Below, one piece after another: positions 1 through 64,000 of a stretch of DNA of 64,000 bases (positions within the stretch are counted from its first letter, which is position 1; every line of letters begins with the position of its first letter). The stretch is from Acinetobacter terrestris. GTDB taxonomy: Bacteria; Pseudomonadota; Gammaproteobacteria; Pseudomonadales; Moraxellaceae. The stretch is taken from positions 1-64,000 of the forward strand of contig NZ_SJNZ01000004.1 of assembly GCF_004331155.1 (NCBI RefSeq). The letters run 5' to 3'. The notes beneath the pieces are model-generated. The model was not told where the DNA came from. It saw nothing but the letters and a program-made list of their open reading frames with translations, and made no database searches. The translations under genes and the position numbers were made by a program.

Positions 1-33
1 AAAAAAAAACCGCCATTAATGGCGGTTTTTTTA
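1..33. terminator. Rho-independent terminator, bidirectional
   Basis: Stem ACCGCCAT/ATGGCGGT around a short TA loop, with an A-run on the left and a T-run on the right, so it can work on both strands. It lies just past the stop of the leftward acyl-CoA ligase gene and would end that transcript. Confidence 0.8.
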
Positions 34-77
34 CTTCTACAGGATCTAGACTCTCAGTCAAAATAGGCAAAGTACAA

Positions 78-1724
78 CTAGACTGCTTTTTGAATTCCCT
101 GCATTTTGGCAATTTCCTGTTGCTTGAGTAAATTGCGCTGAATTTTGCCGCTGGAGGTTTTAGGTAAACCTTCTACAAATTCAATCTCCTTCGGATATGC
201 ATGTTTAGACAAACGTGAACGCACATATTCCTGAAGCTTACGATTTAACTCATCTGAAGCTGAAAATTTCGGTTTTAAGACCACAAAAGCTTTGACTACT
301 TCAGTGCGCTCTGGATCTGGCTTACCAATCACTGCCGACTCCAAAACTTCTTCACATTCAAGCAACGTGCTTTCAACATCGAAAGGACCCACACGATAGC
401 CTGACGTTGTAATGACATCGTCAGCACGTCCAATGAAATCTACCCCACCAAATTCATTTAACTTAACCGTATCACCGGTTAGATAGTATTTGCCAACGAA
501 AGATTTAAGGTTATTCCCGCCATAACCTTTAAACCAGCTTAAAGGTGACTGAGAAAAGTCGATGGCAAGTGTTCCAATGCCGCCTTTTTCGACTTCTTCA
601 TTGTTGTGATTCAATACCGCAAAACGATGGCCTGGGTTGGCAAAACCGGCTGAACCAACTTTCTTTTCATGTTCCAAAGCATGATGATTGGCAATCACCA
701 TCCCCAGTTCAGTTTGTCCATATTGATCATAAATATTCACATTTAAATCATGGTTAAACCAGTGAATCACTTCTGGGGTTAAAGGCTCACCCGCACTACT
801 TACTGCTCGCAAATGCGCTTTAATGGATGGATCAAATTTTTCTTTAAATCCAAAGAACATACGGAATGCTGTCGGTGAACCGGTTAAATTGCTGACTTTA
901 TATTTCTGGATCACTTGCACGGCGTTATCAACACTAAATGCACGCTCATCCATAATGATGCTATGACCTAAACTTAAAGGTCCGGTAATACCGTAATACA
1001 AACCATATGCCCAACCCGGATCGGCCAGATTCCAGAAAGAATCTTCTTCACGCAAATCTACGGCATGGGTCATATAACCTTTAAATGCCAACACCGCCTT
1101 TAAAGGCACAGGAACTGATTTTGCCAAACCTGTTGTTCCTGAGGTAAACATCATCAGGAAATCATCTTCAAAAGTTTGCATTACCGGTTCAAAAGATTCT
1201 GACTGCTGGCTCAGTTCTGTCCAGAAATCATCATCTTGATGACTCAATGTAGTGGTTTGATGCACGGTTAAAATATGCGGTACAGCTACACCATTCAGTT
1301 TTGGACGCTGTTCTTCATTGGTCACAATAAATTGGGTTTTGGCTGTATTCACACGATGTTCAATCGCTTTCGACTCAAATGCGGTAAATAAAGGCTGATA
1401 AATTGCGCCCATACGCCATGTCGCTAAAATGGTAATCAGCAATTCAGGCGTACGTGGCAATAAACCGGCTACACAGTCACCCGCTTTTAAGCCACGCGAA
1501 GTAAAGTAATTTGCCAATTTTCCAGAAGCGTCTGCCAGTTGTTCAAATGTCCACTGTGCAGATTCGCCATTTTTGCCTTCCCAGATTAATGCTGTTTTAT
1601 TTAAACCGAGATAACGCTCGCAACATTCGACATAGGCATTGACTGCCTGAGATGTACCGACCAGTTGTTCCGCAAGATAATGATCGTAATTAAACTCTTG
1701 ATATGCTTGTTCTAATGTCTTCAT
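78..1724 (-). CDS. Acyl-CoA synthetase, AMP-forming (medium-chain/ACSM-like)
   Basis: A 548-residue adenylate-forming enzyme that would activate a carboxylic acid to its acyl-CoA through an acyl-AMP intermediate. Visible motifs: the phosphate-binding loop MFTSGTTGLAKS at about 192-203, YDQYGQTELGM in the middle, YLTGDTV followed by GRADDVITTSGYRVGP, and the C-terminal PKTSSGKIQR whose lysine (about 527) is the adenylation lysine. The SGYRVGPFDVES signature and length fit the medium-chain acyl-CoA synthetase branch better than acetyl-CoA synthetase (about 650 residues). No signal peptide; cytosolic. It reads leftwards behind an acyl-CoA dehydrogenase and a short-chain dehydrogenase, which suggests activation of a branched or medium-chain acid for degradation. 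The substrate cannot be read from sequence. Confidence 0.88.
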   Translation of the reverse strand: MKTLEQAYQEFNYDHYLAEQLVGTSQAVNAYVECCERYLGLNKTALIWEGKNGESAQWTFEQLADASGKLANYFTSRGLKAGDCVAGLLPRTPELLITILATWRMGAIYQPLFTAFESKAIEHRVNTAKTQFIVTNEEQRPKLNGVAVPHILTVHQTTTLSHQDDDFWTELSQQSESFEPVMQTFEDDFLMMFTSGTTGLAKSVPVPLKAVLAFKGYMTHAVDLREEDSFWNLADPGWAYGLYYGITGPLSLGHSIIMDERAFSVDNAVQVIQKYKVSNLTGSPTAFRMFFGFKEKFDPSIKAHLRAVSSAGEPLTPEVIHWFNHDLNVNIYDQYGQTELGMVIANHHALEHEKKVGSAGFANPGHRFAVLNHNNEEVEKGGIGTLAIDFSQSPLSWFKGYGGNNLKSFVGKYYLTGDTVKLNEFGGVDFIGRADDVITTSGYRVGPFDVESTLLECEEVLESAVIGKPDPERTEVVKAFVVLKPKFSASDELNRKLQEYVRSRLSKHAYPKEIEFVEGLPKTSSGKIQRNLLKQQEIAKMQGIQKAV

Positions 1725-1976
1725 AGCGACAACCTCTCATCCGTTATTTTATGAACAAAGCTCCTGCCTTGTTTAATCCATTTTGCTTATTGTTCTCACC
1801 CTAAAAATGCCAAAACTCATTCAACATTTTTAAGCTTTTTACTTCACTATTTACTTAAATAACTTACTTTAGATAATCATGAATGGGAGCATCCTGCAAT
1901 TTCCGAATCCATCAAAAAATGTGCAGGATTTGAGCAACGACTAAAGTCTAAAATTTAATCACCAATCAATCGTGAT

Positions 1977-3113
1977 TTAGATTTTAGTCACTTCCCGGGC
2001 AATGACTAAACGCTGAATGTCTGATGCACCTTCATAAATCTGGCTGACCCGTACATCGCGGTAAATTCGCTCTACCGGGAAATCAGACACATAGCCATAA
2101 CCGCCATGAATCTGAATGGCATCTGAACAGACGCGTTCTGCCATAGTGGATGCAAACAGTTTTGCCATTGAGGCTTCTTTTAAACACGGTAATCCTGCAT
2201 CTTTTAAAGTTGCCGCGTGGAAAATCAGCTGACGCGCAGCTTCAATCTGGGTGGCCATATCCGCCAGACGGAATGCCACTGCCTGATGTTGAACAATCTC
2301 TACGCCAAAAGCTTTACGTTCGTTGGCATATTCCACCGCAGCATCCAAAGCAGCTCGAGCCATCCCTACAGATTGTGCAGCAATGCCAATTCGACCAGAT
2401 TCCAGGTTGGATAATGCAATTTTGTAGCCTTCACCTTCCTTGCCTAATAAATTTTCGGCAGGAATGCGGCAATTTTCAAATATGATGGTTGCAGTGTCTG
2501 AACAATGTTGTCCCATTTTTTCTTCTAGACGCGAAACAATATAACCTTCTGTTTCTGTTGGTACGATGAAACAGGAAATGCCTTTTTTCCCTGCAGCTTT
2601 ATCCGTCACGGCAAAGACAATCGCCACTTGGGCATGTTTACCGGTGGTAATGAATTGTTTGGTGCCATTCAATACCCAAGAGTCACCATCACGTTCTGCC
2701 TTGCATTCAAGTGCGCCTGCATCTGAACCCGCTTGTGGCTCGGTTAAGCAGAAACATCCTAACCATTCACCTGTGGCTAGTTTGGTTAAATATTTTTGTT
2801 TTTGTTCTTCTGTTCCGTAGCGTTGGGTAATTCCACACGGCAACGAGTTTTGAACACTCACTATAGTAGAAATCGCACCATCACCTGCAGCAATTTCCTC
2901 TAAAGCTGCCACGAGGGATACATAATCCAGACCTGCTCCGCCCCATTGTTCTGACACGGTCATACCTAAAGCGCCAAGCTCACCGAGTTCTTTTAATTCT
3001 TGTGCAGGAAATCTGGCAGTCTTGTCCCGTTCTGCTGCGGTTGGTTTCAGCTTGTTTTGTGAATAGTTGCGCAACATGTCCTGAACCATTTTTTGTTCAT
3101 CATTTAGAATCAT
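1977..3113 (-). CDS. Acyl-CoA dehydrogenase
   Basis: A 378-residue FAD-dependent acyl-CoA dehydrogenase, introducing the alpha-beta double bond in an acyl-CoA and passing electrons to electron-transfer flavoprotein. Family signatures are clear: CFCLTEPQAGSDAGA at about 140-155 (substrate/FAD contact), FITTGKHA, and near the C-terminus QIHGGYGYVSDFPVERIYRD followed by YEGASDIQ. Length and signatures match the short/branched-chain group. Same strand as the ligase at 78-1724 (252 bp gap) and the SDR at 3373-4143 (259 bp gap that holds a structured repeat), so co-transcription is possible but not tight. The specific substrate is an inference from context only. Confidence 0.9.
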   Translation of the reverse strand: MILNDEQKMVQDMLRNYSQNKLKPTAAERDKTARFPAQELKELGELGALGMTVSEQWGGAGLDYVSLVAALEEIAAGDGAISTIVSVQNSLPCGITQRYGTEEQKQKYLTKLATGEWLGCFCLTEPQAGSDAGALECKAERDGDSWVLNGTKQFITTGKHAQVAIVFAVTDKAAGKKGISCFIVPTETEGYIVSRLEEKMGQHCSDTATIIFENCRIPAENLLGKEGEGYKIALSNLESGRIGIAAQSVGMARAALDAAVEYANERKAFGVEIVQHQAVAFRLADMATQIEAARQLIFHAATLKDAGLPCLKEASMAKLFASTMAERVCSDAIQIHGGYGYVSDFPVERIYRDVRVSQIYEGASDIQRLVIAREVTKI

Positions 3114-3188
3114 TGAACTTCCCTTTTCTTTAAATTTATAAATTGCGGTTTGAATACGAGAATATTAATAAGTCATTGCTATCGCGCA

Positions 3189-3281
3189 GGGCGACATGGA
3201 TGTCGCCCGCTGGACTGAGATATACGGATGTATCTTCAGTCCAGCAAAGGATTTTTGTTCCTTTTGATCCTTCAAAAGGAA
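3189..3281 (+). repeat. Three-hairpin intergenic element, copy A
   Basis: Three consecutive hairpins on the + strand. Hairpin 1: 8-bp perfect stem GGGCGACA/TGTCGCCC with loop TGGA (3189-3208). Hairpin 2: 9-bp outer stem CTGGACTGA/TCAGTCCAG, one unpaired T on the 3' side, inner stem GATA/TATC, loop containing CGGA (3210-3244). Hairpin 3: 10-bp stem TTCCTTTTGA/TCAAAAGGAA with a 4-base loop (3258-3281). A second element with the same layout but different stems is at 44067-44160. This copy sits between two leftward genes, so the strand carrying the GGA loops is antisense to the flanking transcript. Confidence 0.7.
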
Positions 3282-3372
3282 GGCAATACCTACGCAACCA
3301 CAATTAAATGAAGATCAAAATTTGAGGTTATGAGCAAGGTAGTGCTTCCATTTTGTTTTCATATTTGCTGTT

Positions 3373-4143
3373 TTATCTAGGTGCCATACGAATTGCACCA
3401 TCCAAACGAATCACTTCACCATTCAAATAAGCATTTTCAAAAATATGCCCCACCAACTGTGCAAACTCTTCCGGTTTGGCTAAACGTGGTGGAAACGGTA
3501 CCATTTGCCCTAACGCATCCTGTACATTTTGTGGCATGCCTTTAAGCATAGGTGTTTCCATAATGCCGGGTGCGATGGTCATCACACGAATAGCTTCACG
3601 TGCAAGTTCACGTGCCAAAGGTAAAGTCATGGCAACCACGGCACCTTTTGATGCTGCATAAGCGGACTGACCAATCTGGCCATCAAAGGCAGCAACAGAA
3701 GCAGTATTCACAATTACACCGCGCTCTTCTTCACCTGCTTGTAATTGATATTTCGCTATCAAATTTGCGGCAAAACGAATCATGTTGAATGTACCGTTGA
3801 CATTAATATTCAACACTTTCTGGAACATGGCAAAATCATGCATGCCATCACGTCCAAGCACTTTGGCAGAAGGTGCAATACCTGCACAATTGACCAAACC
3901 ATTTAACTGGCCATACTCTTGCTCGATATTGTCAAAAAATACTTTTACTGCGTGCTCATCTGTCACGTCCAGTTTTACAAATACTGACTGCTCGCCTAAA
4001 CGCTGCTGCATTTCCTGGCCTAGCTCTTGATTCATATCGACCATGAGCACTTTTGCGCCTTGACCGATCAAATAAGTTGCTGTTGCTGCACCTAATCCTG
4101 ATGCACCACCTGTTACAACAAACACTTTTCCTTGAACTTTCAT
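3373..4143 (-). CDS. Short-chain dehydrogenase, 3-hydroxyacyl-CoA dehydrogenase type
   Basis: A 256-residue classical SDR. The N-terminal cofactor motif TGGASGLGAATA (about 12-23) followed by an acidic residue in VLMVDMN points to NAD(H). The central NNAG position reads NCAGIAP, and the catalytic Ser-Tyr-Lys set is visible in NTASVAAFDG and SAYAASKGA. The overall pattern, including the insert EEERGVIVNTASVAAFDGQIGQ, is that of the HSD17B10-like 3-hydroxyacyl-CoA dehydrogenases, which oxidise 3-hydroxy(-2-methyl)acyl-CoA in fatty acid or isoleucine breakdown. With the neighbouring dehydrogenase and ligase it would form part of a beta-oxidation-like route; hydratase and thiolase steps are not in this cluster within the window. 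Divergent from the AraC regulator at 4299. Confidence 0.88.
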   Translation of the reverse strand: MKVQGKVFVVTGGASGLGAATATYLIGQGAKVLMVDMNQELGQEMQQRLGEQSVFVKLDVTDEHAVKVFFDNIEQEYGQLNGLVNCAGIAPSAKVLGRDGMHDFAMFQKVLNINVNGTFNMIRFAANLIAKYQLQAGEEERGVIVNTASVAAFDGQIGQSAYAASKGAVVAMTLPLARELAREAIRVMTIAPGIMETPMLKGMPQNVQDALGQMVPFPPRLAKPEEFAQLVGHIFENAYLNGEVIRLDGAIRMAPR

Positions 4144-4298
4144 TTTATTTTCCTGTCAATTCTTTGCATGAACACTCGACTTAAGATGCAGAGTAAATGC
4201 AGTTAAGCTAGAGTACAATTTCCAAATAATGCATCCTGAATGATGGATTCGGACAGTCCAATCTATCGCACAAATGAACTGAACATGGACATCAGTAC

Positions 4299-5321
4299 AT
4301 GAATGAACCAGATTTAAACTATAGCAAAGGAACCATCTCGATCAGTCTGGTGCATGAAGCACTGCTGTCTGCGCAGCATCAAGGATTGAACACACAGAAT
4401 ATCCTGCTTAAATCCGGCATTCCTGTTGAGTTAATGCAATCCGGTAAAGCACGTGTTTCCGTTTCACAATACGCTCAGCTTTGGACTGACCTGGCAGATG
4501 CCATGAATGACGAATTCTTTGGTATGGACAGCCATCCAATGCGTCGTGGCAGTTTTAAACTGCTATCAAAATCCGTCATGCATGCAGAAACACTGGAGAA
4601 AGCAGTTCAGCAGATTTTGCAGTTTTTGAATCTGGTTCTGGATGATTTTGTGAGCCAGTTATTTGTGCAGGAAAACTACGCTTATATCGTGATTTACGAG
4701 CAAAAGCAGACCAAAAGAATGTTTAGCTATGCCACCTACTTAATGCTGATTCATGGCTTGATGTGCTGGTTAAGCGGGCAAAGAGTTCTACTCAAGCAGA
4801 TTCAGCTCAAATGCGATGCTCCGCTGGATGATCAGGACTATAAAGTCCGGTTTTGTGAAAACATTCAATACAATAGTAGTGAAAACTATATCCAGTTCGA
4901 TGCCAATTATTTAAAAATCCAGATCAAGCAAGATCAGCAATCTTGGTATCGGTTTATTCAGCAAACGCCACACAATCTATTGGTGCGCTTTAAAAATCCA
5001 AATGCCATTAGCTCTCAAATACGCAAACATTTAATGAATGTTCCCCCTGCTGAATGGCTGGAACTGAATGAAATTGCCCAGCGTTTAAATATGTCGGATG
5101 CCACCATTCAAAGACGCTTAAAAAGTGAAGGTGTCAGCTATCAGCAATTAAAAAATGATATCCGACGTGATACCGCGATTGAATTTCTCACCAAAACAGA
5201 CAAGACCCTGCAAGACATTAGTGATGAATTGAGCTTTCATGATCCCAGTGCATTTCATCGTGCTTTCAAGAAATGGACAGGTGTCAGTCCGGGTGCTTAT
5301 CGTCAGCTTAAAGAGCAGTAA
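4299..5321 (+). CDS. AraC-family transcriptional regulator
   Basis: A 340-residue regulator with the layout of the OruR/ArgR-type AraC proteins: an N-terminal ligand-sensing region of about 220 residues and a C-terminal double helix-turn-helix (about 240-335). In the DNA-binding part, LNEIAQRLNMSDATIQRRL forms the first HTH and LQDISDELSFHDPSAFHRAF the second, ending in the family signature FKKWTGVSPGAYR. It is transcribed away from the acyl-CoA catabolic genes across a 155 bp gap, so it is the likely activator of that cluster, sensing a substrate or intermediate. A second ATG four bases downstream of the first is out of frame; the chosen start gives the family's usual length. Confidence 0.88.
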   Translation: MNEPDLNYSKGTISISLVHEALLSAQHQGLNTQNILLKSGIPVELMQSGKARVSVSQYAQLWTDLADAMNDEFFGMDSHPMRRGSFKLLSKSVMHAETLEKAVQQILQFLNLVLDDFVSQLFVQENYAYIVIYEQKQTKRMFSYATYLMLIHGLMCWLSGQRVLLKQIQLKCDAPLDDQDYKVRFCENIQYNSSENYIQFDANYLKIQIKQDQQSWYRFIQQTPHNLLVRFKNPNAISSQIRKHLMNVPPAEWLELNEIAQRLNMSDATIQRRLKSEGVSYQQLKNDIRRDTAIEFLTKTDKTLQDISDELSFHDPSAFHRAFKKWTGVSPGAYRQLKEQ

Positions 5322-5525
5322 GTGACTTATATTTGAGCAGACTAAAAATATTATTTAATAATGTTTAGGATTTTCATTGGCTTAAAAAATTGATGTTTCA
5401 TTCATCGAAAGATGTTTGCATAAAGTTCCAAAATAGGTTATTTTTCACTCAATTTAAAAGCATAGTTTTATGCTTAACCTGCTGTTCTCCTCCCCGTGGA
5501 ATCACCTTAAATTAAAGGTTCTGAC

Positions 5526-5879
5526 ATGCTTAAGATGATTGATGTACTAGAGCAAAGTTTAGTGCAAAATTTTACTCATTCTCTCAACACTCACACGTCT
5601 CAATTTGACGAGTTATTCAATCAAGGTATTTTAAATGCTTCTGATTCAGCACTTCAAAAGGCTGTCGTCAGCTTTTTCAATCGTGCAGATGCCATTGAGT
5701 CAGCTCAGGCACTGGATATCAGCGCTGACCGTATTCAAGCCTTACAAACAGGCACAGCTTTAAAAGACGATCAATATCTTGCAGATACTGCAAAAATTGT
5801 GGCGCTTTGTTTAGCTCTTGAAACTGATGCACTCACACAACTAGAAATATCAGATTGTTTACAAGATTTCCCGGTATAA
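5526..5879 (+). CDS. Hypothetical protein, small, helical
   Basis: A 117-residue protein with no family that I recognise. It has no signal peptide, no membrane segment and no cysteine-rich motif. The residue pattern (Ala/Leu/Gln/Asp rich, heptad-like runs such as ALQKAVVSFFNRADAIESAQ) suggests an all-helical soluble protein. It stands alone: 204 bp downstream of the AraC regulator, followed by its own terminator at 5894-5924, and convergent with the TetR gene. An upstream AAAGG at about 5514-5518 could serve as the ribosome binding site. No function is proposed. Confidence 0.65.
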   Translation: MLKMIDVLEQSLVQNFTHSLNTHTSQFDELFNQGILNASDSALQKAVVSFFNRADAIESAQALDISADRIQALQTGTALKDDQYLADTAKIVALCLALETDALTQLEISDCLQDFPV

Positions 5880-5893
5880 ATCTGAAACAAATT

Positions 5894-5924
5894 AAAAAAA
5901 GCGACTCCAATGAGTCGCTTTTTC
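5894..5924. terminator. Rho-independent terminator between convergent genes
   Basis: Stem GCGACTC/GAGTCGC with a CAAT loop, A-run before and T-run after. It separates the rightward hypothetical gene from the leftward TetR gene and can serve both. Confidence 0.85.
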
Positions 5925-5975
5925 TTTGGGTAAATTTGATCTATTTTTAATACACATCAACACAATATTTCTTTT

Positions 5976-6602
5976 TTATTCATTCGCTTGAAACATGGCA
6001 TTGACTACCAGCTCTATTTTTTGCTGAATCGGTACTAAATCAATCAGGGTATTTTGAGCGCCCATCAAGGCATCAATCAATAACTTGCCAATCACTGCCC
6101 CAAAGAGCATATCTGCCAGCAAACCCGCTTCTAGTTGCACTTTATGCTGTGCATCTGGAATACGCTGAATCGAGTCAATCAAACTTTGCCGGCTATTTGC
6201 AATACCCATTTGATAAAATGTTTCAGCCATCCCCTCCAAACCATAGTTTTCGGCAATCGCTAAACGGCATAATTTCAAATGCCGTTCAGACAACACATAT
6301 TCAGCAATCATGTTGAGATGCTGTTTCAAGGCATGAATATGATTATCTTCATTTTTAAAATCAACAGTCTGTTCCGACCACAGATATGAAGATGAGATCA
6401 GTGAATTGAGTAATTCTCTTTTATCGGCAAAATGCACATATAAGGTCTTTTTTGACATTCCTGTTGCAGTCGCAATTTCAGCCATCGTCACATTTGCAAA
6501 ACCCTTTTCACCAAAGAGTTTTTCTGCAGCAGCATAAATTTCTTTACACCGATCTTCTACTGGCATCACCAATGGCCGACCAATTTTCGTCATTTGACTC
6601 AC
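5976..6602 (-). CDS. TetR-family transcriptional repressor
   Basis: A 208-residue TetR protein. The N-terminal DNA-binding domain is plain at about 13-60: IYAAAEKLFGEKGFANVTM, then the HTH EIATATGMSKKTLYVHF with the typical FADKREL following. The remaining 145 residues are the helical ligand-binding and dimerisation domain. It is divergent from a Bcr/CflA-type efflux gene across 78 bp that contain a strong quasi-palindrome overlapping a promoter (6616-6646), so it most likely represses that pump and itself and releases DNA when it binds a pump substrate. The ligand is not deducible. Confidence 0.9.
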   Translation of the reverse strand: MSQMTKIGRPLVMPVEDRCKEIYAAAEKLFGEKGFANVTMAEIATATGMSKKTLYVHFADKRELLNSLISSSYLWSEQTVDFKNEDNHIHALKQHLNMIAEYVLSERHLKLCRLAIAENYGLEGMAETFYQMGIANSRQSLIDSIQRIPDAQHKVQLEAGLLADMLFGAVIGKLLIDALMGAQNTLIDLVPIQQKIELVVNAMFQANE

Positions 6603-6615
6603 TCATCAGGTTTTC

Positions 6616-6646
6616 TTGACTTAGGAAACTCATTGGTTTCTAATAT
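6616..6646 (+). promoter_or_regulatory. Promoter with overlapping TetR operator
   Basis: A -35 box TTGACT at 6616-6621 is followed 17 bases later by TCTAAT (6639-6644) or 19 bases later by TAATAT (6641-6646). Between them sits the inverted repeat GAAAC-TCATTG-GTTTC (6625-6640), which with flanking TTAG/CTAA reaches about 9 matched bases per arm. This is a typical site for repression of the rightward MFS gene by the divergent TetR protein. The boxes are read by eye, not scored. Confidence 0.55.
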
Positions 6647-6680
6647 ATGCCTTGCAAAAAAGATCGCATCTTAGGCACTC

Positions 6681-7892
6681 ATGACTTCTTCTACAAATCG
6701 TACCACACCGCTGCTCATTGCGGCACTCAGTACTATTGGTCCGCTCGGGATTGATATGTATTTACCCAGTATTCCTGCTATGGCCGCATCGTTGAATTGT
6801 ACAGAAGGTGCGATTCAGCTCAGTTTAATGACTTTTTTCTTGGGCTTGATGTTTGGTCAGCTATTTTATGGCCCATTGTCAGATAAATTTGGTCGTAAAC
6901 CGATGATTTATCTGGGTCTAAGTATCTTTGTTTTAGGCTCGATCGGTTGTGCATTTGCAGAATCAGTCATGCAATTACACTTTTTACGCTTGATCCAGGG
7001 TCTGGGTGGTTCAATTGGGATGGTGATTGCCTTTGCCATAATTAAAGACCTGTATCAAGGTCCGATGATGGGCAAAATGATGTCAATGGTTTTGGCGATT
7101 CTAGGCCTCTCTCCAGTACTGGCTCCACTGATTGGTAATGGCTTGCAGCATTTAGAATCATGGCGTGCTATTTTCATCTTTTTAGCGGTTTATGCTGCAA
7201 TTGTTTTCATTGCATGTGCCAGCTTATTGCCAGAAACGCGTTCTAAACAACACAGTGCTTCATTCAAACTTTCTAAAACTTTCCATCATTATTTTAAAAT
7301 TTATTTTGATCGAAAATTTATCGTTTATGCACTGACTCTGTGCATTGCACAAGCCGGTTTCTTTGCATATTTAGCAGGTTCTGCAAGCGTTTTCATTACT
7401 GAATACAAACTCACTGCAACACAATTTAGTGTGTTATTTGCCATCAATGCTTTAGGATTGGTTGCCGCAGCCATTTTCAATCCTAAATTGCATCAAAAAT
7501 TTGGCGCGTTAAAAACATATCGTCTAGTCAATACGGCTTACTTCATTGTGATTGGTTTACTGTTTAGCTTGCTTTGCATGGGCTATCACAATTTGTATAT
7601 TGTATGCGCTGGACTGTTTATTGCCGTGACCTTACTTGGCTTTATTATGCCTACAGGCAGCCAGCTTGCGTTAATGCATCAGCATGAACATACAGGAACA
7701 GCTTCTGCGCTCCTTGGTTCGATGCAGTTCGGTACAGGTGCGGTTGTTTCTGCAATCACTGGAGCTTTAGCCGTTTGGGGTGGTTTAGGGCTGATTCTGG
7801 TTATTTTTGTCTGTGCACTGGTTTCAGCACTGATGTGCAATACCTTATTTGAAAAACAAGATGCAGATTTACAGCAGCCTTCATTTAAATAG
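6681..7892 (+). CDS. MFS multidrug efflux transporter, Bcr/CflA type
   Basis: A 403-residue protein with about 12 hydrophobic membrane segments, the size of the Bcr/CflA (DHA1) drug:proton antiporters. The N-terminus carries GPLGIDMYLPSIPAM, typical of that family, and the loop between helices 2 and 3 has the MFS signature GPLSDKFGRKPMIYLG. Helix 5 carries LAILGLSPVLAPLIGNGL, the antiporter motif region. Divergent TetR regulator and an operator-like promoter indicate inducible expression. An IS5-family element has inserted 55 bp after its stop, between the gene and its original terminator at 8820-8848, so its transcript now probably runs into the element. Confidence 0.9.
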   Translation: MTSSTNRTTPLLIAALSTIGPLGIDMYLPSIPAMAASLNCTEGAIQLSLMTFFLGLMFGQLFYGPLSDKFGRKPMIYLGLSIFVLGSIGCAFAESVMQLHFLRLIQGLGGSIGMVIAFAIIKDLYQGPMMGKMMSMVLAILGLSPVLAPLIGNGLQHLESWRAIFIFLAVYAAIVFIACASLLPETRSKQHSASFKLSKTFHHYFKIYFDRKFIVYALTLCIAQAGFFAYLAGSASVFITEYKLTATQFSVLFAINALGLVAAAIFNPKLHQKFGALKTYRLVNTAYFIVIGLLFSLLCMGYHNLYIVCAGLFIAVTLLGFIMPTGSQLALMHQHEHTGTASALLGSMQFGTGAVVSAITGALAVWGGLGLILVIFVCALVSALMCNTLFEKQDADLQQPSFK

Positions 7893-7947
7893 TCTTTTAT
7901 TTAAATTGTCTATGATTTAAATCGTGTTTTGCTTAAAGAAATGACTA

Positions 7948-8803
7948 GGGTCTGTTGACATTTACTGTATAAAAAATAGCGAGATAGTAAAATCAAATCG
8001 CCAAACCTAATTCTACTCTCGCTATGCCTCGTACAATGCTGAAGGATCAACACTGGTCTAAGTTACTTTCCATTTTCCGTCACTTTAATATTTATCTCAA
8101 ATCAAATTTAAGAAATTTCATTGAAGCTATTTTATTTCGTATTAGAACTGGCTGCCCTTGGCGAGATCTACCTTTGCAATTTGGCAAACCAAACTCCATT
8201 TTTAAAAAATATAATCGATGGTCTAAAAACAGTAAATTCATGAATATATTTAAATTATTTAGCAAACATGCTGATAAAGAATGGATTTTTATTGATGGTA
8301 GTCACGTAAGAGCTCATCAACATGCTGCTGGAATTAAGAATCAAGAGATAACTAAAAGTATTGGTGGCAATAGCTCCAAAATTCATTTAGCTATTGATTC
8401 TGATGGCAATCCCATTGAATTTATTATTTCTGATGGAACTTCTCACGATATTAAAATTGCACCAGCTCTTTTATCTAAACTGGATTTAACTGAATCAGAA
8501 ATATTATGTGCTGATAAAGGATATGATTCAGACAATTTCAGGAATCAAATTGAATCAACAAAAACAAAGCCCAATATTCCAAGAAAATCGAACACTAAGT
8601 CTACCAATGAGCACATGGACTGGTATCTTTATAAAATCAGGCATTTAGTTGAAAATGCATTTTGTAGGCTCAAGCAATTTAGAGGAATTGCTACCCGATA
8701 TGACAAGTTAAAGCGTAATTATCAAAGTGCTGTTGCTCTTGCTTGTATTTTTATATGGTTGCCACTTTAGAACAATTTATGCACTACAAATGTCAACACA
8801 CCC
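7948..8803 (+). mobile_element. IS5-family insertion sequence (IS427-like), complete
   Basis: An 856-bp element with imperfect terminal inverted repeats: left end GGGTCTGTTGACATTTACTG, right end (reverse complement) GGGTGTGTTGACATTTGTAG. It is flanked by TA on both sides (7946-7947 and 8804-8805), consistent with the short TA target duplication of the IS427 subgroup. One intact transposase gene fills it. The close agreement of the ends and the open frame suggest a recent or still mobile copy. Confidence 0.88.
8024..8770 (+). CDS. IS5-family transposase, DDE type
   Basis: A 248-residue transposase in a single frame; related IS427-type elements often need a frameshift to join two frames, so this is a simple version. 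Catalytic residues of the DDE core can be placed at D91 (WIFIDGSHVRAHQ), D164 (LCADKGYDSDN) and E210 (HLVENAFCRLKQFRG). The N-terminal part contains the family motif RTGCPWRDLP at 41-50. Base composition is lower in GC than the surrounding core genes. The start ATG at 8024 lies 76 bases inside the left end; a second in-frame ATG follows at residue 5. Confidence 0.92.
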   Translation: MPRTMLKDQHWSKLLSIFRHFNIYLKSNLRNFIEAILFRIRTGCPWRDLPLQFGKPNSIFKKYNRWSKNSKFMNIFKLFSKHADKEWIFIDGSHVRAHQHAAGIKNQEITKSIGGNSSKIHLAIDSDGNPIEFIISDGTSHDIKIAPALLSKLDLTESEILCADKGYDSDNFRNQIESTKTKPNIPRKSNTKSTNEHMDWYLYKIRHLVENAFCRLKQFRGIATRYDKLKRNYQSAVALACIFIWLPL

Positions 8804-8819
8804 TATTTAAATGTGCAAT

Positions 8820-8848
8820 AAAAATGCCGGCAAAAGTCGGCATTTTTT
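8820..8848 (+). terminator. Rho-independent terminator, orphaned by IS insertion
   Basis: Stem AATGCCGGC/GTCGGCATT with an AAAA loop and a T-run. It probably belonged to the MFS gene ending at 7892; the IS5 element now lies between them. Confidence 0.75.
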
Positions 8849-9041
8849 ATCACTTCATATACTCGTAATTACATAATAATTACAATGAAATTTCATTGTA
8901 TAACCATCATTCTAAAGTATCTTTTATTTTACTTTTATTCATGCCGATGCAAGTTTTTAATAGATACTTATAAATATAGAAGAACATAAATTAAAATCAA
9001 TAGAATTCAAAAGCTTAAAACATAAAAATCAACATATCTCG

Positions 9042-9288
9042 TTGCCTGCCGCTTCACCCGGTATTTTAACCGGTTTACGCAACAGTTTAAGCTTGGCCTG
9101 AATGTTTATGATTGCCGCCGAACTGATTGCCGCAACCCAAGGAATTGGCTATTTACTCAGTGATGGACGGGAAACATCTCGACCTGACATTGTGATTATT
9201 GCAATTATATTATTGGCGATTTTAGGAAAAATAACCGATAGTTTAATGAAACTGGCTGTTACGCTGGCGAGATGTAGTCAAAAAATAA
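9042..9288 (+). pseudogene. Remnant of an ABC transporter permease (SsuC/TauC-like), 3' end only
   Basis: Reading from 9042, the peptide LPAASPGILTGLRNSLSLA is followed by TGA at 9099-9101 and then MFMIAAELIAATQGIGYL. In SsuC/TauC-type permeases a tryptophan sits at that stop (SLAWMFMIAAELIA), so TGG has probably become TGA. The match continues through RPDIVIIAIILLAILGKITD. Near 9255 a frameshift is needed: the other frame gives LRWRDVVKK and a stop at 9286-9288, a plausible native C-terminus. The 5' two thirds of the gene, with its partner ATPase and binding protein, are absent. A nitrate/sulfonate/taurine-type uptake system was lost here; the remnant is not expected to work. Confidence 0.75.
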
Positions 9289-9312
9289 AGCGCTAAAAAG
9301 CGCTTTATTTTT
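9284..9312 (-). terminator. Terminator of the prfA-prmC operon
   Basis: Stem AATAAAGCG/CGCTTTATT with a short loop and T/A runs on both sides. It lies just past the prmC stop on the minus strand and also just past the ABC permease remnant, so it can act both ways. Confidence 0.75.
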
Positions 9313-9329
9313 AAACCAATTACTTCCAG

Positions 9330-10148
9330 TTATTTGGAACAACCGATCGTTACACGGTTATTGCCACCGTAATCCTTGATAGTTTGAATATCTTTATAAC
9401 CATATTTTTTAAACAGCTGATACACCACACCGGCTTGATCATAGCCATGCTCAAGTGCAATCCAGCCATTGGCGGTTAACCACTTTTTACCATTTTGAAT
9501 AATAAATTCAATATCAGCCAGACCATTATTGCCCGCAACCAAAGCACGTCTAGGCTCTGCCGCCAAACCTTTAATGTGTTTATCCTGAGGATCAATATAG
9601 GGCGGGTTCGATACAATCACATCAAAGAACTGATTTTTTTCTAGCGCTTTAAACCAACTGCCACATGAAAATTTCACATGATTCAAATCATGCTTATCCG
9701 CATTAAATTTCGCAACTTCTAAGGTTGGCGCATAAATATCCGTTGCAGTGACTTGCCATTCAGGACGTTCACTGGCAAGTGATAAAGCAATTGCACCCGT
9801 TCCCGTACCCAAATCAACGACACGCGCATCTTCAGGCAAGTCCAAATGTAAAACCGACTCTACCAGAACTTCAGTATCTGGACGCGGCACCAAAGTATCT
9901 TTGGTGACTTTTAAATCTAGCGTCCAAAATGGCTGTGAACCTGTGACATAGGCCAAAGGTTCGCCATCTTCTATTCGATTTAAACCATCGATATAGGCAT
10001 CTTCTTGCTCAGCGGTCAGTTGCTGATCCTTTTTCATCACCAAATCAAAAGAATCAATTTTGGTAATATGTTCGAGTAACCAAGCATTTTCTTGGCGCTC
10101 ATAACTTTCTGCTTCACCACGTAAGGCCAAAGCCTGTGCAATATTCAA
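9330..10148 (-). CDS. prmC: Peptide chain release factor N5-glutamine methyltransferase
   Basis: A 272-residue SAM-dependent methyltransferase that modifies the glutamine of the GGQ motif in release factors RF1 and RF2, raising termination efficiency. The SAM-binding motif VVDLGTGTGAIAL is at about 110-122 and the catalytic NPPY motif at 181-184 (VSNPPYIDP). The start codon is TTG, directly abutting the prfA stop (TAATTG), which implies translational coupling; it gives the expected N-terminal helical domain, whereas any later ATG would remove it. It follows its own substrate gene prfA, a common bacterial pairing. Confidence 0.93.
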   Translation of the reverse strand: MNIAQALALRGEAESYERQENAWLLEHITKIDSFDLVMKKDQQLTAEQEDAYIDGLNRIEDGEPLAYVTGSQPFWTLDLKVTKDTLVPRPDTEVLVESVLHLDLPEDARVVDLGTGTGAIALSLASERPEWQVTATDIYAPTLEVAKFNADKHDLNHVKFSCGSWFKALEKNQFFDVIVSNPPYIDPQDKHIKGLAAEPRRALVAGNNGLADIEFIIQNGKKWLTANGWIALEHGYDQAGVVYQLFKKYGYKDIQTIKDYGGNNRVTIGCSK

Positions 10149-11237
10149 TTAACCACCATTCTGTTGTGCAAGCATTGCCAGCTGATCTGCCTGATATTCA
10201 CGATGTAAGCTGTCGAGCAATTCGGTTAAATCACCTTCCATCACGGCATCTAACTTATATAAAGTTAAGTTAATACGGTGATCGGTCATCCGGCCTTGCG
10301 GATAGTTATAGGTACGAATACGTTCCGAACGGTCACCTGAACCGACCAAGTCACGGCGCATTTCCGAAGTTGCAGCATCGGCAGCGGCACGTTTGGCATT
10401 TTCCAGACGTGAAACCAGTAAAGCCATGGCTTTGGCTTTGTTTTTATGCTGTGAACGTTCGTCCTGACATTCCACCACTGTTCCAGTTGGAAGATGGGTA
10501 ATACGTACCGCAGAATCAGTTTTATTAATGTGCTGACCACCCGCACCCGATGCACGGTAAGTATCAATACGCAGTTCAGATGAATTGATTTCAACTGAAG
10601 TATCGACATCCACTTCTGGAAGAATCGCTACCGTACATGCAGAGGTATGTACGCGGCCTTGAGATTCGGTTGCGGGTACACGTTGCACACGGTGCGCACC
10701 ACTTTCAAATTTCAGGCGACCATACACCCCTTCACCATTAATCAGGCAAATGACTTCTTTATAGCCGCCATGCTCGCCTTCATTCTCGGACAGGATTTCG
10801 AGTTTCCAGCCTTGAGTTTCAGCGAACTTACTGTACATGCGATATAAATCACCCGAGAAAATCGCAGCTTCATCCCCTCCGGTTCCGGCACGAATCTCCA
10901 GATAGGCAGAGTTAGCATCATTCGGATCTTTCGGAATCATCAGAATATTTAAGTCTGCTTCAAGAGATGCAATCAGCGCCTTATTTTCTTGAATTTCTTC
11001 CTGCGCCATTTCCTTAAAGTCAGGATCGGACAACATGGCTTCAGCAGTCTCAATATCTTTTTCAGCTTGGGTGTACTTTTTCCAAACTTCAGTGATTTCG
11101 CTTAAGTCACTATGTTCACGCGAAAGTTGACGAAAGCGTTTGTTGTCAGAAATGACTTCTATATCCGCAAGTAATGCGTTTAATTCTTCATGACGGTCAG
11201 AAAGTTGATCTAATCGTAAACGTAACGATTCTTTCAT
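10149..11237 (-). CDS. prfA: Peptide chain release factor 1
   Basis: A 362-residue class I release factor that reads UAA and UAG stop codons in the ribosomal A site and triggers peptide release. The codon-recognition motif PAT is at 188-190 ([10 protein letters not shown]) and the GGQ motif at 233-235 ([14 protein letters not shown]), the same positions as in E. coli RF1. PAT rather than SPF identifies RF1, not RF2. No programmed frameshift is present, also as expected for RF1. First gene of a two-gene operon with prmC, whose TTG start touches this stop codon. Confidence 0.97.
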
Positions 11238-11604
11238 TTTGCAAAATATCTCAATACAACGGCTATCTCCATGCCTTATATGACATAGATCAGCTCAAAA
11301 AAATTGAGCCTAGTGTAACGATTCTAAGGTTTAAATGACATAGATATTGTTGAGACAAGCCAGCTTATCCACAAGGATTTTCTAAAAATAGGATTGAAAT
11401 GACTTTTGGTTTTATTCTCATTTCAGTCATAAATACATATTTCAGGGTGATTTCTCCACATTGTTAATATAACTTTACAAAGTAGACACTAAACGCCACA
11501 ACTCTGTTTACTCCTCTCCATATTTATCTAAATTATTTTTGTTACATTTGCTCCATCGAAATAACTTAATTAGAACGTCCGCTTTTTGGGACATGGAGTT
11601 CACT
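11238..11604. other. Intergenic region between prfA and the first glycine-zipper gene
   Basis: No gene seen. It holds divergent promoter regions and one small hairpin, GCTCAA/TTGAGC around an A-run (about 11292-11309), in the prfA leader. The sequence TTACATTT seen here about 60-70 bases before the gene start recurs ahead of the next two paralogues. Confidence 0.5.
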
Positions 11605-12036
11605 ATGAAACTGAATACATTATTATTAAGTGCAACATTAGCTGCATCATCAATGATGGCAGTCAATGCTCATGCCGACAATTCAACTCGTATTGCTGCA
11701 ACTTCTGCTTTAGGTAGTGTGGCGGGTACTGCCCTTGGTAAGCAAATGGGTGGTAATACTGGCGCAATGATCGGTTCTGCAATTGGTGGCGCTGGCGGTG
11801 CCGCTGTTTCTGCTGATCGACGTAATCGTACCGGTGCTGCCATCGGTGGTGGTCTAGGCGGCGTAGGTGGTTATACTGTAGGTAAAAGCATGGGCGGAAC
11901 AACTGGCGGTTATGTTGGTTCAGCTTTAGGTGCTGCCGGTGGTTCAGTTCTGGGTAAAAAAGTATCAGAAGACCGTCGTGCCGACCAACGTTCTTACAAA
12001 AAACATTCTAAAAAATACCGTCGTAGCCATCGTTAA
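11605..12036 (+). CDS. Secreted glycine-zipper protein, paralogue 1
   Basis: A 143-residue protein starting at ATG 11605, chosen because TGGAGT precedes it and because it opens with a clean signal peptide (MKLNTLLLSATLAASS through HADN). The mature part is a glycine-zipper domain of alternating small residues (SVAGTALGKQMGG, AMIGSAIGGAGG, AIGGGLGGVGGYTVGKSMGG), the kind seen in Gly-zipper_2/Rick_17kDa-like outer-membrane proteins. It ends in a strongly basic Lys/Arg/Ser/Tyr tail. It is followed by two paralogues with the same order of features. The role is unknown; family members are envelope-associated and the zipper could insert in or pack against membrane. Confidence 0.8.
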   Translation: MKLNTLLLSATLAASSMMAVNAHADNSTRIAATSALGSVAGTALGKQMGGNTGAMIGSAIGGAGGAAVSADRRNRTGAAIGGGLGGVGGYTVGKSMGGTTGGYVGSALGAAGGSVLGKKVSEDRRADQRSYKKHSKKYRRSHR

Positions 12037-12060
12037 TTCACCACCGTTCGGCTGAACATT

Positions 12061-12086
12061 AAAAGCACCTTCGGGTGCTTTTTTTT
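12061..12086 (+). terminator. Terminator of glycine-zipper gene 1
   Basis: Stem AAAGCACC/GGTGCTTT with a TTCG tetraloop and T-run. The same stem-loop follows the next two paralogues. Confidence 0.9.
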
Positions 12087-12229
12087 GCACCCTCTTTAAG
12101 ACTTGTTAATTATGGATAAATTCGGCAGATAAAAACTACAAAGCTTTAACAACTCATCCATCTTCATTTCCATATTTTTTATTACATTTAACTCAAGAGA
12201 TAACAAATAGATTCCAACTGGAGTTCACC

Positions 12230-12667
12230 ATGAAATTTAATTCAATTTTATTTGCTACAGTCATTACAACTTCTGCCATTGCAACCACAGCAACTCATGC
12301 AGGCAATACCACCAATGTCGCTTTAACTTCTGCGCTTGGTAGTGTTGTAGGTACAGCAGTGGGTAAACAAATGGGTGGTAACACTGGCGCAATGATTGGT
12401 TCTGCACTTGGTGGTGCTGGTGGTGCTGCTGTTTCAGCAAATAAGCGTGACCGTACTGGCGCTGCAATCGGTGGTGGTTTAGGTGGTGTTGGTGGTTACA
12501 CTGTGGGTAAAAGTATTGGCGGTACAAATGGCGGCTATATCGGTTCGGCTTTAGGCGCTGCTGGTGGTTCAGTACTGGGTAAAAAAGTCAGCGAAGATCG
12601 CCGTTATGATGACCGTACAGACCGCCGTTATAATAGCTATAACAACCGTCGCTACAACCGCCGTTAA
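12230..12667 (+). CDS. Secreted glycine-zipper protein, paralogue 2
   Basis: A 145-residue paralogue of the preceding gene, with GGAGTTCACC right before the ATG. Signal peptide MKFNSILFATVITTSAIA through ATHAGN. The glycine-zipper core is nearly identical to paralogue 1 (GKQMGGNTGAMIGSALGG, TGAAIGGGLGGVGGYTVGKS, GSVLGKKVSEDRR), while the tail has diverged to an Arg/Tyr/Asn-rich stretch (DRRYNSYNNRRYNRR). Its own promoter region (163 bp gap after the previous terminator) and terminator make it a separate transcription unit. Function unknown. Confidence 0.8.
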   Translation: MKFNSILFATVITTSAIATTATHAGNTTNVALTSALGSVVGTAVGKQMGGNTGAMIGSALGGAGGAAVSANKRDRTGAAIGGGLGGVGGYTVGKSIGGTNGGYIGSALGAAGGSVLGKKVSEDRRYDDRTDRRYNSYNNRRYNRR

Positions 12668-12686
12668 GATTCAGATTCTAATTTTT

Positions 12687-12710
12687 AAAGCACCTTCGGG
12701 TGCTTTTTTC
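12687..12710 (+). terminator. Terminator of glycine-zipper gene 2
   Basis: AAAGCACC-TTCG-GGTGCTTT followed by T-run; the stem-loop is identical to that after paralogue 1. Confidence 0.9.
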
Positions 12711-12849
12711 TTTTTAACCATGATGATTGATTATGAATAAATCTGGCAGAAAAAAAATACAAATAATGAACAACTCATTCATTTTCATTGCTACATCTTT
12801 TATTACATTTGACACAAGAGATAACAAAAGCTTCAAAAAGGAGTTTACC

Positions 12850-13365
12850 ATGAAATTTAATTCAATCATTCTAGCTGCTGTAGTAGCGACATCTGCTTTA
12901 ACAATGACTACAGCCAATGCAGGTAATGCAACAAATACAGCCTTGACCTCTGCCTTAGGGGGCGTCGTGGGCGCCGCAGTCGGTAAACAAATGGGCGGCA
13001 CCACAGGTGCAATGATTGGTTCCGCTATTGGTGGCGGTGCAGGTGCTGGTGTTGCTGCAAACAAACGTGATCGTACTGGCGCTGTGATTGGCGGTGCTTT
13101 AGGTGGTGCTGGTGGTTATACCGTAGGTAAAAACATGGGGGGTACTAATGGTGGTTATATTGGTGCCGGCTTAGGTTCTGCAGGTGGTGCATTGCTGGGC
13201 AAAAAAGTAAGTGAAGACCGCCGTGATGATGACCGATACGATCGTGACTACTCTGATCGTGATGAGCGTCGCTATAATGACCGCTATGACCGTCGTAGCA
13301 GTAAGTATCGTTACAGTGACCGCCATGACAATGGCCGTCATGTGGGCTGGAACAAACGTCGTTAA
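12850..13365 (+). CDS. Secreted glycine-zipper protein, paralogue 3
   Basis: A 171-residue paralogue starting at ATG 12850 behind AAGGAGTTTACC; an upstream in-frame start at 12727 would lack a signal peptide at the N-terminus and is rejected. Signal peptide MKFNSIILAAVVATSALT through ANAGN. Core as in paralogues 1 and 2 (GKQMGGTTGAMIGSAIGG, GGALGGAGGYTVGKNMGG, GALLGKKVSEDRR). The C-terminal tail is the longest of the three, about 45 residues dominated by Asp/Arg/Tyr repeats (DDDRYDRDYSDRDERRYND) and ending VGWNKRR. The tail may bind nucleic acid, metal or polysaccharide, but nothing in the sequence decides this. Confidence 0.8.
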   Translation: MKFNSIILAAVVATSALTMTTANAGNATNTALTSALGGVVGAAVGKQMGGTTGAMIGSAIGGGAGAGVAANKRDRTGAVIGGALGGAGGYTVGKNMGGTNGGYIGAGLGSAGGALLGKKVSEDRRDDDRYDRDYSDRDERRYNDRYDRRSSKYRYSDRHDNGRHVGWNKRR

Positions 13366-13382
13366 TTCTAAAGATTTAATTT

Positions 13383-13407
13383 AAAGCACCTTCGGGTGCT
13401 TTTTTTA
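13383..13407 (+). terminator. Terminator of glycine-zipper gene 3
   Basis: Third copy of the AAAGCACC-TTCG-GGTGCTTT stem-loop with T-run. Confidence 0.9.
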
Positions 13408-13461
13408 TATATGTATTTTATATAGGTACTGCAATTACTTAATTCATACTCATCATTTCAA

Positions 13462-13483
13462 TATATCGAAAAAAAACGATATA
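13462..13483. promoter_or_regulatory. Inverted repeat upstream of the luciferase-like gene
   Basis: Perfect 7-bp arms TATATCG and CGATATA around eight A residues. It lies about 55 bases before the oxidoreductase start and could be an operator or a bent-DNA promoter element. No T-run follows, so it is not a standard terminator. Confidence 0.3.
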
Positions 13484-13537
13484 CAAATTCAATCAGTCAT
13501 CGTATGCTTTTCTTAGATTCCACATTTGAGAAAACCA

Positions 13538-14539
13538 ATGCGTTCATTAAAAGACATCCAATTTGCAATACTTGAACTTGCACCCGTCCGTGATGATAAA
13601 AGCATTCAATTTTCACTGCATCATGCTTTGGAAGTGGCACAAAAGGCCGAGCGATTAGGCTACAAACGTCTATGGCTGGCAGAACATCACAATATGGACG
13701 GCATTGCCAGTTCAGCAACTGCAGTGTTACTGGGTTATATTCTTGCCAACACGCATACCTTAAAAGTCGGTTCCGGTGGCATCATGCTGCCCAATCATGC
13801 ACCACTGGTCGTTGCAGAACAATTTGGTACTTTGGCCACTCTTTATCCGAATCGTGTGGAATTGGGTCTTGGCCGAGCACCTGGAACAGATCAGGTCACA
13901 ATGCGTGCTTTACGTCGTGGTCGCCAGGAAACTGAAGACCAGTTCCCACAAGACGTACTGGAAATTCTGCAATACTTCAAAGAACCTGCACCGCATCAAC
14001 GTATTGTCGCGACTCCAGGTCAAAACACGCATGTTCCGGTTTGGCTTTTAGGTTCAAGTTTATTTAGCGCGCAACTGGCAGCTAAATTGGGACTTCCCTA
14101 CTCCTTTGCTTCACATTTTGCGCCGCGCATGCTGGATCAAGCGATCAAGCTGTATAGAGAAAACTTTGAACCTTCTGAATATCTGGATCGCCCTTATGTT
14201 TCTATGGGTGTACCAACTGTAATCGCTCAGACAGATGAAGAAGCTGAATATCTGGCGACCAGTGCCTATCAACGCGTACTGGGCTTAATGCGTGGACAAA
14301 GCTTGAAACTCAAAGCTCCTGTTGAAACCATGGAAGGCATTTGGTCACCTGCAGAAAAAATGTCAGTCGATAACTTCTATGCGATGGGACAAGTTGGTTC
14401 AGCAGAAACCGTTAAAGCCGGTTTAGAAAAATTGCTGGAAAAATACAATGTTGATGAGTTCATTTTCACCTGTGATATTTACGATACAGATAAACGTATT
14501 CAGAACTTTGAATTATTAATGGATATCAAGAACTCCTGA
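13538..14539 (+). CDS. LLM-class flavin-dependent oxidoreductase (YhbW-like)
   Basis: A 333-residue luciferase-like monooxygenase family protein, starting at ATG 13538 (an in-frame TTG four codons earlier is possible but weaker). The family hallmark [18 protein letters not shown] is near residue 50, followed by [21 protein letters not shown] and [13 protein letters not shown]. These match the single-subunit bacterial luciferase-like group named MsnO8/YhbW, which use reduced FMN and oxygen on unknown substrates. No partner reductase gene is adjacent. Cytosolic; monocistronic with its own terminator at 14556-14584. Confidence 0.87.
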
Positions 14540-14555
14540 TCCTTTTAAAATTCCC

Positions 14556-14584
14556 AATAGCACCTGTATAGGTGCTATTTTTTT
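14556..14584 (+). terminator. Rho-independent terminator
   Basis: Stem AATAGCACC/GGTGCTATT with a short TGTATA loop and T-run, following the luciferase-like gene. Confidence 0.85.
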
Positions 14585-14705
14585 ATCTCAAATGCCCATT
14601 CAGCGGATCATCTCATCGATTTTATGCTGATTCGATTGGACAACATATGTGATCTTGTTTAGTTTAGACATAATAGATGTATAAAAAACAATCAAATACA
14701 AAAAA

Positions 14706-15194
14706 ATGGAAAATAGAATGAATCAATATATCAATAAACCTAGCTCTGCATTTATTGCTGTAAGTTGGGTGGCACTGATCACAGGTGCAGCAGCATATAT
14801 CATCGGCTTATTTAACGCGTCCATGTTACTGAATGAAAAAGGCTATTATTTAATCCTGATTTTATATGGCTTATTTGCAGCAGTTTCTTTGCAAAAAATT
14901 GTCCGGGACAAACTCGAAGGCATTCAAGTGACTGCAATTTATTTTGGGCTTTGCTGGGCATCTATCATTATCTGTATTGCTTTACTTGCCATTGGCTTAT
15001 GGAATGCTTCACTTGAATTAAGTGAAAAAGGATTTTATATCATGGCATTTTTACTGAGTTTATTTGGCGCAGTTGCGGTACAGAAAAATATTCGCGATTT
15101 AGACTATCTCAGAACACATACCCAGCCACCAAGTATCCCTCATTACGCCAACACACCATTTCAAGCTATAGAACAAGATGAGGAAAAAAACTAA
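14706..15194 (+). CDS. YiaA/YiaB-type inner membrane protein
   Basis: A 162-residue integral membrane protein made of two repeats of a two-helix unit (about 15-70 and 80-135). Each repeat has the same sequence plan: a first helix, then an F/WNASxxLxEKGxY turn ([13 protein letters not shown] and [13 protein letters not shown]), a second helix, and a charged QKxxRD end (QKIVRDKLE and QKNIRDLD). This internal duplication defines the YiaAB two-helix family. The C-terminal 30 residues are soluble. A second possible ATG at 14718 would shorten it by four residues. Function in the family is unknown. Confidence 0.8.
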
Positions 15195-15557
15195 GCTTTT
15201 ATAAGCATCCTAAAAAAACCAAGACTTGTCCCTTCATGGCAAGTCTTTATTTTTCATGAAAGCACAAATAAAAAAATATGAAGATCAAGCACAAGAGAAT
15301 CACTAGGTCGCAGTGAATTTTCCAGGATTATAAGGAAAATCAAACCAGAGTCACCGCAACGATTGCTATTAAATTATTTTATCCTGAGCACATAACAGCC
15401 TAAATCATAAGCAAAAAATAATCCACATTCTAATTAATCCCGGCGTTTCGATGACTGACCGGATTCCAGAAAAATCTTTACCAAAAGTTCCAATCTGGGT
15501 ATATCAATGAACTGTAGAACTCATCGCGACAAAGTAAAAATAAGAAAGGATATGTAA
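15195..15557. other. Intergenic region with terminator, otherwise empty
   Basis: A terminator for the YiaA-like gene is at 15221-15254 (stem AAGACTTG/CAAGTCTT, T-rich tail). The rest contains no convincing gene. A 19-codon reading frame at 15451 (MTDRIPEKSLPKVPIWVYQ) looks peptide-like and sits ahead of the flavin-monooxygenase fragment, but is too short to call. A loose inverted repeat ATTTTCC/GGAAAAT lies near 15315-15340. Confidence 0.5.
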
Positions 15558-16112
15558 ATGGTTAACAAGAAAAAAGATCCATTGGATGGTTTCTTTCAGA
15601 ATACACCCGATTTTTTTCAAAAATTTAAGGGGGAAATTGTTTCATCAGAAGATATTAAACAGTTTGATTTTTCCAGTTTAAATGTTGCCATTGTGGGTGC
15701 AAATCAAAGAACAGTGACGCATTTAGATCAAATTTGCAGTCAGGCTAAATCAGTTAAAATATTTCAAATTACTCCGCATTTTATTTTGCCCCATACAGAA
15801 AAAGGCATTCATAAACTGCTTTCGCATCCTTTAATTATTAAAAATCGCCGCTTATTTAACAATCGCGTCAAATCATTGTTGGCTATTCGCTATCTTGAAT
15901 CACAACTAAAAGACAACTGGTTAAAACGGCAATTAATGCCCAACTCGGCAAGTGAAAATAAAGTCTTCTTTAAATCAGATACTTACTATGCAGCATTACA
16001 GCGTGAAAACTGCAAGTTAATTACCTGGCCGGTGGTTAAAATTACAGAGCAAGCCGTACAAAGTATGGAAGGTCTTGAACACTTGGTGGATGTCATTATC
16101 ACGACCTATTAA
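15558..16112 (+). CDS. Orphan NADPH-domain fragment of a flavin-containing monooxygenase
   Basis: A 184-residue protein that resembles only the middle of flavin-containing/Baeyer-Villiger monooxygenases. LNVAIVGANQRTVTHLDQI followed by KSVKIFQITPHFILP corresponds to their second Rossmann (NADPH) motif, in which the canonical GxGxSA is degraded to GANQRT. VFFKSDTYYAALQRENCKLI and VDVIITTY correspond to the later YYPALxRPNVEL and VDVIVLATGF stretches. The N-terminal FAD domain and the C-terminal third are missing, and the last motif ends at a stop. AGGA at 15546-15549 lies at good ribosome-binding distance before the ATG and the frame is intact, so it may be a kept, repurposed fragment or an old remnant. 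Confidence 0.55.
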   Translation: MVNKKKDPLDGFFQNTPDFFQKFKGEIVSSEDIKQFDFSSLNVAIVGANQRTVTHLDQICSQAKSVKIFQITPHFILPHTEKGIHKLLSHPLIIKNRRLFNNRVKSLLAIRYLESQLKDNWLKRQLMPNSASENKVFFKSDTYYAALQRENCKLITWPVVKITEQAVQSMEGLEHLVDVIITTY

Positions 16113-16123
16113 ATTCCAAGCAT

Positions 16124-16152
16124 AAAAAAGAGGCGAATATGCCTCTTTTTTA
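16124..16152. terminator. Bidirectional terminator between convergent genes
   Basis: Stem AAGAGGC/GCCTCTT around a GAATAT loop, with A-run and T-run on the two sides. It separates the rightward monooxygenase fragment from the leftward secreted protein gene. Confidence 0.85.
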
Positions 16153-16161
16153 TCGACCAAT

Positions 16162-16932
16162 TTATTTTGCTGTACCGATATATTGATAATTATTGTTATT
16201 CTTTTGATAACGCAAATAATTTTGTGTCAACTCACCTGATGGCTTAATCAATAAAATATCAATATTTTTAAGATTCTCAGATACGCGAATATAGTGTCGG
16301 TCCATATCAAAAGGCTGGATATTTTTTGGATAAAAATTGCAGTCATAGCTGACATCAATCTGGTCCAATGCTTTTGTTTTAGTCTTAAAAACCTTCACAG
16401 TTTTATATTGGGCATTTTTAATTTGAGTCGCCTGAATGCCATATGCCCCAACACAACCACTGCCAATATACGTTCTGGAAACAAGATAAGTCGGTATATT
16501 ATTCAATTGAGTTTGACGGATTGCCTTAATCAATCCCCCATCATTTAATGCTTGGGTAATGACTTTGTTGCCCTGTTTAAACTGAACATAAGACGCAAAT
16601 TCCCGCATTGAGCCTCCAGCAGAAATATTAAACGTATAAAATTTAAGCTTTCGATCAGGACTATAATTCACAAAAATCATATTTTTGCTTGCCAGATTTT
16701 TAAATGTATAGCTAAAACTTTGCGGATTTTTTGCAATAAAGCCTGCTACTTTTGATTCAACTTCCTGATTGACGCCGTCATTTTCATAGCGATCAGTCAG
16801 ACTGGTTTTATAATATTTATTAATGATATTACTTTCAAATTGAGCCACAGATTCTGCAAAAGCCTGACTATTCACTAGGCTCAACATCGCGAAAAAAAGA
16901 GCAATTGTTTTGAGCTTTAATATTTTATACAT
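16162..16932 (-). CDS. Secreted protein of unknown function
   Basis: A 256-residue protein with a clear signal peptide (KTIALFFAMLSLVNSQAFAES, cleavage probably after AFA at about 26). No lipobox. The mature part is beta-rich and polar, with two cysteines (in SGCVGAYG and YDCNFYP) that could form a periplasmic disulfide. I do not recognise the family. It reads leftwards just after ppsR, but the strong terminator at 16963-16996 separates the two, so it likely has its own promoter. Function not proposed. Confidence 0.7.
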   Translation of the reverse strand: MYKILKLKTIALFFAMLSLVNSQAFAESVAQFESNIINKYYKTSLTDRYENDGVNQEVESKVAGFIAKNPQSFSYTFKNLASKNMIFVNYSPDRKLKFYTFNISAGGSMREFASYVQFKQGNKVITQALNDGGLIKAIRQTQLNNIPTYLVSRTYIGSGCVGAYGIQATQIKNAQYKTVKVFKTKTKALDQIDVSYDCNFYPKNIQPFDMDRHYIRVSENLKNIDILLIKPSGELTQNYLRYQKNNNNYQYIGTAK

Positions 16933-16962
16933 ATAACAGTCCTCTTATTTTTCGATGATAAG

Positions 16963-16996
16963 AAGTAGAGTTAAACCTTTTGATTTAACTCTACTT
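16963..16996 (-). terminator. Terminator of ppsR
   Basis: Long perfect stem AAGTAGAGTTAAA/TTTAACTCTACTT with an 8-base loop, immediately after the ppsR stop on the minus strand. Confidence 0.85.
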
Positions 16997-17001
16997 TTAC
17001 T

Positions 17002-17838
17002 TTAACCAATACGACGTTTAAGTCCTGTCATTTGTAAAACACGGGTTGAAATTTCTTCAATCGACATTTCCGAAACATTCAAATATTTAATGCCTTCAGA
17101 AATATAAATCCCTTCAACCGCACGAAGTTCCATCTGGCATTGACTGAAACTTGCATAACGGCTGTTTGCCTTGCGTTCAGTACGAATCGCCACAAGACGC
17201 TCCGCATCAATCATTAAACCAAACAGTTTATTTTTATGTGGACGCAATACTGCAGGCAAACGGTTGTCGTCCAAGTCTTCTTCAGTTAACGGATAGTTCG
17301 CCACACGAATACCAAATTGTAATGACAAATAAATTGAGGTTGGGGTTTTGCCTGAACGTGACACACCAATCAGAATCAAATCAGCTTTGTCATAATGGCG
17401 TGTACGTGCCCCATCATCGTTGTCCAAAGCGAAATGAACTGCATCAATACGGGCTTTATATGACTCGGAATCGGTCACTGCATGGGTCTGTCCGACTAAA
17501 GTTGTAGGAGGAGTACCTAAAACCTCAGACAATTTACCAATAAGACCTTCAAATACATCAAGATTTACCGCATTTGCAGTGTTAATAATGTCGCGTACAT
17601 AGGGGTCTACAAGGGTATCAAACACCAGTGGTTGCTGCCCATCACGCTCCGCGCGCTGGTTAATCTCTGCAACTACAGTCATTGCAGCCTCTTCAGAACT
17701 AATATAAGGAATAATATGAATGTCAAAATCTACATGAGGAAACTGCGCTAACAGTGAGTGTCCAAGGGTTTCAGCGGTAATTGCCGTACCATCGGAGATA
17801 AAAAATACACTGCGCTTAATTTGTTTACCTTCTGACAT
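17002..17838 (-). CDS. ppsR: Phosphoenolpyruvate synthase regulatory protein (PSRP)
   Basis: A 278-residue bifunctional enzyme that inactivates PEP synthase by ADP-dependent phosphorylation of a threonine and reactivates it by phosphate-dependent removal. The DUF299 family signature is complete: N-terminal VFFISDGTAITAETLGHSL, and the nucleotide loop GVSRSGKTPTSIYLSLQFG at about 160-178, followed by VANYPLTEEDL. Length equals the family norm. It is divergent from its target gene ppsA across 153 bp, the usual arrangement that links synthesis of target and regulator. Confidence 0.96.
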   Translation of the reverse strand: MSEGKQIKRSVFFISDGTAITAETLGHSLLAQFPHVDFDIHIIPYISSEEAAMTVVAEINQRAERDGQQPLVFDTLVDPYVRDIINTANAVNLDVFEGLIGKLSEVLGTPPTTLVGQTHAVTDSESYKARIDAVHFALDNDDGARTRHYDKADLILIGVSRSGKTPTSIYLSLQFGIRVANYPLTEEDLDDNRLPAVLRPHKNKLFGLMIDAERLVAIRTERKANSRYASFSQCQMELRAVEGIYISEGIKYLNVSEMSIEEISTRVLQMTGLKRRIG

Positions 17839-17991
17839 TAAAATTCTCCTTAAATATTTGTCTAAGTACTGTAAAATCTTTATAGTAAACCGATCTTACA
17901 TGACTGTCGCCGAGTTCAATCAAAAAGCTTCGCGATTTGTTATAATTTCATGCCAAGATATGATTAATACTGCAAAAGTGGAGTAACAACT

Positions 17992-20370
17992 TTGGAAGCG
18001 CGCGTAATTGGTCTAGAAAAATTAGGGAAACACGACGTTGAACTTGTAGGTGGGAAAAACTCATCTCTGGGTGAAATGATCAGCCACTTATCTAATGCTG
18101 GTGTGTCAGTACCAGGTGGTTTCGCAACGACTGCGGCTGCTTATCGTGAATTTCTCGAGCAAAGTGGCCTAAACGCTAAAATTCAGGCAGAGCTATCAAC
18201 TTTAAATGTTGATGACGTAAATGCTCTTGCAGTATCTGGCGCTAAAATTCGCCAATGGATTGTCGATACTCCGCTTACAGCAGGACTTGAAAAAGAAGTT
18301 CGCGACGCTTTCGCTGAACTATCTAACGGCAACCCTGACATCGCGGTTGCCGTTCGCTCATCTGCGACTGCAGAAGATTTACCAGACGCTTCTTTTGCTG
18401 GCCAGCAAGAAACTTTCTTGAACATTCGCGGGATCGATAATGTACTGATCGCGATTAAAGAAGTTTTTGCATCTTTATATAATGACCGTGCAATTTCATA
18501 CCGCGTACACCAAAACTTTAAACATGAAGTTGTTGCCCTTTCTGCGGGTATTCAACGCATGGTGCGTTCTGAAACAGGTGCTGCCGGTGTAATGTTTACA
18601 CTTGATACAGAATCTGGTTTCCGTGATGTTGTCTTCATTACTGCATCTTATGGTTTGGGTGAAATGGTCGTTCAGGGCGCAGTAAACCCTGACGAATTCT
18701 ACCTATCTAAACCATTATTAAACGCTGGCAAACATTCTATCCTGCGTCGTAATCTTGGCTCTAAACACCAAAAAATGATTTATGGCGAAGAAGCTTCTGC
18801 TGGTAAATCTGTGGTGGTTGTAGACGTTGAAAAACAAGATCGTCAACAATTCGCGTTAAATGATCACGAACTCCAAGAACTTGCCAAACAAGCCTTGATC
18901 ATTGAAAACCATTATGGTTCTCCAATGGACATCGAATGGGCGAAAGATGGCGATGACGGTGAAATTTATATCGTTCAAGCACGTCCTGAAACAGTAAAAA
19001 GTCGTGAAAATGTCGGCACAATGGAACGCTACCTGCTTAAACAAAAAGGTACTGTGATTTGTGAAGGTCGTTCAATTGGTCAACGTATCGGTTCTGGTAA
19101 AGTACGTATCGTTTCTTCAATCAAAGAAATGGACAAAGTGCAAGACGGTGATGTTCTTGTATCTGACATGACTGACCCGGACTGGGAACCAGTGATGAAA
19201 CGTGCAGCTGCGATTGTAACCAATCGTGGTGGTCGTACTTGTCACGCGGCAATCATTGCACGTGAACTTGGCGTTCCAGCAATCGTAGGTTGTGGTAACG
19301 CAACTGAAGTCCTTGTAGACGGTCAAGAAGTAACTGTATCTTGTGCTGAAGGCGATACAGGCTTCATCTACGAAGGTTCTTTAGATTTCGAAGTTCAACG
19401 CAACTCTATCGAATCTATGCCAGCACTTCCGTTCAAAGTCATGATGAACGTCGGTAACCCTGACCGTGCATTTGACTTCGCGCAAATTCCAAACGAAGGT
19501 ATTGGTTTAGCTCGTTTAGAATTCATCATCAACCGTATGATTGGTGTGCATCCTAAAGCGTTGTTAAATATTGACAGCCTTCCACGCGAAACTCGTGCAG
19601 CTGTAATGGCACGTACTGCGGGTTATTCTTCTCCAATCGAATTCTATGTAGAAAAATTGGTTGAAGGTATTTCAACCCTTGCTGCTGCATTCGCTGACAA
19701 ACCAGTGATCGTTCGTATGTCTGACTTCAAGTCAAACGAATATGCGAACTTGATCGGTGGTAAGTTATATGAACCGGAAGAAGAAAACCCAATGCTTGGT
19801 TTCCGTGGCGCTAGCCGTTACGTGTCTGACAACTTCCGTGACTGTTTTGAGCTTGAATGCCGCGCATTGAAGAAAGCACGTGACGAAATGGGCTTAACCA
19901 ACATTCAAATCATGATTCCTTTCGTACGTACAGTTGCTGAAGCGAAACGTGTGATCGAATTATTGGGGCTGAATGGTCTTAAACGCGGTGAAAATGGCCT
20001 TAAAGTGATCATGATGTGCGAATTGCCAACCAATGCATTGCTGGCTGATCAATTCCTTGAACACTTCGATGGCTTCTCTATCGGTTCTAACGACTTGACT
20101 CAGTTAACACTTGGTCTTGACCGTGACTCTGGTATTGTTTCTCACCTGTTCGACGAACGTGATCCTGCGGTAAAAGCATTGCTTTCACTTGCAATTCAAG
20201 CATGTCGTAAAGCGGGCAAATATGTCGGTATTTGTGGTCAAGGTCCTTCTGATCACCCAGATCTTGCTCAATGGTTGATGGAACAAGGTATTGAATCAGT
20301 ATCGCTAAACCCAGACTCGGTTTTAGACACCTGGTTCTTCCTTGCTGAAGAAAAAGCTCAACAAGCTTAA
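17992..20370 (+). CDS. ppsA: Phosphoenolpyruvate synthase
   Basis: A 792-residue enzyme converting pyruvate, ATP and water to PEP, AMP and phosphate, the first step of gluconeogenesis from pyruvate. Domain order: N-terminal ATP-binding domain ([16 protein letters not shown]), swivelling phosphohistidine domain with [15 protein letters not shown] (catalytic His near 420, beside the threonine targeted by PSRP), and C-terminal PEP/pyruvate TIM-barrel with [12 protein letters not shown] and catalytic Cys in [11 protein letters not shown]. The start codon is TTG at 17992 with GTGGAG 8 bases upstream; a TATAAT box lies at 17941-17946. Acinetobacter grows mainly on organic acids, so this step is central. 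Terminator at 20382-20412. Confidence 0.97.
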
Positions 20371-20381
20371 GAAACTATGTT

Positions 20382-20412
20382 AAAAAAAGACCCACATTTG
20401 GGTCTTTTTTTT
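20382..20412 (+). terminator. Terminator of ppsA
   Basis: Stem AAAGACCCA/TGGGTCTTT with CATT loop and T8 run. About ten bases further, an inverted repeat TAAGGGTTTG-CTATA-CAAACCTTA (20424-20447) precedes the next gene and might be an operator or leader hairpin. Confidence 0.85.
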
Positions 20413-20471
20413 CATCTATAATTTAAGGGTTTGCTATACAAACCTTATTTACGTTTTGAGATTTAATATTT

Positions 20472-21242
20472 ATGCAAATTTACTTGGCTCGTAATAATCA
20501 ACAAGCTGGTCCATATACCTTAGAGCAGTTGAACCAGATGCTCGCTAGTCAGCAAGTTCTGCTTACAGATTTGGCTTGGCATCAAGGCATGACCGAATGG
20601 AAAGCTTTAGGTGAATTAACCCAAGGTAAACTTGTATATCAACCTGAAGGTTATGTAGCTCCTACAGCTTTTCCTGAGCAAACCCCTGTTCAGGATTCCA
20701 GCTTTAGTAAAATTCAGATTGAAAAAAAAGCGGCACCCAATAGTGAACTCGCTTCAATCACTACCCGAATCTTAGCAAAAATTATCGATTTGTTGCTCTG
20801 GTTACCCGCAGCAGCCATTCCATCTTTTTTTCTAAAACCCGAACAGGTTAACCAGTTGTCCGAGATTCAGCAAAAGATGCAATCCGCTGACACATCGACT
20901 CAGGCAGTTCAATTACAGCAGCAATTATTTACCCTTATTCCCGCAGAAGCTTGGCAAGCGATGTGTGTGTATATCATTATTATGCTGGGAATTCAGGCAT
21001 TTATGTTGGCTAAATCGGGTCAAAGCATTGGCAAGAAACTGACCAAAATTAAAATTGTAGATGCAGAAAGTGGTGAGAAAGTCAGCCTAATGCGTGCATT
21101 TACTTTACGTAGTTTCATTTTCATCATTTTGAATTTGCTGTTTATGCCATTTGTCACCATTGTTGACCATGTTTTTGCGATTGGCGAAAAACGCCAAACT
21201 TTGCATGATAAGCTTGCAAAAACTAAAGTGATCAAACAATAA
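20472..21242 (+). CDS. GYF_2-RDD membrane protein
   Basis: A 256-residue protein with two recognisable parts. Residues 1-50 are a GYF_2 domain (YLARNNQQAGPYTLEQLNQ with later LAWHQGMTEW), a small peptide-binding fold. After a linker, residues about 90-256 form an RDD membrane domain: TTRILAKIIDLLLWLPAAA (first helix with the R-D pattern), a second helix around MCVYIIIMLGIQAFMLA, the conserved SIGKKLTKIKIVDA, and a last helix followed by GEKRQTLHDKLAKTKVI. This combination is common in gammaproteobacteria. Role unknown; transport or membrane scaffolding has been suggested for RDD proteins. Confidence 0.82.
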   Translation: MQIYLARNNQQAGPYTLEQLNQMLASQQVLLTDLAWHQGMTEWKALGELTQGKLVYQPEGYVAPTAFPEQTPVQDSSFSKIQIEKKAAPNSELASITTRILAKIIDLLLWLPAAAIPSFFLKPEQVNQLSEIQQKMQSADTSTQAVQLQQQLFTLIPAEAWQAMCVYIIIMLGIQAFMLAKSGQSIGKKLTKIKIVDAESGEKVSLMRAFTLRSFIFIILNLLFMPFVTIVDHVFAIGEKRQTLHDKLAKTKVIKQ

Positions 21243-21248
21243 TCATAC

Positions 21249-21280
21249 AAAAAAACAGGGTTATTTATAGCCCTGTTTTT
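21249..21280 (+). terminator. Terminator of the GYF-RDD gene
   Basis: Stem AAAAACAGGG/CCCTGTTTTT with a 10-base A/T-rich loop. Confidence 0.8.
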
Positions 21281-21424
21281 CCCCAGAATGTTGATATTAA
21301 AATAAAATTATTACATGAAAAGTTTAATTCCGAGTAAAAAAATCGGTTTTTATAACAGTCATTTAAAGCCCCTTTACATATAGCTTAGTTCAACAATATG
21401 AGGCATAATGCCTCACAACGTAGC

Positions 21425-21503
21425 GGTGTCTCATGATTGGGAAGGATTTTCTATACTTAGAATTTCTAAGCGAAAATAAAAACATTTCCAATCATGCGAC
21501 ACT
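21425..21503 (+). promoter_or_regulatory. Large inverted repeat ahead of the cyo operon
   Basis: Arms GTGTC-T-CATGATTGGGAA (21426-21443) and TTTCCAATCATG-C-GACAC (21485-21502) pair over 17 of 18 positions (one G-U pair, one mismatch), enclosing a 41-base region that itself holds CTTAGAAATTCTAAG-like pairing (TTAGAA/TTCTAA). If transcribed it would form a long structured leader 57 bases before the cyoA start. A smaller hairpin GAGGCATAATGCCTC lies just before it. This 316-bp gap contains no gene. Confidence 0.5.
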
Positions 21504-21558
21504 TTAATCGCTATCCCATATTAAATTAGGGAATGGGACTCTTCACCGAGGTTGTAAA

Positions 21559-22632
21559 ATGAGACAAACAATTTTAGCTGTATTGTCTTTATCTGCGATG
21601 GCTGCACTCTTGACTGGGTGTGGCGGTGATATGGTACTTCTAAACTCAAAAGGTCCAGTTGCTCAAGGTCAATCTGACCTGATGATGACTGCGATCTATT
21701 TAATGCTTTTGGTGGTAATTCCATCAGCAATTATGGCATTGTGGTTTGGATGGAAATATCGCGCATCGAATAAAGATGCAGACTATAAACCTACATGGGC
21801 ACACTCAACTGCAATTGAAATTGTAGTATGGGGCATACCTGTCATTATTATTGGTATTCTAGCGTGGTTAACTTGGTGGGGTTCCCACAAGTATGACCCA
21901 TACCGTCCGGTAGAATCTGATAAAGCACCTTTAACTGTTCAAGTTATTGCTGAACAATTCAAATGGATCTTCATCTACCCAGAACAAAACATTGCGACTG
22001 TTAACGAAATGCGCTTCCCAGAGAAAACTCCGGTTACTCTTCGTTTAACTTCTAACTTCACAATGAACTCGTTCTTTATCCCTGCATTATCTGGTCAGAT
22101 TTATGCAATGGCGGGTATGCAGACTCACTTGAACTTCTTGGCAGACGAAACTAGCCCAGCCGAAGGCTACCGCGGTTTCTCTTCTAACTATTCAGGTTAT
22201 GGCTTCTCACAAATGCGCTTCCGTGCTCATTCTGTGACAGATGCACAGTTTGCTGAATGGGTAGCGGCAGTTAAATCAGGTAACGGCACTTCAGTAAATC
22301 CTAACGCAGTTCAAAAGGCTGTTTTAGATCAAACTGAATTTGCTGCTTTACGTGACGGTAACCGTTCTAAGCACCAAATCGAAGCAATGGTTGTGAATGC
22401 TCAAACTCCTGAAGAGAAGGCTGCTGCTGAAGCATTGAAGCCTTATCCAACTAAGCCACACCCAGTGACTTATTATTCTTCAGTAGAGCCTAAATTGTTC
22501 GAATCAGTGATTAACAGATACATGAGCAACTACCACGGTGCTGACCATTCAGCAACTGCGGGTCATGAAGCTGCTGCTTCTGATGCTCATGCAAATGTTG
22601 AACATGCGACTGCAGCTTCTGTAGAGGAATAA
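21559..22632 (+). CDS. cyoA: Cytochrome o ubiquinol oxidase subunit II
   Basis: A 357-residue subunit II of the cytochrome bo3 quinol oxidase. It opens with a lipoprotein signal (AMAALLTGC, lipidated Cys at 21), has two membrane helices (about 40-65 and 85-110), then a periplasmic cupredoxin-fold domain (FKWIFIYPEQNIATVNEM, NSFFIPALSGQIYAMAGMQ). The copper A ligands of cytochrome c oxidases are absent, as expected for a quinol oxidase. A His/Ala-rich tail (GADHSATAGHEAAASDAHAN) is extra. GAGG 9 bases upstream of the ATG. First gene of cyoABCDE. Confidence 0.96.
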   Translation: MRQTILAVLSLSAMAALLTGCGGDMVLLNSKGPVAQGQSDLMMTAIYLMLLVVIPSAIMALWFGWKYRASNKDADYKPTWAHSTAIEIVVWGIPVIIIGILAWLTWWGSHKYDPYRPVESDKAPLTVQVIAEQFKWIFIYPEQNIATVNEMRFPEKTPVTLRLTSNFTMNSFFIPALSGQIYAMAGMQTHLNFLADETSPAEGYRGFSSNYSGYGFSQMRFRAHSVTDAQFAEWVAAVKSGNGTSVNPNAVQKAVLDQTEFAALRDGNRSKHQIEAMVVNAQTPEEKAAAEALKPYPTKPHPVTYYSSVEPKLFESVINRYMSNYHGADHSATAGHEAAASDAHANVEHATAASVEE

Positions 22633-22635
22633 GAC

Positions 22636-24624
22636 ATGAGCTTATTAGGTAAGTTAGGTCCGGATTCAATTCCACACGATCCAATTGTATTGGTGACTGT
22701 TGCGATGATGATCCTTGGTGGCCTTGCAGTCGTTGCAGGGATCACCTACTTTAAAAAATGGAACTACCTGTGGACTGAATGGTTCACATCTGTAGACCAT
22801 AAAAAAATTGGTATCATGTATATCTTTGTATCTGTAATCATGTTAGTTCGTGGTTTCGCAGATGCGATCATGATGCGTCTTCAACAGTTCCTCGCTCGAG
22901 GTGGTGGTGAAGGCTATTTACATCCTGAACATTACGATCAGATCTTTACTGCCCATGGCGTAATCATGATCTTCTTCGTAGCGATGGGTCTTGTAGTTGG
23001 CTTAATGAACATCTCTGTACCTTTACAGATTGGTGCTCGTGACGTTGCCTTCCCATTATTGAACTCACTCAGTTTCTGGCTATTTGCTGGTGCTGCGGGT
23101 CTAATGATGGCTTCTCTTGCACTGGGCGAATTCGCTGCAACTGGTTGGATGGCTTACCCTCCACTATCAGGCATTGAATATTCTCCAGGCGTAGGTGTTG
23201 ACTACTATATCTGGGCACTGCAAATTTCAGGCTTAGGTACGCTTTTAACCGGTGTTAACTTCTTTGTTACCATCATTAAAATGCGCGCACCTGGCATGAC
23301 ACTGATGGATATGCCGATCTTTACCTGGACATCTTTATGTACAGCAGTATTGATCATTGCAGCGTTCCCAGTGTTAACTGCTACGATTGCAATGTTGTCG
23401 CTTGACCGTTACTTCGGTTTCCACTTCTTTACAAACGACTTGGGTGGTAGCCCAATGATGTATGTAAACTTGATTTGGACTTGGGGTCACCCAGAAGTTT
23501 ACATCTTGGTATTACCTGCATTTGGTATTTACTCAGAAGTTGTAGCAACGTTCTCTCGTAAAGCATTGTTTGGTTACAAATCAATGGTGTATGCAACTGT
23601 AGCAATCACAGTATTGTCTTTCGTTGTATGGGTTCACCACTTCTTTACCATGGGTGCTGGTGCCAACGTTAACGCGTTCTTCGGTATCATGACCATGATT
23701 ATTGCCATCCCTACTGGTGTGAAAATCTTCTCTTGGTTATTCACCATGTACAAGGGTCGCATTACCTTTACAACACCAATGCTTTGGACACTTGGCTTCC
23801 TTGTGACTTTTGGTATCGGTGGTTTAACAGGTGTATTAATGGCAGTTCCACCAGCGGACTTCCTGGTACATAACTCGTTATTCTTGATTGCTCACTTCCA
23901 TAACGTAATTATTGGTGGTGTAGTATTTGCAATGTTCGCAGGTATCATTTTCTACTGGCCAAAAATGTTTGGCTGGAAACTCAATGAAACTTGGGGCAAG
24001 GCAGCTTTCTGGTTCTGGTTCTTCGGTTTCTACTTTGCATTCATGCCACTTTATATCCTTGGTTTCATGGGTATGACTCGTCGCTTGAATACATATGACA
24101 ACCCAGAATGGGATCCGTATGTATCGATTGCATTGTTTGGTGCTGTTCTGATTGCTCTTGGTATTGCATGTTTCTTAATGCAAATCATTGTTGGCTTCTT
24201 ACAACGCAACAACAATATCGATCACACTGGCGACATCTGGGATGGCCGTACTTTAGAATGGGCAACTTCTTCACCTGCTCCGTTCTATAACTTTGCTCAT
24301 CTTCCAAAGATCAATGGTATTGATACTTTCTGGACTGACAAAGAAAATGGCATCGCATATGCTAAACCAACCAAGTATGAAGACATTCATATGCCAACCA
24401 ACCGTGCTGCTGGTTTCGTTATCGCAATGTTCATCACTGTTATGGGCTTCGCGTTAATCTGGCATATCTGGTGGTTAGTAGTTGTTACGTTCATTGCCAC
24501 TATCGTTAGCTTCATCGTGTCTTCTTTCACCAAGAAAGTGGATTACTATGTACCTGCTGCCGAAGTTGAGCGTATTGAAAACGAACGCTATGCGATTCTT
24601 GAAAAACACTTGAAGAAGGACTAA
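22636..24624 (+). CDS. cyoB: Cytochrome o ubiquinol oxidase subunit I
   Basis: A 662-residue, about 15-helix catalytic subunit of the proton-pumping bo3 oxidase. It holds the haem b and haem o3-CuB centres: [14 protein letters not shown] (haem ligand region), [22 protein letters not shown] with the His-Tyr cross-link motif of Cu[12 protein letters not shown] (two CuB histidines), and [10 protein letters not shown] (haem ligands). The leader DSIPHDP and helix-zero region are those of quinol-oxidising members. Three bases separate it from cyoA. Confidence 0.98.
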
Positions 24625-24628
24625 GACA

Positions 24629-25249
24629 ATGGCTGAAGTACTTCATCACGACAACCATGGACACGATGAGCATCATCATCACGATGATACTGACATCACA
24701 GTCTTTGGTTTCTGGACTTACTTGATGAGTGACTTGATCCTGTTCGGGACACTCTTCATTGCGTTCGCTGTATTAAGCAGTCACATTCCTGTTGGTACTC
24801 CAAGTGCTAAAGAGCTTTTTGGTGATTCTTTAGGTTTCGTTTTAACTGAAACTTTCGCCCTCTTGATCTCTTCTGTGACCTTCGGTTTTGCCGTACTTGC
24901 TTCATACAAGAAAAATGTGGGTCAAGTTCTCACTTGGTTAGCAATTACATGGCTATTTGGTGCTGCCTTCATCGGTATGGAACTTTATGAGTTTAACCAC
25001 CTTGTACACGCTGGCCATGGCCCGACTACAAGTGCGTTCTTATCTGCGTTCTTTACCTTAGTTGGTACGCACGGTATTCACGTAACTTCTGGTTTGGTAT
25101 GGATGCTTGTGTTGATGTATCAAATCAAGAAAAATGGTTTGACACTTCCGAACACTCGTCGTCTTGCTTGCCTAAGCTTGTTCTGGCACTTCCTTGACAT
25201 CGTTTGGATCTGTGTATTCAGCGTAGTTTACTTGATGGGAGTTCTATAA
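24629..25249 (+). CDS. cyoC: Cytochrome o ubiquinol oxidase subunit III
   Basis: A 206-residue five-helix subunit III. The N-terminus is unusually histidine rich ([20 protein letters not shown]), then the family pattern [32 protein letters not shown] and [20 protein letters not shown]. It stabilises the catalytic core. Starts 5 bases after cyoB ends and its stop shares one base with the cyoD start (TAATG), so translation is coupled. The His-rich leader might bind metal but this is not established. Confidence 0.96.
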
Positions 25250-25575
25250 TGAGTCATGACCACAACTCTGCTGGTGCAGCGCACGGCAATACTAAGCAAT
25301 ACACAATTGGCTTTATCCTGTCTATCGTTCTGACAATCATTCCTTTTGGTATGGTTATGGCAGGCGGTTTTGGACGTGGCCTGGTTATTGCAACGATTGC
25401 GATCACAGCTGTTGCTCAGATTCTTGTACAGTTAATTTACTTCCTGCACATGAACTCTTCTTCAGAGCAACGCTGGAATGTTATTGCGTTCATCTATACA
25501 ATTCTTACAGTTGCAATCTTATTGGTTGGGTCTGTATGGATCATGAACTACCTTCACTACAACATGATGATCTAA
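25249..25575 (+). CDS. cyoD: Cytochrome o ubiquinol oxidase subunit IV
   Basis: A 108-residue, three-helix subunit IV, starting at ATG 25249 that overlaps the cyoC stop by one base. N-terminal [18 protein letters not shown], then TIGFILSIVLTIIPFGMVM and the family motif LVQLIYFLHMNSSSEQRWN. An earlier in-frame start inside cyoC is rejected because the family begins here. Needed for assembly of the CuB site in E. coli. Confidence 0.95.
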   Translation: MSHDHNSAGAAHGNTKQYTIGFILSIVLTIIPFGMVMAGGFGRGLVIATIAITAVAQILVQLIYFLHMNSSSEQRWNVIAFIYTILTVAILLVGSVWIMNYLHYNMMI

Positions 25576-25585
25576 ACTGATCGTC

Positions 25586-26464
25586 ATGCTGAAAAAGTAT
25601 TTATTCCTGACTAAACCAGGAATTCTCTTTGGTAACTTTGTTACCACTTTGGGCGGCTATTTCCTAGCCGCTCAAGGTTCTGTAGATTTCCTTTTATTGC
25701 TTATTACCCTCCTGGGTACAACTTTGGTTGTTGCCTCTGGTTGTGTGGTCAATAACGTTATTGACCAAGACATCGACCAAAAAATGCAGCGCACACAAAA
25801 TCGTGCGATGGTTAAAAAATCCATTTCCGTTCCTGTCGCTTTGGTGTATTCCTTAGTACTTGGCGTGATTGGTTTTAGCATTTTATGGTTCTGGGTAAAT
25901 GCGTACGCTTTTTTATTTGCAGTGATTGGTTTTGTAGTCTATGTGGTGCTTTATAGCCTCTGGACAAAACGCACAACAATTCACCAAACCGTTATTGGAA
26001 GTATTTCTGGTGCAAGCCCACCAGTAATTGGATATACCGCTGTCAGTAATGAATTTGACTTGGCTGCACTGCTTATTTTTATTGGTTATGCACTTTGGCA
26101 AATGCCTCATTCCTGGGCGATTGCAGTATATCGTTTTGATGACTACAAAAATGCAGGTATTCCGATTCTTCCTGTAGCACGTTCTATTTTACGTACTAAA
26201 ATTGAATCACTGATTTATGTTATTTTATTTACCATCAGCATGAATGCCCTGTTTGTTTATGGTTATACAAACTGGCTATATCTGGTGATTTTAAATGCGT
26301 TATGCATTTATTGGTTTTATATTGGTGTACTGGGCTTTAAAGCTGAAAATGACCAACTCTGGGCAAAACGCTTTTTCCTGTTTTCGGTTATTCTGATTAC
26401 GATCATCAGTATATGTTTTAGTTTTACCTCCCAAGCGCCAGCAACACAAATCGTGTTTTTCTAA
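25586..26464 (+). CDS. cyoE: Protohaem IX farnesyltransferase (haem O synthase)
   Basis: A 292-residue UbiA-superfamily prenyltransferase that makes haem O for the oxidase by adding a farnesyl group to haem B. The first aspartate-rich motif is NNVIDQDIDQKMQRTQNR at about 55-72 and the later conserved loop is FDDYKNAGIPILP. About seven to nine membrane helices. Last gene of the cyo operon, 10 bases after cyoD; terminator at 26463-26495. Confidence 0.95.
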   Translation: MLKKYLFLTKPGILFGNFVTTLGGYFLAAQGSVDFLLLLITLLGTTLVVASGCVVNNVIDQDIDQKMQRTQNRAMVKKSISVPVALVYSLVLGVIGFSILWFWVNAYAFLFAVIGFVVYVVLYSLWTKRTTIHQTVIGSISGASPPVIGYTAVSNEFDLAALLIFIGYALWQMPHSWAIAVYRFDDYKNAGIPILPVARSILRTKIESLIYVILFTISMNALFVYGYTNWLYLVILNALCIYWFYIGVLGFKAENDQLWAKRFFLFSVILITIISICFSFTSQAPATQIVFF

Positions 26465-26495
26465 AAAAGATAGAGTTCTACTCTATCTTTTTTTT
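26463..26495 (+). terminator. Terminator of cyoABCDE
   Basis: Stem AAAGATAGAG/CTCTATCTTT with TTCTA loop and T-run, overlapping the cyoE stop codon. Confidence 0.88.
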
Positions 26496-26598
26496 CATCA
26501 TTCTAAAAAATCTATTCAATATCTTTTTCTATTTTTATTTATTCCAGCTTTCCCCCTGCCAAGCTCATATATAAATCAATCATTACCAAAAGATTCCC

Positions 26599-26627
26599 TT
26601 GTAATTTCTCCCTAAAACCACTAAAAT
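26599..26627 (+). promoter_or_regulatory. Promoter of rpsF-rpsR-rplI
   Basis: TTGTAA at 26599-26604 and TAAAAT at 26622-26627 with a 17-base spacer, a good sigma-70 match. Transcription would begin near 26634, leaving a leader of about 90 bases that is rich in hairpins. Confidence 0.6.
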
Positions 26628-26634
26628 TCACGCT

Positions 26635-26723
26635 TCGCAATTTTTGCGACACAACTTTGGTTGTGACTCCTTGCTTCTGACTTTTCAAAAGTTAGGGGCT
26701 GCACAAACCGTAAGGAGCTGACA
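26635..26723 (+). promoter_or_regulatory. Structured 5' leader of the rpsF operon
   Basis: Three short hairpins in a row: TCGCAA/TTGCGA (26635-26649), CACAAC/GTTGTG (26650-26665) and CTGACTTTT/AAAAGTTAG (26677-26695), then ACAAACCG and the ribosome binding site AAGGAG. Leaders of rpsF in many bacteria bind the S6:S18 complex through a CCG-containing motif; a CCG is present at 26708-26710, but I cannot confirm the full motif. The third hairpin resembles hairpin 3 of the elements at 3189 and 44067. Confidence 0.35.
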
Positions 26724-27110
26724 ATGCGTCACTACGAAATCGTACTTTTGGTACATCCAGACCAAAGCGATCAAGTTGTGGGTATGGTAGAACGTTACCT
26801 AACTCACATCAAAGAAGCTGAAGGTCAAATTCACCGTTTAGAAGATTGGGGCCGTCGTCAATTGGCTTACCCAATTAACAAAATTCATAAAGCTCACTAC
26901 ATTTTAATGAATGTTGAATGTGGTCAAACTACGCTTAATGAATTAGAAGAATTGTTCCGTTATAACGACGCAATCCTTCGTAATGTTATTATTCGTCGTG
27001 AAAACGCAATCACTGAAGAATCATTGCTTGCTAAAAGTGCTGAAGAAAAACGTGCGCGTAAAGCACAACGTGAAGAAGCACAACAATCTCAAGACTCTGC
27101 TGAAGCATAA
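26724..27110 (+). CDS. rpsF: 30S ribosomal protein S6
   Basis: A 128-residue S6 (N-terminal [18 protein letters not shown], then [22 protein letters not shown]), with a charged C-terminal extension ([19 protein letters not shown]) that in enterobacteria receives added glutamates from RimK. It binds 16S rRNA on the platform together with S18. AAGGAG lies 6 bases before the ATG. First gene of rpsF-rpsR-rplI; priB, which lies between rpsF and rpsR in enterobacteria, is absent here. Confidence 0.98.
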
Positions 27111-27121
27111 GGAGAACATTA

Positions 27122-27349
27122 ATGGCACGTTTTTACCGTCGTCGCAAGTTCTGCCGCTTTACAGCTGAGAAAGTTGCGTACATCGACTACAAAGATATCG
27201 ATACTTTAAAACAGTACATCACTGAAAACGGCAAAATTGTTCCTAGCCGTATTACAGGTACTAAAGCTCGTTACCAACGTCAATTAGCGCTTGCTATTAA
27301 ACAAGCTCGTTACTTGGCTTTGATCCCTTACACTGACAATCATAAGTGA
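27122..27349 (+). CDS. rpsR: 30S ribosomal protein S18
   Basis: A 75-residue basic protein ([42 protein letters not shown]) that forms a heterodimer with S6 on the 30S platform. AAGGAG precedes the start by a few bases; 11 bases separate it from rpsF. Confidence 0.98.
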
Positions 27350-27358
27350 GGTTGAGCT

Positions 27359-27805
27359 GTGGATATTATCTTATTACAACGCATTAAAAACCTTGGTAAA
27401 TTAGGCGATAAAGTTTCAGTTAAAGCTGGTTACGGCCGCAACTACCTTATCCCTCAAGGTCAAGCAGTAGCAGCGACTGAGTCGAATACTGCTGCTTTTG
27501 AAGCTCGTCGTGCTGAACTTGAGAAAGCTGAAGCTGATGTTTTAGCTGCTGCTCAAGCACGTGCTGACCAATTGAACGAAGTTAACATCGTAATCACTGC
27601 TAAAGCTGGTGACGAAGGTAAACTATTCGGTTCAATCGGTACTCGTGACATCGCTGACGCGTTAACTAATGCTGGTCTTGAAGTTGACCGTGCAGAAGTT
27701 CGTTTACCAAATGGTGCGCTTCGCAACACTGGTGAATTTAACATCGCAATCCAATTGCATCATGATGTTACTGCTGAAGTTCTCGTTACTATCGTATCTG
27801 AGTAA
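27359..27805 (+). CDS. rplI: 50S ribosomal protein L9
   Basis: A 148-residue two-domain protein: N-terminal rRNA-binding domain ([31 protein letters not shown]), long connecting helix ([19 protein letters not shown]) and C-terminal domain. Start codon is GTG with GAGG/GAG ahead of it, giving the exact family N-terminus. Stabilises the L1 side of the large subunit and affects reading-frame maintenance. Terminator at 27817-27849. Confidence 0.98.
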
Positions 27806-27816
27806 TTTTCTGCAAG

Positions 27817-27849
27817 AAAAAGAGCATGCTTTTGTATGCTCTTTTTTTT
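27817..27849 (+). terminator. Terminator of the rpsF operon
   Basis: Stem AAGAGCAT/ATGCTCTT with a GCTTTTGT-type loop and T8 run. Confidence 0.88.
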
Positions 27850-28058
27850 ATCTGTAAAAATAGGCAAAATAGCTTATTCAGATTTACTAAAAACCAGTAA
27901 ACACAAATTATTTTTTACTGTTTTTAACTCAATGAAATTTTCGATTCGCATTTTTTTTAAGAACGGGTATGATCTGTCTAGACGAAAATCGTTGAAAATT
28001 CACTATTCGTCTCAATTTTCAAATTACTTCTTTATCGCATTTAAAATCAGGGTTTTAT

Positions 28059-29504
28059 ATGTCACAGGCGAATGCCAATGCTATGCTTAACTCATCTAAA
28101 GTAGATAATAAAGGGAATGAGTCAGGCCAATTAAAAGAGTTTCGTACTCCACCACATAACTTGGCGATCGAGCAAGCTGTACTTGCAGCGCTGATGACCG
28201 TAGCCGAATCATTCGAACAGGTCGGTGATGTACTCAGTGAAAATGATTTTTATGCGACGCGTCATAAGTATATTTTTCGCGCTATTGAAAAATTAACCCA
28301 AGAAAACTCACCTTACGACGCAGTCTTAGTCAATGATTGGCTGATCAAACAGAATTTGCTGGATGCTGTCGGTGGTGAAGAATATTTAATGCAATTGATG
28401 GCAGACTCCCCTTCCAGTTTTTATAATCTGGAAACCTACGCCAATAAAATTAAAGAATTTGCAACGTTGCGCAGCATGATTAAAGTCAGCTCGGAAATCT
28501 TACAAAATGCTTATGACACCAAAGGTCGGAGTGTTAGTGAAATTTTGGACTTGGCTGAAACTAATATTTTTTCCATTGCCGAACAACATAATAACAATGC
28601 CAAAGCGCAAGGGCCAAAACCCATTAATGCCGTGGTGGCAGACGTATTTGACAAGTTAAATGAATTGTCGCAAATGGAAGGTAGTATTACCGGTTTAACG
28701 ACAGGCTTTATGGAGCTGGATAACAAAACCTCGGGCATGCAATCGGGTGACTTGATTATTGTCGCTGCACGTCCATCGATGGGTAAAACCACTTTTGCCA
28801 TGAACTTGGTGGAAAGTGTGCTGTTTAACTGTGATCTACCTGCTCTAGTGTTCTCTATGGAGATGCCAGCAGACTCAATTGCGATGCGTTTAATCTCGGC
28901 TTACGGTAAAGTTCACCAAGGTCATTTACGTTCAGGCAAACTGGATGGTGATGAATGGTCCAAAGTGACCGGTACCATTTTACAGCTGCAAGAAAAAAAC
29001 CTGTACATTGATGATTCATCCGCTCTTCCACCCACAGAATTACGCGCGCGCGCACGTCGTATTGCCAAAATGCATGGTGGTAAAATTGGCTGTATTATGG
29101 TGGATTACTTGCAGTTGATGAAAGTACCCGGCATGGGCGACAACCGTGTTGGTGAGATCTCGGAAATTTCACGAAGTTTAAAAGCTTTGGCCAAAGAAAT
29201 GATGTGTCCAGTGATTGCCCTTTCACAGTTAAACCGCTCACTAGAAAACCGACCAAACAAACGCCCTGTGATGTCCGACCTGCGTGAATCCGGTGCGATC
29301 GAGCAGGATGCTGACTTGATTATGTTTATTTACCGTGATGAGGTTTATAACAAAGAAACTAAAGAAGCCGGTACTGCCGAAATTATTATTGGTAAACAGC
29401 GTAACGGTCCTATTGGTACAGTGCGTCTGGCTTTTGAAGGTCAATACACCCGTTTTAGTAACCTTTCACCCGAGTTTTATGCTCAATATAACGATGAAGA
29501 ATAA
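28059..29504 (+). CDS. dnaB: Replicative DNA helicase
   Basis: A 481-residue hexameric helicase that unwinds DNA 5' to 3' at the replication fork. N-terminal primase-interacting domain (about 30-160), linker, then the RecA-like motor with Walker A ARPSMGKTTFAMNL at 237-250, Walker B region CIMVDYLQLM, and the downstream SRSLKALAKEM and LNRSLENRPNKRPVMSDLRES loops. No intein. A 25-residue Asn/Ser-rich N-terminal tail precedes the first conserved block. It lies after rpsF-rpsR-rplI and before alr, a conserved order in gammaproteobacteria. Confidence 0.97.
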   Translation: MSQANANAMLNSSKVDNKGNESGQLKEFRTPPHNLAIEQAVLAALMTVAESFEQVGDVLSENDFYATRHKYIFRAIEKLTQENSPYDAVLVNDWLIKQNLLDAVGGEEYLMQLMADSPSSFYNLETYANKIKEFATLRSMIKVSSEILQNAYDTKGRSVSEILDLAETNIFSIAEQHNNNAKAQGPKPINAVVADVFDKLNELSQMEGSITGLTTGFMELDNKTSGMQSGDLIIVAARPSMGKTTFAMNLVESVLFNCDLPALVFSMEMPADSIAMRLISAYGKVHQGHLRSGKLDGDEWSKVTGTILQLQEKNLYIDDSSALPPTELRARARRIAKMHGGKIGCIMVDYLQLMKVPGMGDNRVGEISEISRSLKALAKEMMCPVIALSQLNRSLENRPNKRPVMSDLRESGAIEQDADLIMFIYRDEVYNKETKEAGTAEIIIGKQRNGPIGTVRLAFEGQYTRFSNLSPEFYAQYNDEE

Positions 29505-29509
29505 GCAAT

Positions 29510-29538
29510 AAAAAAACGAGGTGATGACCTCGTTTTTT
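29510..29538 (+). terminator. Terminator of dnaB
   Basis: Stem AAAAAACGAGGT/ACCTCGTTTTTT with GATG loop. Confidence 0.9.
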
Positions 29539-29899
29539 AACGGACTATTTTTATCTCAGCCAGGGTCTTAAATCTTTTTAATTAAAACCTGATTTAAGAC
29601 CCAGCATATTTTTTCTACCACTCATTTCACTTAAATATCAGAAAGACAGCAACTACTACCACTACACTGATATTTTAGTAATAGAATCAAACGATGCTGT
29701 ATTAAATTTAATTGAAATATACTTTAAGTTAGTGTTTATTTTTAGCCATAGGAATAGAATATGGCACTCTATTTTGCTTAAGTTTCTCACTCCACTTTGA
29801 GCGAGATCACAAGCATATCCACAATATTCTGATCGTAGCTTATAAGCGATTTTATCAAATTGCTATAATGTTTCATTGTAACCCCAAGGAGTAACTAGG
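29539..29899 (+). other. Intergenic region with long inverted repeat and alr promoter
   Basis: No gene. A perfect 12-bp inverted repeat, GGGTCTTAAATC (29563-29574) and GATTTAAGACCC (29591-29602), encloses a 16-base A/T-rich segment that is itself partly self-complementary; ATTTTTT follows. Further on, an extended -10 box TGCTATAAT at 29861-29869 should drive alr; the -35 is weak. AAGGAG lies 7 bases before the alr start. Confidence 0.55.
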
Positions 29900-30967
29900 G
29901 TGCGCCAAGCAACAGTTTATATTGACAGAGAAGCGCTGCAATATAATTTAAACCGTGTTAAACAACTTGCACCAACTGCTCAAATTGTAAGTATGGTTAA
30001 AGCCAATGCTTACGGACATGGAGTCAAAGACTGTTTAGCAGCCTTAAGTGGAACGGATGCCTTTGGTGTCGCCTGCCTTGAAGAAGCACTTGAAATTCGT
30101 GAGCTCGGCTATCAACAACCGATTACCCTCATCGAAGGTATTTTCTCTGAAGATGAAATGCGGATTGTGGTTGAAAATAACATTGAATGTGTCGTACATC
30201 ACCAGCAACAACTCGACTGGTTACGAACCTATAAAAATGCCTATATTGGCAAAAACTTAAAAGTTTGGGTCAAACTCAATAGCGGTATGAACCGTTTGGG
30301 TTTTAAAGTTCCAGAAATTATTGAGGTAATTAATTCACTTAAAGCTGAAGGCTTTACTTGTGTTTTAGCGATGCACTTTGCCAATGCGGATGCAGAAAAC
30401 CACCCGTTAAATGAACAGCAAAAAAATCAATTCCTTCATGTCAAAGAAGCTTGTGCACCGATCATGGGTTCTTGCTGTAATTCAGCAGCCATTTATAAAT
30501 GGCCTGAGTTGAATTTTGATTTTGTTCGCCCCGGAATCATGCTGTATGGTGCATCACCGTTTGCAGATAAATCGGCACATGATTTAGACCTTAAACCGGT
30601 TATGACTTTTACTGCTGAAATCATTGCTTTAAACAATATTCAGACTGGTGAATCTGTGGGTTATGGCTCAACTTTTACTGCAGAAAAAGAAATGGATTTA
30701 GCCATTGTTTCGATTGGTTATGGAGATGGCTACCCACGTGCTTTTCCTAAACAAAACTATGTGGCCATTAATGGTCAGGCAACTCGTGTGATTGGCCGTG
30801 TTGCCATGGATATGATTGCCATTGATGTCACAGACTTAGATGCAAAAATTGGTACAGAAGTTGAGCTTTGGGGTAAAAACCGCTTAGTCGATGATGTTGC
30901 AGAAGCCAATGGTACCATTGGGTATGAACTGTTGTGCCGCTTAAGCGCTCGCCCAATCAGAAAATAG
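29900..30967 (+). CDS. alr: Alanine racemase
   Basis: A 355-residue PLP enzyme that makes D-alanine for peptidoglycan. The PLP lysine is K34 in SMVKANAYGHG and the second catalytic base is the tyrosine in VSIGYGDGYPRAFP; MNRLGFK and AMHFANAD are further family blocks. Start codon GTG with AAGGAG upstream. Placement after dnaB is the standard housekeeping context, so this is the biosynthetic (alr) rather than the catabolic (dadX) enzyme. Terminator at 30982-31012. Confidence 0.96.
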   Translation: MRQATVYIDREALQYNLNRVKQLAPTAQIVSMVKANAYGHGVKDCLAALSGTDAFGVACLEEALEIRELGYQQPITLIEGIFSEDEMRIVVENNIECVVHHQQQLDWLRTYKNAYIGKNLKVWVKLNSGMNRLGFKVPEIIEVINSLKAEGFTCVLAMHFANADAENHPLNEQQKNQFLHVKEACAPIMGSCCNSAAIYKWPELNFDFVRPGIMLYGASPFADKSAHDLDLKPVMTFTAEIIALNNIQTGESVGYGSTFTAEKEMDLAIVSIGYGDGYPRAFPKQNYVAINGQATRVIGRVAMDMIAIDVTDLDAKIGTEVELWGKNRLVDDVAEANGTIGYELLCRLSARPIRK

Positions 30968-30981
30968 ATCTTTAAATTGCT

Positions 30982-31012
30982 AAAAAACCCAAGTTTTTAC
31001 TTGGGTTTTTTT
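30982..31012. terminator. Terminator between alr and the BLUF pseudogene
   Basis: Stem AAAAAACCCAAG/CTTGGGTTTTTT with a TTTTTA loop; can act on both strands for these convergent genes. Confidence 0.88.
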
Positions 31013-31022
31013 AATTCAATCG

Positions 31023-31444
31023 TTAAGCCATACTCGGCTGCACATCATATAAAAAACTCAAAAAAGCATCTAGGCTTTGTTCATTCAACTGATTTGGGGC
31101 AAAACGATAATGGCCCAAAGATTTAAAATAGTTTTGTATCTTACTATTTCGTCCCACATATTTCATCGACCAATCACTAAAATTGGTTTCATTCAATGCA
31201 CCGGTTTTAAGCAAAACAATTTCATTATGTCTCGGATCCTTTTTCAGTTTTTCTAAAAGCATCAAAATATGTTTTTCCTCACCTTCCAGGCATTGAAAAA
31301 ATAATCATCGGCATAATACAAAACCCCATGAATTTCATGTCTGGTATTAAAATCTCTAGCCTCAGTTAAAATATCCCGAAGATCTTTTAAAATGCTTTCA
31401 TCATTTGAGGTTTTTTTACTGGTATAACACAGCTGAATGATCAT
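31023..31444 (-). pseudogene. BLUF-domain blue-light sensor gene broken by a one-base frameshift
   Basis: Two overlapping frames are halves of one BLUF protein of about 140 residues. The first gives MIIQLCYTSKK through HGVLYYADDYFF and then goes out of frame; the second resumes at MLLEKLKKDPRHNEIVLLKTG and ends with NFSDWSMKYVG and a 50-residue tail. Adding one base to the run of six A at 31296-31301 (+ strand) restores FFQCLEGEEKHILMLLEK, the expected BLUF sequence. The missing base falls exactly at the codon of the flavin-binding glutamine; the paired flavin tyrosine is Tyr7. Acinetobacter BlsA-type proteins are single BLUF domains of this size. It may be a true mutation, a phase-variable tract, or a sequencing error. 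Confidence 0.85.
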
Positions 31445-31572
31445 GACCCCTGCCTTATTATTGTTTTTAAATAAGAAATATTATTTACAAAAAGAAAAAA
31501 ATTCAATGGAAATGATTAATTTTCCCATTGAATGAAATATAGCGAATGTTTTTAGCTGTGAATAGCAAGCGT

Positions 31573-32313
31573 CTAATCTAGATAATCATCTGTTGGAATA
31601 GGTAATTTCAGTAAACCACAGCGTAAAGTGTCCGACCATTGTCTGCTCAATTGCCTAAAATAAGGATCTTCTTCATAGATTCTTTTGCCATTCGGAATAT
31701 GCAATGAATCTTTTTTATAGACAATGGTATCTAATGGCATTCCTACTGAAACATTGGAACGTAAAGTAGAATCAAAAGAGATCAAACTACAGCGTACCGC
31801 CTCATCTAAGGGCATTTCATAAATTAATGCCCGATCTAGTATCGGTTTGCCGTATTTACTTTCCCCAATTTGAAAATAAGGCGTATCTTCGGTTGCGCAA
31901 ATAAAATTACCTTGCGGATAAATATTATAAAGTTCCATTTCTGAACCTTTAATTTGTCCACCCAGCAGAAGACTACAATAATAATTGCTCTGTTCGTGAA
32001 CATGCGTCTCTTGGGTAACATCTGCAATGACTTTTCTTAATGTCTGCCCCACCAACTCTGCCATTTCGAACATGGTATTGACACTATACAAGTTGGGTTC
32101 TTGGCCGAGTTCCAGATGATTGTTCAAATGACCAATAACCGCTTGGGTTGTCGCTAAATTTCCAGAGGTTTGTATTGTGGCGAATCGTTCACCCTCTACA
32201 CCAAAGGTATAAAGTTTACGAAACACCGAAATATGGTCTACACCCGCATTAGTGCGCGTATCACTAACAAAGACCAAGCCATCTTTTAAACGTAGCGCGC
32301 AACAATAAGTCAT
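31573..32313 (-). CDS. Anbu, proteasome-like peptidase subunit
   Basis: A 246-residue member of the Anbu (ancestral beta subunit) branch of the proteasome/HslV family, self-compartmentalising N-terminal nucleophile hydrolases. Removal of Met1 would expose Thr2 (MTYCCALRLKDG); Asp18 (SDTRTNAG) and Lys33 (VFRKLYTF) match the catalytic Asp17/Lys33 of proteasome beta subunits. No ATPase partner is nearby, which is normal for Anbu. AAGGAG just before the ATG. It is the last gene of a four-gene leftward cluster with a permuted ATP-grasp enzyme, an alpha-E protein and a transglutaminase-like protein, the classic Anbu neighbourhood. Substrate unknown; a link to a peptide made by the ATP-grasp enzyme is a published hypothesis. 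Confidence 0.88.
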   Translation of the reverse strand: MTYCCALRLKDGLVFVSDTRTNAGVDHISVFRKLYTFGVEGERFATIQTSGNLATTQAVIGHLNNHLELGQEPNLYSVNTMFEMAELVGQTLRKVIADVTQETHVHEQSNYYCSLLLGGQIKGSEMELYNIYPQGNFICATEDTPYFQIGESKYGKPILDRALIYEMPLDEAVRCSLISFDSTLRSNVSVGMPLDTIVYKKDSLHIPNGKRIYEEDPYFRQLSRQWSDTLRCGLLKLPIPTDDYLD

Positions 32314-32340
32314 GAGAACTCCTTATGACCTTTAAATTTT

Positions 32341-33120
32341 TCAGCAAGCGAGTACTTGAACAATAGAATTCATAGACTCAATACCACCGCGCTCTCTTAT
32401 GCCTCTTACTGGTGCAACATCCCAATAATCTCGACCGATTGCCACATAGATATGTGAATTAGGCACAAACAACTGATTGCTGGTATCAAAACAATACCAC
32501 GAATTTTCAAAAAATACTTCTGCCCAAGCATGACTTGCAAGGTGAGATGTATTCGGTACAAATAAATAACCAGATACATAGCGCGCAGGTAAGCCTAAAT
32601 GCTTACACATCGCAATAAACACATGGCTATGATCTTGACACACACCCTGTCGACATTGGAAGGCATCAATAGCAGAGGTTTGTACAGATGTCCGGTCAGG
32701 CACATAAGGAATATAATTGAGTATTGCCTCCGACAAAACCATTAAGTTGGCCCGATTCAGCTGAGGAACATAACATTCTGCAAAACTTTTCATTTCTGCA
32801 TTACATATTGTGCTTGGCGTAGGCTGCAGAAACAATTTGGGATTGACGGCAATATCAATTCCAAATTGGCTATTCGGATTCATTTCCACAATGCCTTGCG
32901 CCATAATGGTCATCTGTTGATAAGGCTGGCGCTGCGAACTGGTGATCCAGATATTATTAAAAGCATCAGATTTGATTTGTTTCTCACCCGGCACACTCAC
33001 ATTCCAAGAATGCACTTGCTGATGCACATTCGAGGTTGGCGTCATCTTAATATATTGAATGCTGTTACGCGCTTGATCAGTATATCGGTAATGAGTTTGG
33101 TGATTAATCATCAGCTTCAT
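32341..33120 (-). CDS. Transglutaminase-like cysteine protease family protein
   Basis: A 259-residue protein with an N-terminal beta domain (MKLMINHQTHYRYTDQARNS, the bacterial transglutaminase-like N-terminal signature) and a C-terminal transglutaminase-core fold. The catalytic cysteine lies in FQCRQGVCQDHSHVFIAMC, the histidine in SHLASHAWAEVFF and the aspartate in WYCFDTSNQLF. Members act as peptidases or cross-linkers. Its ATG overlaps the stop of the upstream alpha-E gene (ATGA), and GAGGTG lies before it, so the two are translationally coupled; the Anbu gene follows after 27 bases. Confidence 0.87.
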   Translation of the reverse strand: MKLMINHQTHYRYTDQARNSIQYIKMTPTSNVHQQVHSWNVSVPGEKQIKSDAFNNIWITSSQRQPYQQMTIMAQGIVEMNPNSQFGIDIAVNPKLFLQPTPSTICNAEMKSFAECYVPQLNRANLMVLSEAILNYIPYVPDRTSVQTSAIDAFQCRQGVCQDHSHVFIAMCKHLGLPARYVSGYLFVPNTSHLASHAWAEVFFENSWYCFDTSNQLFVPNSHIYVAIGRDYWDVAPVRGIRERGGIESMNSIVQVLAC

Positions 33121-33719
33121 ACATCCACCTCAAATAGGTTTTGAATATGGTCACTGAACTGATAAAAATTCATACTGTCTGGTTTTAACTTAAGTTGCTG
33201 CCATGCACTATCCAGTCGGTCCCAACCCATCTGGTTCAATAAATCTACTGTTTTATCAATATTTTCCAGAGTCATGGTTCGATCTTGTTTTAGACGAAGC
33301 TGTCGATCTAGCTGTTCTATATTTTGTCCCAAAGTAAAAAATAGAAAGATAAATTCAGATTCGGCTTCCAATATCTCCTGACATTCTCCCGCAACATCAC
33401 AAATATAGGCTGTATTTTCAGTGGCATTTTTAATCAGCTGATTGAGTTCCGCATAAGCTTTTGCGGAAAATACCCCACGTAAATCCTGTACATTATCTTT
33501 GGCGTGTTGAAATTGCTGGCCAAAAGATGAAGGTTGTTCTGCATCAAGCAATAATGTGTTTAACGAGCTTGCATCAAAAGCGGGTAAGCAAAATGCATGC
33601 GCATATTCCAATGCGTCCTGGTTATTATGAAATGGAAATTGGCTACACAAATATTGAATACGCGTTAAGTAGCGACCTAACCAAAAAATATGTTGAGCAT
33701 TACTATTTAATAAAATCAT
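33117..33719 (-). CDS. Alpha-E domain protein, short form
   Basis: A 200-residue all-helical protein beginning MILLNSNAQHIFWLGRYLTR, the typical opening of the alpha-E (DUF403) family (LLSRxAxxLYWLGRYxER). Most alpha-E proteins are about 300 residues; this one is a third shorter, although the frame is intact and it ends four bases inside the next gene. The function of alpha-E is unknown, but it is nearly always beside a circularly permuted ATP-grasp protein, with which it presumably works. Twenty-four bases separate it from that gene upstream. Confidence 0.78.
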   Translation of the reverse strand: MILLNSNAQHIFWLGRYLTRIQYLCSQFPFHNNQDALEYAHAFCLPAFDASSLNTLLLDAEQPSSFGQQFQHAKDNVQDLRGVFSAKAYAELNQLIKNATENTAYICDVAGECQEILEAESEFIFLFFTLGQNIEQLDRQLRLKQDRTMTLENIDKTVDLLNQMGWDRLDSAWQQLKLKPDSMNFYQFSDHIQNLFEVDV

Positions 33720-33743
33720 GATTTCTTTCCCATGGTTAGATGT

Positions 33744-35297
33744 TTAAGAATGAAGATTATCGACAACCCATGTGTCTTTAACTCCACCACCTTGTGAAGA
33801 ATTCACTACTAAAGATCCTGCCTGCATTGCTACACGTGTTAAACCACCAGGAACGATTTCCGTCCGATAGGGTGAACTGAGTACAAAGGGACGTAAATCG
33901 ATATGACGCTCTGCAACTCCAAAATCGGTCAGGGTTGGACAAACCGACAAATCCAAAGTCGGCTGCGCAATATACAGATTCGGTGTAGCAATAATTTTGT
34001 CTCTAAATGATTCAATTTGACTTTTAGAGGCTTGTGGACCAATCAACATGCCATAACCACCCGAACCTTGGGCTTCTTTCACCACCAATTGCTCTAAGTT
34101 GGATAGGACATAATCCAGGTCTTGAGCTTCGCGGCATTGGTAAGTCGGCACATTTTTTAAGATTGCTTGCTCACCCAAGTAAAAATGAATCATTTTATCG
34201 ACATATGGATAGATCGATTTATCATCCGCCACACCAGTACCGGGTGCATTTGCAATCACAACATTGTGACGTAGATAGGCTGACATTAAGCCAGCCACCC
34301 CTAAAGTACTGTCCGGCATAAAACATAATGGATCGAGATATGCATCGTCCACTCGACGATAAATTACATCAACCTGCTGTCTTCCACAGATAGTTTTGAC
34401 ATAAACCTTATCGTTCTCTACAAAAAGATCACGTGATGTCACTAAAGGCACATCCATTTCCCTTGCCAGGAAAGAATGCTCATAATAGGCGCTGTTATAA
34501 CGTCCAGGCGTTAACACAACAATAAAAGGCTTATCGACATAGGCATTTTCAGCCAAAACTTCTTTAAGTAATTGCGGATATTGTTCAATGCCCAGAATAT
34601 TGTTTTGCTGACATAAATCCAGCATTAATTTTTGACTGATTTTGCGGCTTTCCAGCATATAAGACACACCAGATGGCGTTCTTAAATTATCTTCCAGTAC
34701 ATAAAATTCACCATGACGGTCACGAATAATATCAATCCCGCTAATCTGACTGTAAATTTTACCTTTTAGGTCGTGTGCATACATATGCGGTTGATAAGCT
34801 TCATGCGTCAGCACTTGCAGTTCAGGCACAATATTGGCTTTTAAAATATCTTGTTGATGGTAAATGTCGTGTAAAAACAAATTCAGCGCACGTACCCGTT
34901 GCGAACAACCGAGTGCGACTTTATTCCATTGCTTTTTCTCAATCACCCGCGGAATTAAATCATAAGGAATGGTTCGTTCAATCCCTTCCGATTCCCCGTA
35001 GACAGTAAAAGTAATGCCCTCATACAAAAAGTGATCTTTCGCTGCCTGGTTTAACAACTTTAATTCATCAATAGTGTGCTGTGATAACCAATGTTCTATT
35101 TTGCTACAGGTCTCCCCTGACATGGTTTGATCATCCACCATTTCATTAAAAAAATGTGATTTGAACTGCTGAAATAAACCGCTTATTTTCGAATGATTCT
35201 TATATCCTCCTGTTGATAGATTAACATTAGTTCCCACCGGATGAGAAAACCCTTCAGCCGTAGACGTTAAATCTGTTCGATCCTTTTCTTTAAGCAT
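33744..35297 (-). CDS. Circularly permuted ATP-grasp ligase
   Basis: A 517-residue member of the circularly permuted ATP-grasp type 2 (DUF404/DUF407) family, predicted ATP-dependent carboxylate-amine ligases, probably forming peptide-like bonds. Family blocks: SGIDIIRDRHGEFYVLEDN with RTPSGVSYMLESR in the middle, VVLTPGRYNSAYYEHSFLA, and VVKEAQGSGGYGMLIGPQ, followed by a C-terminal HIDLRPFVLSS. First gene of the Anbu cluster reading leftwards; the rightward WYL regulator starts 244 bp away on the other side. Comparative genomics has proposed that such clusters synthesise and process a small peptide; this has not been shown for this protein. Confidence 0.87.
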   Translation of the reverse strand: MLKEKDRTDLTSTAEGFSHPVGTNVNLSTGGYKNHSKISGLFQQFKSHFFNEMVDDQTMSGETCSKIEHWLSQHTIDELKLLNQAAKDHFLYEGITFTVYGESEGIERTIPYDLIPRVIEKKQWNKVALGCSQRVRALNLFLHDIYHQQDILKANIVPELQVLTHEAYQPHMYAHDLKGKIYSQISGIDIIRDRHGEFYVLEDNLRTPSGVSYMLESRKISQKLMLDLCQQNNILGIEQYPQLLKEVLAENAYVDKPFIVVLTPGRYNSAYYEHSFLAREMDVPLVTSRDLFVENDKVYVKTICGRQQVDVIYRRVDDAYLDPLCFMPDSTLGVAGLMSAYLRHNVVIANAPGTGVADDKSIYPYVDKMIHFYLGEQAILKNVPTYQCREAQDLDYVLSNLEQLVVKEAQGSGGYGMLIGPQASKSQIESFRDKIIATPNLYIAQPTLDLSVCPTLTDFGVAERHIDLRPFVLSSPYRTEIVPGGLTRVAMQAGSLVVNSSQGGGVKDTWVVDNLHS

Positions 35298-35541
35298 ACA
35301 ACCCTCTTAATTGTTATTTATTTTGAATGCAATCAAGCAACAAATATGCCAATAAAAATCCTTTTATCGCTTTTATCTATTTATTCATCAAGATATGTGT
35401 TATTCAATGGCCGTTTCGATCAAACATGTTTCTAAATATAGATGAGCTCAATGGGAAGACTGGCGAAAAATATTCAGGTTTTTTATTGTGTTCAGCATTC
35501 AATGGAGATATAAACAAGCTACTCGTTTTTTAATTTAAGTT

Positions 35542-36549
35542 ATGTCCTCACAAGAAAAAGAAACCTCGAACAGCCTGTACCGACAATGGCAAATTTTATC
35601 TCGTCTTTCTACTGGGAAGTGGATGGGTACCCGAGAGTTACAAGAAATTTTGCAACGTGAAGGTATTGATATCAGCTTACGCACCATTCAACGTGACTTA
35701 AATCAGATCTCGCTACGCTTTCCCATAGAAAGCAGTAAAACTGTGCCTCAAGGCTGGCGTTGGCGCTCGGATGCACCTATTCAAAGCCTGCCGCATATGA
35801 CCAGTTCTCAAGCGGTCACGTTTATGATGGTCGAAGAACATTTGAAACATTTGCTGCCGCCTAGCCTGATTGAGGAAATGAACCCTTGGTTTGATCTGGC
35901 TCGTCGCAGCCTATCCACCCAAAACAATGTACGGCAATGGATTAACCGGGTTCGCATTGTTCCAGCGACTCAACCGCTCATTCCCCCTGTAGTCGATAAA
36001 CTGGCGCAGCAAGCCATTTACGAAGGATTACTGCAAGACAAGCAACTGGAATGTGTTTATCAGGGACGTAGTCATTTAAGCGAAGAAAAAACCTATATTT
36101 TAAATCCTTTGGCCTTGGTACAAAAAGGTGCAATTATTTATTTAATCTGTACCCGTCATGATAAAACCGATATTCAGACCTTTGCCTTGCACCGTTTTAA
36201 ATCAGCCATTGTTTTAAACTCACGTGCAATGCATCCGGTCAACTTTGATATTGATGCTTATATCGATTCTGGCGCCCTAGGTTTTAGAGTCGACTATAAC
36301 CAGCCGACCGAAAATATCGCTTTGAAACTGATCATGACTGAAGAAGATGCTCACTATTTTGATGAAAGTCAGCTGAGCAAAGACCAGACCATCCAAAAAC
36401 TGGACCATGGTTTAGCCCAAATTACTGCAAGCGTACCTTTTACCTCACAACTGGTCTGGTGGTTAAGAGGCTTTGGCAACAAAATTCAGCGTATTGAGCC
36501 CATTGAAGTTTCAAATGCGGTACATCAAATTGCTGATGAAACAAAATAA
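35542..36549 (+). CDS. WYL-domain transcriptional regulator
   Basis: A 335-residue regulator. Residues about 10-75 are a winged helix-turn-helix (WQILSRLSTGKWMGTRELQ, then DISLRTIQRDLNQIS), and about 150-250 a WYL sensor domain (VYQGRSHLSEEKTYILNPLALV, IIYLICTRHDKTDIQTFAL). WYL proteins sense nucleotides or other small ligands and often control DNA-damage, CRISPR or defence functions. Divergent from the Anbu cluster, so it is the best candidate for its regulator. The intervening 244 bp contain no gene that I would support. Confidence 0.88.
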   Translation: MSSQEKETSNSLYRQWQILSRLSTGKWMGTRELQEILQREGIDISLRTIQRDLNQISLRFPIESSKTVPQGWRWRSDAPIQSLPHMTSSQAVTFMMVEEHLKHLLPPSLIEEMNPWFDLARRSLSTQNNVRQWINRVRIVPATQPLIPPVVDKLAQQAIYEGLLQDKQLECVYQGRSHLSEEKTYILNPLALVQKGAIIYLICTRHDKTDIQTFALHRFKSAIVLNSRAMHPVNFDIDAYIDSGALGFRVDYNQPTENIALKLIMTEEDAHYFDESQLSKDQTIQKLDHGLAQITASVPFTSQLVWWLRGFGNKIQRIEPIEVSNAVHQIADETK

Positions 36550-36570
36550 CTGAAATAAAATAACTGAAAT

Positions 36571-36594
36571 AAAAAAAGTCCCAACAATTGGGAC
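36571..36594 (-). terminator. Terminator hairpin oriented for the minus strand
   Basis: Stem GTCCCAA/TTGGGAC. On the minus strand it is followed by seven T; on the plus strand it is followed by TGGAGAA, so it is not a good terminator for the WYL gene. It lies 48 bases beyond the remnant reading frame at 36642-36840 on the minus strand. Confidence 0.6.
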
Positions 36595-36641
36595 TGGAGA
36601 ATATTTCTATTTGGCTCTATTTTTATTGTCATACTGTGGGC

Positions 36642-36840
36642 TTAAAGAGCATCAGGCTTTATTTTTTCACCCCGATACAAAGCTTGATGGCGGCTGTTTT
36701 TGTCAATGCAGAAGAAAACATTGCGCTTTAACACGCCAGATATCCACTGTTATATCGAATTGATTTCATCGTCATATAATATTGCCTCTATTGATTAGGT
36801 AAAACCAATATAGTGCCCAATCAAACGCTTGAGAAATCAT
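36642..36840 (-). pseudogene. Possible decayed small gene, minus strand
   Basis: Read leftwards from 36840, MISQAFDWALYWFYLINRG is followed by a stop; shifting frame gives YDDEINSI, a TAA, then QWISGVLKRNVFFCIDKNSR and HQALYRGEKIKPDAL ending at 36642. The amino acid mix is protein-like in the last 35 codons and a minus-strand terminator follows at 36571-36594. One frameshift and one stop would have to be repaired. I do not recognise the family. The rest of this 546-bp gap (to 37095) shows nothing. Confidence 0.35.
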
Positions 36841-37095
36841 AAGATCAGAAGTTTTAAGCTGATTTTTGATTAAGCATTTGTTCTGGATTTCTATTCCATT
36901 CGGTTCATATCCAACAAGGTCAGATTTTTCTTTACTCAATTTTCATTGAGCTAGAAATAAGGCCTCATTCCAACCATTCTTCAATAAAAGAATTAATAAT
37001 AATCCTGCTGACATACTGCTTGTTTTCTTAAGCAATAGCTTGGGTTTTACAAATCAGAACTTGTGAATTGGATATAAACTGGGCAGATTCAGGTT

Positions 37096-38793
37096 ATGTA
37101 TCATTCGATGGAAAACTTGAGAATGCCAGTTCCAGCTCAAATCGTCAGACATAGACTTTTAAATACTTTTTTCTCCCGCTACTCAGTCTGGTTCACTTTT
37201 ATTTTCATTGCCTTAACCATTAGCTGGTTCCGGATTATTTATGCTCCGCATTATATTTATTATTTTTTTTCCGACACCTTGCTGAATACTTTATGGTTAA
37301 TTTCCGGAGTCCTTACCCTGGTTGGCTTATATGACATCTTACAGAACAAACATTCCATTCTAAAAAACTATCCGATCATGGGACATTTCCGCTTTATCTT
37401 TGAAGATTTTCGTCCTGAAATTCGTCAATATTTTATTGAAGCCGATCAGGATGCCCTGCCATTTTCACGTATGCAACGCAATCTGGTTTACCAGCGGGCA
37501 AAGAATCAAAATGCCGATAAACCCTTTGGTTCCATTATTAACGTCTATCAACAAGATTACCGCTTTATTACCCATTCAATTACGCCGTGCAAAGCTGCCG
37601 AAATTGAAAGTTTTCGTATTCAAATTGGTAACCATCAATGTCAGCAGCCCTATAGCGCTTCCATTATGAATATCTCTGCCATGAGTTTTGGCAGTTTAAG
37701 TGCCAATGCGATACGCGCTTTAAATTTAGGGGCGAAAATGGGCAATTTTTACCATGACACCGGTGAAGGCAGTATTAGTCCTTATCATCTGGAAAATGGG
37801 GGTGATATTGTCTGGGAACTGGGCAGTGCCTACTTTGGCTGTCGCACGCTGGATGGCCAGTTTGATCCGGAAAAATTTACCCGGCAAGCCCTGTTACCGC
37901 AAGTCAAAATGATTGAAATCAAGTTATCGCAAGGGGCAAAACCCGGACACGGCGGTATCTTACCTAAAAGCAAGATTTCAGAAGAAATTGCAGAAATTCG
38001 GGGGGTCAGTCGTGAATATGATTGTGTATCTCCCTCAAAACATACAGCCTTTAATACGCCTATTGAAATGATGCATTTCATTCAGCGATTGCGTGAATTA
38101 TCGGGCGGAAAACCGGTGGGCTTCAAGTTGTGTATTGGTCAGCCGTGGCAATTTATGAGTATTGTTAAGGCCATATTGGAAACTAAAATCGTGCCAGACT
38201 TTATTGTGGTCGATGGTTCTGAAGGTGGCACAGGTGCAGCCCCGATTGAACTGATTGATCATGTAGGTACGCCTTTACGCGAAGGCTTGCTGTTTGTGCA
38301 TAACACGCTAGTTGGCGCAGGCTTGCGCAAGCAAATTAAAGTGGGTGCAAGCGGCAAGATTATCAGTGCTTTTGATATTTCCAGCAGCATGGCGATTGGA
38401 GCCGACTGGGTGAATTCAGCACGTGGATTTATGTTCGCTGTCGGTTGTATTCAGGCACAGAGCTGTCATACCAACCAGTGTCCTGTCGGGGTTGCAACAC
38501 AGGATAAAGAACGCCAAACCGCCTTGCATATTCCAACCAAAGCTGTGCGGGTATTCAATTTCCATAAAAATACCATGCTGGCCTTGTCCGAAATGATTGC
38601 AGCGGCAGGATTGAAACATCCTGCAGATATTAAGGCACATCATTTAGCGCAGCGCATTAATGACCGGGAAATCAAAAATTATGCGCAATTACACTTTTGG
38701 CTAAAAGAAGGTGAATTGCTCAGCTGTGAAGATAAAGACGATGAAAATTTTTACTTCCGGATGTGGAACTTGGCCCATGCCGAGAAATTTTAG
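37096..38793 (+). CDS. FMN-binding glutamate synthase-like membrane protein
   Basis: A 565-residue protein with two N-terminal membrane helices (about 35-55 and 62-82), followed by a glutamate-synthase FMN/central barrel domain: NISAMSFGSLSANAIRAL, GEGSISPYHLENGGDIVWE, LSQGAKPGHGGILPKSK, VVDGSEGGTGAAPIEL and the cysteine cluster QSCHTNQCPVGVATQD that binds a 3Fe-4S cluster in true GltB. The amidotransferase (glutaminase) domain is missing, so it cannot be a complete glutamate synthase. Members are common in proteobacteria and their substrate is unknown. Translation could also begin at Met6 or Met10. Monocistronic; terminator at 38828-38860. Confidence 0.85.
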   Translation: MYHSMENLRMPVPAQIVRHRLLNTFFSRYSVWFTFIFIALTISWFRIIYAPHYIYYFFSDTLLNTLWLISGVLTLVGLYDILQNKHSILKNYPIMGHFRFIFEDFRPEIRQYFIEADQDALPFSRMQRNLVYQRAKNQNADKPFGSIINVYQQDYRFITHSITPCKAAEIESFRIQIGNHQCQQPYSASIMNISAMSFGSLSANAIRALNLGAKMGNFYHDTGEGSISPYHLENGGDIVWELGSAYFGCRTLDGQFDPEKFTRQALLPQVKMIEIKLSQGAKPGHGGILPKSKISEEIAEIRGVSREYDCVSPSKHTAFNTPIEMMHFIQRLRELSGGKPVGFKLCIGQPWQFMSIVKAILETKIVPDFIVVDGSEGGTGAAPIELIDHVGTPLREGLLFVHNTLVGAGLRKQIKVGASGKIISAFDISSSMAIGADWVNSARGFMFAVGCIQAQSCHTNQCPVGVATQDKERQTALHIPTKAVRVFNFHKNTMLALSEMIAAAGLKHPADIKAHHLAQRINDREIKNYAQLHFWLKEGELLSCEDKDDENFYFRMWNLAHAEKF

Positions 38794-38827
38794 ACTTTGC
38801 ATAATCTAAAAATATACTTTTTTTCAA

Positions 38828-38860
38828 TAAAAAAGAGGTCATATTGGCCTCTTTTTCGGG
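38828..38860. terminator. Bidirectional terminator
   Basis: Stem AAGAGG(T)C/G(G)CCTCTT with ATATTG loop, A-run before and T-run after, between the glutamate-synthase-like gene and the convergent hydrolase gene. Confidence 0.8.
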
Positions 38861-38887
38861 TACTGATTTATACAAAATTGCTAATAG

Positions 38888-39931
38888 CTAATAATAGCCA
38901 TCTGAACTTTGGGCATGTAAAAATGCCGGAATCAGTCCGGTCAATGCCGCACGAATATCCGCACGTTCATTAATTAACTGATGCGACCCTTCTTCCAGCA
39001 TCAACAAGGTCTGAAGCCGAAACTTGCGACGAATAAACTCAATGTTATAACGCCAGTCCACCGTCTGATCTTGCGCACCTTGCGCCAGCCACACCGGAAT
39101 ACGACATGCCGGACGTGCTTCCATCTCCTGCATCCATTTGGACATGGCCAAAATCCAGTCCATGCCCATCATACGGGGTTGCAGAGGATCTTTTAAACGC
39201 ACAAAGCGTAGAAACTCTGGATTGTGGTTATTGCGTCTAAAATGACGCGGCACTTGACGCTTGATCCGTCGAATAATGCCCAATCCTACAGAATTATGCC
39301 ACCATGCCGATTTTGCAGGTCGAATCAGTGGAGAAAGCAATAAAACACGCTCTACGTATGGATTTTCACGGCGCTCTGCAAACTCTAGCAAATGATGCAG
39401 CAAAATGGCCCCACCGGTACTCTGTCCAATCCCTACCCAGGGTTTAGGCAGTTGACTGGCACTTTTAACGTAGTGATAAACGGCGTGCAAGACCTGCTGA
39501 TAATGATCAAAGTTCTTAATGTTTGCAGGTGAGCCATCACTTAAACCATGACCGGGCAAATCATAGGTGATAACACTAAAACCCTGTTCCAGTAATTCAC
39601 GAATAATCGGCTGATAGATACCGCTATGTTCCAAATAGCCATGCAATAAAAATACTGTTCCGCGTATTTTATTAAAAGCAATATTGGCTAAATTCGGCTG
39701 GAATACCTGTACATGCAATTTAAACAAAGGCATTTGCACATAGCCTTGCCAATGCTCACAATCCAGTAAATGCATACCGTATAACTTACGATAAGCCTGA
39801 ATCTCCACTGAAGGTTGATAAGGCTTATTCAGATTTAAGGCTTCAAGCAGTTGCGGTGTGGTTTCCCGACTTGGAACGGGCAAATCCAGTTGTTTTAAAA
39901 TGCTTGGATTTAAAAATGGGATATCTGGCAT
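38888..39931 (-). CDS. Alpha/beta hydrolase, monoacylglycerol lipase-like
   Basis: A 347-residue serine hydrolase starting at ATG 39931 because GGGAGGTG lies at the right distance and the ATG overlaps the upstream stop (TAATG). Motifs: oxyanion strand TVFLLHGYLEHSGIYQP, nucleophile elbow GIGQSTGGAILLHH (Ser about 170), acid in GAQDQTVDWR and histidine in EEGSHQLINE. The GYxEHSGxY pattern is that of monoacylglycerol/lysophospholipases. No signal peptide. Coupled to the DUF218 gene upstream. Confidence 0.85.
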   Translation of the reverse strand: MPDIPFLNPSILKQLDLPVPSRETTPQLLEALNLNKPYQPSVEIQAYRKLYGMHLLDCEHWQGYVQMPLFKLHVQVFQPNLANIAFNKIRGTVFLLHGYLEHSGIYQPIIRELLEQGFSVITYDLPGHGLSDGSPANIKNFDHYQQVLHAVYHYVKSASQLPKPWVGIGQSTGGAILLHHLLEFAERRENPYVERVLLLSPLIRPAKSAWWHNSVGLGIIRRIKRQVPRHFRRNNHNPEFLRFVRLKDPLQPRMMGMDWILAMSKWMQEMEARPACRIPVWLAQGAQDQTVDWRYNIEFIRRKFRLQTLLMLEEGSHQLINERADIRAALTGLIPAFLHAQSSDGYY

Positions 39932-41058
39932 TAAGGCACCTCCCGACAATCACTGGAACCAAACCAGACATCACGAATCGTGGCTAACATTTCATAATTG
40001 GCACGGCGGCTATGATCATAATTTCGTTCACTTGGACGCCAGCGTGTCAGATGTGTTGGTATGGGCGCTTCAACAGGCACCGTTTCAATACCATTTAATG
40101 CAAATAAACGGCGCGTACGTGGCATATGATAACGATCGGTAATTAAAATTACCCGCGGCGCTCCACCTTTTTTTTGCAACAATAACGAGCTAAAACGCGA
40201 GTTTTCGCAGGTATTCATGCTTCGGTCTTCCAGTAATTTCGCATCGACTTCATGTTCTTTTAACCAGCGCTGCATATACGGTGCTTCTACGCCACTCAGT
40301 ACAATCGGCAGTTTATATTCTTTTTCAATGGCTAAAGTCTTCTCTAAACGCAAGCGTGTGTATTCATTAACCACAATATCTTTGCCGTTTTTATCTAAAG
40401 TCAGTCCACCACCCAATACCACAATGGCATAAGGTTTTGAACTTTGCTGGGCTGGCTGTTCATTCTGTTCGTGAATTAATGCAATATCTTGATAAATGGT
40501 TTCATCAACAGGTTCTTCAGCGACTTGTTCCTGTTCAATTTTATGGGTACGGAGAAATTCTACGTATTTTTCCATCAACGCCTTATTTTCAGTGCTGTTC
40601 AAGTCCAATAAATCTTTGACCGCTTGAGTCGGGTCTTCTTGTTCTATCTCGTCATCTACGCGTTTTGCAAGCAAGGGAATACGCGGTTTTTCTTCTTGTT
40701 CACTTTCCTGCTGTTGCGCGTCCTCAATCATATTTTGCAAGGCTTTATATCGCGCCTGAATCACAGTCAAATTCTCTGAATTATGGTTTTGGATTGCTTC
40801 TTCCATCAACTTTAAATAGGCTTGGCGAGCAATCCATAATCTGGAGCCTGGCTCTAAACTTTCATGCTCGCTCAATGCAGCCATTTGTTGACTTTTCGCA
40901 GCCACTTGATTGACTTCAACAGGAACTAAACTATTCAGGGCCTTTACCACCCAGCCTGAATAAAATGGCGAATAAATCAAAACCATGAAACAGCCGAACA
41001 GAACAAATAACACGGATGCTACTTGTACCAGTCGAACCATCCAATGCGATTTCGCCAT
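39931..41058 (-). CDS. DUF218/YdcF-family membrane protein (ElyC/SanA-like)
   Basis: A 375-residue protein with one N-terminal membrane helix (about 8-30), a long polar, Glu/Gln-rich region (about 90-205) that may be extended or coiled, and a C-terminal DUF218 domain: YAIVVLGGGLTLDKNGKDI, LPIVLSGVEAPYM, RSMNTCENSRFSSLLL and ILITDRYHMPRTRRLF. DUF218 proteins such as ElyC and SanA affect envelope carrier-lipid metabolism and vancomycin barrier, although the exact reaction is not known. It lies directly behind murB (6-base gap) and ahead of the hydrolase, consistent with an envelope role. Confidence 0.82.
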   Translation of the reverse strand: MAKSHWMVRLVQVASVLFVLFGCFMVLIYSPFYSGWVVKALNSLVPVEVNQVAAKSQQMAALSEHESLEPGSRLWIARQAYLKLMEEAIQNHNSENLTVIQARYKALQNMIEDAQQQESEQEEKPRIPLLAKRVDDEIEQEDPTQAVKDLLDLNSTENKALMEKYVEFLRTHKIEQEQVAEEPVDETIYQDIALIHEQNEQPAQQSSKPYAIVVLGGGLTLDKNGKDIVVNEYTRLRLEKTLAIEKEYKLPIVLSGVEAPYMQRWLKEHEVDAKLLEDRSMNTCENSRFSSLLLQKKGGAPRVILITDRYHMPRTRRLFALNGIETVPVEAPIPTHLTRWRPSERNYDHSRRANYEMLATIRDVWFGSSDCREVP

Positions 41059-41064
41059 AAATTT

Positions 41065-42099
41065 TTATTCCAAATGTGAACGAATTAAACCGGCTTCATC
41101 AAACAGTACCGGTTCAGGTTCTAATAAAATATTAAATTTTTGCTGAACTTCATGTTGCACAGCATGATAAGTGGCTTTCACATCGGCCAAAGTTGCCTGG
41201 TCATAATTCACCAAAACCAAAGCTTGCTTATGAAACATACCCACCATACCCAACTGCTTGCCTTTCCAACCCGACTGATCAATCAACCAGCCTGCTGCAA
41301 TTTTAACGCCACCTTTCGCTTGAGGGTAATGGGGCAAATTCGGAAATGCTAGTGCTAAATGGTCATAAAGCTGTTCTGAAATAATCGGATTTTTAAAGAA
41401 ACTTCCCACATTGGGATATTCTTTTGGATCTGGCAACTTGCTTTGACGGATTTGAATCACTTGTTTTTGCAGGTTTTCAGCAGTTTTCTCATCACCCACC
41501 GCTTGCTTGAGATCACCATAATTCAGCATTAAATTCGCATGCTTAAGCAACTTAAAAGTTACATGAGTAATCACAAAACGATTCGGATCATCTTTAAAAA
41601 TACTATGCCGATATGAAAAATCACAGTCTGCAGCAACAATAATGCTAAATTTTTCTAATTCACGGTCATAAACCTGAACTGATTCAATAAATTCACCTGC
41701 TTCAACGCCATATGCACCGATATTCTGTACTGGTGACGCACCGACTAAACCTGGAATGAAGGCCAGATTTTGTAAGCCATACAGATGTTGTTCTGTGGTC
41801 CACAAAACGAAGTCATGCCAGACTTGTCCTGCACCCACACGAATGGTCTTGCTGTGTTCATCTTCAGCAAGATCTTCAATCCCCTGAATATCCATATGCA
41901 GCACAAGTGCATGAAGATGTTCAGGCAATAACATATTACTGCCACCCGACAGAATCAGAACATTTAACTGCTCTTGCTTGGCATAATTTAGTGCATCGAC
42001 CAATTCTTGCTGGGACTGGACTTTAATGTAATGCGATGCAGTCGCATCCAGACTTAAGGTATTAAAAGGCTTAAGTTGAATTTGAGTTTGAATATTCAT
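41065..42099 (-). CDS. murB: UDP-N-acetylenolpyruvoylglucosamine reductase
   Basis: A 344-residue type I MurB, FAD enzyme reducing enolpyruvyl-UDP-GlcNAc to UDP-MurNAc with NADPH. FAD-binding blocks: [16 protein letters not shown] (about 47-62) and [20 protein letters not shown]. Substrate blocks: [16 protein letters not shown] (contains the Tyr-loop residue defining type I) and the catalytic serine in [13 protein letters not shown]. Glu near the C-terminus in [11 protein letters not shown]. It sits 12 bases after the phosphatase gene and 6 before DUF218, an operon of four. Confidence 0.95.
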
Positions 42100-42111
42100 G
42101 TGCTTAAACCT

Positions 42112-42636
42112 TTATTTCACATCGATCTGTTGTTTGAACTGTTGCTTAAAAATAGTGACCCACGCCAAACTACTCGATTCACACTGATCGAGTACACGCT
42201 CAAAACCCTCTACCCCGCCATAATATGGGTCTGGTAAAGCCTGTTTGAGATAAGTTTGATCGTATTCACTCATCAATGCAATTTTTGCCCGAATTTGACT
42301 TGTACCATACTCAGCATGTGCTTTCTGTGAAAGAGCTTGAATATTAAATAAATTTTCATGATCCATCGCCAGAATAAGATCAAATTCAATAAAGTCTTGA
42401 GGCTTTAACTGGCGCGCACGCAAGGCTGACAAATCATAGCCACGCTTTAAAGCATGTTTCTGGCTACGCTCATCAGGCGCTTTTCCGGGATGGTAATTAC
42501 TGGTTCCCGCTGAATCAATCATCATATTGAGCTGATGTTCATCACAAAAATGTCTAAGCACAACTTCTGCCGTGGGAGAGCGACAAATATTTCCTAAACA
42601 CACACATAACACCTTATATGGCATTTTGGATGACAT
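42112..42636 (-). CDS. Low-molecular-weight protein tyrosine phosphatase
   Basis: A 174-residue phosphatase with the N-terminal P-loop VCLGNICRSPTAEVVL (C-x5-R-S, Cys about 12) and the general-acid loop ALPDPYYGGVEGFERV. The size and motifs fit either a Wzb-type phosphatase paired with a tyrosine kinase or a stand-alone LMW-PTP; no kinase or capsule gene is beside it, so the stand-alone type is more likely. First gene of the murB-containing leftward group. Confidence 0.9.
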   Translation of the reverse strand: MSSKMPYKVLCVCLGNICRSPTAEVVLRHFCDEHQLNMMIDSAGTSNYHPGKAPDERSQKHALKRGYDLSALRARQLKPQDFIEFDLILAMDHENLFNIQALSQKAHAEYGTSQIRAKIALMSEYDQTYLKQALPDPYYGGVEGFERVLDQCESSSLAWVTIFKQQFKQQIDVK

Positions 42637-42752
42637 AACAACCTCGATAACTGCTTTATTTTCAGGTGTCTTATGTTAAGTTATTTATGGGATGAATCCT
42701 ATAGAACGCTAAAACAATAATCTTGAATTTGATATCAAAAAGGATGCAATAG

Positions 42753-43913
42753 ATGAGCCATTTTCAATTCCAGACCGTCTCGAATATTATTTCAGGGCTT
42801 GGCTCAATCTATGAGTTAAAGCAATTATTGCAACAGCAATCCTTTAAAAAACTGTTACTCGTCACCGATGCAGGAATGATCAAGCAACAATTACACTTAA
42901 CGATTATTGAAATTTTAGAAACCATTCAACTGGATTATGTCATTTATTCTAGCGTTCAGGCAGACCCACCGGAACATATTGTGCTAGATGCTGTTCAATT
43001 CGCAAAGAATGAAAAAGTCGATATCATCTTGGGTTTTGGCGGCGGAAGTTCTTTGGATGTCGCCAAAATCATCGCTATTTTGGCACATCCGCAGCAACAA
43101 CAAACCTTGCAAGATTTATATGGCATCAATAATGCTAAAAACCCACGACTGCCGTTATTTTTAGTTCCTACTACAGCAGGTACCGGCTCTGAAGTCACCC
43201 CTATTTCGATTGTCACCACGGGTGAAACCACAAAAACCGGGATTGTCTCTCCGGTTTTATTTGCTGATGTCGCCATTTTAGATGCCACATTTACCCAAAA
43301 CCTGCCTGCTCATATTACTGCTGCAACAGGGATCGATGCGATGGTGCATGCCATTGAAGCCTACACATCAAAAATAAAAAAGAATCCTTATGCAGACATG
43401 TTGGCCAAGCAGGCACTACGGTTGTTGAATCACAACTTAAGCCTGGTCTTGGCAGATGGACAAAATTTAGCAGCACGTCAGAATATGCTGGTCGGTTCGA
43501 TGCTTGCTGGCCAAGCCTTTGCCAATGCGCCTGTCGCTGCAGTACATGCACTGGCTTATCCCCTAGGTGGACATTTCCATATTTCACATGGTCATAGTAA
43601 TGCCTTGGTCTTGACCGAAGTTTTAAAGTTTAACGCACCCAATACAAAGCAACTTTATGCTGAATTGATGTGTTGGCTAGATCCAAAAAGTACCGGCAGT
43701 ACCGATGGTTTATGCGATTTATTTATTGATCATATGCAAAATCATTTAGATAAAAGTGGCTTGATTTTAAAACTGAAAGATTTAAATGTTCCAGAAAACA
43801 AGCTTGAGCAATTGGCCAATGATGCCATGTTGCAAACCCGACTTTTACAAAATAATCCGCGTGAACTCCAGTTGCAGGATGCCCGACAAATTTATGAAGC
43901 TGTTTATGCATAA
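42753..43913 (+). CDS. Iron-containing alcohol dehydrogenase
   Basis: A 386-residue group III alcohol dehydrogenase. NAD-binding GGGSSLDVAKIIAIL (about 95-109), followed by PTTAGTGSEVTPISIV, and the metal ligands in the GIDAMVHAIEAY region, AVHALAYPLGGHFHISHGHSN and a downstream histidine. Family members oxidise primary alcohols or related diols and hydroxy acids. It is transcribed alone, divergent from the phosphatase gene; the substrate cannot be deduced. Confidence 0.9.
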   Translation: MSHFQFQTVSNIISGLGSIYELKQLLQQQSFKKLLLVTDAGMIKQQLHLTIIEILETIQLDYVIYSSVQADPPEHIVLDAVQFAKNEKVDIILGFGGGSSLDVAKIIAILAHPQQQQTLQDLYGINNAKNPRLPLFLVPTTAGTGSEVTPISIVTTGETTKTGIVSPVLFADVAILDATFTQNLPAHITAATGIDAMVHAIEAYTSKIKKNPYADMLAKQALRLLNHNLSLVLADGQNLAARQNMLVGSMLAGQAFANAPVAAVHALAYPLGGHFHISHGHSNALVLTEVLKFNAPNTKQLYAELMCWLDPKSTGSTDGLCDLFIDHMQNHLDKSGLILKLKDLNVPENKLEQLANDAMLQTRLLQNNPRELQLQDARQIYEAVYA

Positions 43914-44379
43914 TTTTATTGATCTTGATATTATTTTTAACCATTTTTTTATGGGCATCAAAAATTCGTATCAATAAACCTTTTTCATCAGTCATTTTTT
44001 CAATTACGATAAATCGTTCGTAAAGCCAAAATTAAAAATAAATTTTAGCAGGTATTGGATTCATAAGTGTGGCATGGATGCCACACGTTTCCCATCACGA
44101 CAAGGAGGTCGTGTATGGGAAACAAAGGCTTTTGTCTACTTTTGACCTTTCAAAAGTAGAGGTAAGGCCTATGCGAAAGCATAAAAATTGAATCAATAAA
44201 TTGAGGCAGTGCTGGTTTTAAAGAATTGAACATTGTTTGATTTATGCAAGTTATCTAATATAAAACAGTATCGTAAGGTGAATCACTTTGCTGTAAATAA
44301 CCTTGCTTTTACCCGCTTGCATTCATTTATTTTTAACAGTACAACTGAATATAAATGACCTGTAGAACATAAAATCACA
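43914..44379 (+). other. Intergenic region holding structured element B
   Basis: No gene on either strand. The middle is occupied by the three-hairpin element (44067-44160). A further short hairpin with a GNRA loop, TATGC-GAAA-GCATA, is at 44170-44183. The remaining 200 bases before the thioesterase gene show nothing that I would call. Confidence 0.55.
44067..44160 (+). repeat. Three-hairpin intergenic element, copy B
   Basis: Hairpin 1: 8-bp perfect stem GTGTGGCA/TGCCACAC with loop TGGA (44067-44086). Hairpin 2: 9-bp outer stem GTTTCCCAT/ATGGGAAAC, one unpaired T on the 3' side, 6-bp inner stem CACGAC/GTCGTG, loop AAGGAG (44087-44123). Hairpin 3: 11-bp stem TCTACTTTTGA/TCAAAAGTAGA with a 4-base loop (44135-44160). 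It equals copy A (3189-3281) in layout and length (94 against 93 bases) while hairpin 1 and 2 stems are largely different. Flanking genes read rightwards, so here the GGA-bearing strand could be in the mRNA. Confidence 0.75.
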
Positions 44380-44817
44380 ATGAAGCAAATACCAAAACAA
44401 CGCGCTGATTTCTCATACTTCTTACCTATTCAAACGCGCTGGTCAGATAACGATATCTATGGTCACGTCAATAATGTCACCTATTACAGTTATTTTGATA
44501 CTGCAGCCAATGCTTTATTGATTGAAAAAGCAGGCTTTGATATTCGATCTTCCCCAGTGATTGGACTGGTTGTCGATTCAGCCTGCAGTTTTTTTCAAGA
44601 ACTTTCATATCCTGAAATTATTGAAGTCGGCGTAGTCATTTCCAAACTTGGCAATTCATCCATGCAATATGATTTGGCAATTTTTAAGCCGCTGCATGAT
44701 GTCGCCTCTGCACAAGGTCATTTCGTACATGTCTTTGTTGATCGCCAGACACGAAAAAGCACCCCGATTCCAGTTGAAATGCGGGATGCTTTATCTCAAT
44801 ACTGTGTGAATAAATAA
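44380..44817 (+). CDS. Acyl-CoA thioesterase, 4HBT family
   Basis: A 145-residue hotdog-fold thioesterase. The 4-hydroxybenzoyl-CoA thioesterase-type active-site block is QTRWSDNDIYGHVNNVTYYS, in which the aspartate of WSDNDxxGHVNN is catalytic. Length is typical of a single hotdog domain acting as a dimer or tetramer. It ends two bases from the convergent dnaX stop, so no separate terminator fits between them. Substrate unknown. Confidence 0.87.
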   Translation: MKQIPKQRADFSYFLPIQTRWSDNDIYGHVNNVTYYSYFDTAANALLIEKAGFDIRSSPVIGLVVDSACSFFQELSYPEIIEVGVVISKLGNSSMQYDLAIFKPLHDVASAQGHFVHVFVDRQTRKSTPIPVEMRDALSQYCVNK

Positions 44818-44819
44818 AC

Positions 44820-46934
44820 TTATTTAAGCTGGATATTCTGTATTTCACCATCAAAGTTTTGCAGAATATCCTTCACCGCAACTTCTGCATGAAGCAGCTC
44901 TGAAGCACGGGCATAGGCCTTTTCTTTACGTTGGTTTTGCATGCTATACGGCGTGGTTGCCTCAACTTCAGCATATTTAACCTGAAAATGCGTATTCGGC
45001 CACTCATTTTTTAATGCTTGCTCTAAAGTGTGCTGTAACTGATTTAACAACTGTTCATATTGCGGTGGAATATGGAATAATGATTCCCCATCAATCTGAC
45101 CGGTCATCACGCCTTGTTGCGCCAGTTCCTGCACAGCAGGCGTTAATGTGCTATTTCTAAACCAGTATTCCCACTTGTCTACAGTCCATTCACCTTCAAG
45201 CTGTTGAGGAGTGAGTCTTAAAATATCTTGTGGCATTAAGCCTGAATTTTGAGCCGATGCACTTTCAACTGCAACCTGCTTTTTTTCAAGACTCGGTTGT
45301 TCTAATGCAACAACAGGCTCATCGATCACCTTGACTGCCGCAACTTCAGCTTGTACAGGTTCTATTGGCATCTGTTCTTGGCTTAAGAACAAATCTTCTT
45401 CTTGAGCCGCTACAGCAATGTTGTCTTGAGAACCATCTTGAGACTTTGCAATTTCAGCATTGAAATCATTTAAAGGGGCGATTTCATCAAATAAGAAATC
45501 ATCACTGCTTGCCTCTTCTTGCTTAACGTTATCAGATACAGTCTGAAAATCGTCATTCGATTCATCTAAATCAAACAGGGCATCTTCTGAAGCCGGATCA
45601 AATACAATCTGATCTGAGCTTGCTGTTGAATTTGGCGCTGTAACATCAAGCATCGGTTCATCCAGGAAATCATCCGAAGATGGTTCTGGATTCTGTGAAC
45701 TTAACTGTGATTGAATTTCTGCAACTGATGCTGCTGGTTCTTGATATTCATCAATTTGTTGTTGTTCATTTTGTACAGGTGCTTGAACGGCGATTTGGGG
45801 CGCTTGTTGCTGAACCTGCTGGGGTGCTGATACCAAAACTTCATTCGGTTGCAATGGGCGGAACGCGAGCAAGCGTAACACGCACATTTCAAAACCTTGC
45901 TCTTGTGTCACCGCAAGTTGCAAATCTGAACGGCCTTTACACGCCACCTGATAATACAACTGTAAGTCTTGAGCTGAAATTAGCTGCGATAATTGCATGA
46001 TTTTTTTATTAATTTCAGCACTATATTTCAGGCTTAAATCTGGTAAATATTGTAATAAAGCCAGTTCATGCAGCGTTGAAATCAACTGGTCTAAAACCAG
46101 TGAAACATCTAAAGCCTGTTGTCTAAATTGCATCAACAATTCACTGACACGTTGCTTTTGATTTTGATGAATGGCTGAAACCAGATCATAAATAATGGTT
46201 CGGTCAATCAAGCCCAACATCTCTTTAACATCTTGATGCTGAATTGCACCCTGACCATAGGCAATCGCCTGGTCAGTTAAAGACAGTGCATCACGGAGTG
46301 AACCTTGTGCAGATTCAGCAATTTGCCAGATTGCGTCCTGTTCTGCCTGAATCTCTTCTTTGTGTAAAATATGCGTGAGATGTTCAGTAATTTCATCCAC
46401 GGCCAGCGGACGCAAAGTAAATTGCAAACAGCGAGAAATAACGGTAATCGGAAGCTTTTGTGGATCGGTGGTCGCAAAAAGGAATTTGACGTGTTCAGGC
46501 GGTTCTTCTAATGTTTTCAGTAAGGCATTGAATGAATGCGTAGAAAGCATATGCACTTCATCAATTAAGTAAACCTTAAAGCGACCTTGTGTTGGCGCAT
46601 ACGGAACGTTATCGAGCAGTTCACGTGTATCTTCAACTTTAGTCCGTGACGCAGCATCAATTTCAATTAGATCGATAAAACGACCTTCATTGACTGCTTT
46701 ACAGGTTGCGCATACTTCACATGGTGTAGAGGTTACACCCGTTTCACAGTTCAAGCACTTTGCCAAAATACGCGCAATCGTCGTTTTACCGACCCCGCGT
46801 GTGCCAGTAAATAAATACGCATGGTGTAAACGACCACGTTCTAAGGCACTGGTGAGTGCTCGTGACACATGGTTTTGTCCAACCAGTTCAATAAAATTAC
46901 GTGGACGATATTTACGCGCAAGTACTTGATACAT
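44820..46934 (-). CDS. dnaX: DNA polymerase III subunits tau/gamma
   Basis: A 704-residue clamp-loader ATPase. Walker A GTRGVGKT at 44-51, zinc-binding cysteines in CLNCETGVTSTPCEVCATC, Walker B LIDEVHML, and sensor SRC in VISRCLQF. Domains I-III span about 1-370. A long acidic, Gln/Ser/Asp-rich linker (about 375-545) follows, then a C-terminal domain (about 575-704, EWTVDKWEYWFRNSTLTPAVQEL) corresponding to the tau domain that binds polymerase alpha. An A AAA AAG heptamer in frame at codons 550-552 could produce a shorter form (see separate entry). Confidence 0.96.
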   Translation of the reverse strand: MYQVLARKYRPRNFIELVGQNHVSRALTSALERGRLHHAYLFTGTRGVGKTTIARILAKCLNCETGVTSTPCEVCATCKAVNEGRFIDLIEIDAASRTKVEDTRELLDNVPYAPTQGRFKVYLIDEVHMLSTHSFNALLKTLEEPPEHVKFLFATTDPQKLPITVISRCLQFTLRPLAVDEITEHLTHILHKEEIQAEQDAIWQIAESAQGSLRDALSLTDQAIAYGQGAIQHQDVKEMLGLIDRTIIYDLVSAIHQNQKQRVSELLMQFRQQALDVSLVLDQLISTLHELALLQYLPDLSLKYSAEINKKIMQLSQLISAQDLQLYYQVACKGRSDLQLAVTQEQGFEMCVLRLLAFRPLQPNEVLVSAPQQVQQQAPQIAVQAPVQNEQQQIDEYQEPAASVAEIQSQLSSQNPEPSSDDFLDEPMLDVTAPNSTASSDQIVFDPASEDALFDLDESNDDFQTVSDNVKQEEASSDDFLFDEIAPLNDFNAEIAKSQDGSQDNIAVAAQEEDLFLSQEQMPIEPVQAEVAAVKVIDEPVVALEQPSLEKKQVAVESASAQNSGLMPQDILRLTPQQLEGEWTVDKWEYWFRNSTLTPAVQELAQQGVMTGQIDGESLFHIPPQYEQLLNQLQHTLEQALKNEWPNTHFQVKYAEVEATTPYSMQNQRKEKAYARASELLHAEVAVKDILQNFDGEIQNIQLK
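45279..45285 (-). promoter_or_regulatory. Candidate programmed -1 frameshift site in dnaX
   Basis: On the dnaX strand codons read GAA AAA AAG CAG, giving the slippery heptamer A AAA AAG in the proper zero-frame register, the same as E. coli dnaX. A -1 slip would add GCA GGT TGC AGT and stop at TGA, yielding 556 residues that lack the last 152 (the polymerase-binding domain). No clear Shine-Dalgarno-like stimulator or strong downstream hairpin is visible. Confidence 0.5.
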
Positions 46935-47068
46935 GTATGCTCCTTTTTACAGGTCTAAGCATACTGTTTTTTTGAGTAAGAGTGAATGAACAATCTGCAA
47001 AAGCTTTCAATCAAATGCGAGATAAGTGGAACTATTTTTTCGATTTTGCAATAACTTAAACAAACGGA

Positions 47069-47530
47069 CTAGATATTCTTTTCTAAAATAAAATCATCTT
47101 CGGAATTATAGATATGACCGGTCTGATCTTCCAGAATTTCAAGCAGTTGCTGATCTAGATCCACATAAATTAAATTGCGAGTCTTGACCTGCATCAATTC
47201 AATTTTGCTCTGATCAGGATTACTAAACCGAAAATGGCCTTGAATGGTCTCAATCTCGTTATGCCCACTTAAACTTTCACGTTTTAAAGTATAAGTCTTG
47301 TCCTGATCGAGCACTAAATCTACAGCCATGCCCGGACATTCCTCACAACGTGAAATACAGCCCATGCATGATGTCGTTCCTTGATATTTACCCACCCATT
47401 TTGCAACCGTCACTTTCTGCTCGGAAACCTGATCGACTTGCTGGTTACTTTCACTACTCGTTTGCTTAGAATCCTGACAACCCAGCAAAACAGAAGAAGC
47501 AATGAGGGGAATAAGGAGCGGCTTTTTCAT
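47069..47530 (-). CDS. NlpE-like lipoprotein with CxxC-x3-CxxC cluster
   Basis: A 153-residue lipoprotein: lipobox SSVLLGC with lipidated Cys18, then a Ser/Gln linker and an NlpE N-terminal-like beta-barrel region (VGKYQGTTSCMGCISRCEEC, PGMAVDLVLDQDKTYTLKRES, GHFRFSNPDQSKIELM). E. coli NlpE has one CxxC; here four cysteines, C55, C58, C62 and C65, form two CxxC pairs. NlpE senses surface contact and copper stress through the Cpx pathway; the extra pair suggests metal binding or a disulfide pair. Single gene, reading leftwards after dnaX with 134 bp between. Confidence 0.7.
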   Translation of the reverse strand: MKKPLLIPLIASSVLLGCQDSKQTSSESNQQVDQVSEQKVTVAKWVGKYQGTTSCMGCISRCEECPGMAVDLVLDQDKTYTLKRESLSGHNEIETIQGHFRFSNPDQSKIELMQVKTRNLIYVDLDQQLLEILEDQTGHIYNSEDDFILEKNI

Positions 47531-47633
47531 CAGGACAACCCAATGTAGAGATTTTGGTGTGAGAAAAATATCACACTTTTACCCAATTTACGCCTTCAGA
47601 ATATGCGCTTACATTTCTAAAATAATATATGGT

Positions 47634-48887
47634 TTAAAACCAGCCCTTCCACCCTTGTAATGCTGCATCTGCACATCGTAAGGTTTCCTGGGTTAAACCC
47701 CATAGACGATAATCACCCGTAATCGAAGCGGTAGCAAAATTATGGGTATAGGCGAAACTTAAATGACGCTCAGGGTCACACCATGCGCCAGAGCCATTAA
47801 AACCCATATGTCCAAACCCTTTTGATTTTTTCCCTAAAGTTAAGACCCGGTGATAACCCAAACGCCAATGCATCGGTAAGGGCATAATACGGTCACGCCT
47901 GGTATATTGAACTGCACTCAAATTTTTAAAAATATCCGGGCGAATCAATTGCTGACCATTCCATTCTCCTGCATTGGCAAGCATGGCATAAATTTTCGCC
48001 AGACTATGTGCTGTGAAAACGCCATTTGCAGCAGGAATAACTGCTTTTAAACCTTCGTCACTAAAGAAACTAAATTTTTTCATTCCTTTGGGAATCATGG
48101 CATCTTGGAAATCTTGAGGGTTTTGTCCTGACCATGCAACGGCCTTATCGAAGACTGAAGCTTTCTTTGGTTTCGGTTTTGTGTGTAATGAAGGCTTTGA
48201 ATCTATTTTTGATTTTGCCAATGGTATTGCAACCCGAGCTAACTCAAATTCAGCAATGCCAAAGTACGCACCATCTAAGGCTAAAGGTTCAACTAAATAC
48301 TGTTGCATTAAAGCGGACAAAGATTTTCCGGTTGCCTTTTCAAGCACACCACCTACTTGCCAGCCAAAAGTTAAGGGCTGATAAGCTGCATCTAAGCCCA
48401 GTTCAAAACGTGGTTTGGCATTGGCAATGACATCGAGCATATGATTCCAGTCAGCCATCTCCGATGCATCAGCAATATGATTACGAATGTCATATAAGCC
48501 ACTTTGATGGCTGAGTATATGCCTTAAAGTGATTTGCGCTTTACCCTGCTGTGCAAATTCAGGCCAATACTGTGCAACTGGCGTGTCGTAATCCAAAAAA
48601 CCTTCACTCACTAAAATATGAGCCAGGGTCGAAAGTACACCTTTACCGGTGGAATAGCACATGGACAGAGTATCGGATTGCCAGTTTTCAGTTTCTGATT
48701 TTTTACCTGTGTAAATATCAACGACTTTTTGTCCTTGGAAATAAACAACTAGGGCAGCCCCACCTTGTTCAGCACGTGCATCCTGCATACGGCTAAATTG
48801 TGTGGCGAGGTCTTTAAAACGCTTATCGACATGTCCCTGATAATTATCGCGATTGGCGAAGATATATTCTTTTATTTTGTTCATCAA
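47634..48887 (-). CDS. Serine hydrolase, beta-lactamase/esterase EstB-like
   Basis: A 417-residue class C beta-lactamase-fold hydrolase. The SxxK motif is S79-T-G-K (MCYSTGKGVLSTLAH); downstream LRHILSHQSGLYDIRNH and YQPLTFGWQVGGVLEKATG are typical of EstB-type esterases and of LACTB proteins. No signal peptide, so a periplasmic beta-lactamase role is unlikely; these cytosolic members hydrolyse short esters or unknown substrates. Start is one of two adjacent Met codons. Confidence 0.85.
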   Translation of the reverse strand: MMNKIKEYIFANRDNYQGHVDKRFKDLATQFSRMQDARAEQGGAALVVYFQGQKVVDIYTGKKSETENWQSDTLSMCYSTGKGVLSTLAHILVSEGFLDYDTPVAQYWPEFAQQGKAQITLRHILSHQSGLYDIRNHIADASEMADWNHMLDVIANAKPRFELGLDAAYQPLTFGWQVGGVLEKATGKSLSALMQQYLVEPLALDGAYFGIAEFELARVAIPLAKSKIDSKPSLHTKPKPKKASVFDKAVAWSGQNPQDFQDAMIPKGMKKFSFFSDEGLKAVIPAANGVFTAHSLAKIYAMLANAGEWNGQQLIRPDIFKNLSAVQYTRRDRIMPLPMHWRLGYHRVLTLGKKSKGFGHMGFNGSGAWCDPERHLSFAYTHNFATASITGDYRLWGLTQETLRCADAALQGWKGWF

Positions 48888-48928
48888 ACTGTGCTTTCCC
48901 TAAACCAGTCGTTATTTACCACAAGCTT

Positions 48929-48967
48929 AAAACAAAAAAGCCTAAATCAGAAGTGACTTAGGCTTTG
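48929..48967 (-). terminator. Terminator of the MaoC gene
   Basis: Stem AAAGCCTAA/TTAGGCTTT with a 14-base loop and flanking A-run, directly after the MaoC stop on the minus strand. Confidence 0.75.
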
Positions 48968-48970
48968 CTC

Positions 48971-49825
48971 TTATAGCGCTTTAATACTACCCGACACATG
49001 CGGTTTTTGATTCTTGCTATTTCGAATCAGGAATTCGATATCCTTCGCTTCATTTGCGGTTAAAAACTCCACTTTAGATGGCAAGTACATCGGCAACTTA
49101 AACCATACATCCGCTTCATAGCTGTCTGGAAGCGTTAAGCTTGCCAATGCTTTGGCTTTGCTCCACATGCCATGGGCAATGGCTTGCTTAAATCCAAAGG
49201 CTTTTGCAGTAATGGCATGAATGTGAATCAGGTTAAAGTCCCCTGAAGTTAAAGCATAACGGCGACCGGTATTTTCCGATACATTCCACTCTGCTTGCAG
49301 GACATAGGCAGGTGCTTTTGATTCCACCACTTTAGCTGCAACTTTGCCATTGGTTTTCTGGCGCGCCAGATAAGTTGTTGTCCCTTCCATCACCACGTCA
49401 TTACCCACTTTTGCAGTGGTAACAAAGTCAAACTGAACACCTTTGTCATGTGGCTGTAATTCGCCAAACTTGCACGACAACGTCAGCTGTTCATTTACCC
49501 CAACTTTACGGGTTTGCTTAATCTGGTTACGGATATGCACCAAACCTAAAATCGCAAATGGAAACGCTTCTTGTGTCATCATGTGCATTTGCAGGCTTTG
49601 AGACAATACCGCCAAATAAATAGCTGGAATATAACCGTTATTTTTAAAGCCGCAGATTTCGTTATAAGCTTTCAAATGTTTTTGATCGACCTTGAATGAA
49701 TCCACCACATATTCAACTTGCGGTAGCACTTTTTCACTCTTCGGCTTTTTAAAAATCAAGCCTTGAATCACTTTTGGATAGGCTAAATAAGGTTTTGGAA
49801 GTTGACTAAAATGGCGAGTATTCAT
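48971..49825 (-). CDS. MaoC-family (R)-specific enoyl-CoA hydratase (HtdX-like)
   Basis: A 284-residue double-hotdog protein. The hydratase-2 motif is YALTSGDFNLIHIHAITAKA with the catalytic Asp/His pair, followed by FGFKQAIAHGMWSKAKAL. The N-terminal half is a second, degenerate hotdog. Enzymes of this type hydrate trans-2-enoyl-CoA or enoyl-ACP to the (R)-3-hydroxy product. It follows the large FabG gene at a gap of 158 bp that holds palindromic repeats. The pair MaoC plus large FabG, with a divergent thiolase, mirrors the mycobacterial htdX-fabG4-fadA2 locus, so it may act in the same acyl-chain pathway. Confidence 0.87.
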   Translation of the reverse strand: MNTRHFSQLPKPYLAYPKVIQGLIFKKPKSEKVLPQVEYVVDSFKVDQKHLKAYNEICGFKNNGYIPAIYLAVLSQSLQMHMMTQEAFPFAILGLVHIRNQIKQTRKVGVNEQLTLSCKFGELQPHDKGVQFDFVTTAKVGNDVVMEGTTTYLARQKTNGKVAAKVVESKAPAYVLQAEWNVSENTGRRYALTSGDFNLIHIHAITAKAFGFKQAIAHGMWSKAKALASLTLPDSYEADVWFKLPMYLPSKVEFLTANEAKDIEFLIRNSKNQKPHVSGSIKAL

Positions 49826-49852
49826 TCTGGACCTTTGGAAGTTTTATCTTTA

Positions 49853-49975
49853 TGAAGTTCCCTCTCTTCTTAGGAGATGAGAAGCACTGCTTCGCAAGGG
49901 AGAGGTTTTAATTAAATAAAAAAACTTTTTTAAGCCCTCATCCCAACCTTCTCCCAAAGGGAGAAGGAGTATTAT
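49853..49975. repeat. Palindromic intergenic repeat
   Basis: Two hairpin modules: GAAGC-ACT-GCTTC inside a larger CCCTCTC...GGGAGAGG pairing, and a perfect 9-bp hairpin CCTTCTCCC-AAA-GGGAGAAGG at 49947-49967 preceded by CCCTCATCCCAA. Sequences of this GGGAGAAGG type recur between genes in many gammaproteobacterial genomes. Lies between the large FabG and MaoC genes on the minus strand. Confidence 0.6.
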
Positions 49976-49983
49976 TTTGAGGA

Positions 49984-51375
49984 TTAAGCACCCAACAAGC
50001 TTTGACCACACACACGAACCACGTTGCCATTTAAACCTGTAGACGCAGAAGATGCAAATAATGCAATGGTTTCAGCAACATCGACAGGTAAACCACCTTG
50101 GCTCATCGAGTTCATACGGCGACCTGCTTCACGAATCGCGAATGGAATTGCAGCAGTCATTTGCGTTTCGATAAAACCAGGTGCAACGGCGTTAATGGTT
50201 ACGCCGTTTTTCAATATTGGCGCAGTGAATTTAACCACCCCAATGACACCCGCTTTAGATGCTGCATAGTTGGTTTGACCTAAATTACCTGCGATACCTG
50301 AGATAGAAGATACACACACAATACGACCATTTGTATTGAAGCCATCATTTTCAAGAAGGTAATCATTGACACGCTCAATTGCAGATAAGTTAATGTTAAT
50401 TACCAGATCCCAAAGCTCAGGCTTCATGTTTGCCAAAGTTTTGTCACGGGTAATCCCGGCATTATGGACGATAATATCCAGACCGCCTTGAGCTGCTGCT
50501 GCAGCTTGGATTTTTTCACCCGCGTCGCTTGCGGTAATGTCAATCGCTAAGGTCGAACCACCAATTTCACCAGCAACACGGTCAAGGTCAGCCTGTTGTT
50601 GCGGAACGTCCAAGCAAATCACATGCGCGCCATCACGTGACAATACATGTGCAATTGCTTCACCGATCCCACGGCTCGCACCTGTAACAACAGCTGTTTT
50701 CCCTGCCAGTGGTCTTGCCCAGTCGACATCTACCGTTTCAGCTTTAGAAACACGAATCACCTGACCTGACACATAAGCAGAACGTGGAGACAATACAAAA
50801 CGCACTGTAGATTCCAGGTTTGCTTCAGCACCTTCATCAACATAGACAAGTTGAGCAGCAATACCTTTCTTGAATTCTTTAGCAACAGATTTCACAAAAC
50901 CTTCAAGTGCACGTTGTGCAATAGCTTGTTTTACTGTTTTCGCAGTTTCAGGTGTAATACCGACCACCACAACACGACCAGAAGTCTGGATTTGACGGGC
51001 AATCGGATTAAAGAAGTTATATAGCTCTTTGAGTTGTTCAGAATTTTGAATACCCGATGCATCAAAAATCACGGCTTTAAACTTAGATTCCTTGTCGCCT
51101 TCATTGAATGCGCTCAGGTTTAAACCTGTTTTAGCAGCGGCCTGTTGTAATTCAGTATTGTTACCTGCATAGCTGTTGGCATGAATGTTTGCAAGAACTT
51201 GCGCAATAGAACCCGATAAAGTTGAAGATGCTGCAGCACCAAATAAAACTGCCCCCTTCACCACCGGAGTTGCCGACTCAAAACGATCTAAAGAAATCGG
51301 TGATGGCAAACCTAAATTTTTGATGACAAATTTACCAATAGGAGATTTTGCGAATGTTTGGTATTGGTCAGTCAT
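49984..51375 (-). CDS. High-molecular-weight 3-oxoacyl reductase (FabG4-like)
   Basis: A 463-residue reductase with a catalytic C-terminal SDR domain (about 215-463): cofactor loop VVTGASRGIGEAIAHVL, NNAG-equivalent VHNAGITRDKTL, and the catalytic set VSSISGIAGNLGQTNYAASKAG. The N-terminal 210 residues form a second, non-catalytic Rossmann-like domain in which the glycine motif is degraded. Normal FabG is about 245 residues; this double size is the FabG4 (HMwFabG) class, known from mycobacteria as NADH-dependent 3-oxoacyl-CoA reductase. Read leftwards with the MaoC hydratase and divergent from the thiolase. Confidence 0.9.
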   Translation of the reverse strand: MTDQYQTFAKSPIGKFVIKNLGLPSPISLDRFESATPVVKGAVLFGAAASSTLSGSIAQVLANIHANSYAGNNTELQQAAAKTGLNLSAFNEGDKESKFKAVIFDASGIQNSEQLKELYNFFNPIARQIQTSGRVVVVGITPETAKTVKQAIAQRALEGFVKSVAKEFKKGIAAQLVYVDEGAEANLESTVRFVLSPRSAYVSGQVIRVSKAETVDVDWARPLAGKTAVVTGASRGIGEAIAHVLSRDGAHVICLDVPQQQADLDRVAGEIGGSTLAIDITASDAGEKIQAAAAAQGGLDIIVHNAGITRDKTLANMKPELWDLVININLSAIERVNDYLLENDGFNTNGRIVCVSSISGIAGNLGQTNYAASKAGVIGVVKFTAPILKNGVTINAVAPGFIETQMTAAIPFAIREAGRRMNSMSQGGLPVDVAETIALFASSASTGLNGNVVRVCGQSLLGA

Positions 51376-51616
51376 GTTTATTATCTCTCATACAAATTAA
51401 TTTTTGATGGATTTAAAGATATCCTTTTAACTTCAATATGATGTCTAGAGTCTTATATTTCAATACATCCATCAGTTTCCATAGAATCATACTTGAGTTA
51501 AACAATGGATGTCTTGACCTGAATGCTTTGTCTAATGTCATTGTAGTCAATTCAGCTGTTTTTAGATTGTGTTAATGTACACGCCAAGAATACTGTAAAA
51601 TGCTTGGAAAAGCCTT

Positions 51617-53134
51617 ATGAGCAACACAACTCAAGAAAATCCAACAGTTGAAAATTCTGCTACGGAAACTGTGTCAAATACATCAAAAAGTACCGCGCGT
51701 ACAACTAAAAGTTCTGGCACTGCCACAAAGTCAGCAAGCAATATGACTAAAACGACTCGCACTCGTTCAACGTCACCACGTAGTAAAAGTGCTGCTTCCA
51801 CTACAGAAAAATCTGAATCTACCACTCAAACCGCTGTTCCACAGGATAAATCCATGAGTCAAAACACTGTTCGCCGCGTTGCTATTATCGGTGGTAACCG
51901 TATTCCGTTCGCTCGTTCAAACGGCGCATATTTCACAGCTTCCAACTCAGACATGTTTACCGCAGTATTGAATGGTCTGGTTGAGCGTTTTAACCTGCAA
52001 GGTCAACGCTTAGGCGAAGTAGTTGCAGGCGCAGTTTTAAAACACAGCCGTGACTTTAACATGACACGTGAATGTGTGTTAAACACCGAACTTGCTCCAG
52101 AAACACCTGCTTACGATATTCAGCAAGCATGTGGAACAGGCCTGCAAGCAGCTTTCCTGGTTGCCAACAAAATTGCATTGGGTCAAATTGAAGTCGGTGT
52201 TGCTGGTGGTGTAGATACAACTTCTGATGCGCCGATCGCATTCGGTGACGGTTTACGTAAAGCGTTACTTGAACTGAACATTGCGAAAACAGCTAAAGAC
52301 CGTTTAAAAGCTTTAACTAAAATCAACCTAAAAGATTTAATGGATGCACCTAAAAACGGCGAACCACGTACAGGTCTTTCTATGGGTGACCATCAAGCGA
52401 TTACCGCACTTGAATGGGGTATTTCTCGTGAAGCGCAAGATGAACTTGCTGCATCTTCACACCAAAAAATGGCAGCAGCCTACGAAGAAGGTTTCTTTGA
52501 TGACCTGATGACCCCATTCCTGGGTTTAGAGCGCGATAATAACTTGCGTCCTGATTCAACTGCAGAAAAATTAGCAAAATTAAAGCCTGCATTTGGTAAA
52601 GGCGATGCGCGTACCATGACCGCAGGTAACTCAACACCGCTTACTGACGGTGCATCATGTGTACTTTTAGCTTCTGAAGAATGGGCGAAAGCCAATGGTC
52701 ATGAAGTTCTGGCTTACTTAACCTTCCAGGAAACTGCTGCAGTAGACTTTGTCGAGAAAAAAGAAGGCCTATTGATGGCACCTGCTTATGCCGTTCCACG
52801 TATGCTTGAACGTGCCGGTATCACTTTACAAGACTTTGACTACTATGAAATTCATGAAGCTTTTGCATCACAAGTCCTTTCTACCTTGAAGGCTTGGGAA
52901 GATCCAAAATTCTGTAAAGAACGTTTAGGCCTAGATGCCCCACTGGGTTCGATTGACCGCTCTAAACTGAATGTTAAAGGTTCATCTTTAGCAGCAGGTC
53001 ATCCATTTGCAGCAACAGGTGGCCGTATTATTGCCACTGCAGCAAAACTGCTCAATCAGAAAGGTTCAGGTCGAGTGCTTGTCTCAATCTGTGCTGCTGG
53101 CGGTCAAGGTGTAACAGCAATTATTGAAAAATAA
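51617..53134 (+). CDS. Acetyl-CoA C-acetyltransferase (FadA2-like) with low-complexity N-terminal extension
   Basis: A thiolase of 505 residues if started at 51617. The catalytic core starts near residue 80 (MSQNTVRRVAIIGGNRIPF), with nucleophile Cys in AYDIQQACGTGLQAAF, EIHEAFASQ, the histidine in GHPFAATGGR and the second Cys in SICAAGGQGV. Residues 1-79 are almost only Ser/Thr/Lys/Arg/Ala (STARTTKSSGTATKSAS, KTTRTRSTSPRSKSAAS), resembling histone-H1-like or AlgP/phasin tails. AGGAT lies upstream of Met80, so internal initiation giving a 426-residue normal thiolase is possible. Divergent from FabG4-like and MaoC-like genes; together they would catalyse condensation/cleavage, reduction and dehydration of acyl-CoAs. 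Confidence 0.9.
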   Translation: MSNTTQENPTVENSATETVSNTSKSTARTTKSSGTATKSASNMTKTTRTRSTSPRSKSAASTTEKSESTTQTAVPQDKSMSQNTVRRVAIIGGNRIPFARSNGAYFTASNSDMFTAVLNGLVERFNLQGQRLGEVVAGAVLKHSRDFNMTRECVLNTELAPETPAYDIQQACGTGLQAAFLVANKIALGQIEVGVAGGVDTTSDAPIAFGDGLRKALLELNIAKTAKDRLKALTKINLKDLMDAPKNGEPRTGLSMGDHQAITALEWGISREAQDELAASSHQKMAAAYEEGFFDDLMTPFLGLERDNNLRPDSTAEKLAKLKPAFGKGDARTMTAGNSTPLTDGASCVLLASEEWAKANGHEVLAYLTFQETAAVDFVEKKEGLLMAPAYAVPRMLERAGITLQDFDYYEIHEAFASQVLSTLKAWEDPKFCKERLGLDAPLGSIDRSKLNVKGSSLAAGHPFAATGGRIIATAAKLLNQKGSGRVLVSICAAGGQGVTAIIEK

Positions 53135-53158
53135 TCCAGCTGCTTTGCCTTGCTAAAC

Positions 53159-53195
53159 AAAAAGCCCTCAAGAGTTTAACTTTCGAGGGCTTTTG
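53159..53195. terminator. Bidirectional terminator
   Basis: Stem AAAAGCCCTC/GAGGGCTTTT enclosing AAGAGTTTAACTTTC, between the thiolase gene and the convergent glycine-zipper gene. Confidence 0.85.
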
Positions 53196-53225
53196 AATTT
53201 TAAAGATTACTAGACTTCGGAAGTC

Positions 53226-53753
53226 TTATCGTGTCGCACGATCCCAAGCTTCCTTAACTGCAATTCTTGCTTCATTCCAGGTTAGACGAGACAACCCTTT
53301 AGCATGATCCCATTTAAGTTTCAAATCACTTTCCACATCTTCAAAACGCGTACTTGAGTCATATTGAGGACGGGCTTCATAACCAATGCGATAAGCATTT
53401 TCATAATCTCGCTCATAATCTAAGTCCGAATAGGTGGTAAGCGTTTCTGTATAGTATGGGGTGGTATGCGCCGTCTCTCTCCAATAGGCTTCTTCTTCAG
53501 TAGGATTGACTGCTTCAGCGGCGCCTTTACCTGCCAAACCACCCACGACTGCTCCTACAGCGCCACCGACTATTGCGCCAACTGGACCACCTATCGCTCC
53601 CACTGCTGCTCCAGCTACTGCACCTCCGGCTGCACCCACGCCAGTTCCAACTGGATGTGCGCCTGGCTCACCTGTAATAGGATCTGCATTCAAATCATCT
53701 CGAGCATCTTTAGGAAGGCCTTTTACAACGTCACGATCAAAATTATCATTCAT
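53226..53753 (-). CDS. Glycine-zipper domain protein, cytosolic or membrane
   Basis: A 175-residue protein without signal peptide. After an acidic head (MNDNFDRDVVKGLPKDARDD) comes a glycine-zipper block (GVGAAGGAVAGAAVGAIGG, AIVGGAVGAVVGGLAGK) and then a charged region with Tyr/Arg/Glu (DLDYERDYENAYRIGYEARP) and a helical tail ending WDRATR. The ordering differs from the three secreted paralogues at 11.6-13.4 kb. Proteins of this plan are stress-associated in Acinetobacter and relatives by common annotation, but no role is proven. Confidence 0.72.
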   Translation of the reverse strand: MNDNFDRDVVKGLPKDARDDLNADPITGEPGAHPVGTGVGAAGGAVAGAAVGAIGGPVGAIVGGAVGAVVGGLAGKGAAEAVNPTEEEAYWRETAHTTPYYTETLTTYSDLDYERDYENAYRIGYEARPQYDSSTRFEDVESDLKLKWDHAKGLSRLTWNEARIAVKEAWDRATR

Positions 53754-54010
53754 TTTCGTATTATCCTTTTATCATGCTTTTTAAAATTAGATTTAAAATA
53801 ACTTTTAAGAAAAATTATGCACTTTTCTCATATTCAAGCAGTGCAAGATTTAATATAGAGGAGATGAGATCGCTTAAATGCTTCAAACTGTCAGTTTTAA
53901 GTTAAGGTATGTACATGTATATAAAAGATTTCACCATACACACCCAGACTGACAACAATTATTTTTTGAATGTATGTTAATAACAAAATTATTTACTTAT
54001 ATAGCAATAA

Positions 54011-54451
54011 TTAATTTTCCTTTAATTGCTGATGAGCCGGACTGATGCTTAAATGATCTTCAATAGCGTCATAACACCATTGAAAAATAAAGGTATATAC
54101 CAAAATGCACAGGGTCATACTCAAATCGAGCAGAATGGCTTGCCCAATGCTCATATCCATCGCATAAGCCACCATTGGAATTGTGGCTAACATCAGGCCA
54201 CCTTCAAAACCGATCGCATGCAGAATACGCACACCCACCGTTCTTTTTAAATGACGTTTGGCTTCAAACTTTTCAAAGAAATGGTTAAAGGTCATATTCC
54301 AGAATACTGAAGTTACCGCCATCACAATACCGAGTGTTCCAGTGACTTCCATCGGCAGATCAAAAATAAAGCTCAAAGCAATCGCAATGATGACCAACAG
54401 GATGATCTCATAGCTCAGCGCATGGACAATCCTTCTTTTGGAAATCAACAT
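54011..54451 (-). CDS. aceI: PACE-family proton-coupled efflux transporter
   Basis: A 146-residue, four-helix inner membrane transporter with two tandem bacterial transmembrane-pair domains. Start chosen at 54451 (MLISKRRIVHALSYEIILL) because it places the essential membrane glutamate at residue 15, as in A. baumannii AceI; an ATG four codons earlier is possible. Other family signatures: VTSVFWNMTFNHFFEKFEAKR and RILHAIGFEGGLML, and in the second unit DLSMTLCILVYTFIFQWCYD. AceI exports chlorhexidine and short-chain diamines (cadaverine, putrescine). Divergent LysR gene is its expected regulator AceR. Confidence 0.9.
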   Translation of the reverse strand: MLISKRRIVHALSYEIILLVIIAIALSFIFDLPMEVTGTLGIVMAVTSVFWNMTFNHFFEKFEAKRHLKRTVGVRILHAIGFEGGLMLATIPMVAYAMDMSIGQAILLDLSMTLCILVYTFIFQWCYDAIEDHLSISPAHQQLKEN

Positions 54452-54501
54452 TTTAATTCTCATTCATTTGGGTGGATGCATTTTATTTTGATATTCTTGA
54501 T

Positions 54502-54517
54502 GAATCGAATTAGATTC
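54502..54517. promoter_or_regulatory. Candidate AceR binding site
   Basis: Inverted repeat GAATC-GAATTA-GATTC in the 84-bp gap between aceI and the divergent LysR gene, with arms spaced as in LysR-type boxes. Identified by eye only. Confidence 0.35.
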
Positions 54518-54535
54518 TTTCAAAAGTTTTGATAG

Positions 54536-55426
54536 ATGAATATTAACCAAGAACAACTGATTATTTTTAAGACTGTGATTGAAAGCGGTTCATTTTCTGC
54601 TGCCGCAAGAAAGTTGGGAAAAGTCCCTTCCGCAGTCAGCATGTCGATTGCCAATCTAGAAATAGATCTGAATTTATCACTATTCCAGCGTGTTGGACGT
54701 GAGCCTGTTCCTACACCACAGGCGCTGACCTTATATGAAAAAACCGAACAACTGTTAATTGAAATCAATCAGTGGAAACAACATGCTTTTGCTTTAAGTG
54801 AAGGCTTGGAATCTGCTCTCAATATTGTGGTGGTCTCCGAACTGTTACACACACATTGGACGGACTATATTTCACTGATCGAAAAGCAATTTCCGGAACT
54901 ACAAATCAATATTTTTTCAGCACCGCAAGAAGATGCTTTAAAAATGCTGCTCAATCAGACGGCTCAACTGGCACTGATGTTTGAGCGTGAACAGTTGGAA
55001 AGTCGTGAGCAGTTTGTCGAACTTAAACGTGAAGCGTTGGTGCCAGTAGCCGCAATTGGTTCCCCTATCGCTGCATTTGAACAGGTCAGCTATGAGCAAA
55101 TTTTGCAAAGCCGACAAATCGTAGTGGCCAGTCGTGACCGGACCATTAAGCCTGAATTGTTATTTTCTAAAAAATATTGGCGCACGGACAACCATCATTC
55201 CGCCTGTTCCATGATTATGCAGGGTTTGGGCTGGGGCGTATTACCTTTGGAAATGCTCAATCAAAATCCACACATCAAGCAGCAGCTTAAAATTCTTAAC
55301 TTTTTAGATTTCAGTCCCAAGTTTGAATATTTTGTCGATTTGGTCTGGAGCCGGGAAAGCCAACTCGGCGCAGCTGCTCATTTTTTGATTAATCACATCC
55401 GAAATTCGCGCAAAAACATAAAATAG
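54536..55426 (+). CDS. aceR: LysR-family regulator AceR-like
   Basis: A 296-residue LysR regulator: N-terminal winged HTH (IFKTVIESGSFSAAARKLG, then PSAVSMSIANLEIDLNLSLF) and a C-terminal periplasmic-binding-type co-inducer domain (about 90-290). The divergent position next to aceI is that of A. baumannii AceR, which activates aceI when it binds chlorhexidine or diamines. The gene symbol rests on synteny as well as family. Confidence 0.82.
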   Translation: MNINQEQLIIFKTVIESGSFSAAARKLGKVPSAVSMSIANLEIDLNLSLFQRVGREPVPTPQALTLYEKTEQLLIEINQWKQHAFALSEGLESALNIVVVSELLHTHWTDYISLIEKQFPELQINIFSAPQEDALKMLLNQTAQLALMFEREQLESREQFVELKREALVPVAAIGSPIAAFEQVSYEQILQSRQIVVASRDRTIKPELLFSKKYWRTDNHHSACSMIMQGLGWGVLPLEMLNQNPHIKQQLKILNFLDFSPKFEYFVDLVWSRESQLGAAAHFLINHIRNSRKNIK

Positions 55427-55512
55427 ACAGGGCTTATACATGCTTTTTACTTGGGTTAAAAGCAGATTGTGATATAACAAATATACGGGAAATAACTTTA
55501 AGAACTAGACTA

Positions 55513-56502
55513 ATGACTCAATCTGCCTTAAACCAATTAAAAAGCTTAACCACCCTTGTTGCCGATAGTAGCGACCTTTCCGCTATTGAAAAATTCCGTC
55601 CACTGGACGCAACAACCAATCCTTCACTGATCACGGCTGCAGCAAATCAACCTGAAAATAAAGAACTGATTGAAGCTGCATTTGAACAGGCAAGATCTGA
55701 AGGTTATAGCAGTGATCTTTTGGTTGAGCGTACGATTGATATACTCACGGTCAAGTTTGGGGCTGAAATTCTTAAGCTGATTGAAGGTCGTGTCTCAACC
55801 GAAGTTGACGCATCTTTGTCTTATGATACTGATGAAACAGTTGCTAAAGCCAAGGAACTGCTGGCGCTGTATAAAGCCTATGGGATTGACCAAAACCGTA
55901 TCTTGATAAAAATCGCTTCGACTTGGGAAGGTATTCAGGCGGCTAAAATTTTAGAAGCCGAAGGTATTCACTGTAATCTCACTCTATTGTTTGGTTTACA
56001 TCAAGCTCAAGCCTGTGCAGAAGCCAATGTGACGCTGATTTCGCCTTTTGTCGGTCGTATTCTAGATTGGTACAAGAAAGCAGAAAATGTAGATCATTAC
56101 CCGATTGATAAAGATCCAGGTGTGCTTTCAGTGAAGCAGATTTACCATTTCTATAAACAGCACTGTATTAAAACAGAAATTATGGGTGCCAGTTTTCGCA
56201 GCATCGATCAAGTCCTCGGATTGGCGGGCTGTGACCTGCTTACAGTTTCACCAAACCTTTTGGCAGAGCTTGAACAGGATCAACGTGAAGTCGTTCCCCA
56301 GCTTTCAACCAATCATGCACAAGCACATTGTCAGCACATTGTTACGCCTTTAACCAAAGAAACCTTTAAGCAGCAAATTGAACATGACTTGATGTCTTCA
56401 CAACTTTTACAGAGTGGAATTGACGGCTTTATTAAAGCCCGTGATCAATTAAGTACATTACTTCGCCAGTCTTTTGGCTTAGATGCTGAAATACAAGCTT
56501 AA
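55513..56502 (+). CDS. tal: Transaldolase
   Basis: A 329-residue class I transaldolase transferring a dihydroxyacetone unit between sedoheptulose 7-phosphate and glyceraldehyde 3-phosphate in the non-oxidative pentose phosphate pathway. Blocks: VADSSDLSAIEKFRPLDATTNPSL split across the first strand, VDASLSYDTDE, the Schiff-base lysine in NRILIKIASTWEG (about 135), and GASFRSIDQVLGLAGCD. Size fits the TalB group. In Acinetobacter, which lacks a full glycolysis, it serves pentose and aromatic precursor supply. Monocistronic. Confidence 0.95.
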   Translation: MTQSALNQLKSLTTLVADSSDLSAIEKFRPLDATTNPSLITAAANQPENKELIEAAFEQARSEGYSSDLLVERTIDILTVKFGAEILKLIEGRVSTEVDASLSYDTDETVAKAKELLALYKAYGIDQNRILIKIASTWEGIQAAKILEAEGIHCNLTLLFGLHQAQACAEANVTLISPFVGRILDWYKKAENVDHYPIDKDPGVLSVKQIYHFYKQHCIKTEIMGASFRSIDQVLGLAGCDLLTVSPNLLAELEQDQREVVPQLSTNHAQAHCQHIVTPLTKETFKQQIEHDLMSSQLLQSGIDGFIKARDQLSTLLRQSFGLDAEIQA

Positions 56503-56519
56503 AATACCATTATTGCACC

Positions 56520-56564
56520 ATCAAAAAGCCGATTTTGTTATAGTAAACAAGTCGGCTTTTTTGA
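56520..56564 (+). terminator. Terminator of tal
   Basis: Stem AAAAAGCCGA/TCGGCTTTTT with a long 16-base loop and T-run. Confidence 0.75.
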
Positions 56565-56585
56565 TTGTTTGAGAGTGTATTTATT

Positions 56586-57236
56586 GTGTTCGGCATCACC
56601 GATCTCACCACCTATATTATTGGTACAACCTTAATTGTGCTGTTGCCGGGACCCAATTCTTTATACGTGATGTCCATTGCTTCACGTTTTGGCATTAAAG
56701 CCGGGTATAAAAGTGCATTCGGTGTTTATACCGGTGACATTGTTTTGATTTTACTCACCGCTTTGGGTGCTGCTTCATTACTGCATGCTTTTCCCTGGTT
56801 ATTTATTTTACTGAAAATTATTGGTGCACTTTACTTAAGTTATTTAGGGATAAAATTGCTGATTGCGGCTTATCACACTTGGAATTCAGCACATTCACAA
56901 AGAGAAATTGCAACAGTTGAAAAAAATATTGAGCAACTGCAACCCTTTAAAACTGCACTCACCATTAGTATTTTAAATCCTAAAGCGATTCTGTTTTATT
57001 TGTCCTTCTTTGTACAATTTGTAGATCCTGCTTATCCCTATCCTGCAATTACCTTTACCGCACTTGCACTGGTATTACAAATTATTAGTATGAGTTATTT
57101 AACTGTGCTGATTTTTTCAGGCGCCAAACTGGCAACTTATTTTACCCAGCGCTATAAAGTGACCGCATCCTGTGTAGCTGCTGTGGGTATTTTATTTTGT
57201 GGTTTTGGTCTTAAACTCGCCACCTCTACTTTGTAA
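56586..57236 (+). CDS. LysE/RhtB-family amino acid exporter (LeuE-like)
   Basis: A 216-residue, six-helix exporter. Start chosen at GTG 56586: GAGAG lies at ribosome-binding distance, it follows the tal terminator cleanly, and it gives the family opening GITDLTTYIIGTTLIVLLPGPNSLYVM. An in-frame TTG seven codons upstream overlaps the terminator. Other blocks: GVYTGDIVLILLTALGAASLL and SILNPKAILFYLSFFVQFVD, the conserved NPKA motif. LeuE exports leucine and related amino acids in E. coli; the substrate here is not known. Its downstream region was entered by an IS982 element. Confidence 0.85.
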   Translation: MFGITDLTTYIIGTTLIVLLPGPNSLYVMSIASRFGIKAGYKSAFGVYTGDIVLILLTALGAASLLHAFPWLFILLKIIGALYLSYLGIKLLIAAYHTWNSAHSQREIATVEKNIEQLQPFKTALTISILNPKAILFYLSFFVQFVDPAYPYPAITFTALALVLQIISMSYLTVLIFSGAKLATYFTQRYKVTASCVAAVGILFCGFGLKLATSTL

Positions 57237-57271
57237 GTTTTAAATCACCAAAGTGCGAGCTATCCTATTTA

Positions 57272-58246
57272 ACCCGAATCGCGGATAAGAAATTGACTTG
57301 AAAAATAAGAAGACTAGAGCCATCAGTTGAGTTACCACACCAAACTCACAACTCTAGTCCTCATGTTCAATAGTACCGAATTATTCTGCATCATTGATGA
57401 TTTCTTTCTTAAATTTGAAGCAACTTATTGGAAATTTCTCAAACAATGCCATCATTCTGTAAGAATCAGACCTGCTCATCTGTCGATCTCAGAAATCTGC
57501 TTTATTGCTATTTGGTACAAATGTTCTCATTTCAATAATTTCAAAGCCTTTTTCACATGGCTGAAGGAAGATAAAAGCCATTTATTTAGTCACTTACCTT
57601 GTTATCAACGTATGACTCACCTCATTAATATGCATCAATTGGCACTACATGCTTTACATGTGGCTTTGATGAAAGGTCAACATCGCTCATATTTATGGAT
57701 TGATTCAACCACTTTACCCGTCTGTAAAAATCAGCGTATTCAACGCCATAAATCTTTAGCCTCAATAGCATCTCGTGGTAAAAGCTCGATGGGCTGGTTT
57801 TATGGCTGTAAATTACATATCGCGATGAATCAATTTGGTGAAATCGCTTGTTCTGCTTTATCCAATGGACATATTGCTGACATAAAAATGGTTGAGCAAT
57901 TGGTTGAGGGCTTAGAAGCAAAGCTCTATGCAGATCGTGGCTATATCAGCCAGGAATTAAAAACCAGGTTAAAAGAACAAGGGATTGATCTGATTACTTA
58001 TCATCGGAAAAATATGCAGGCTATTCAACTATCTGCATCAAATGGATATCACTTAAAACAGCGTAATAAGATAGAAACGTTATTCAGTTTACTGAAAGGA
58101 CAATACAATTTAGTGACGAGTAGAGCACGTAGTATGCATGGATTTCTTAGTGGTATTTATGCATCGTTATGTGCATATCAATTATGTCATCAGAATAAGC
58201 CAACAATTCAAATTATGGAATCGTTGGCTTAAACAGGATTCGGGTT
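57272..58246 (+). mobile_element. IS982-family insertion sequence
   Basis: About 975 bp bounded by ACCCGAATC (57272) and GATTCGGGT (ending 58246), perfect 9-bp inverted ends (10 bp if the next A/T is counted). One intact transposase gene. No matching target duplication is visible between CCTATTTA on the left and TACAGTAT on the right, which hints at later rearrangement of one flank. Confidence 0.85.
57363..58232 (+). CDS. IS982-family transposase
   Basis: A 289-residue DDE transposase starting at ATG 57363 (a TTG 12 codons earlier is unlikely). Catalytic residues: D114 (YLWIDSTTLPVCKNQ), D191 (KLYADRGYISQEL) and E238 (RNKIETLFSLLKGQYN), with the typical GYHLKQRNKIE spacing. The N-terminal half carries the family pattern LSISEICFIAIWYKCSHFNN. 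The frame is complete, so the element may still move. Confidence 0.92.
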   Translation: MFNSTELFCIIDDFFLKFEATYWKFLKQCHHSVRIRPAHLSISEICFIAIWYKCSHFNNFKAFFTWLKEDKSHLFSHLPCYQRMTHLINMHQLALHALHVALMKGQHRSYLWIDSTTLPVCKNQRIQRHKSLASIASRGKSSMGWFYGCKLHIAMNQFGEIACSALSNGHIADIKMVEQLVEGLEAKLYADRGYISQELKTRLKEQGIDLITYHRKNMQAIQLSASNGYHLKQRNKIETLFSLLKGQYNLVTSRARSMHGFLSGIYASLCAYQLCHQNKPTIQIMESLA

Positions 58247-58247
58247 A

Positions 58248-58556
58248 CAGTATTAAAATTGGTAATAAACCAATGGATCCACTTCTTTGTTTTATAATTT
58301 TTTATTTTATCGTTAATAAAAAATTTATTTAACTAAAAATTAAACCACTATTTTTATTTAAGATAAAAAATCTACTGTAAAATAATAAAAATAACAATTA
58401 GATACAGCTCAAAAAACATAAGGTTAATAATAATTTAATTTTTAAAATAAGAATAAATGTAACTTTAAAAATTAATAGATATATATATCAACACTTATTT
58501 TGATCTATTTTTTTGATATAAGAGAAAGAATAACAATAATAGTAGGACAATAAAAA
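58248..58556. other. AT-rich intergenic region
   Basis: Very AT-rich, no gene seen. It contains a perfect small hairpin ATTGGT-AATAA-ACCAAT (about 58258-58274) and, close to the following gene, AGGAC at ribosome-binding distance. The base composition resembles the lipoprotein gene after it, not the core genes. Confidence 0.5.
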
Positions 58557-60044
58557 ATGCTGAATAAAATTTCAAAAATTCATGTGTTTACAATTACTAT
58601 TTCAAGTTTTTTAACTGCTTGTGGTGATGGAGGTGACAATACACAAAGTAGCAATTTCACCCCTACAACCATTAGTGGTACCGCAGTAGATTTTTATTTA
58701 AAAAATGCTGATATAAAATTCGATGACTGTGAAAACACCTCTATAAAAACAGATGCAAATGGCCATTTTTCATTTACCACAACCGCTGCTTGCTCTGAGT
58801 CTGCTCTTACCATTACGGGTGGTATAGATATTGGTACGAACCTCCCCTTTACAGGCACATTAAAATTTAAAAAAATGGATTTAAAAAATTTAAAAAATGG
58901 AACACTGGTGGTTAGTCCTTTAACATCATTAGAATATTTTTTAGAAAAAGCAGGCCAATCTAATCAATTAAATACAATTTTAAAAAATTTAGCTTTGAAT
59001 AATATTAACAATATTTCACAATTTGATCCGGCAAAAGATGGTGATGCTCATACGATGGCTGTGGTATTTATTTTCCAACAGCTTGCAACTCAAATTGAGG
59101 ATCACCTACAAACAATTAATAACGATAATGGCTCAACTGCGTTTACGCAGGAACAAGCGGCTCAAATCACTTTTGATGCATTGATTAGTCAACTGTCAAC
59201 TCAACCCTTATTTACAGCAGGCTCGGCTAAAATTGACTCTGATGTATTGAAAAACATTATTAATAAAGCGATTGATATTGCAAAAGCCCAAATGAATGAT
59301 CCAAATAACACGATAGATCCAACTTTTTCAGATCAAGTGAGCAGCAACATCATTGCAGTTTCAACTGCAATGGATAGCATTGCTCAGAATGGCGGAACAG
59401 GGGCTAATTTATTAGCAGAATTGCAAAAAAATCCTGGCTTACTTGAGAACATTACTGAAACTTTAAAATCACCCGTATATAGCGACTTCTTTTTAGCAAA
59501 TTATGATATTGCTGCCATTAAAGCTTCCAGTGAGACTCAACCATTAAACATAAATTCTAAAAATCTGAGTGATACTCTAGCTGTACAATTTAAGTTAGCC
59601 AATGCAAAATCAGAATTAAATGATATAGTCACTCTCGCCTTCAAATTAGATGGAGGTAATGGTGCATATCACGAGAATTTAAATATAATTTTTAACAATA
59701 TTCAGGTTAAATTTAATAATCAAGGCTCAATTGTTTCAGCAAAAATACTTAAGAATACAGTTATTAATGTTTCTTCATCTTCAAGAAAGATTCAGCAGCT
59801 TCAATTCAGTGTGACCGAAGATACAATCATCAGCTCTAATGGCAAGATTTTTTTAAATGATTTAATCCCCATTAATAGTTATATCAATACATTACCTGTT
59901 GGCAGTCTGGTCCAGGTAACTGTTTATATAATCCCCAGCGCTTATACAATTAATCCCCAACTCAATCTATCACAAGAAAGAATCACTATCGGTAATTTAA
60001 CACTCAAGGGGTCGGCATTGACTGCTTATTTTAAATTAAGTTAA
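58557..60044 (+). CDS. Large lipoprotein of unknown function
   Basis: A 495-residue lipoprotein. Signal with lipobox SSFLTAC (Cys22), then a short Gly/Asp/Ser linker (GDGGDNTQSS). Residues about 35-110 look like a carboxypeptidase-regulatory or transthyretin-like beta domain (ISGTAVDFYLKNADIKF, IKTDANGHFSFTTTAA). The middle is helical (about 115-310), and the C-terminal 150 residues are beta-rich and repetitive in Asn, Ile and Ser. The coding sequence is much lower in GC than nearby genes and it sits directly downstream of the IS982 element, suggesting foreign origin. No family recognised for the whole; function unknown. Confidence 0.75.
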   Translation: MLNKISKIHVFTITISSFLTACGDGGDNTQSSNFTPTTISGTAVDFYLKNADIKFDDCENTSIKTDANGHFSFTTTAACSESALTITGGIDIGTNLPFTGTLKFKKMDLKNLKNGTLVVSPLTSLEYFLEKAGQSNQLNTILKNLALNNINNISQFDPAKDGDAHTMAVVFIFQQLATQIEDHLQTINNDNGSTAFTQEQAAQITFDALISQLSTQPLFTAGSAKIDSDVLKNIINKAIDIAKAQMNDPNNTIDPTFSDQVSSNIIAVSTAMDSIAQNGGTGANLLAELQKNPGLLENITETLKSPVYSDFFLANYDIAAIKASSETQPLNINSKNLSDTLAVQFKLANAKSELNDIVTLAFKLDGGNGAYHENLNIIFNNIQVKFNNQGSIVSAKILKNTVINVSSSSRKIQQLQFSVTEDTIISSNGKIFLNDLIPINSYINTLPVGSLVQVTVYIIPSAYTINPQLNLSQERITIGNLTLKGSALTAYFKLS

Positions 60045-60362
60045 TTGATTATAATCCAGCGTTTAAGCTGGATTATTACTTCTGTAATAAAAACTATTTT
60101 AGTGATGTGGCTATTTGATAGCTATATCTGGTTTTTATAGAATGGCATAACTGCCTCAAGACTCGATAAACGCTATGGCCTTATATCCCTAGCTGTGCAA
60201 TTTAAGGGCTTCTAAGCCATTAAAGAGTTGAATCAATGCGGGCTTCTTTTTATGGTTTTAAGTATACAATGACTGATCAGTCAACAACTGATGAGTCTCG
60301 CCATTGGGTCTTGAGACACATCGCTTAAAATAAGCGCACACTTGTCTTGTATTGATTCTGCC
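60045..60362 (+). other. Intergenic region with terminator and palindromic operator
   Basis: A hairpin TAATCCAGC/GCTGGATTA (about 60049-60073) with weak T-rich tail ends the lipoprotein gene. A perfect 14-bp palindrome lies at 60270-60283. A 19-codon frame beginning at 60269 (MTDQSTTDESRHWVLRHIA) is probably chance. Otherwise empty. Confidence 0.5.
60270..60283. promoter_or_regulatory. Perfect palindrome, probable TetR-family operator
   Basis: TGACTGATCAGTCA reads the same on both strands. A -10-like TATACAAT ends just at its left side (60263-60270), so a bound repressor would block the patatin promoter. The sequence differs from the TetR operator at 6616-6646; the cognate regulator is not in this window's neighbourhood. 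Confidence 0.5.
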
Positions 60363-61442
60363 ATGACCCAGATTTTGCAAAAACGTGCGCCTGCATTAAA
60401 CTTACGTGCTGGTCATCTCGCACGCCAACTAATTGAAAAAGAAGGTTTGCAGGCAAGCTTTGTCGACATTATTCCCGGCGCTGCAGGTGGTCCAAAAGGC
60501 ATTGGGATTCAGGGTTTGGATCAGGCCATTTTTGGCGATTTCTTGACGCAAGCATCGCAACGTAGAACACTGATTGGTTCATCAATTGGTAGCTGGCGAT
60601 TTGCCAGTATTTTAGCCTGGGGCGCGAAAGAAGGAACTGAACGTCTTTCAGAACTTTATACCAACCTGTATTTCCATAAAAAAATGTCCCGTCACGACGT
60701 CGGCAATATTTGCAGAGCCATGTTGATTGATATGATCCAAGGCAAAGAACAACAACTGGTTGATCATCCGGACTATCATCTTGCAGTGATTTCAATTAAA
60801 GCCCAACATATTTTTCAGAGCGATCATTCCCTGCCATTACTGGCCTCTGTGGCTGGCATTATCGGCAGTAATGCGCTTGGCCGTAAGCATAACCGCCTGT
60901 TTATGCAGCGCGTGATCAGTCAGCCTGAAATTGGTACACAGTTTAAAGTAGAGGATGACTTTGTTACCCATTATCAAACTTTAAATAGCGCCAATGTCAC
61001 GCCTTGGTTGATGGCTTCCGCGTCTATTCCAGGTGTCATGGCGGCGATTCGTGATATTCCCGATGCGCCCCAAGGCAGCTACCGTGATGGCGGTTTAATT
61101 GACTATCACATCGACCTACCTTTTGAGAGTCAAGGCATTGTGCTGTATCCGCACTTTAGCGACCGCATTACCCCGGGCTGGTTCGATAAAATGTTTAAAA
61201 AGCGTCAAGCCAATCCTGAAAATCAGGCACGCACTTTATTGCTTTCGCCTTCACAAGCGTATTTGCAATCGCTGCCGCTTGGACGTCTGCCCGACCGTAA
61301 AGATTTCACCTTAAAAGGTTTAGATCAGAAACAGCGTATTCAAATGTGGAACCAGTGCGTGGCGGAAAGCCAGCGCTTGGGCGATGAATTTTTGGAAATG
61401 GTGGAAAAACAGAACTTACCGCAATTTATCCAGGATTTATAA
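60363..61442 (+). CDS. Patatin-like phospholipase
   Basis: A 359-residue patatin-fold lipase started at ATG 60363 (a TTG seven codons earlier is possible). Oxyanion loop GAAGGPKGIGIQG (about 45-57), nucleophile in LIGSSIGSWRF (GxSxG, Ser about 80) and catalytic aspartate in YRDGGLIDYHIDLPF. No signal peptide and no C-terminal porin, so it is an intracellular patatin, not an autotransporter. Substrate probably phospholipid or acyl ester. A palindromic operator upstream suggests control by a TetR-type repressor. Confidence 0.87.
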   Translation: MTQILQKRAPALNLRAGHLARQLIEKEGLQASFVDIIPGAAGGPKGIGIQGLDQAIFGDFLTQASQRRTLIGSSIGSWRFASILAWGAKEGTERLSELYTNLYFHKKMSRHDVGNICRAMLIDMIQGKEQQLVDHPDYHLAVISIKAQHIFQSDHSLPLLASVAGIIGSNALGRKHNRLFMQRVISQPEIGTQFKVEDDFVTHYQTLNSANVTPWLMASASIPGVMAAIRDIPDAPQGSYRDGGLIDYHIDLPFESQGIVLYPHFSDRITPGWFDKMFKKRQANPENQARTLLLSPSQAYLQSLPLGRLPDRKDFTLKGLDQKQRIQMWNQCVAESQRLGDEFLEMVEKQNLPQFIQDL

Positions 61443-61698
61443 AACCGCTTTGAGCTCAGCCGATCCCTGGATGGGCTTAAGGTTCACTGGCCTGTTTCAA
61501 TCATTTGGTTTTTAATTGGTTTTTGCGGATAAAAATAAAGGAATATATTTACACGAAAAAAATATGCAACTTTGTGATGAGCAAAGCAAATGATCAAGGC
61601 CATATTTTTTTCTCAAACAGTCCTGAATCACGTACACTATATAGCTGCGATTTTAATTCGCTCTTTTCCATTTTGAATATATTTTTGGTGAAATTCTC

Positions 61699-62490
61699 AT
61701 GAACAACGTGCAATGGCTCGATGAAGTAAAATTTAACGAACAAGGTCTAATCCCTGCCATTGCACAGCATCATCAAACCGGCCGTGTGCTCATGGTCGCA
61801 TGGATGAACCGTGAAGCTTTGGCCTTAACTGCAGAAAAAAACCAGGCGGTTTACTTCTCGCGTTCACGCCAAAAATTGTGGCATAAAGGTGAAGAATCCG
61901 GTCATTTCCAGACCGTGCATGAAATCCGTCTAGACTGTGATGCGGACGTGATTGTGTTGCAAATTGAACAGCATGGCGGCATTGCCTGCCATACCGGTCG
62001 TGAATCATGTTTCTACCGTAAATTAACCAAAAATGGCTGGGAAATTGTCGATGCACAATTGAAAGATCCAAGCCAGATTTATGCGGAAAAATCTGCCCAT
62101 TCACACAATCCACATACCTTAGTTATGAATGCCTCGACTGCTCAATCTGAACAGGTCGAAGTGCTGGATTATTTGGGTCAGATGATGACCGAGCGCAAAG
62201 CGGCAGATCCAGATTCCTCTTATGTGGCGAAGCTGTATCACAAAGGCTTAAATAAAATTTTAGAAAAAGTCGGTGAAGAAAGCATTGAAACCATCATTGC
62301 AGCCAAAGACTTTAAAGCTGAAGCGAATGAAGACAATAAGAACGACCTGATTTATGAAGTGGCCGATTTATGGTTCCATACCATTGTCATGCTCGGCTAT
62401 TTCGATCTTGAACCGCAACTGGTTTTAAATGAACTTGCGCGTCGCCAAGGTTTATCGGGATTGGTTGAAAAAGCCAACCGTCAGCACTAA
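61699..62490 (+). CDS. hisIE: Bifunctional phosphoribosyl-AMP cyclohydrolase / phosphoribosyl-ATP pyrophosphatase
   Basis: A 263-residue fusion carrying steps 2 and 3 of histidine biosynthesis. HisI domain (about 1-125): [28 protein letters not shown], the Mg/Zn site [14 protein letters not shown] and [11 protein letters not shown]. HisE domain (about 155-263): [25 protein letters not shown] with the acidic helix [17 protein letters not shown]. Fusion of the two is typical for many bacteria; a linker with [15 protein letters not shown] joins them. It is four bases from the helicase gene downstream, so they are co-transcribed. Confidence 0.95.
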
Positions 62491-62494
62491 GCCG

Positions 62495-64000
62495 ATGACT
62501 GTGTCTAATTCGCAAAAACCGAGCGCAACCTATGAGCAAGCCATTGCCATAGACAATGCGCGTTTGGGCAAATCCTTTAAAGTAATTGCTTATGCAGGCA
62601 CAGGTAAAACCACCACTTTACAAATGATCAGTGATGCCATGCCCGAACGGCGTGGCATGTATCTGGCCTTTAACAAAGCCATTGCTAGTGAGGCGCAAAG
62701 TAAATTTCATCGTGGGGTCGACTGCCGTACTTTTCACTCGCTGGCTTTTCGCAGTGTTCCGCGTGGCGTGACCGACAAACTGCGTTTACCGCGTTTAAGT
62801 CCAAGTTTTATCGCCAAGGAATATCGCCTGCAACCGATCACCCTGCGCCGGATGATGGGTGGACGTTATGAAAAATACGTGATGATGCCGAGCCGTCTGG
62901 CCAGTCTGGTTGCCAATGCAGTCAGTTATTTCTGTTCGACCAGTTCACAATATCCTGCGCCACGTCATCTACAGGCGCCAAGCTGGTTACACCCAGATGA
63001 TATTGATGAATTGCAAAAGCATCTTTATCCCGCAGTTGAACGGCGCTGGTTAGAGTCGATTGACCAGAACCATCAAGCCGGAATTGGTCACGATATTTAC
63101 CTGAAACTTTGGGCTTTATCTGAACCGAATATCCCCACAGATTATGTACTGTTTGATGAAGCACAAGATGCTGATCCATTGATGCTGGGGATTTTACTGC
63201 GTCAAAGGAATACCCAGGTCATTTATGTCGGCGATGCCCATCAACAAATTTATGCATGGCGCGGTGCAGTCAATGCCATGAAGCAGCTGCCCCTGCCTGA
63301 ATCGCGTTTAACCACCTCATTTCGTTTCGGTGAAGAAATTGCCTTGAATGCCAATGCGATTTTGGGTGCTTTAAACGAAACCGTACCTTTACTTGGCAAT
63401 CCACATCTGCATTCCAAAGTAGTCAATAAACCGCATACCAAACAGCGCGATGCGATTTTATGCCGGACCAATGCCCGTGCGATGGAATTGCTACTGTCCG
63501 GTTTGCTGCATGGTGAAAAAGTGAGTCTGCAAGCCGACCATGTTAAATTGAATCGTTTCGTCGATGCTGCCAGCATGCTGAAACAAGGTCGCCGTGTCAC
63601 CGATGTGCCTGAACTGGCCTGGTTTAATTCATGGCATGATGTGCATGAATACTGTGAAACCAATGATGGCAGTGACATTAAACCGTTGGTGAAACTGGTC
63701 GATGATCACGGTACAGATCCACTCAAAAGAGCTTTAGCCCAAATCACCCCGATTGAGCATGCCGACTATATTATTTCGACTGCGCATAAAGCCAAAGGTC
63801 TGGAGTGGGATCGCGTGCATATCGAAGATGACTATCAATTTAAGATCAATGAAAAAGATCATAAAATTAGTGACGAAGAGTTAAGATTACTTTACGTTGC
63901 CTGCACACGTGCTAAAGTAAGTTTGAATATTCACCACATTTACGATTTGATGCAACAACTGAAAAAGCAGATGCCATTATCGCTGCGTAAAGCTGTGGGA
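62495..64000 (+). CDS. UvrD-like superfamily 1 DNA helicase, incomplete at window end
   Basis: The reading frame opens at ATG 62495 and runs without stop to base 64000 (502 codons so far), so the 3' end lies outside. SF1 helicase motifs in order: I VIAYAGTGKTTTL (about 29-41), Ia FNKAIASEAQSKF, II YVLFDEAQDADP, III VIYVGDAHQQIYAWRGA, IV TTSFRFGEEIA, V ISTAHKAKGLEWDRV and VI LLYVACTRAKVSL. The compact layout resembles FBH1/UvrD-type helicases without a nuclease domain so far. Four bases after hisIE. Likely role in DNA repair or recombination control; not a known fixed partner of histidine synthesis. Confidence 0.88.
   Translation, partial: MTVSNSQKPSATYEQAIAIDNARLGKSFKVIAYAGTGKTTTLQMISDAMPERRGMYLAFNKAIASEAQSKFHRGVDCRTFHSLAFRSVPRGVTDKLRLPRLSPSFIAKEYRLQPITLRRMMGGRYEKYVMMPSRLASLVANAVSYFCSTSSQYPAPRHLQAPSWLHPDDIDELQKHLYPAVERRWLESIDQNHQAGIGHDIYLKLWALSEPNIPTDYVLFDEAQDADPLMLGILLRQRNTQVIYVGDAHQQIYAWRGAVNAMKQLPLPESRLTTSFRFGEEIALNANAILGALNETVPLLGNPHLHSKVVNKPHTKQRDAILCRTNARAMELLLSGLLHGEKVSLQADHVKLNRFVDAASMLKQGRRVTDVPELAWFNSWHDVHEYCETNDGSDIKPLVKLVDDHGTDPLKRALAQITPIEHADYIISTAHKAKGLEWDRVHIEDDYQFKINEKDHKISDEELRLLYVACTRAKVSLNIHHIYDLMQQLKKQMPLSLRKAVG

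Follow-up and report, generated by a model that had tools for sequence, protein, structure and literature searches.

The window analysed here is a 64,000-nucleotide stretch on contig 34 of the 3.29 Mb genome of Acinetobacter terrestris, and it contains two elements, at 44067 and 3189, that present GGA in successive hairpin loops of the forward strand. In the copy at 44067, hairpin 1 (44067–44086) has an 8-bp stem and a TGGA loop (GTGTGGCA-TGGA-TGCCACAC, loop context GCATGGATGC). It is followed by hairpin 2 (44087–44123), which combines a 9-bp outer stem, a 6-bp inner stem, the loop AAGGAG and a single unpaired T at 44114. Hairpin 3 (44136–44159; arms CTACTTTTG and CAAAAGTAG) carries the loop ACCTTT, and the linker preceding it is predicted to pair with this loop as a pseudoknot helix, AAAGG (44124–44128) with CCTTT (44146–44150), leaving a U-rich pseudoknot loop TTTTGT (44130–44135) of which TTTTG is the conserved part. 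The forward-strand copy at 3189 is built likewise, from hairpin 1 (3189–3208, loop TGGA, ACATGGATGT), hairpin 2 (3209–3245, loop ACGGAT, unpaired T at 3236) and hairpin 3 (about 3259–3280, loop ATCCTT), with putative pseudoknot strands AAGGAT (3247–3252) and ATCCTT (3267–3272). A preliminary description of this DNA had proposed that the two elements share one plan and that the stems of hairpins 1 and 2 differ in sequence while remaining paired, and reading both copies confirms both points. The pseudoknot between linker and hairpin-3 loop, the multi-copy family and the similarity beyond 94 bp were absent from that description.

The closest copies remain similar well past the 94-bp core, and for the copy at 44067 similarity to copies on other contigs and in other genomes spans 43975–44262. 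The full repeated unit of this subfamily may lie approximately at 43973–44267 (+ strand), with imperfect terminal inverted repeats (about 17/22 by eye) and, at one copy, GTATC as a possible 5-bp flank; both the ends and the flank were placed by eye and are tentative. The GGA strand folds better than its dinucleotide shuffles (z = −8.0 at 44067 and −6.45 at 3189, with 0/200 shuffles as good). Because the opposite strands also fold strongly (z = −8.8 and −9.4, respectively), the strand cannot be chosen from folding alone. Elsewhere in the window, 21364–21583 matches the Rfam small RNA AbsR11 (RF02608) with 166.2 bits.

A covariance model (A2, R1) built from nine own-genome copies gave 14 own-genome matches, of which nine are intact (107.9–122.5 bits) and five degenerate (30–68 bits). 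In a search of Acinetobacter genomes with this model, a kind of search that the preliminary description had suggested, 127 of 149 genomes, the own genome included, contain matches (E ≤ 0.001, up to 25 candidates scored per genome), and a deeper search of eleven genomes found from 8 to at least 30 matches in each. When the core pattern was scanned over genome contigs, all 56 matching stretches were from Acinetobacter. Four A. baumannii records in the plasmid collection match, and two A. baumannii records searched whole yielded eight and ten strong matches plus one weak match each; both weak matches belong to a second repeat family. The element is thus one copy of a genus-wide dispersed, structured intergenic repeat family. 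We met no description of it in the literature searched by titles and abstract openings, a search that left subscription journals mostly outside and does not imply that the repeat is unpublished. As to the collections themselves, NZ_CP077849.1, NZ_CP104448.1 and NZ_CP064203.1 are labelled plasmids, yet with 3.66–4.09 Mb they have the size of A. baumannii chromosomes and look like such. The phage-collection record H7 ‘Acinetobacter phage MD-2021a’ (among CAKLQF/CAKLQH, H5–H12) has the appearance of a bacterial contig, with chromosomal genes that include ubiB, rpmE2 and crcB.

Structural conservation was scored on an alignment (A3) of 108 matches giving 105 distinct rows from 13 genomes, its input being 100 of 216 loci, nearly all recruited by R1. 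It omits the five degenerate own-genome copies (L212–L216), most copies of genomes G081, G096 and G130, some of G065, one match each of G009, G017 and G117, and loci of other genomes, for example L031, L034, L035, L040–L042 and L046–L060. Its rows were fitted to the model and the copies are related, so that the cells are not independent events. Over the whole structure 95.9% of cells are paired, against 77.6% in shuffled alignments and 36–50% with slid partners. Covariation scores 0.499 against 0.147 for shuffles, none of which (0/500) reaches the observed value. Hairpin 2 is hypervariable, with 82 distinct 5′ arms; 98.8% of its cells are nevertheless paired, all 15 pairs have changed on both sides, and its unpaired base is T in 105/105 copies. 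The pseudoknot helix taken alone scores 0.388 against 0.139 when shuffled (0/500), and the register as drawn is the best, with 85.4% paired. Its weak side is that only four pairs changed on both sides, a number matched by 164/500 shuffles, and that the two outermost A-U pairs are without covariation, one being unpaired in 41 cells. In a separate test of 52 distinct linker/loop combinations the mean match was 3.58 against 2.13 for shuffles, whose maximum in 2000 was 2.79. These comparisons indicate that the linker before hairpin 3 pairs with the hairpin-3 loop, forming the predicted pseudoknot. TTTTG lies 5′ of hairpin 3 in 99/104 parsed copies and, speculatively, could form base triples with the A-U stem.

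GGA is present in the hairpin-1 loop of 102/105 copies and in the hairpin-2 loop of 103/105, the latter count including three copies (L194, L195 and L157) in which an extra arm, CTTGCGCT...TGCTCAGGAT, is inserted in hairpin 2 and GGA is still kept in the longer arm; most of the 105 were recruited by a model that itself contains GGA. Sampling by the hairpin-3 pattern alone returned 13 own-genome places, seven of which are elements, all seven with GGA in both loops. Loss of the GGA loops from copies that keep their stems, which the preliminary description had named as refuting its reading, is not the pattern of this set; it is the stems that turn over. ANGGA occurs in both hairpins of 91/105 copies, and the ten-letter consensus used in the preliminary description in hairpin 1 of 38/105 and hairpin 2 of 57/105. 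The distance from GGA to GGA is 27–31 nt (99 copies measured). Taken alone, the loop motif GRCANGGANGYC is little enriched in the genome, with 30 places against 22 for the reversed control.

The mispairs are unevenly distributed. Hairpin 2 has 29 G·T and 3 A·C, hairpin 3 has 47 G·T (40 of them in one outer pair) and 3 A·C, and hairpin 1 has 28 G·T and 18 A·C, its weak outermost pair holding at least 15 of these A·C. From the large excess of G·T over A·C in hairpin 2 it follows that, of the two strands, the GGA-bearing one is under constraint in single-stranded form. Such an asymmetry fits RNA or one-strand DNA and is equally expected of both. A neutral dispersed palindrome whose pairing is kept only by DNA processes, such as quasi-palindrome correction or inter-copy conversion, could account for the scarcity of G-T intermediates relative to full compensations, and for the loci L038 and L056, which agree in their near flanks and in hairpin 3, nearly agree in hairpin 1 and differ wholly in hairpin 2. 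This reading is disfavoured by the G·T/A·C asymmetry, by the covariation of a pseudoknot that is not nested, and by the invariance of the loop letters and of the T bulge, and we consider it very improbable.

We inspected the nearest ORFs of 106 copies, using mechanical ORFs of at least 70 aa rather than curated genes. With the element read along its GGA strand, 44 copies lie between two neighbours on the opposite strand, 35 between convergent neighbours, 26 between two neighbours on the same strand as the element and one between divergent neighbours; 3/106 overlap an ORF spanning them. Between same-strand neighbours (44 against 26) the GGA strand is therefore more often antisense than sense. 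The window contains both arrangements, the copy at 44067 being sense to both neighbours and the copy at 3189 antisense to both. Copies avoid divergent promoters, and their orientation to genes is not fixed. Since 105/106 copies are downstream of at least one ORF, the repeat might be a transcribed 3′-end element of mRNA tails or read-through RNA that protects RNA ends or stops read-through between genes, its GGA loops having either a protein partner other than CsrA or no partner at all. The very stable fold and the retention of the U-rich pseudoknot loop are consistent with such a role. Avoidance of divergent promoters is however expected of any tolerated insertion, the window copies are without a U-tract terminator, and the conservation of GGA is left unexplained, which makes this an unlikely account. 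Simple consensus scans found neither a promoter-like site on the GGA strand nor a terminator at either window copy; two promoter-like sites on the other strand near 44067 were not above shuffle expectation.

Two motifs flank the core. The first, TTTACTATCGTGA, lies just 5′ of hairpin 1 in 48/106 copies at up to two mismatches (0.14 in shuffles), and the second, ATGAGGCWGTGC, about 21 nt past the core in 33/106 (0.12 in shuffles), both having been picked from the same copies on which they were scored. For a third motif, GCCTAYRCAAA, the scanned stretch showed no enrichment (3/106 against 1.54 in shuffles). A strict σ70 promoter inside the conserved 5′ motif is unsupported by the motif and promoter scans.

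The family has many copies at non-orthologous sites, and empty sites occur in relatives; it is in this sense a dispersed, insertion-polymorphic repeat. Occupancy was counted by eye from intergenic stretches at two loci, in genomes with both flanks aligned. At locus A the element is present in 2/20 genomes, one of the two copies having a further insertion within hairpin 3; the other 18 genomes lack it, and two of these carry a different gene at the site. At locus B it is present in 4/12 (one decayed) and lacking in eight, with the second family in its place in one of the eight; between orthologous copies, hairpins 2 and 3 show paired changes. Within A. baumannii, two records (L292 and L298) carry the element in opposite orientations at the locus between YeaC and a glycosyl transferase, by inversion or separate insertion; another locus is filled with a pair (L289) or empty (L299 and L300), and another holds either the element (L284) or a member of the second family sharing the 3′ pseudoknot module (L301). 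The second dispersed family, GTCATCYGCAACCTG...CAGGTTTTGCGGATGAC, which includes C3:62498 (L008) and C48:67089 (L017) in the own genome as well as L301 and L095, has a 3′ pseudoknot-like module in common with this element and can occupy its locus in other strains or species. A hairpin-forming stretch starting CTTGC(G/A)GACTCAAAATATATTTT was also seen inside a hairpin-3-like module, in genome G018 at locus A (L062) and at L094, as if it were a common insertion or variant module.

These observations suit a non-autonomous mobile element that moves via a folded single DNA strand, in the manner of IS200/IS605 or REP elements or of an integron-type substrate. A recombinase would then recognise the hairpins, the bulged T and the pseudoknot, and the GGA loops would serve this recognition instead of being CsrA sites. 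Its multiple copies, polymorphic insertion, opposite orientations at one A. baumannii locus and replacement by the second family at another all argue for mobility, and the one-strand asymmetry, the T bulge held in every copy of a hypervariable stem and the enriched 5′ motif (itself chosen from those copies) likewise fit this reading. IS608 hairpins have an extrahelical T, and insertion occurs next to TTAC. Against this, the Y1 transposase profile PF01797, which matches 5/14 control genomes, has no match in the own genome with its nine intact copies. Stem sequences also vary among copies of one genome, and we know of no REPs whose stems differ so between copies of one genome; and the same ANGGAN loop is kept on two different hairpins, a close fit to CsrA. 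We regard such a mobile element as the main rival explanation, possible though less likely than not. The preliminary description had named a REP-like mobile palindrome as its alternative, of which the multiple copies, the insertion polymorphism and the free orientation to genes support the mobility, whereas the lack of a Y1 match in the own genome speaks against the REP link; a RAYT/REP assignment was rejected on the same ground. An attC-like hairpin 2, suggested by its GTT..AAC outer pairs, was dropped as the polarity of attC sites is the reverse of this arrangement.

REP/BIME and BOX-type repeats are intergenic, palindromic and assembled from modules, and the present repeat resembles them in this; it differs in that its stem sequence varies from copy to copy and in the lack of a Y1 transposase family match in the own genome. 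MITEAba12 is likewise small, non-coding and dispersed in Acinetobacter; its length is mostly 113 bp, its 16-bp ends read GGCTTTGTTGCA(C/T)AAA, and its copies diverge little from one another (PMC6382973). The repeat has other ends, and its stems vary while the structure persists; MITEAba12 was rejected on ends and size. Among known RNAs of A. baumannii, C4 antisense RNA (Group 1 sRNAs, PMC5320573) was rejected for want of an Rfam C4 match. The Group 3 sRNAs of Weiss et al., four transcripts of 128–147 nt with a short conserved-loop hairpin followed by an extended hairpin (PMC5320573), resemble the repeat in plan. Copy spacing and strand in two chromosome-sized A. baumannii records, compared by hand with the AB5075 coordinates given there, did not agree with them, and identity with these sRNAs is unproven.

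The reading we favour, with confidence a little short of even, is that the repeat is a dispersed candidate CsrA/RsmA-binding RNA, whose transcription, binding of CsrA and sponge role we infer. It is preferred because the own genome has CsrA, because of a resemblance to TwoAYGGAY, and because two ANGGAN hairpins stand 27–31 nt apart. The covariation of hairpin 2 and of the whole structure, the GGA kept in both loops (also in all seven own-genome elements picked by the hairpin-3 pattern) and the G·T excess count for it as well. The own genome encodes an intact CsrA that is nearly identical over residues 1–57 to chain 1y00, which we take to be E. coli CsrA, and matches 2jpp, presumably an RsmE solved with RNA. 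The best Rfam resemblance is to TwoAYGGAY (RF01731), at 27.4–30.1 bits against a gathering score of 43 (best E 0.29, five own-genome loci), with no match at E ≤ 1 in ten further loci. Rfam clan CL00106 includes CsrB and TwoAYGGAY, and presumably also CsrC and RsmX/Y/Z. No Csr/Rsm model scored above cut-off in the window (gathering scores), in five own-genome loci (to E 5) or in ten other loci (to E 1). TwoAYGGAY is a candidate RNA from Weinberg 2010 (PMC2864571); it shares with the repeat two successive hairpins with AYGGAY loops, the second of about 15 pairs, whereas the model as printed is without the pseudoknot and T bulge that the repeat has.

With CsrB/CsrC and RsmX/Y/Z the repeat shares GGA in successive hairpin loops on one strand, in a host that has CsrA. 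It differs from them in having two sites per copy and many dispersed copies rather than one or a few fixed genes, in its 3′ pseudoknot, and in the window copies having no detected GGA-strand promoter or terminator. Under the favoured CsrA-binding reading the GGA strand would act in single-stranded, folded form, most probably as RNA, with hairpins 1 and 2 presenting ANGGAN loops on stems of nearly indifferent sequence. The 27–31 nt spacing would suit one CsrA/RsmA dimer, and the known range of CsrA site spacing accommodates such a pair. The 3′ U-rich pseudoknot would be a stabilising or end module. Many copies might jointly sequester CsrA, the role that CsrB, RsmY and RsmZ have in other systems, and the repeat may thus be a mobile CsrA sponge. 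Counting against the reading are features that CsrA leaves unexplained, namely the bulged T, the 5′ motif and the pseudoknot, together with the scans that found no GGA-strand promoter and no terminator at the window copies, the lack of a fixed orientation to genes, the variable presence, the opposite orientations at one A. baumannii locus and the second family at another, the weak enrichment of the loop motif by itself, the Rfam scores below threshold and the small number of full SELEX 12-mers (4/105 in hairpin 2 and 0/105 in hairpin 1). The SELEX consensus for CsrA is RUACARGGAUGU, in which ACA and GGA do not vary and the GGA occupies a hairpin loop (PMC4347634). The CsrA/RsmA reading of the preliminary description is thus partly supported, by the one-strand asymmetry, the CsrA gene and the loop consensus, while its mobile rival gains support too.

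A CsrA-binding RNA and a one-strand mobile DNA element are not mutually exclusive. It is conceivable, though we would not call it probable, that the family is a modular mobile repeat with a candidate CsrA-binding RNA as cargo: an exchangeable chassis of 5′ motif and 3′ U-rich pseudoknot would spread CsrA hairpin pairs, stems would be swapped as units, and sequestration would be set by the varying number of mobile copies and not by one CsrB gene. If it presents CsrA sites, a repeat scattered in this way would be a direct, testable candidate for what counters CsrA in Acinetobacter, and a global regulator would be tied to a mobile repeat. With a partner other than CsrA, the invariant T bulge, the freely changing paired stems and the covarying pseudoknot would still demand explanation. 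Within the genus, A. baumannii needs CsrA for growth on rich media (PMC12802169), and an inferred A. baylyi network includes a CsrB-like RNA, with a 2006 prediction paper cited (PMC12442408).
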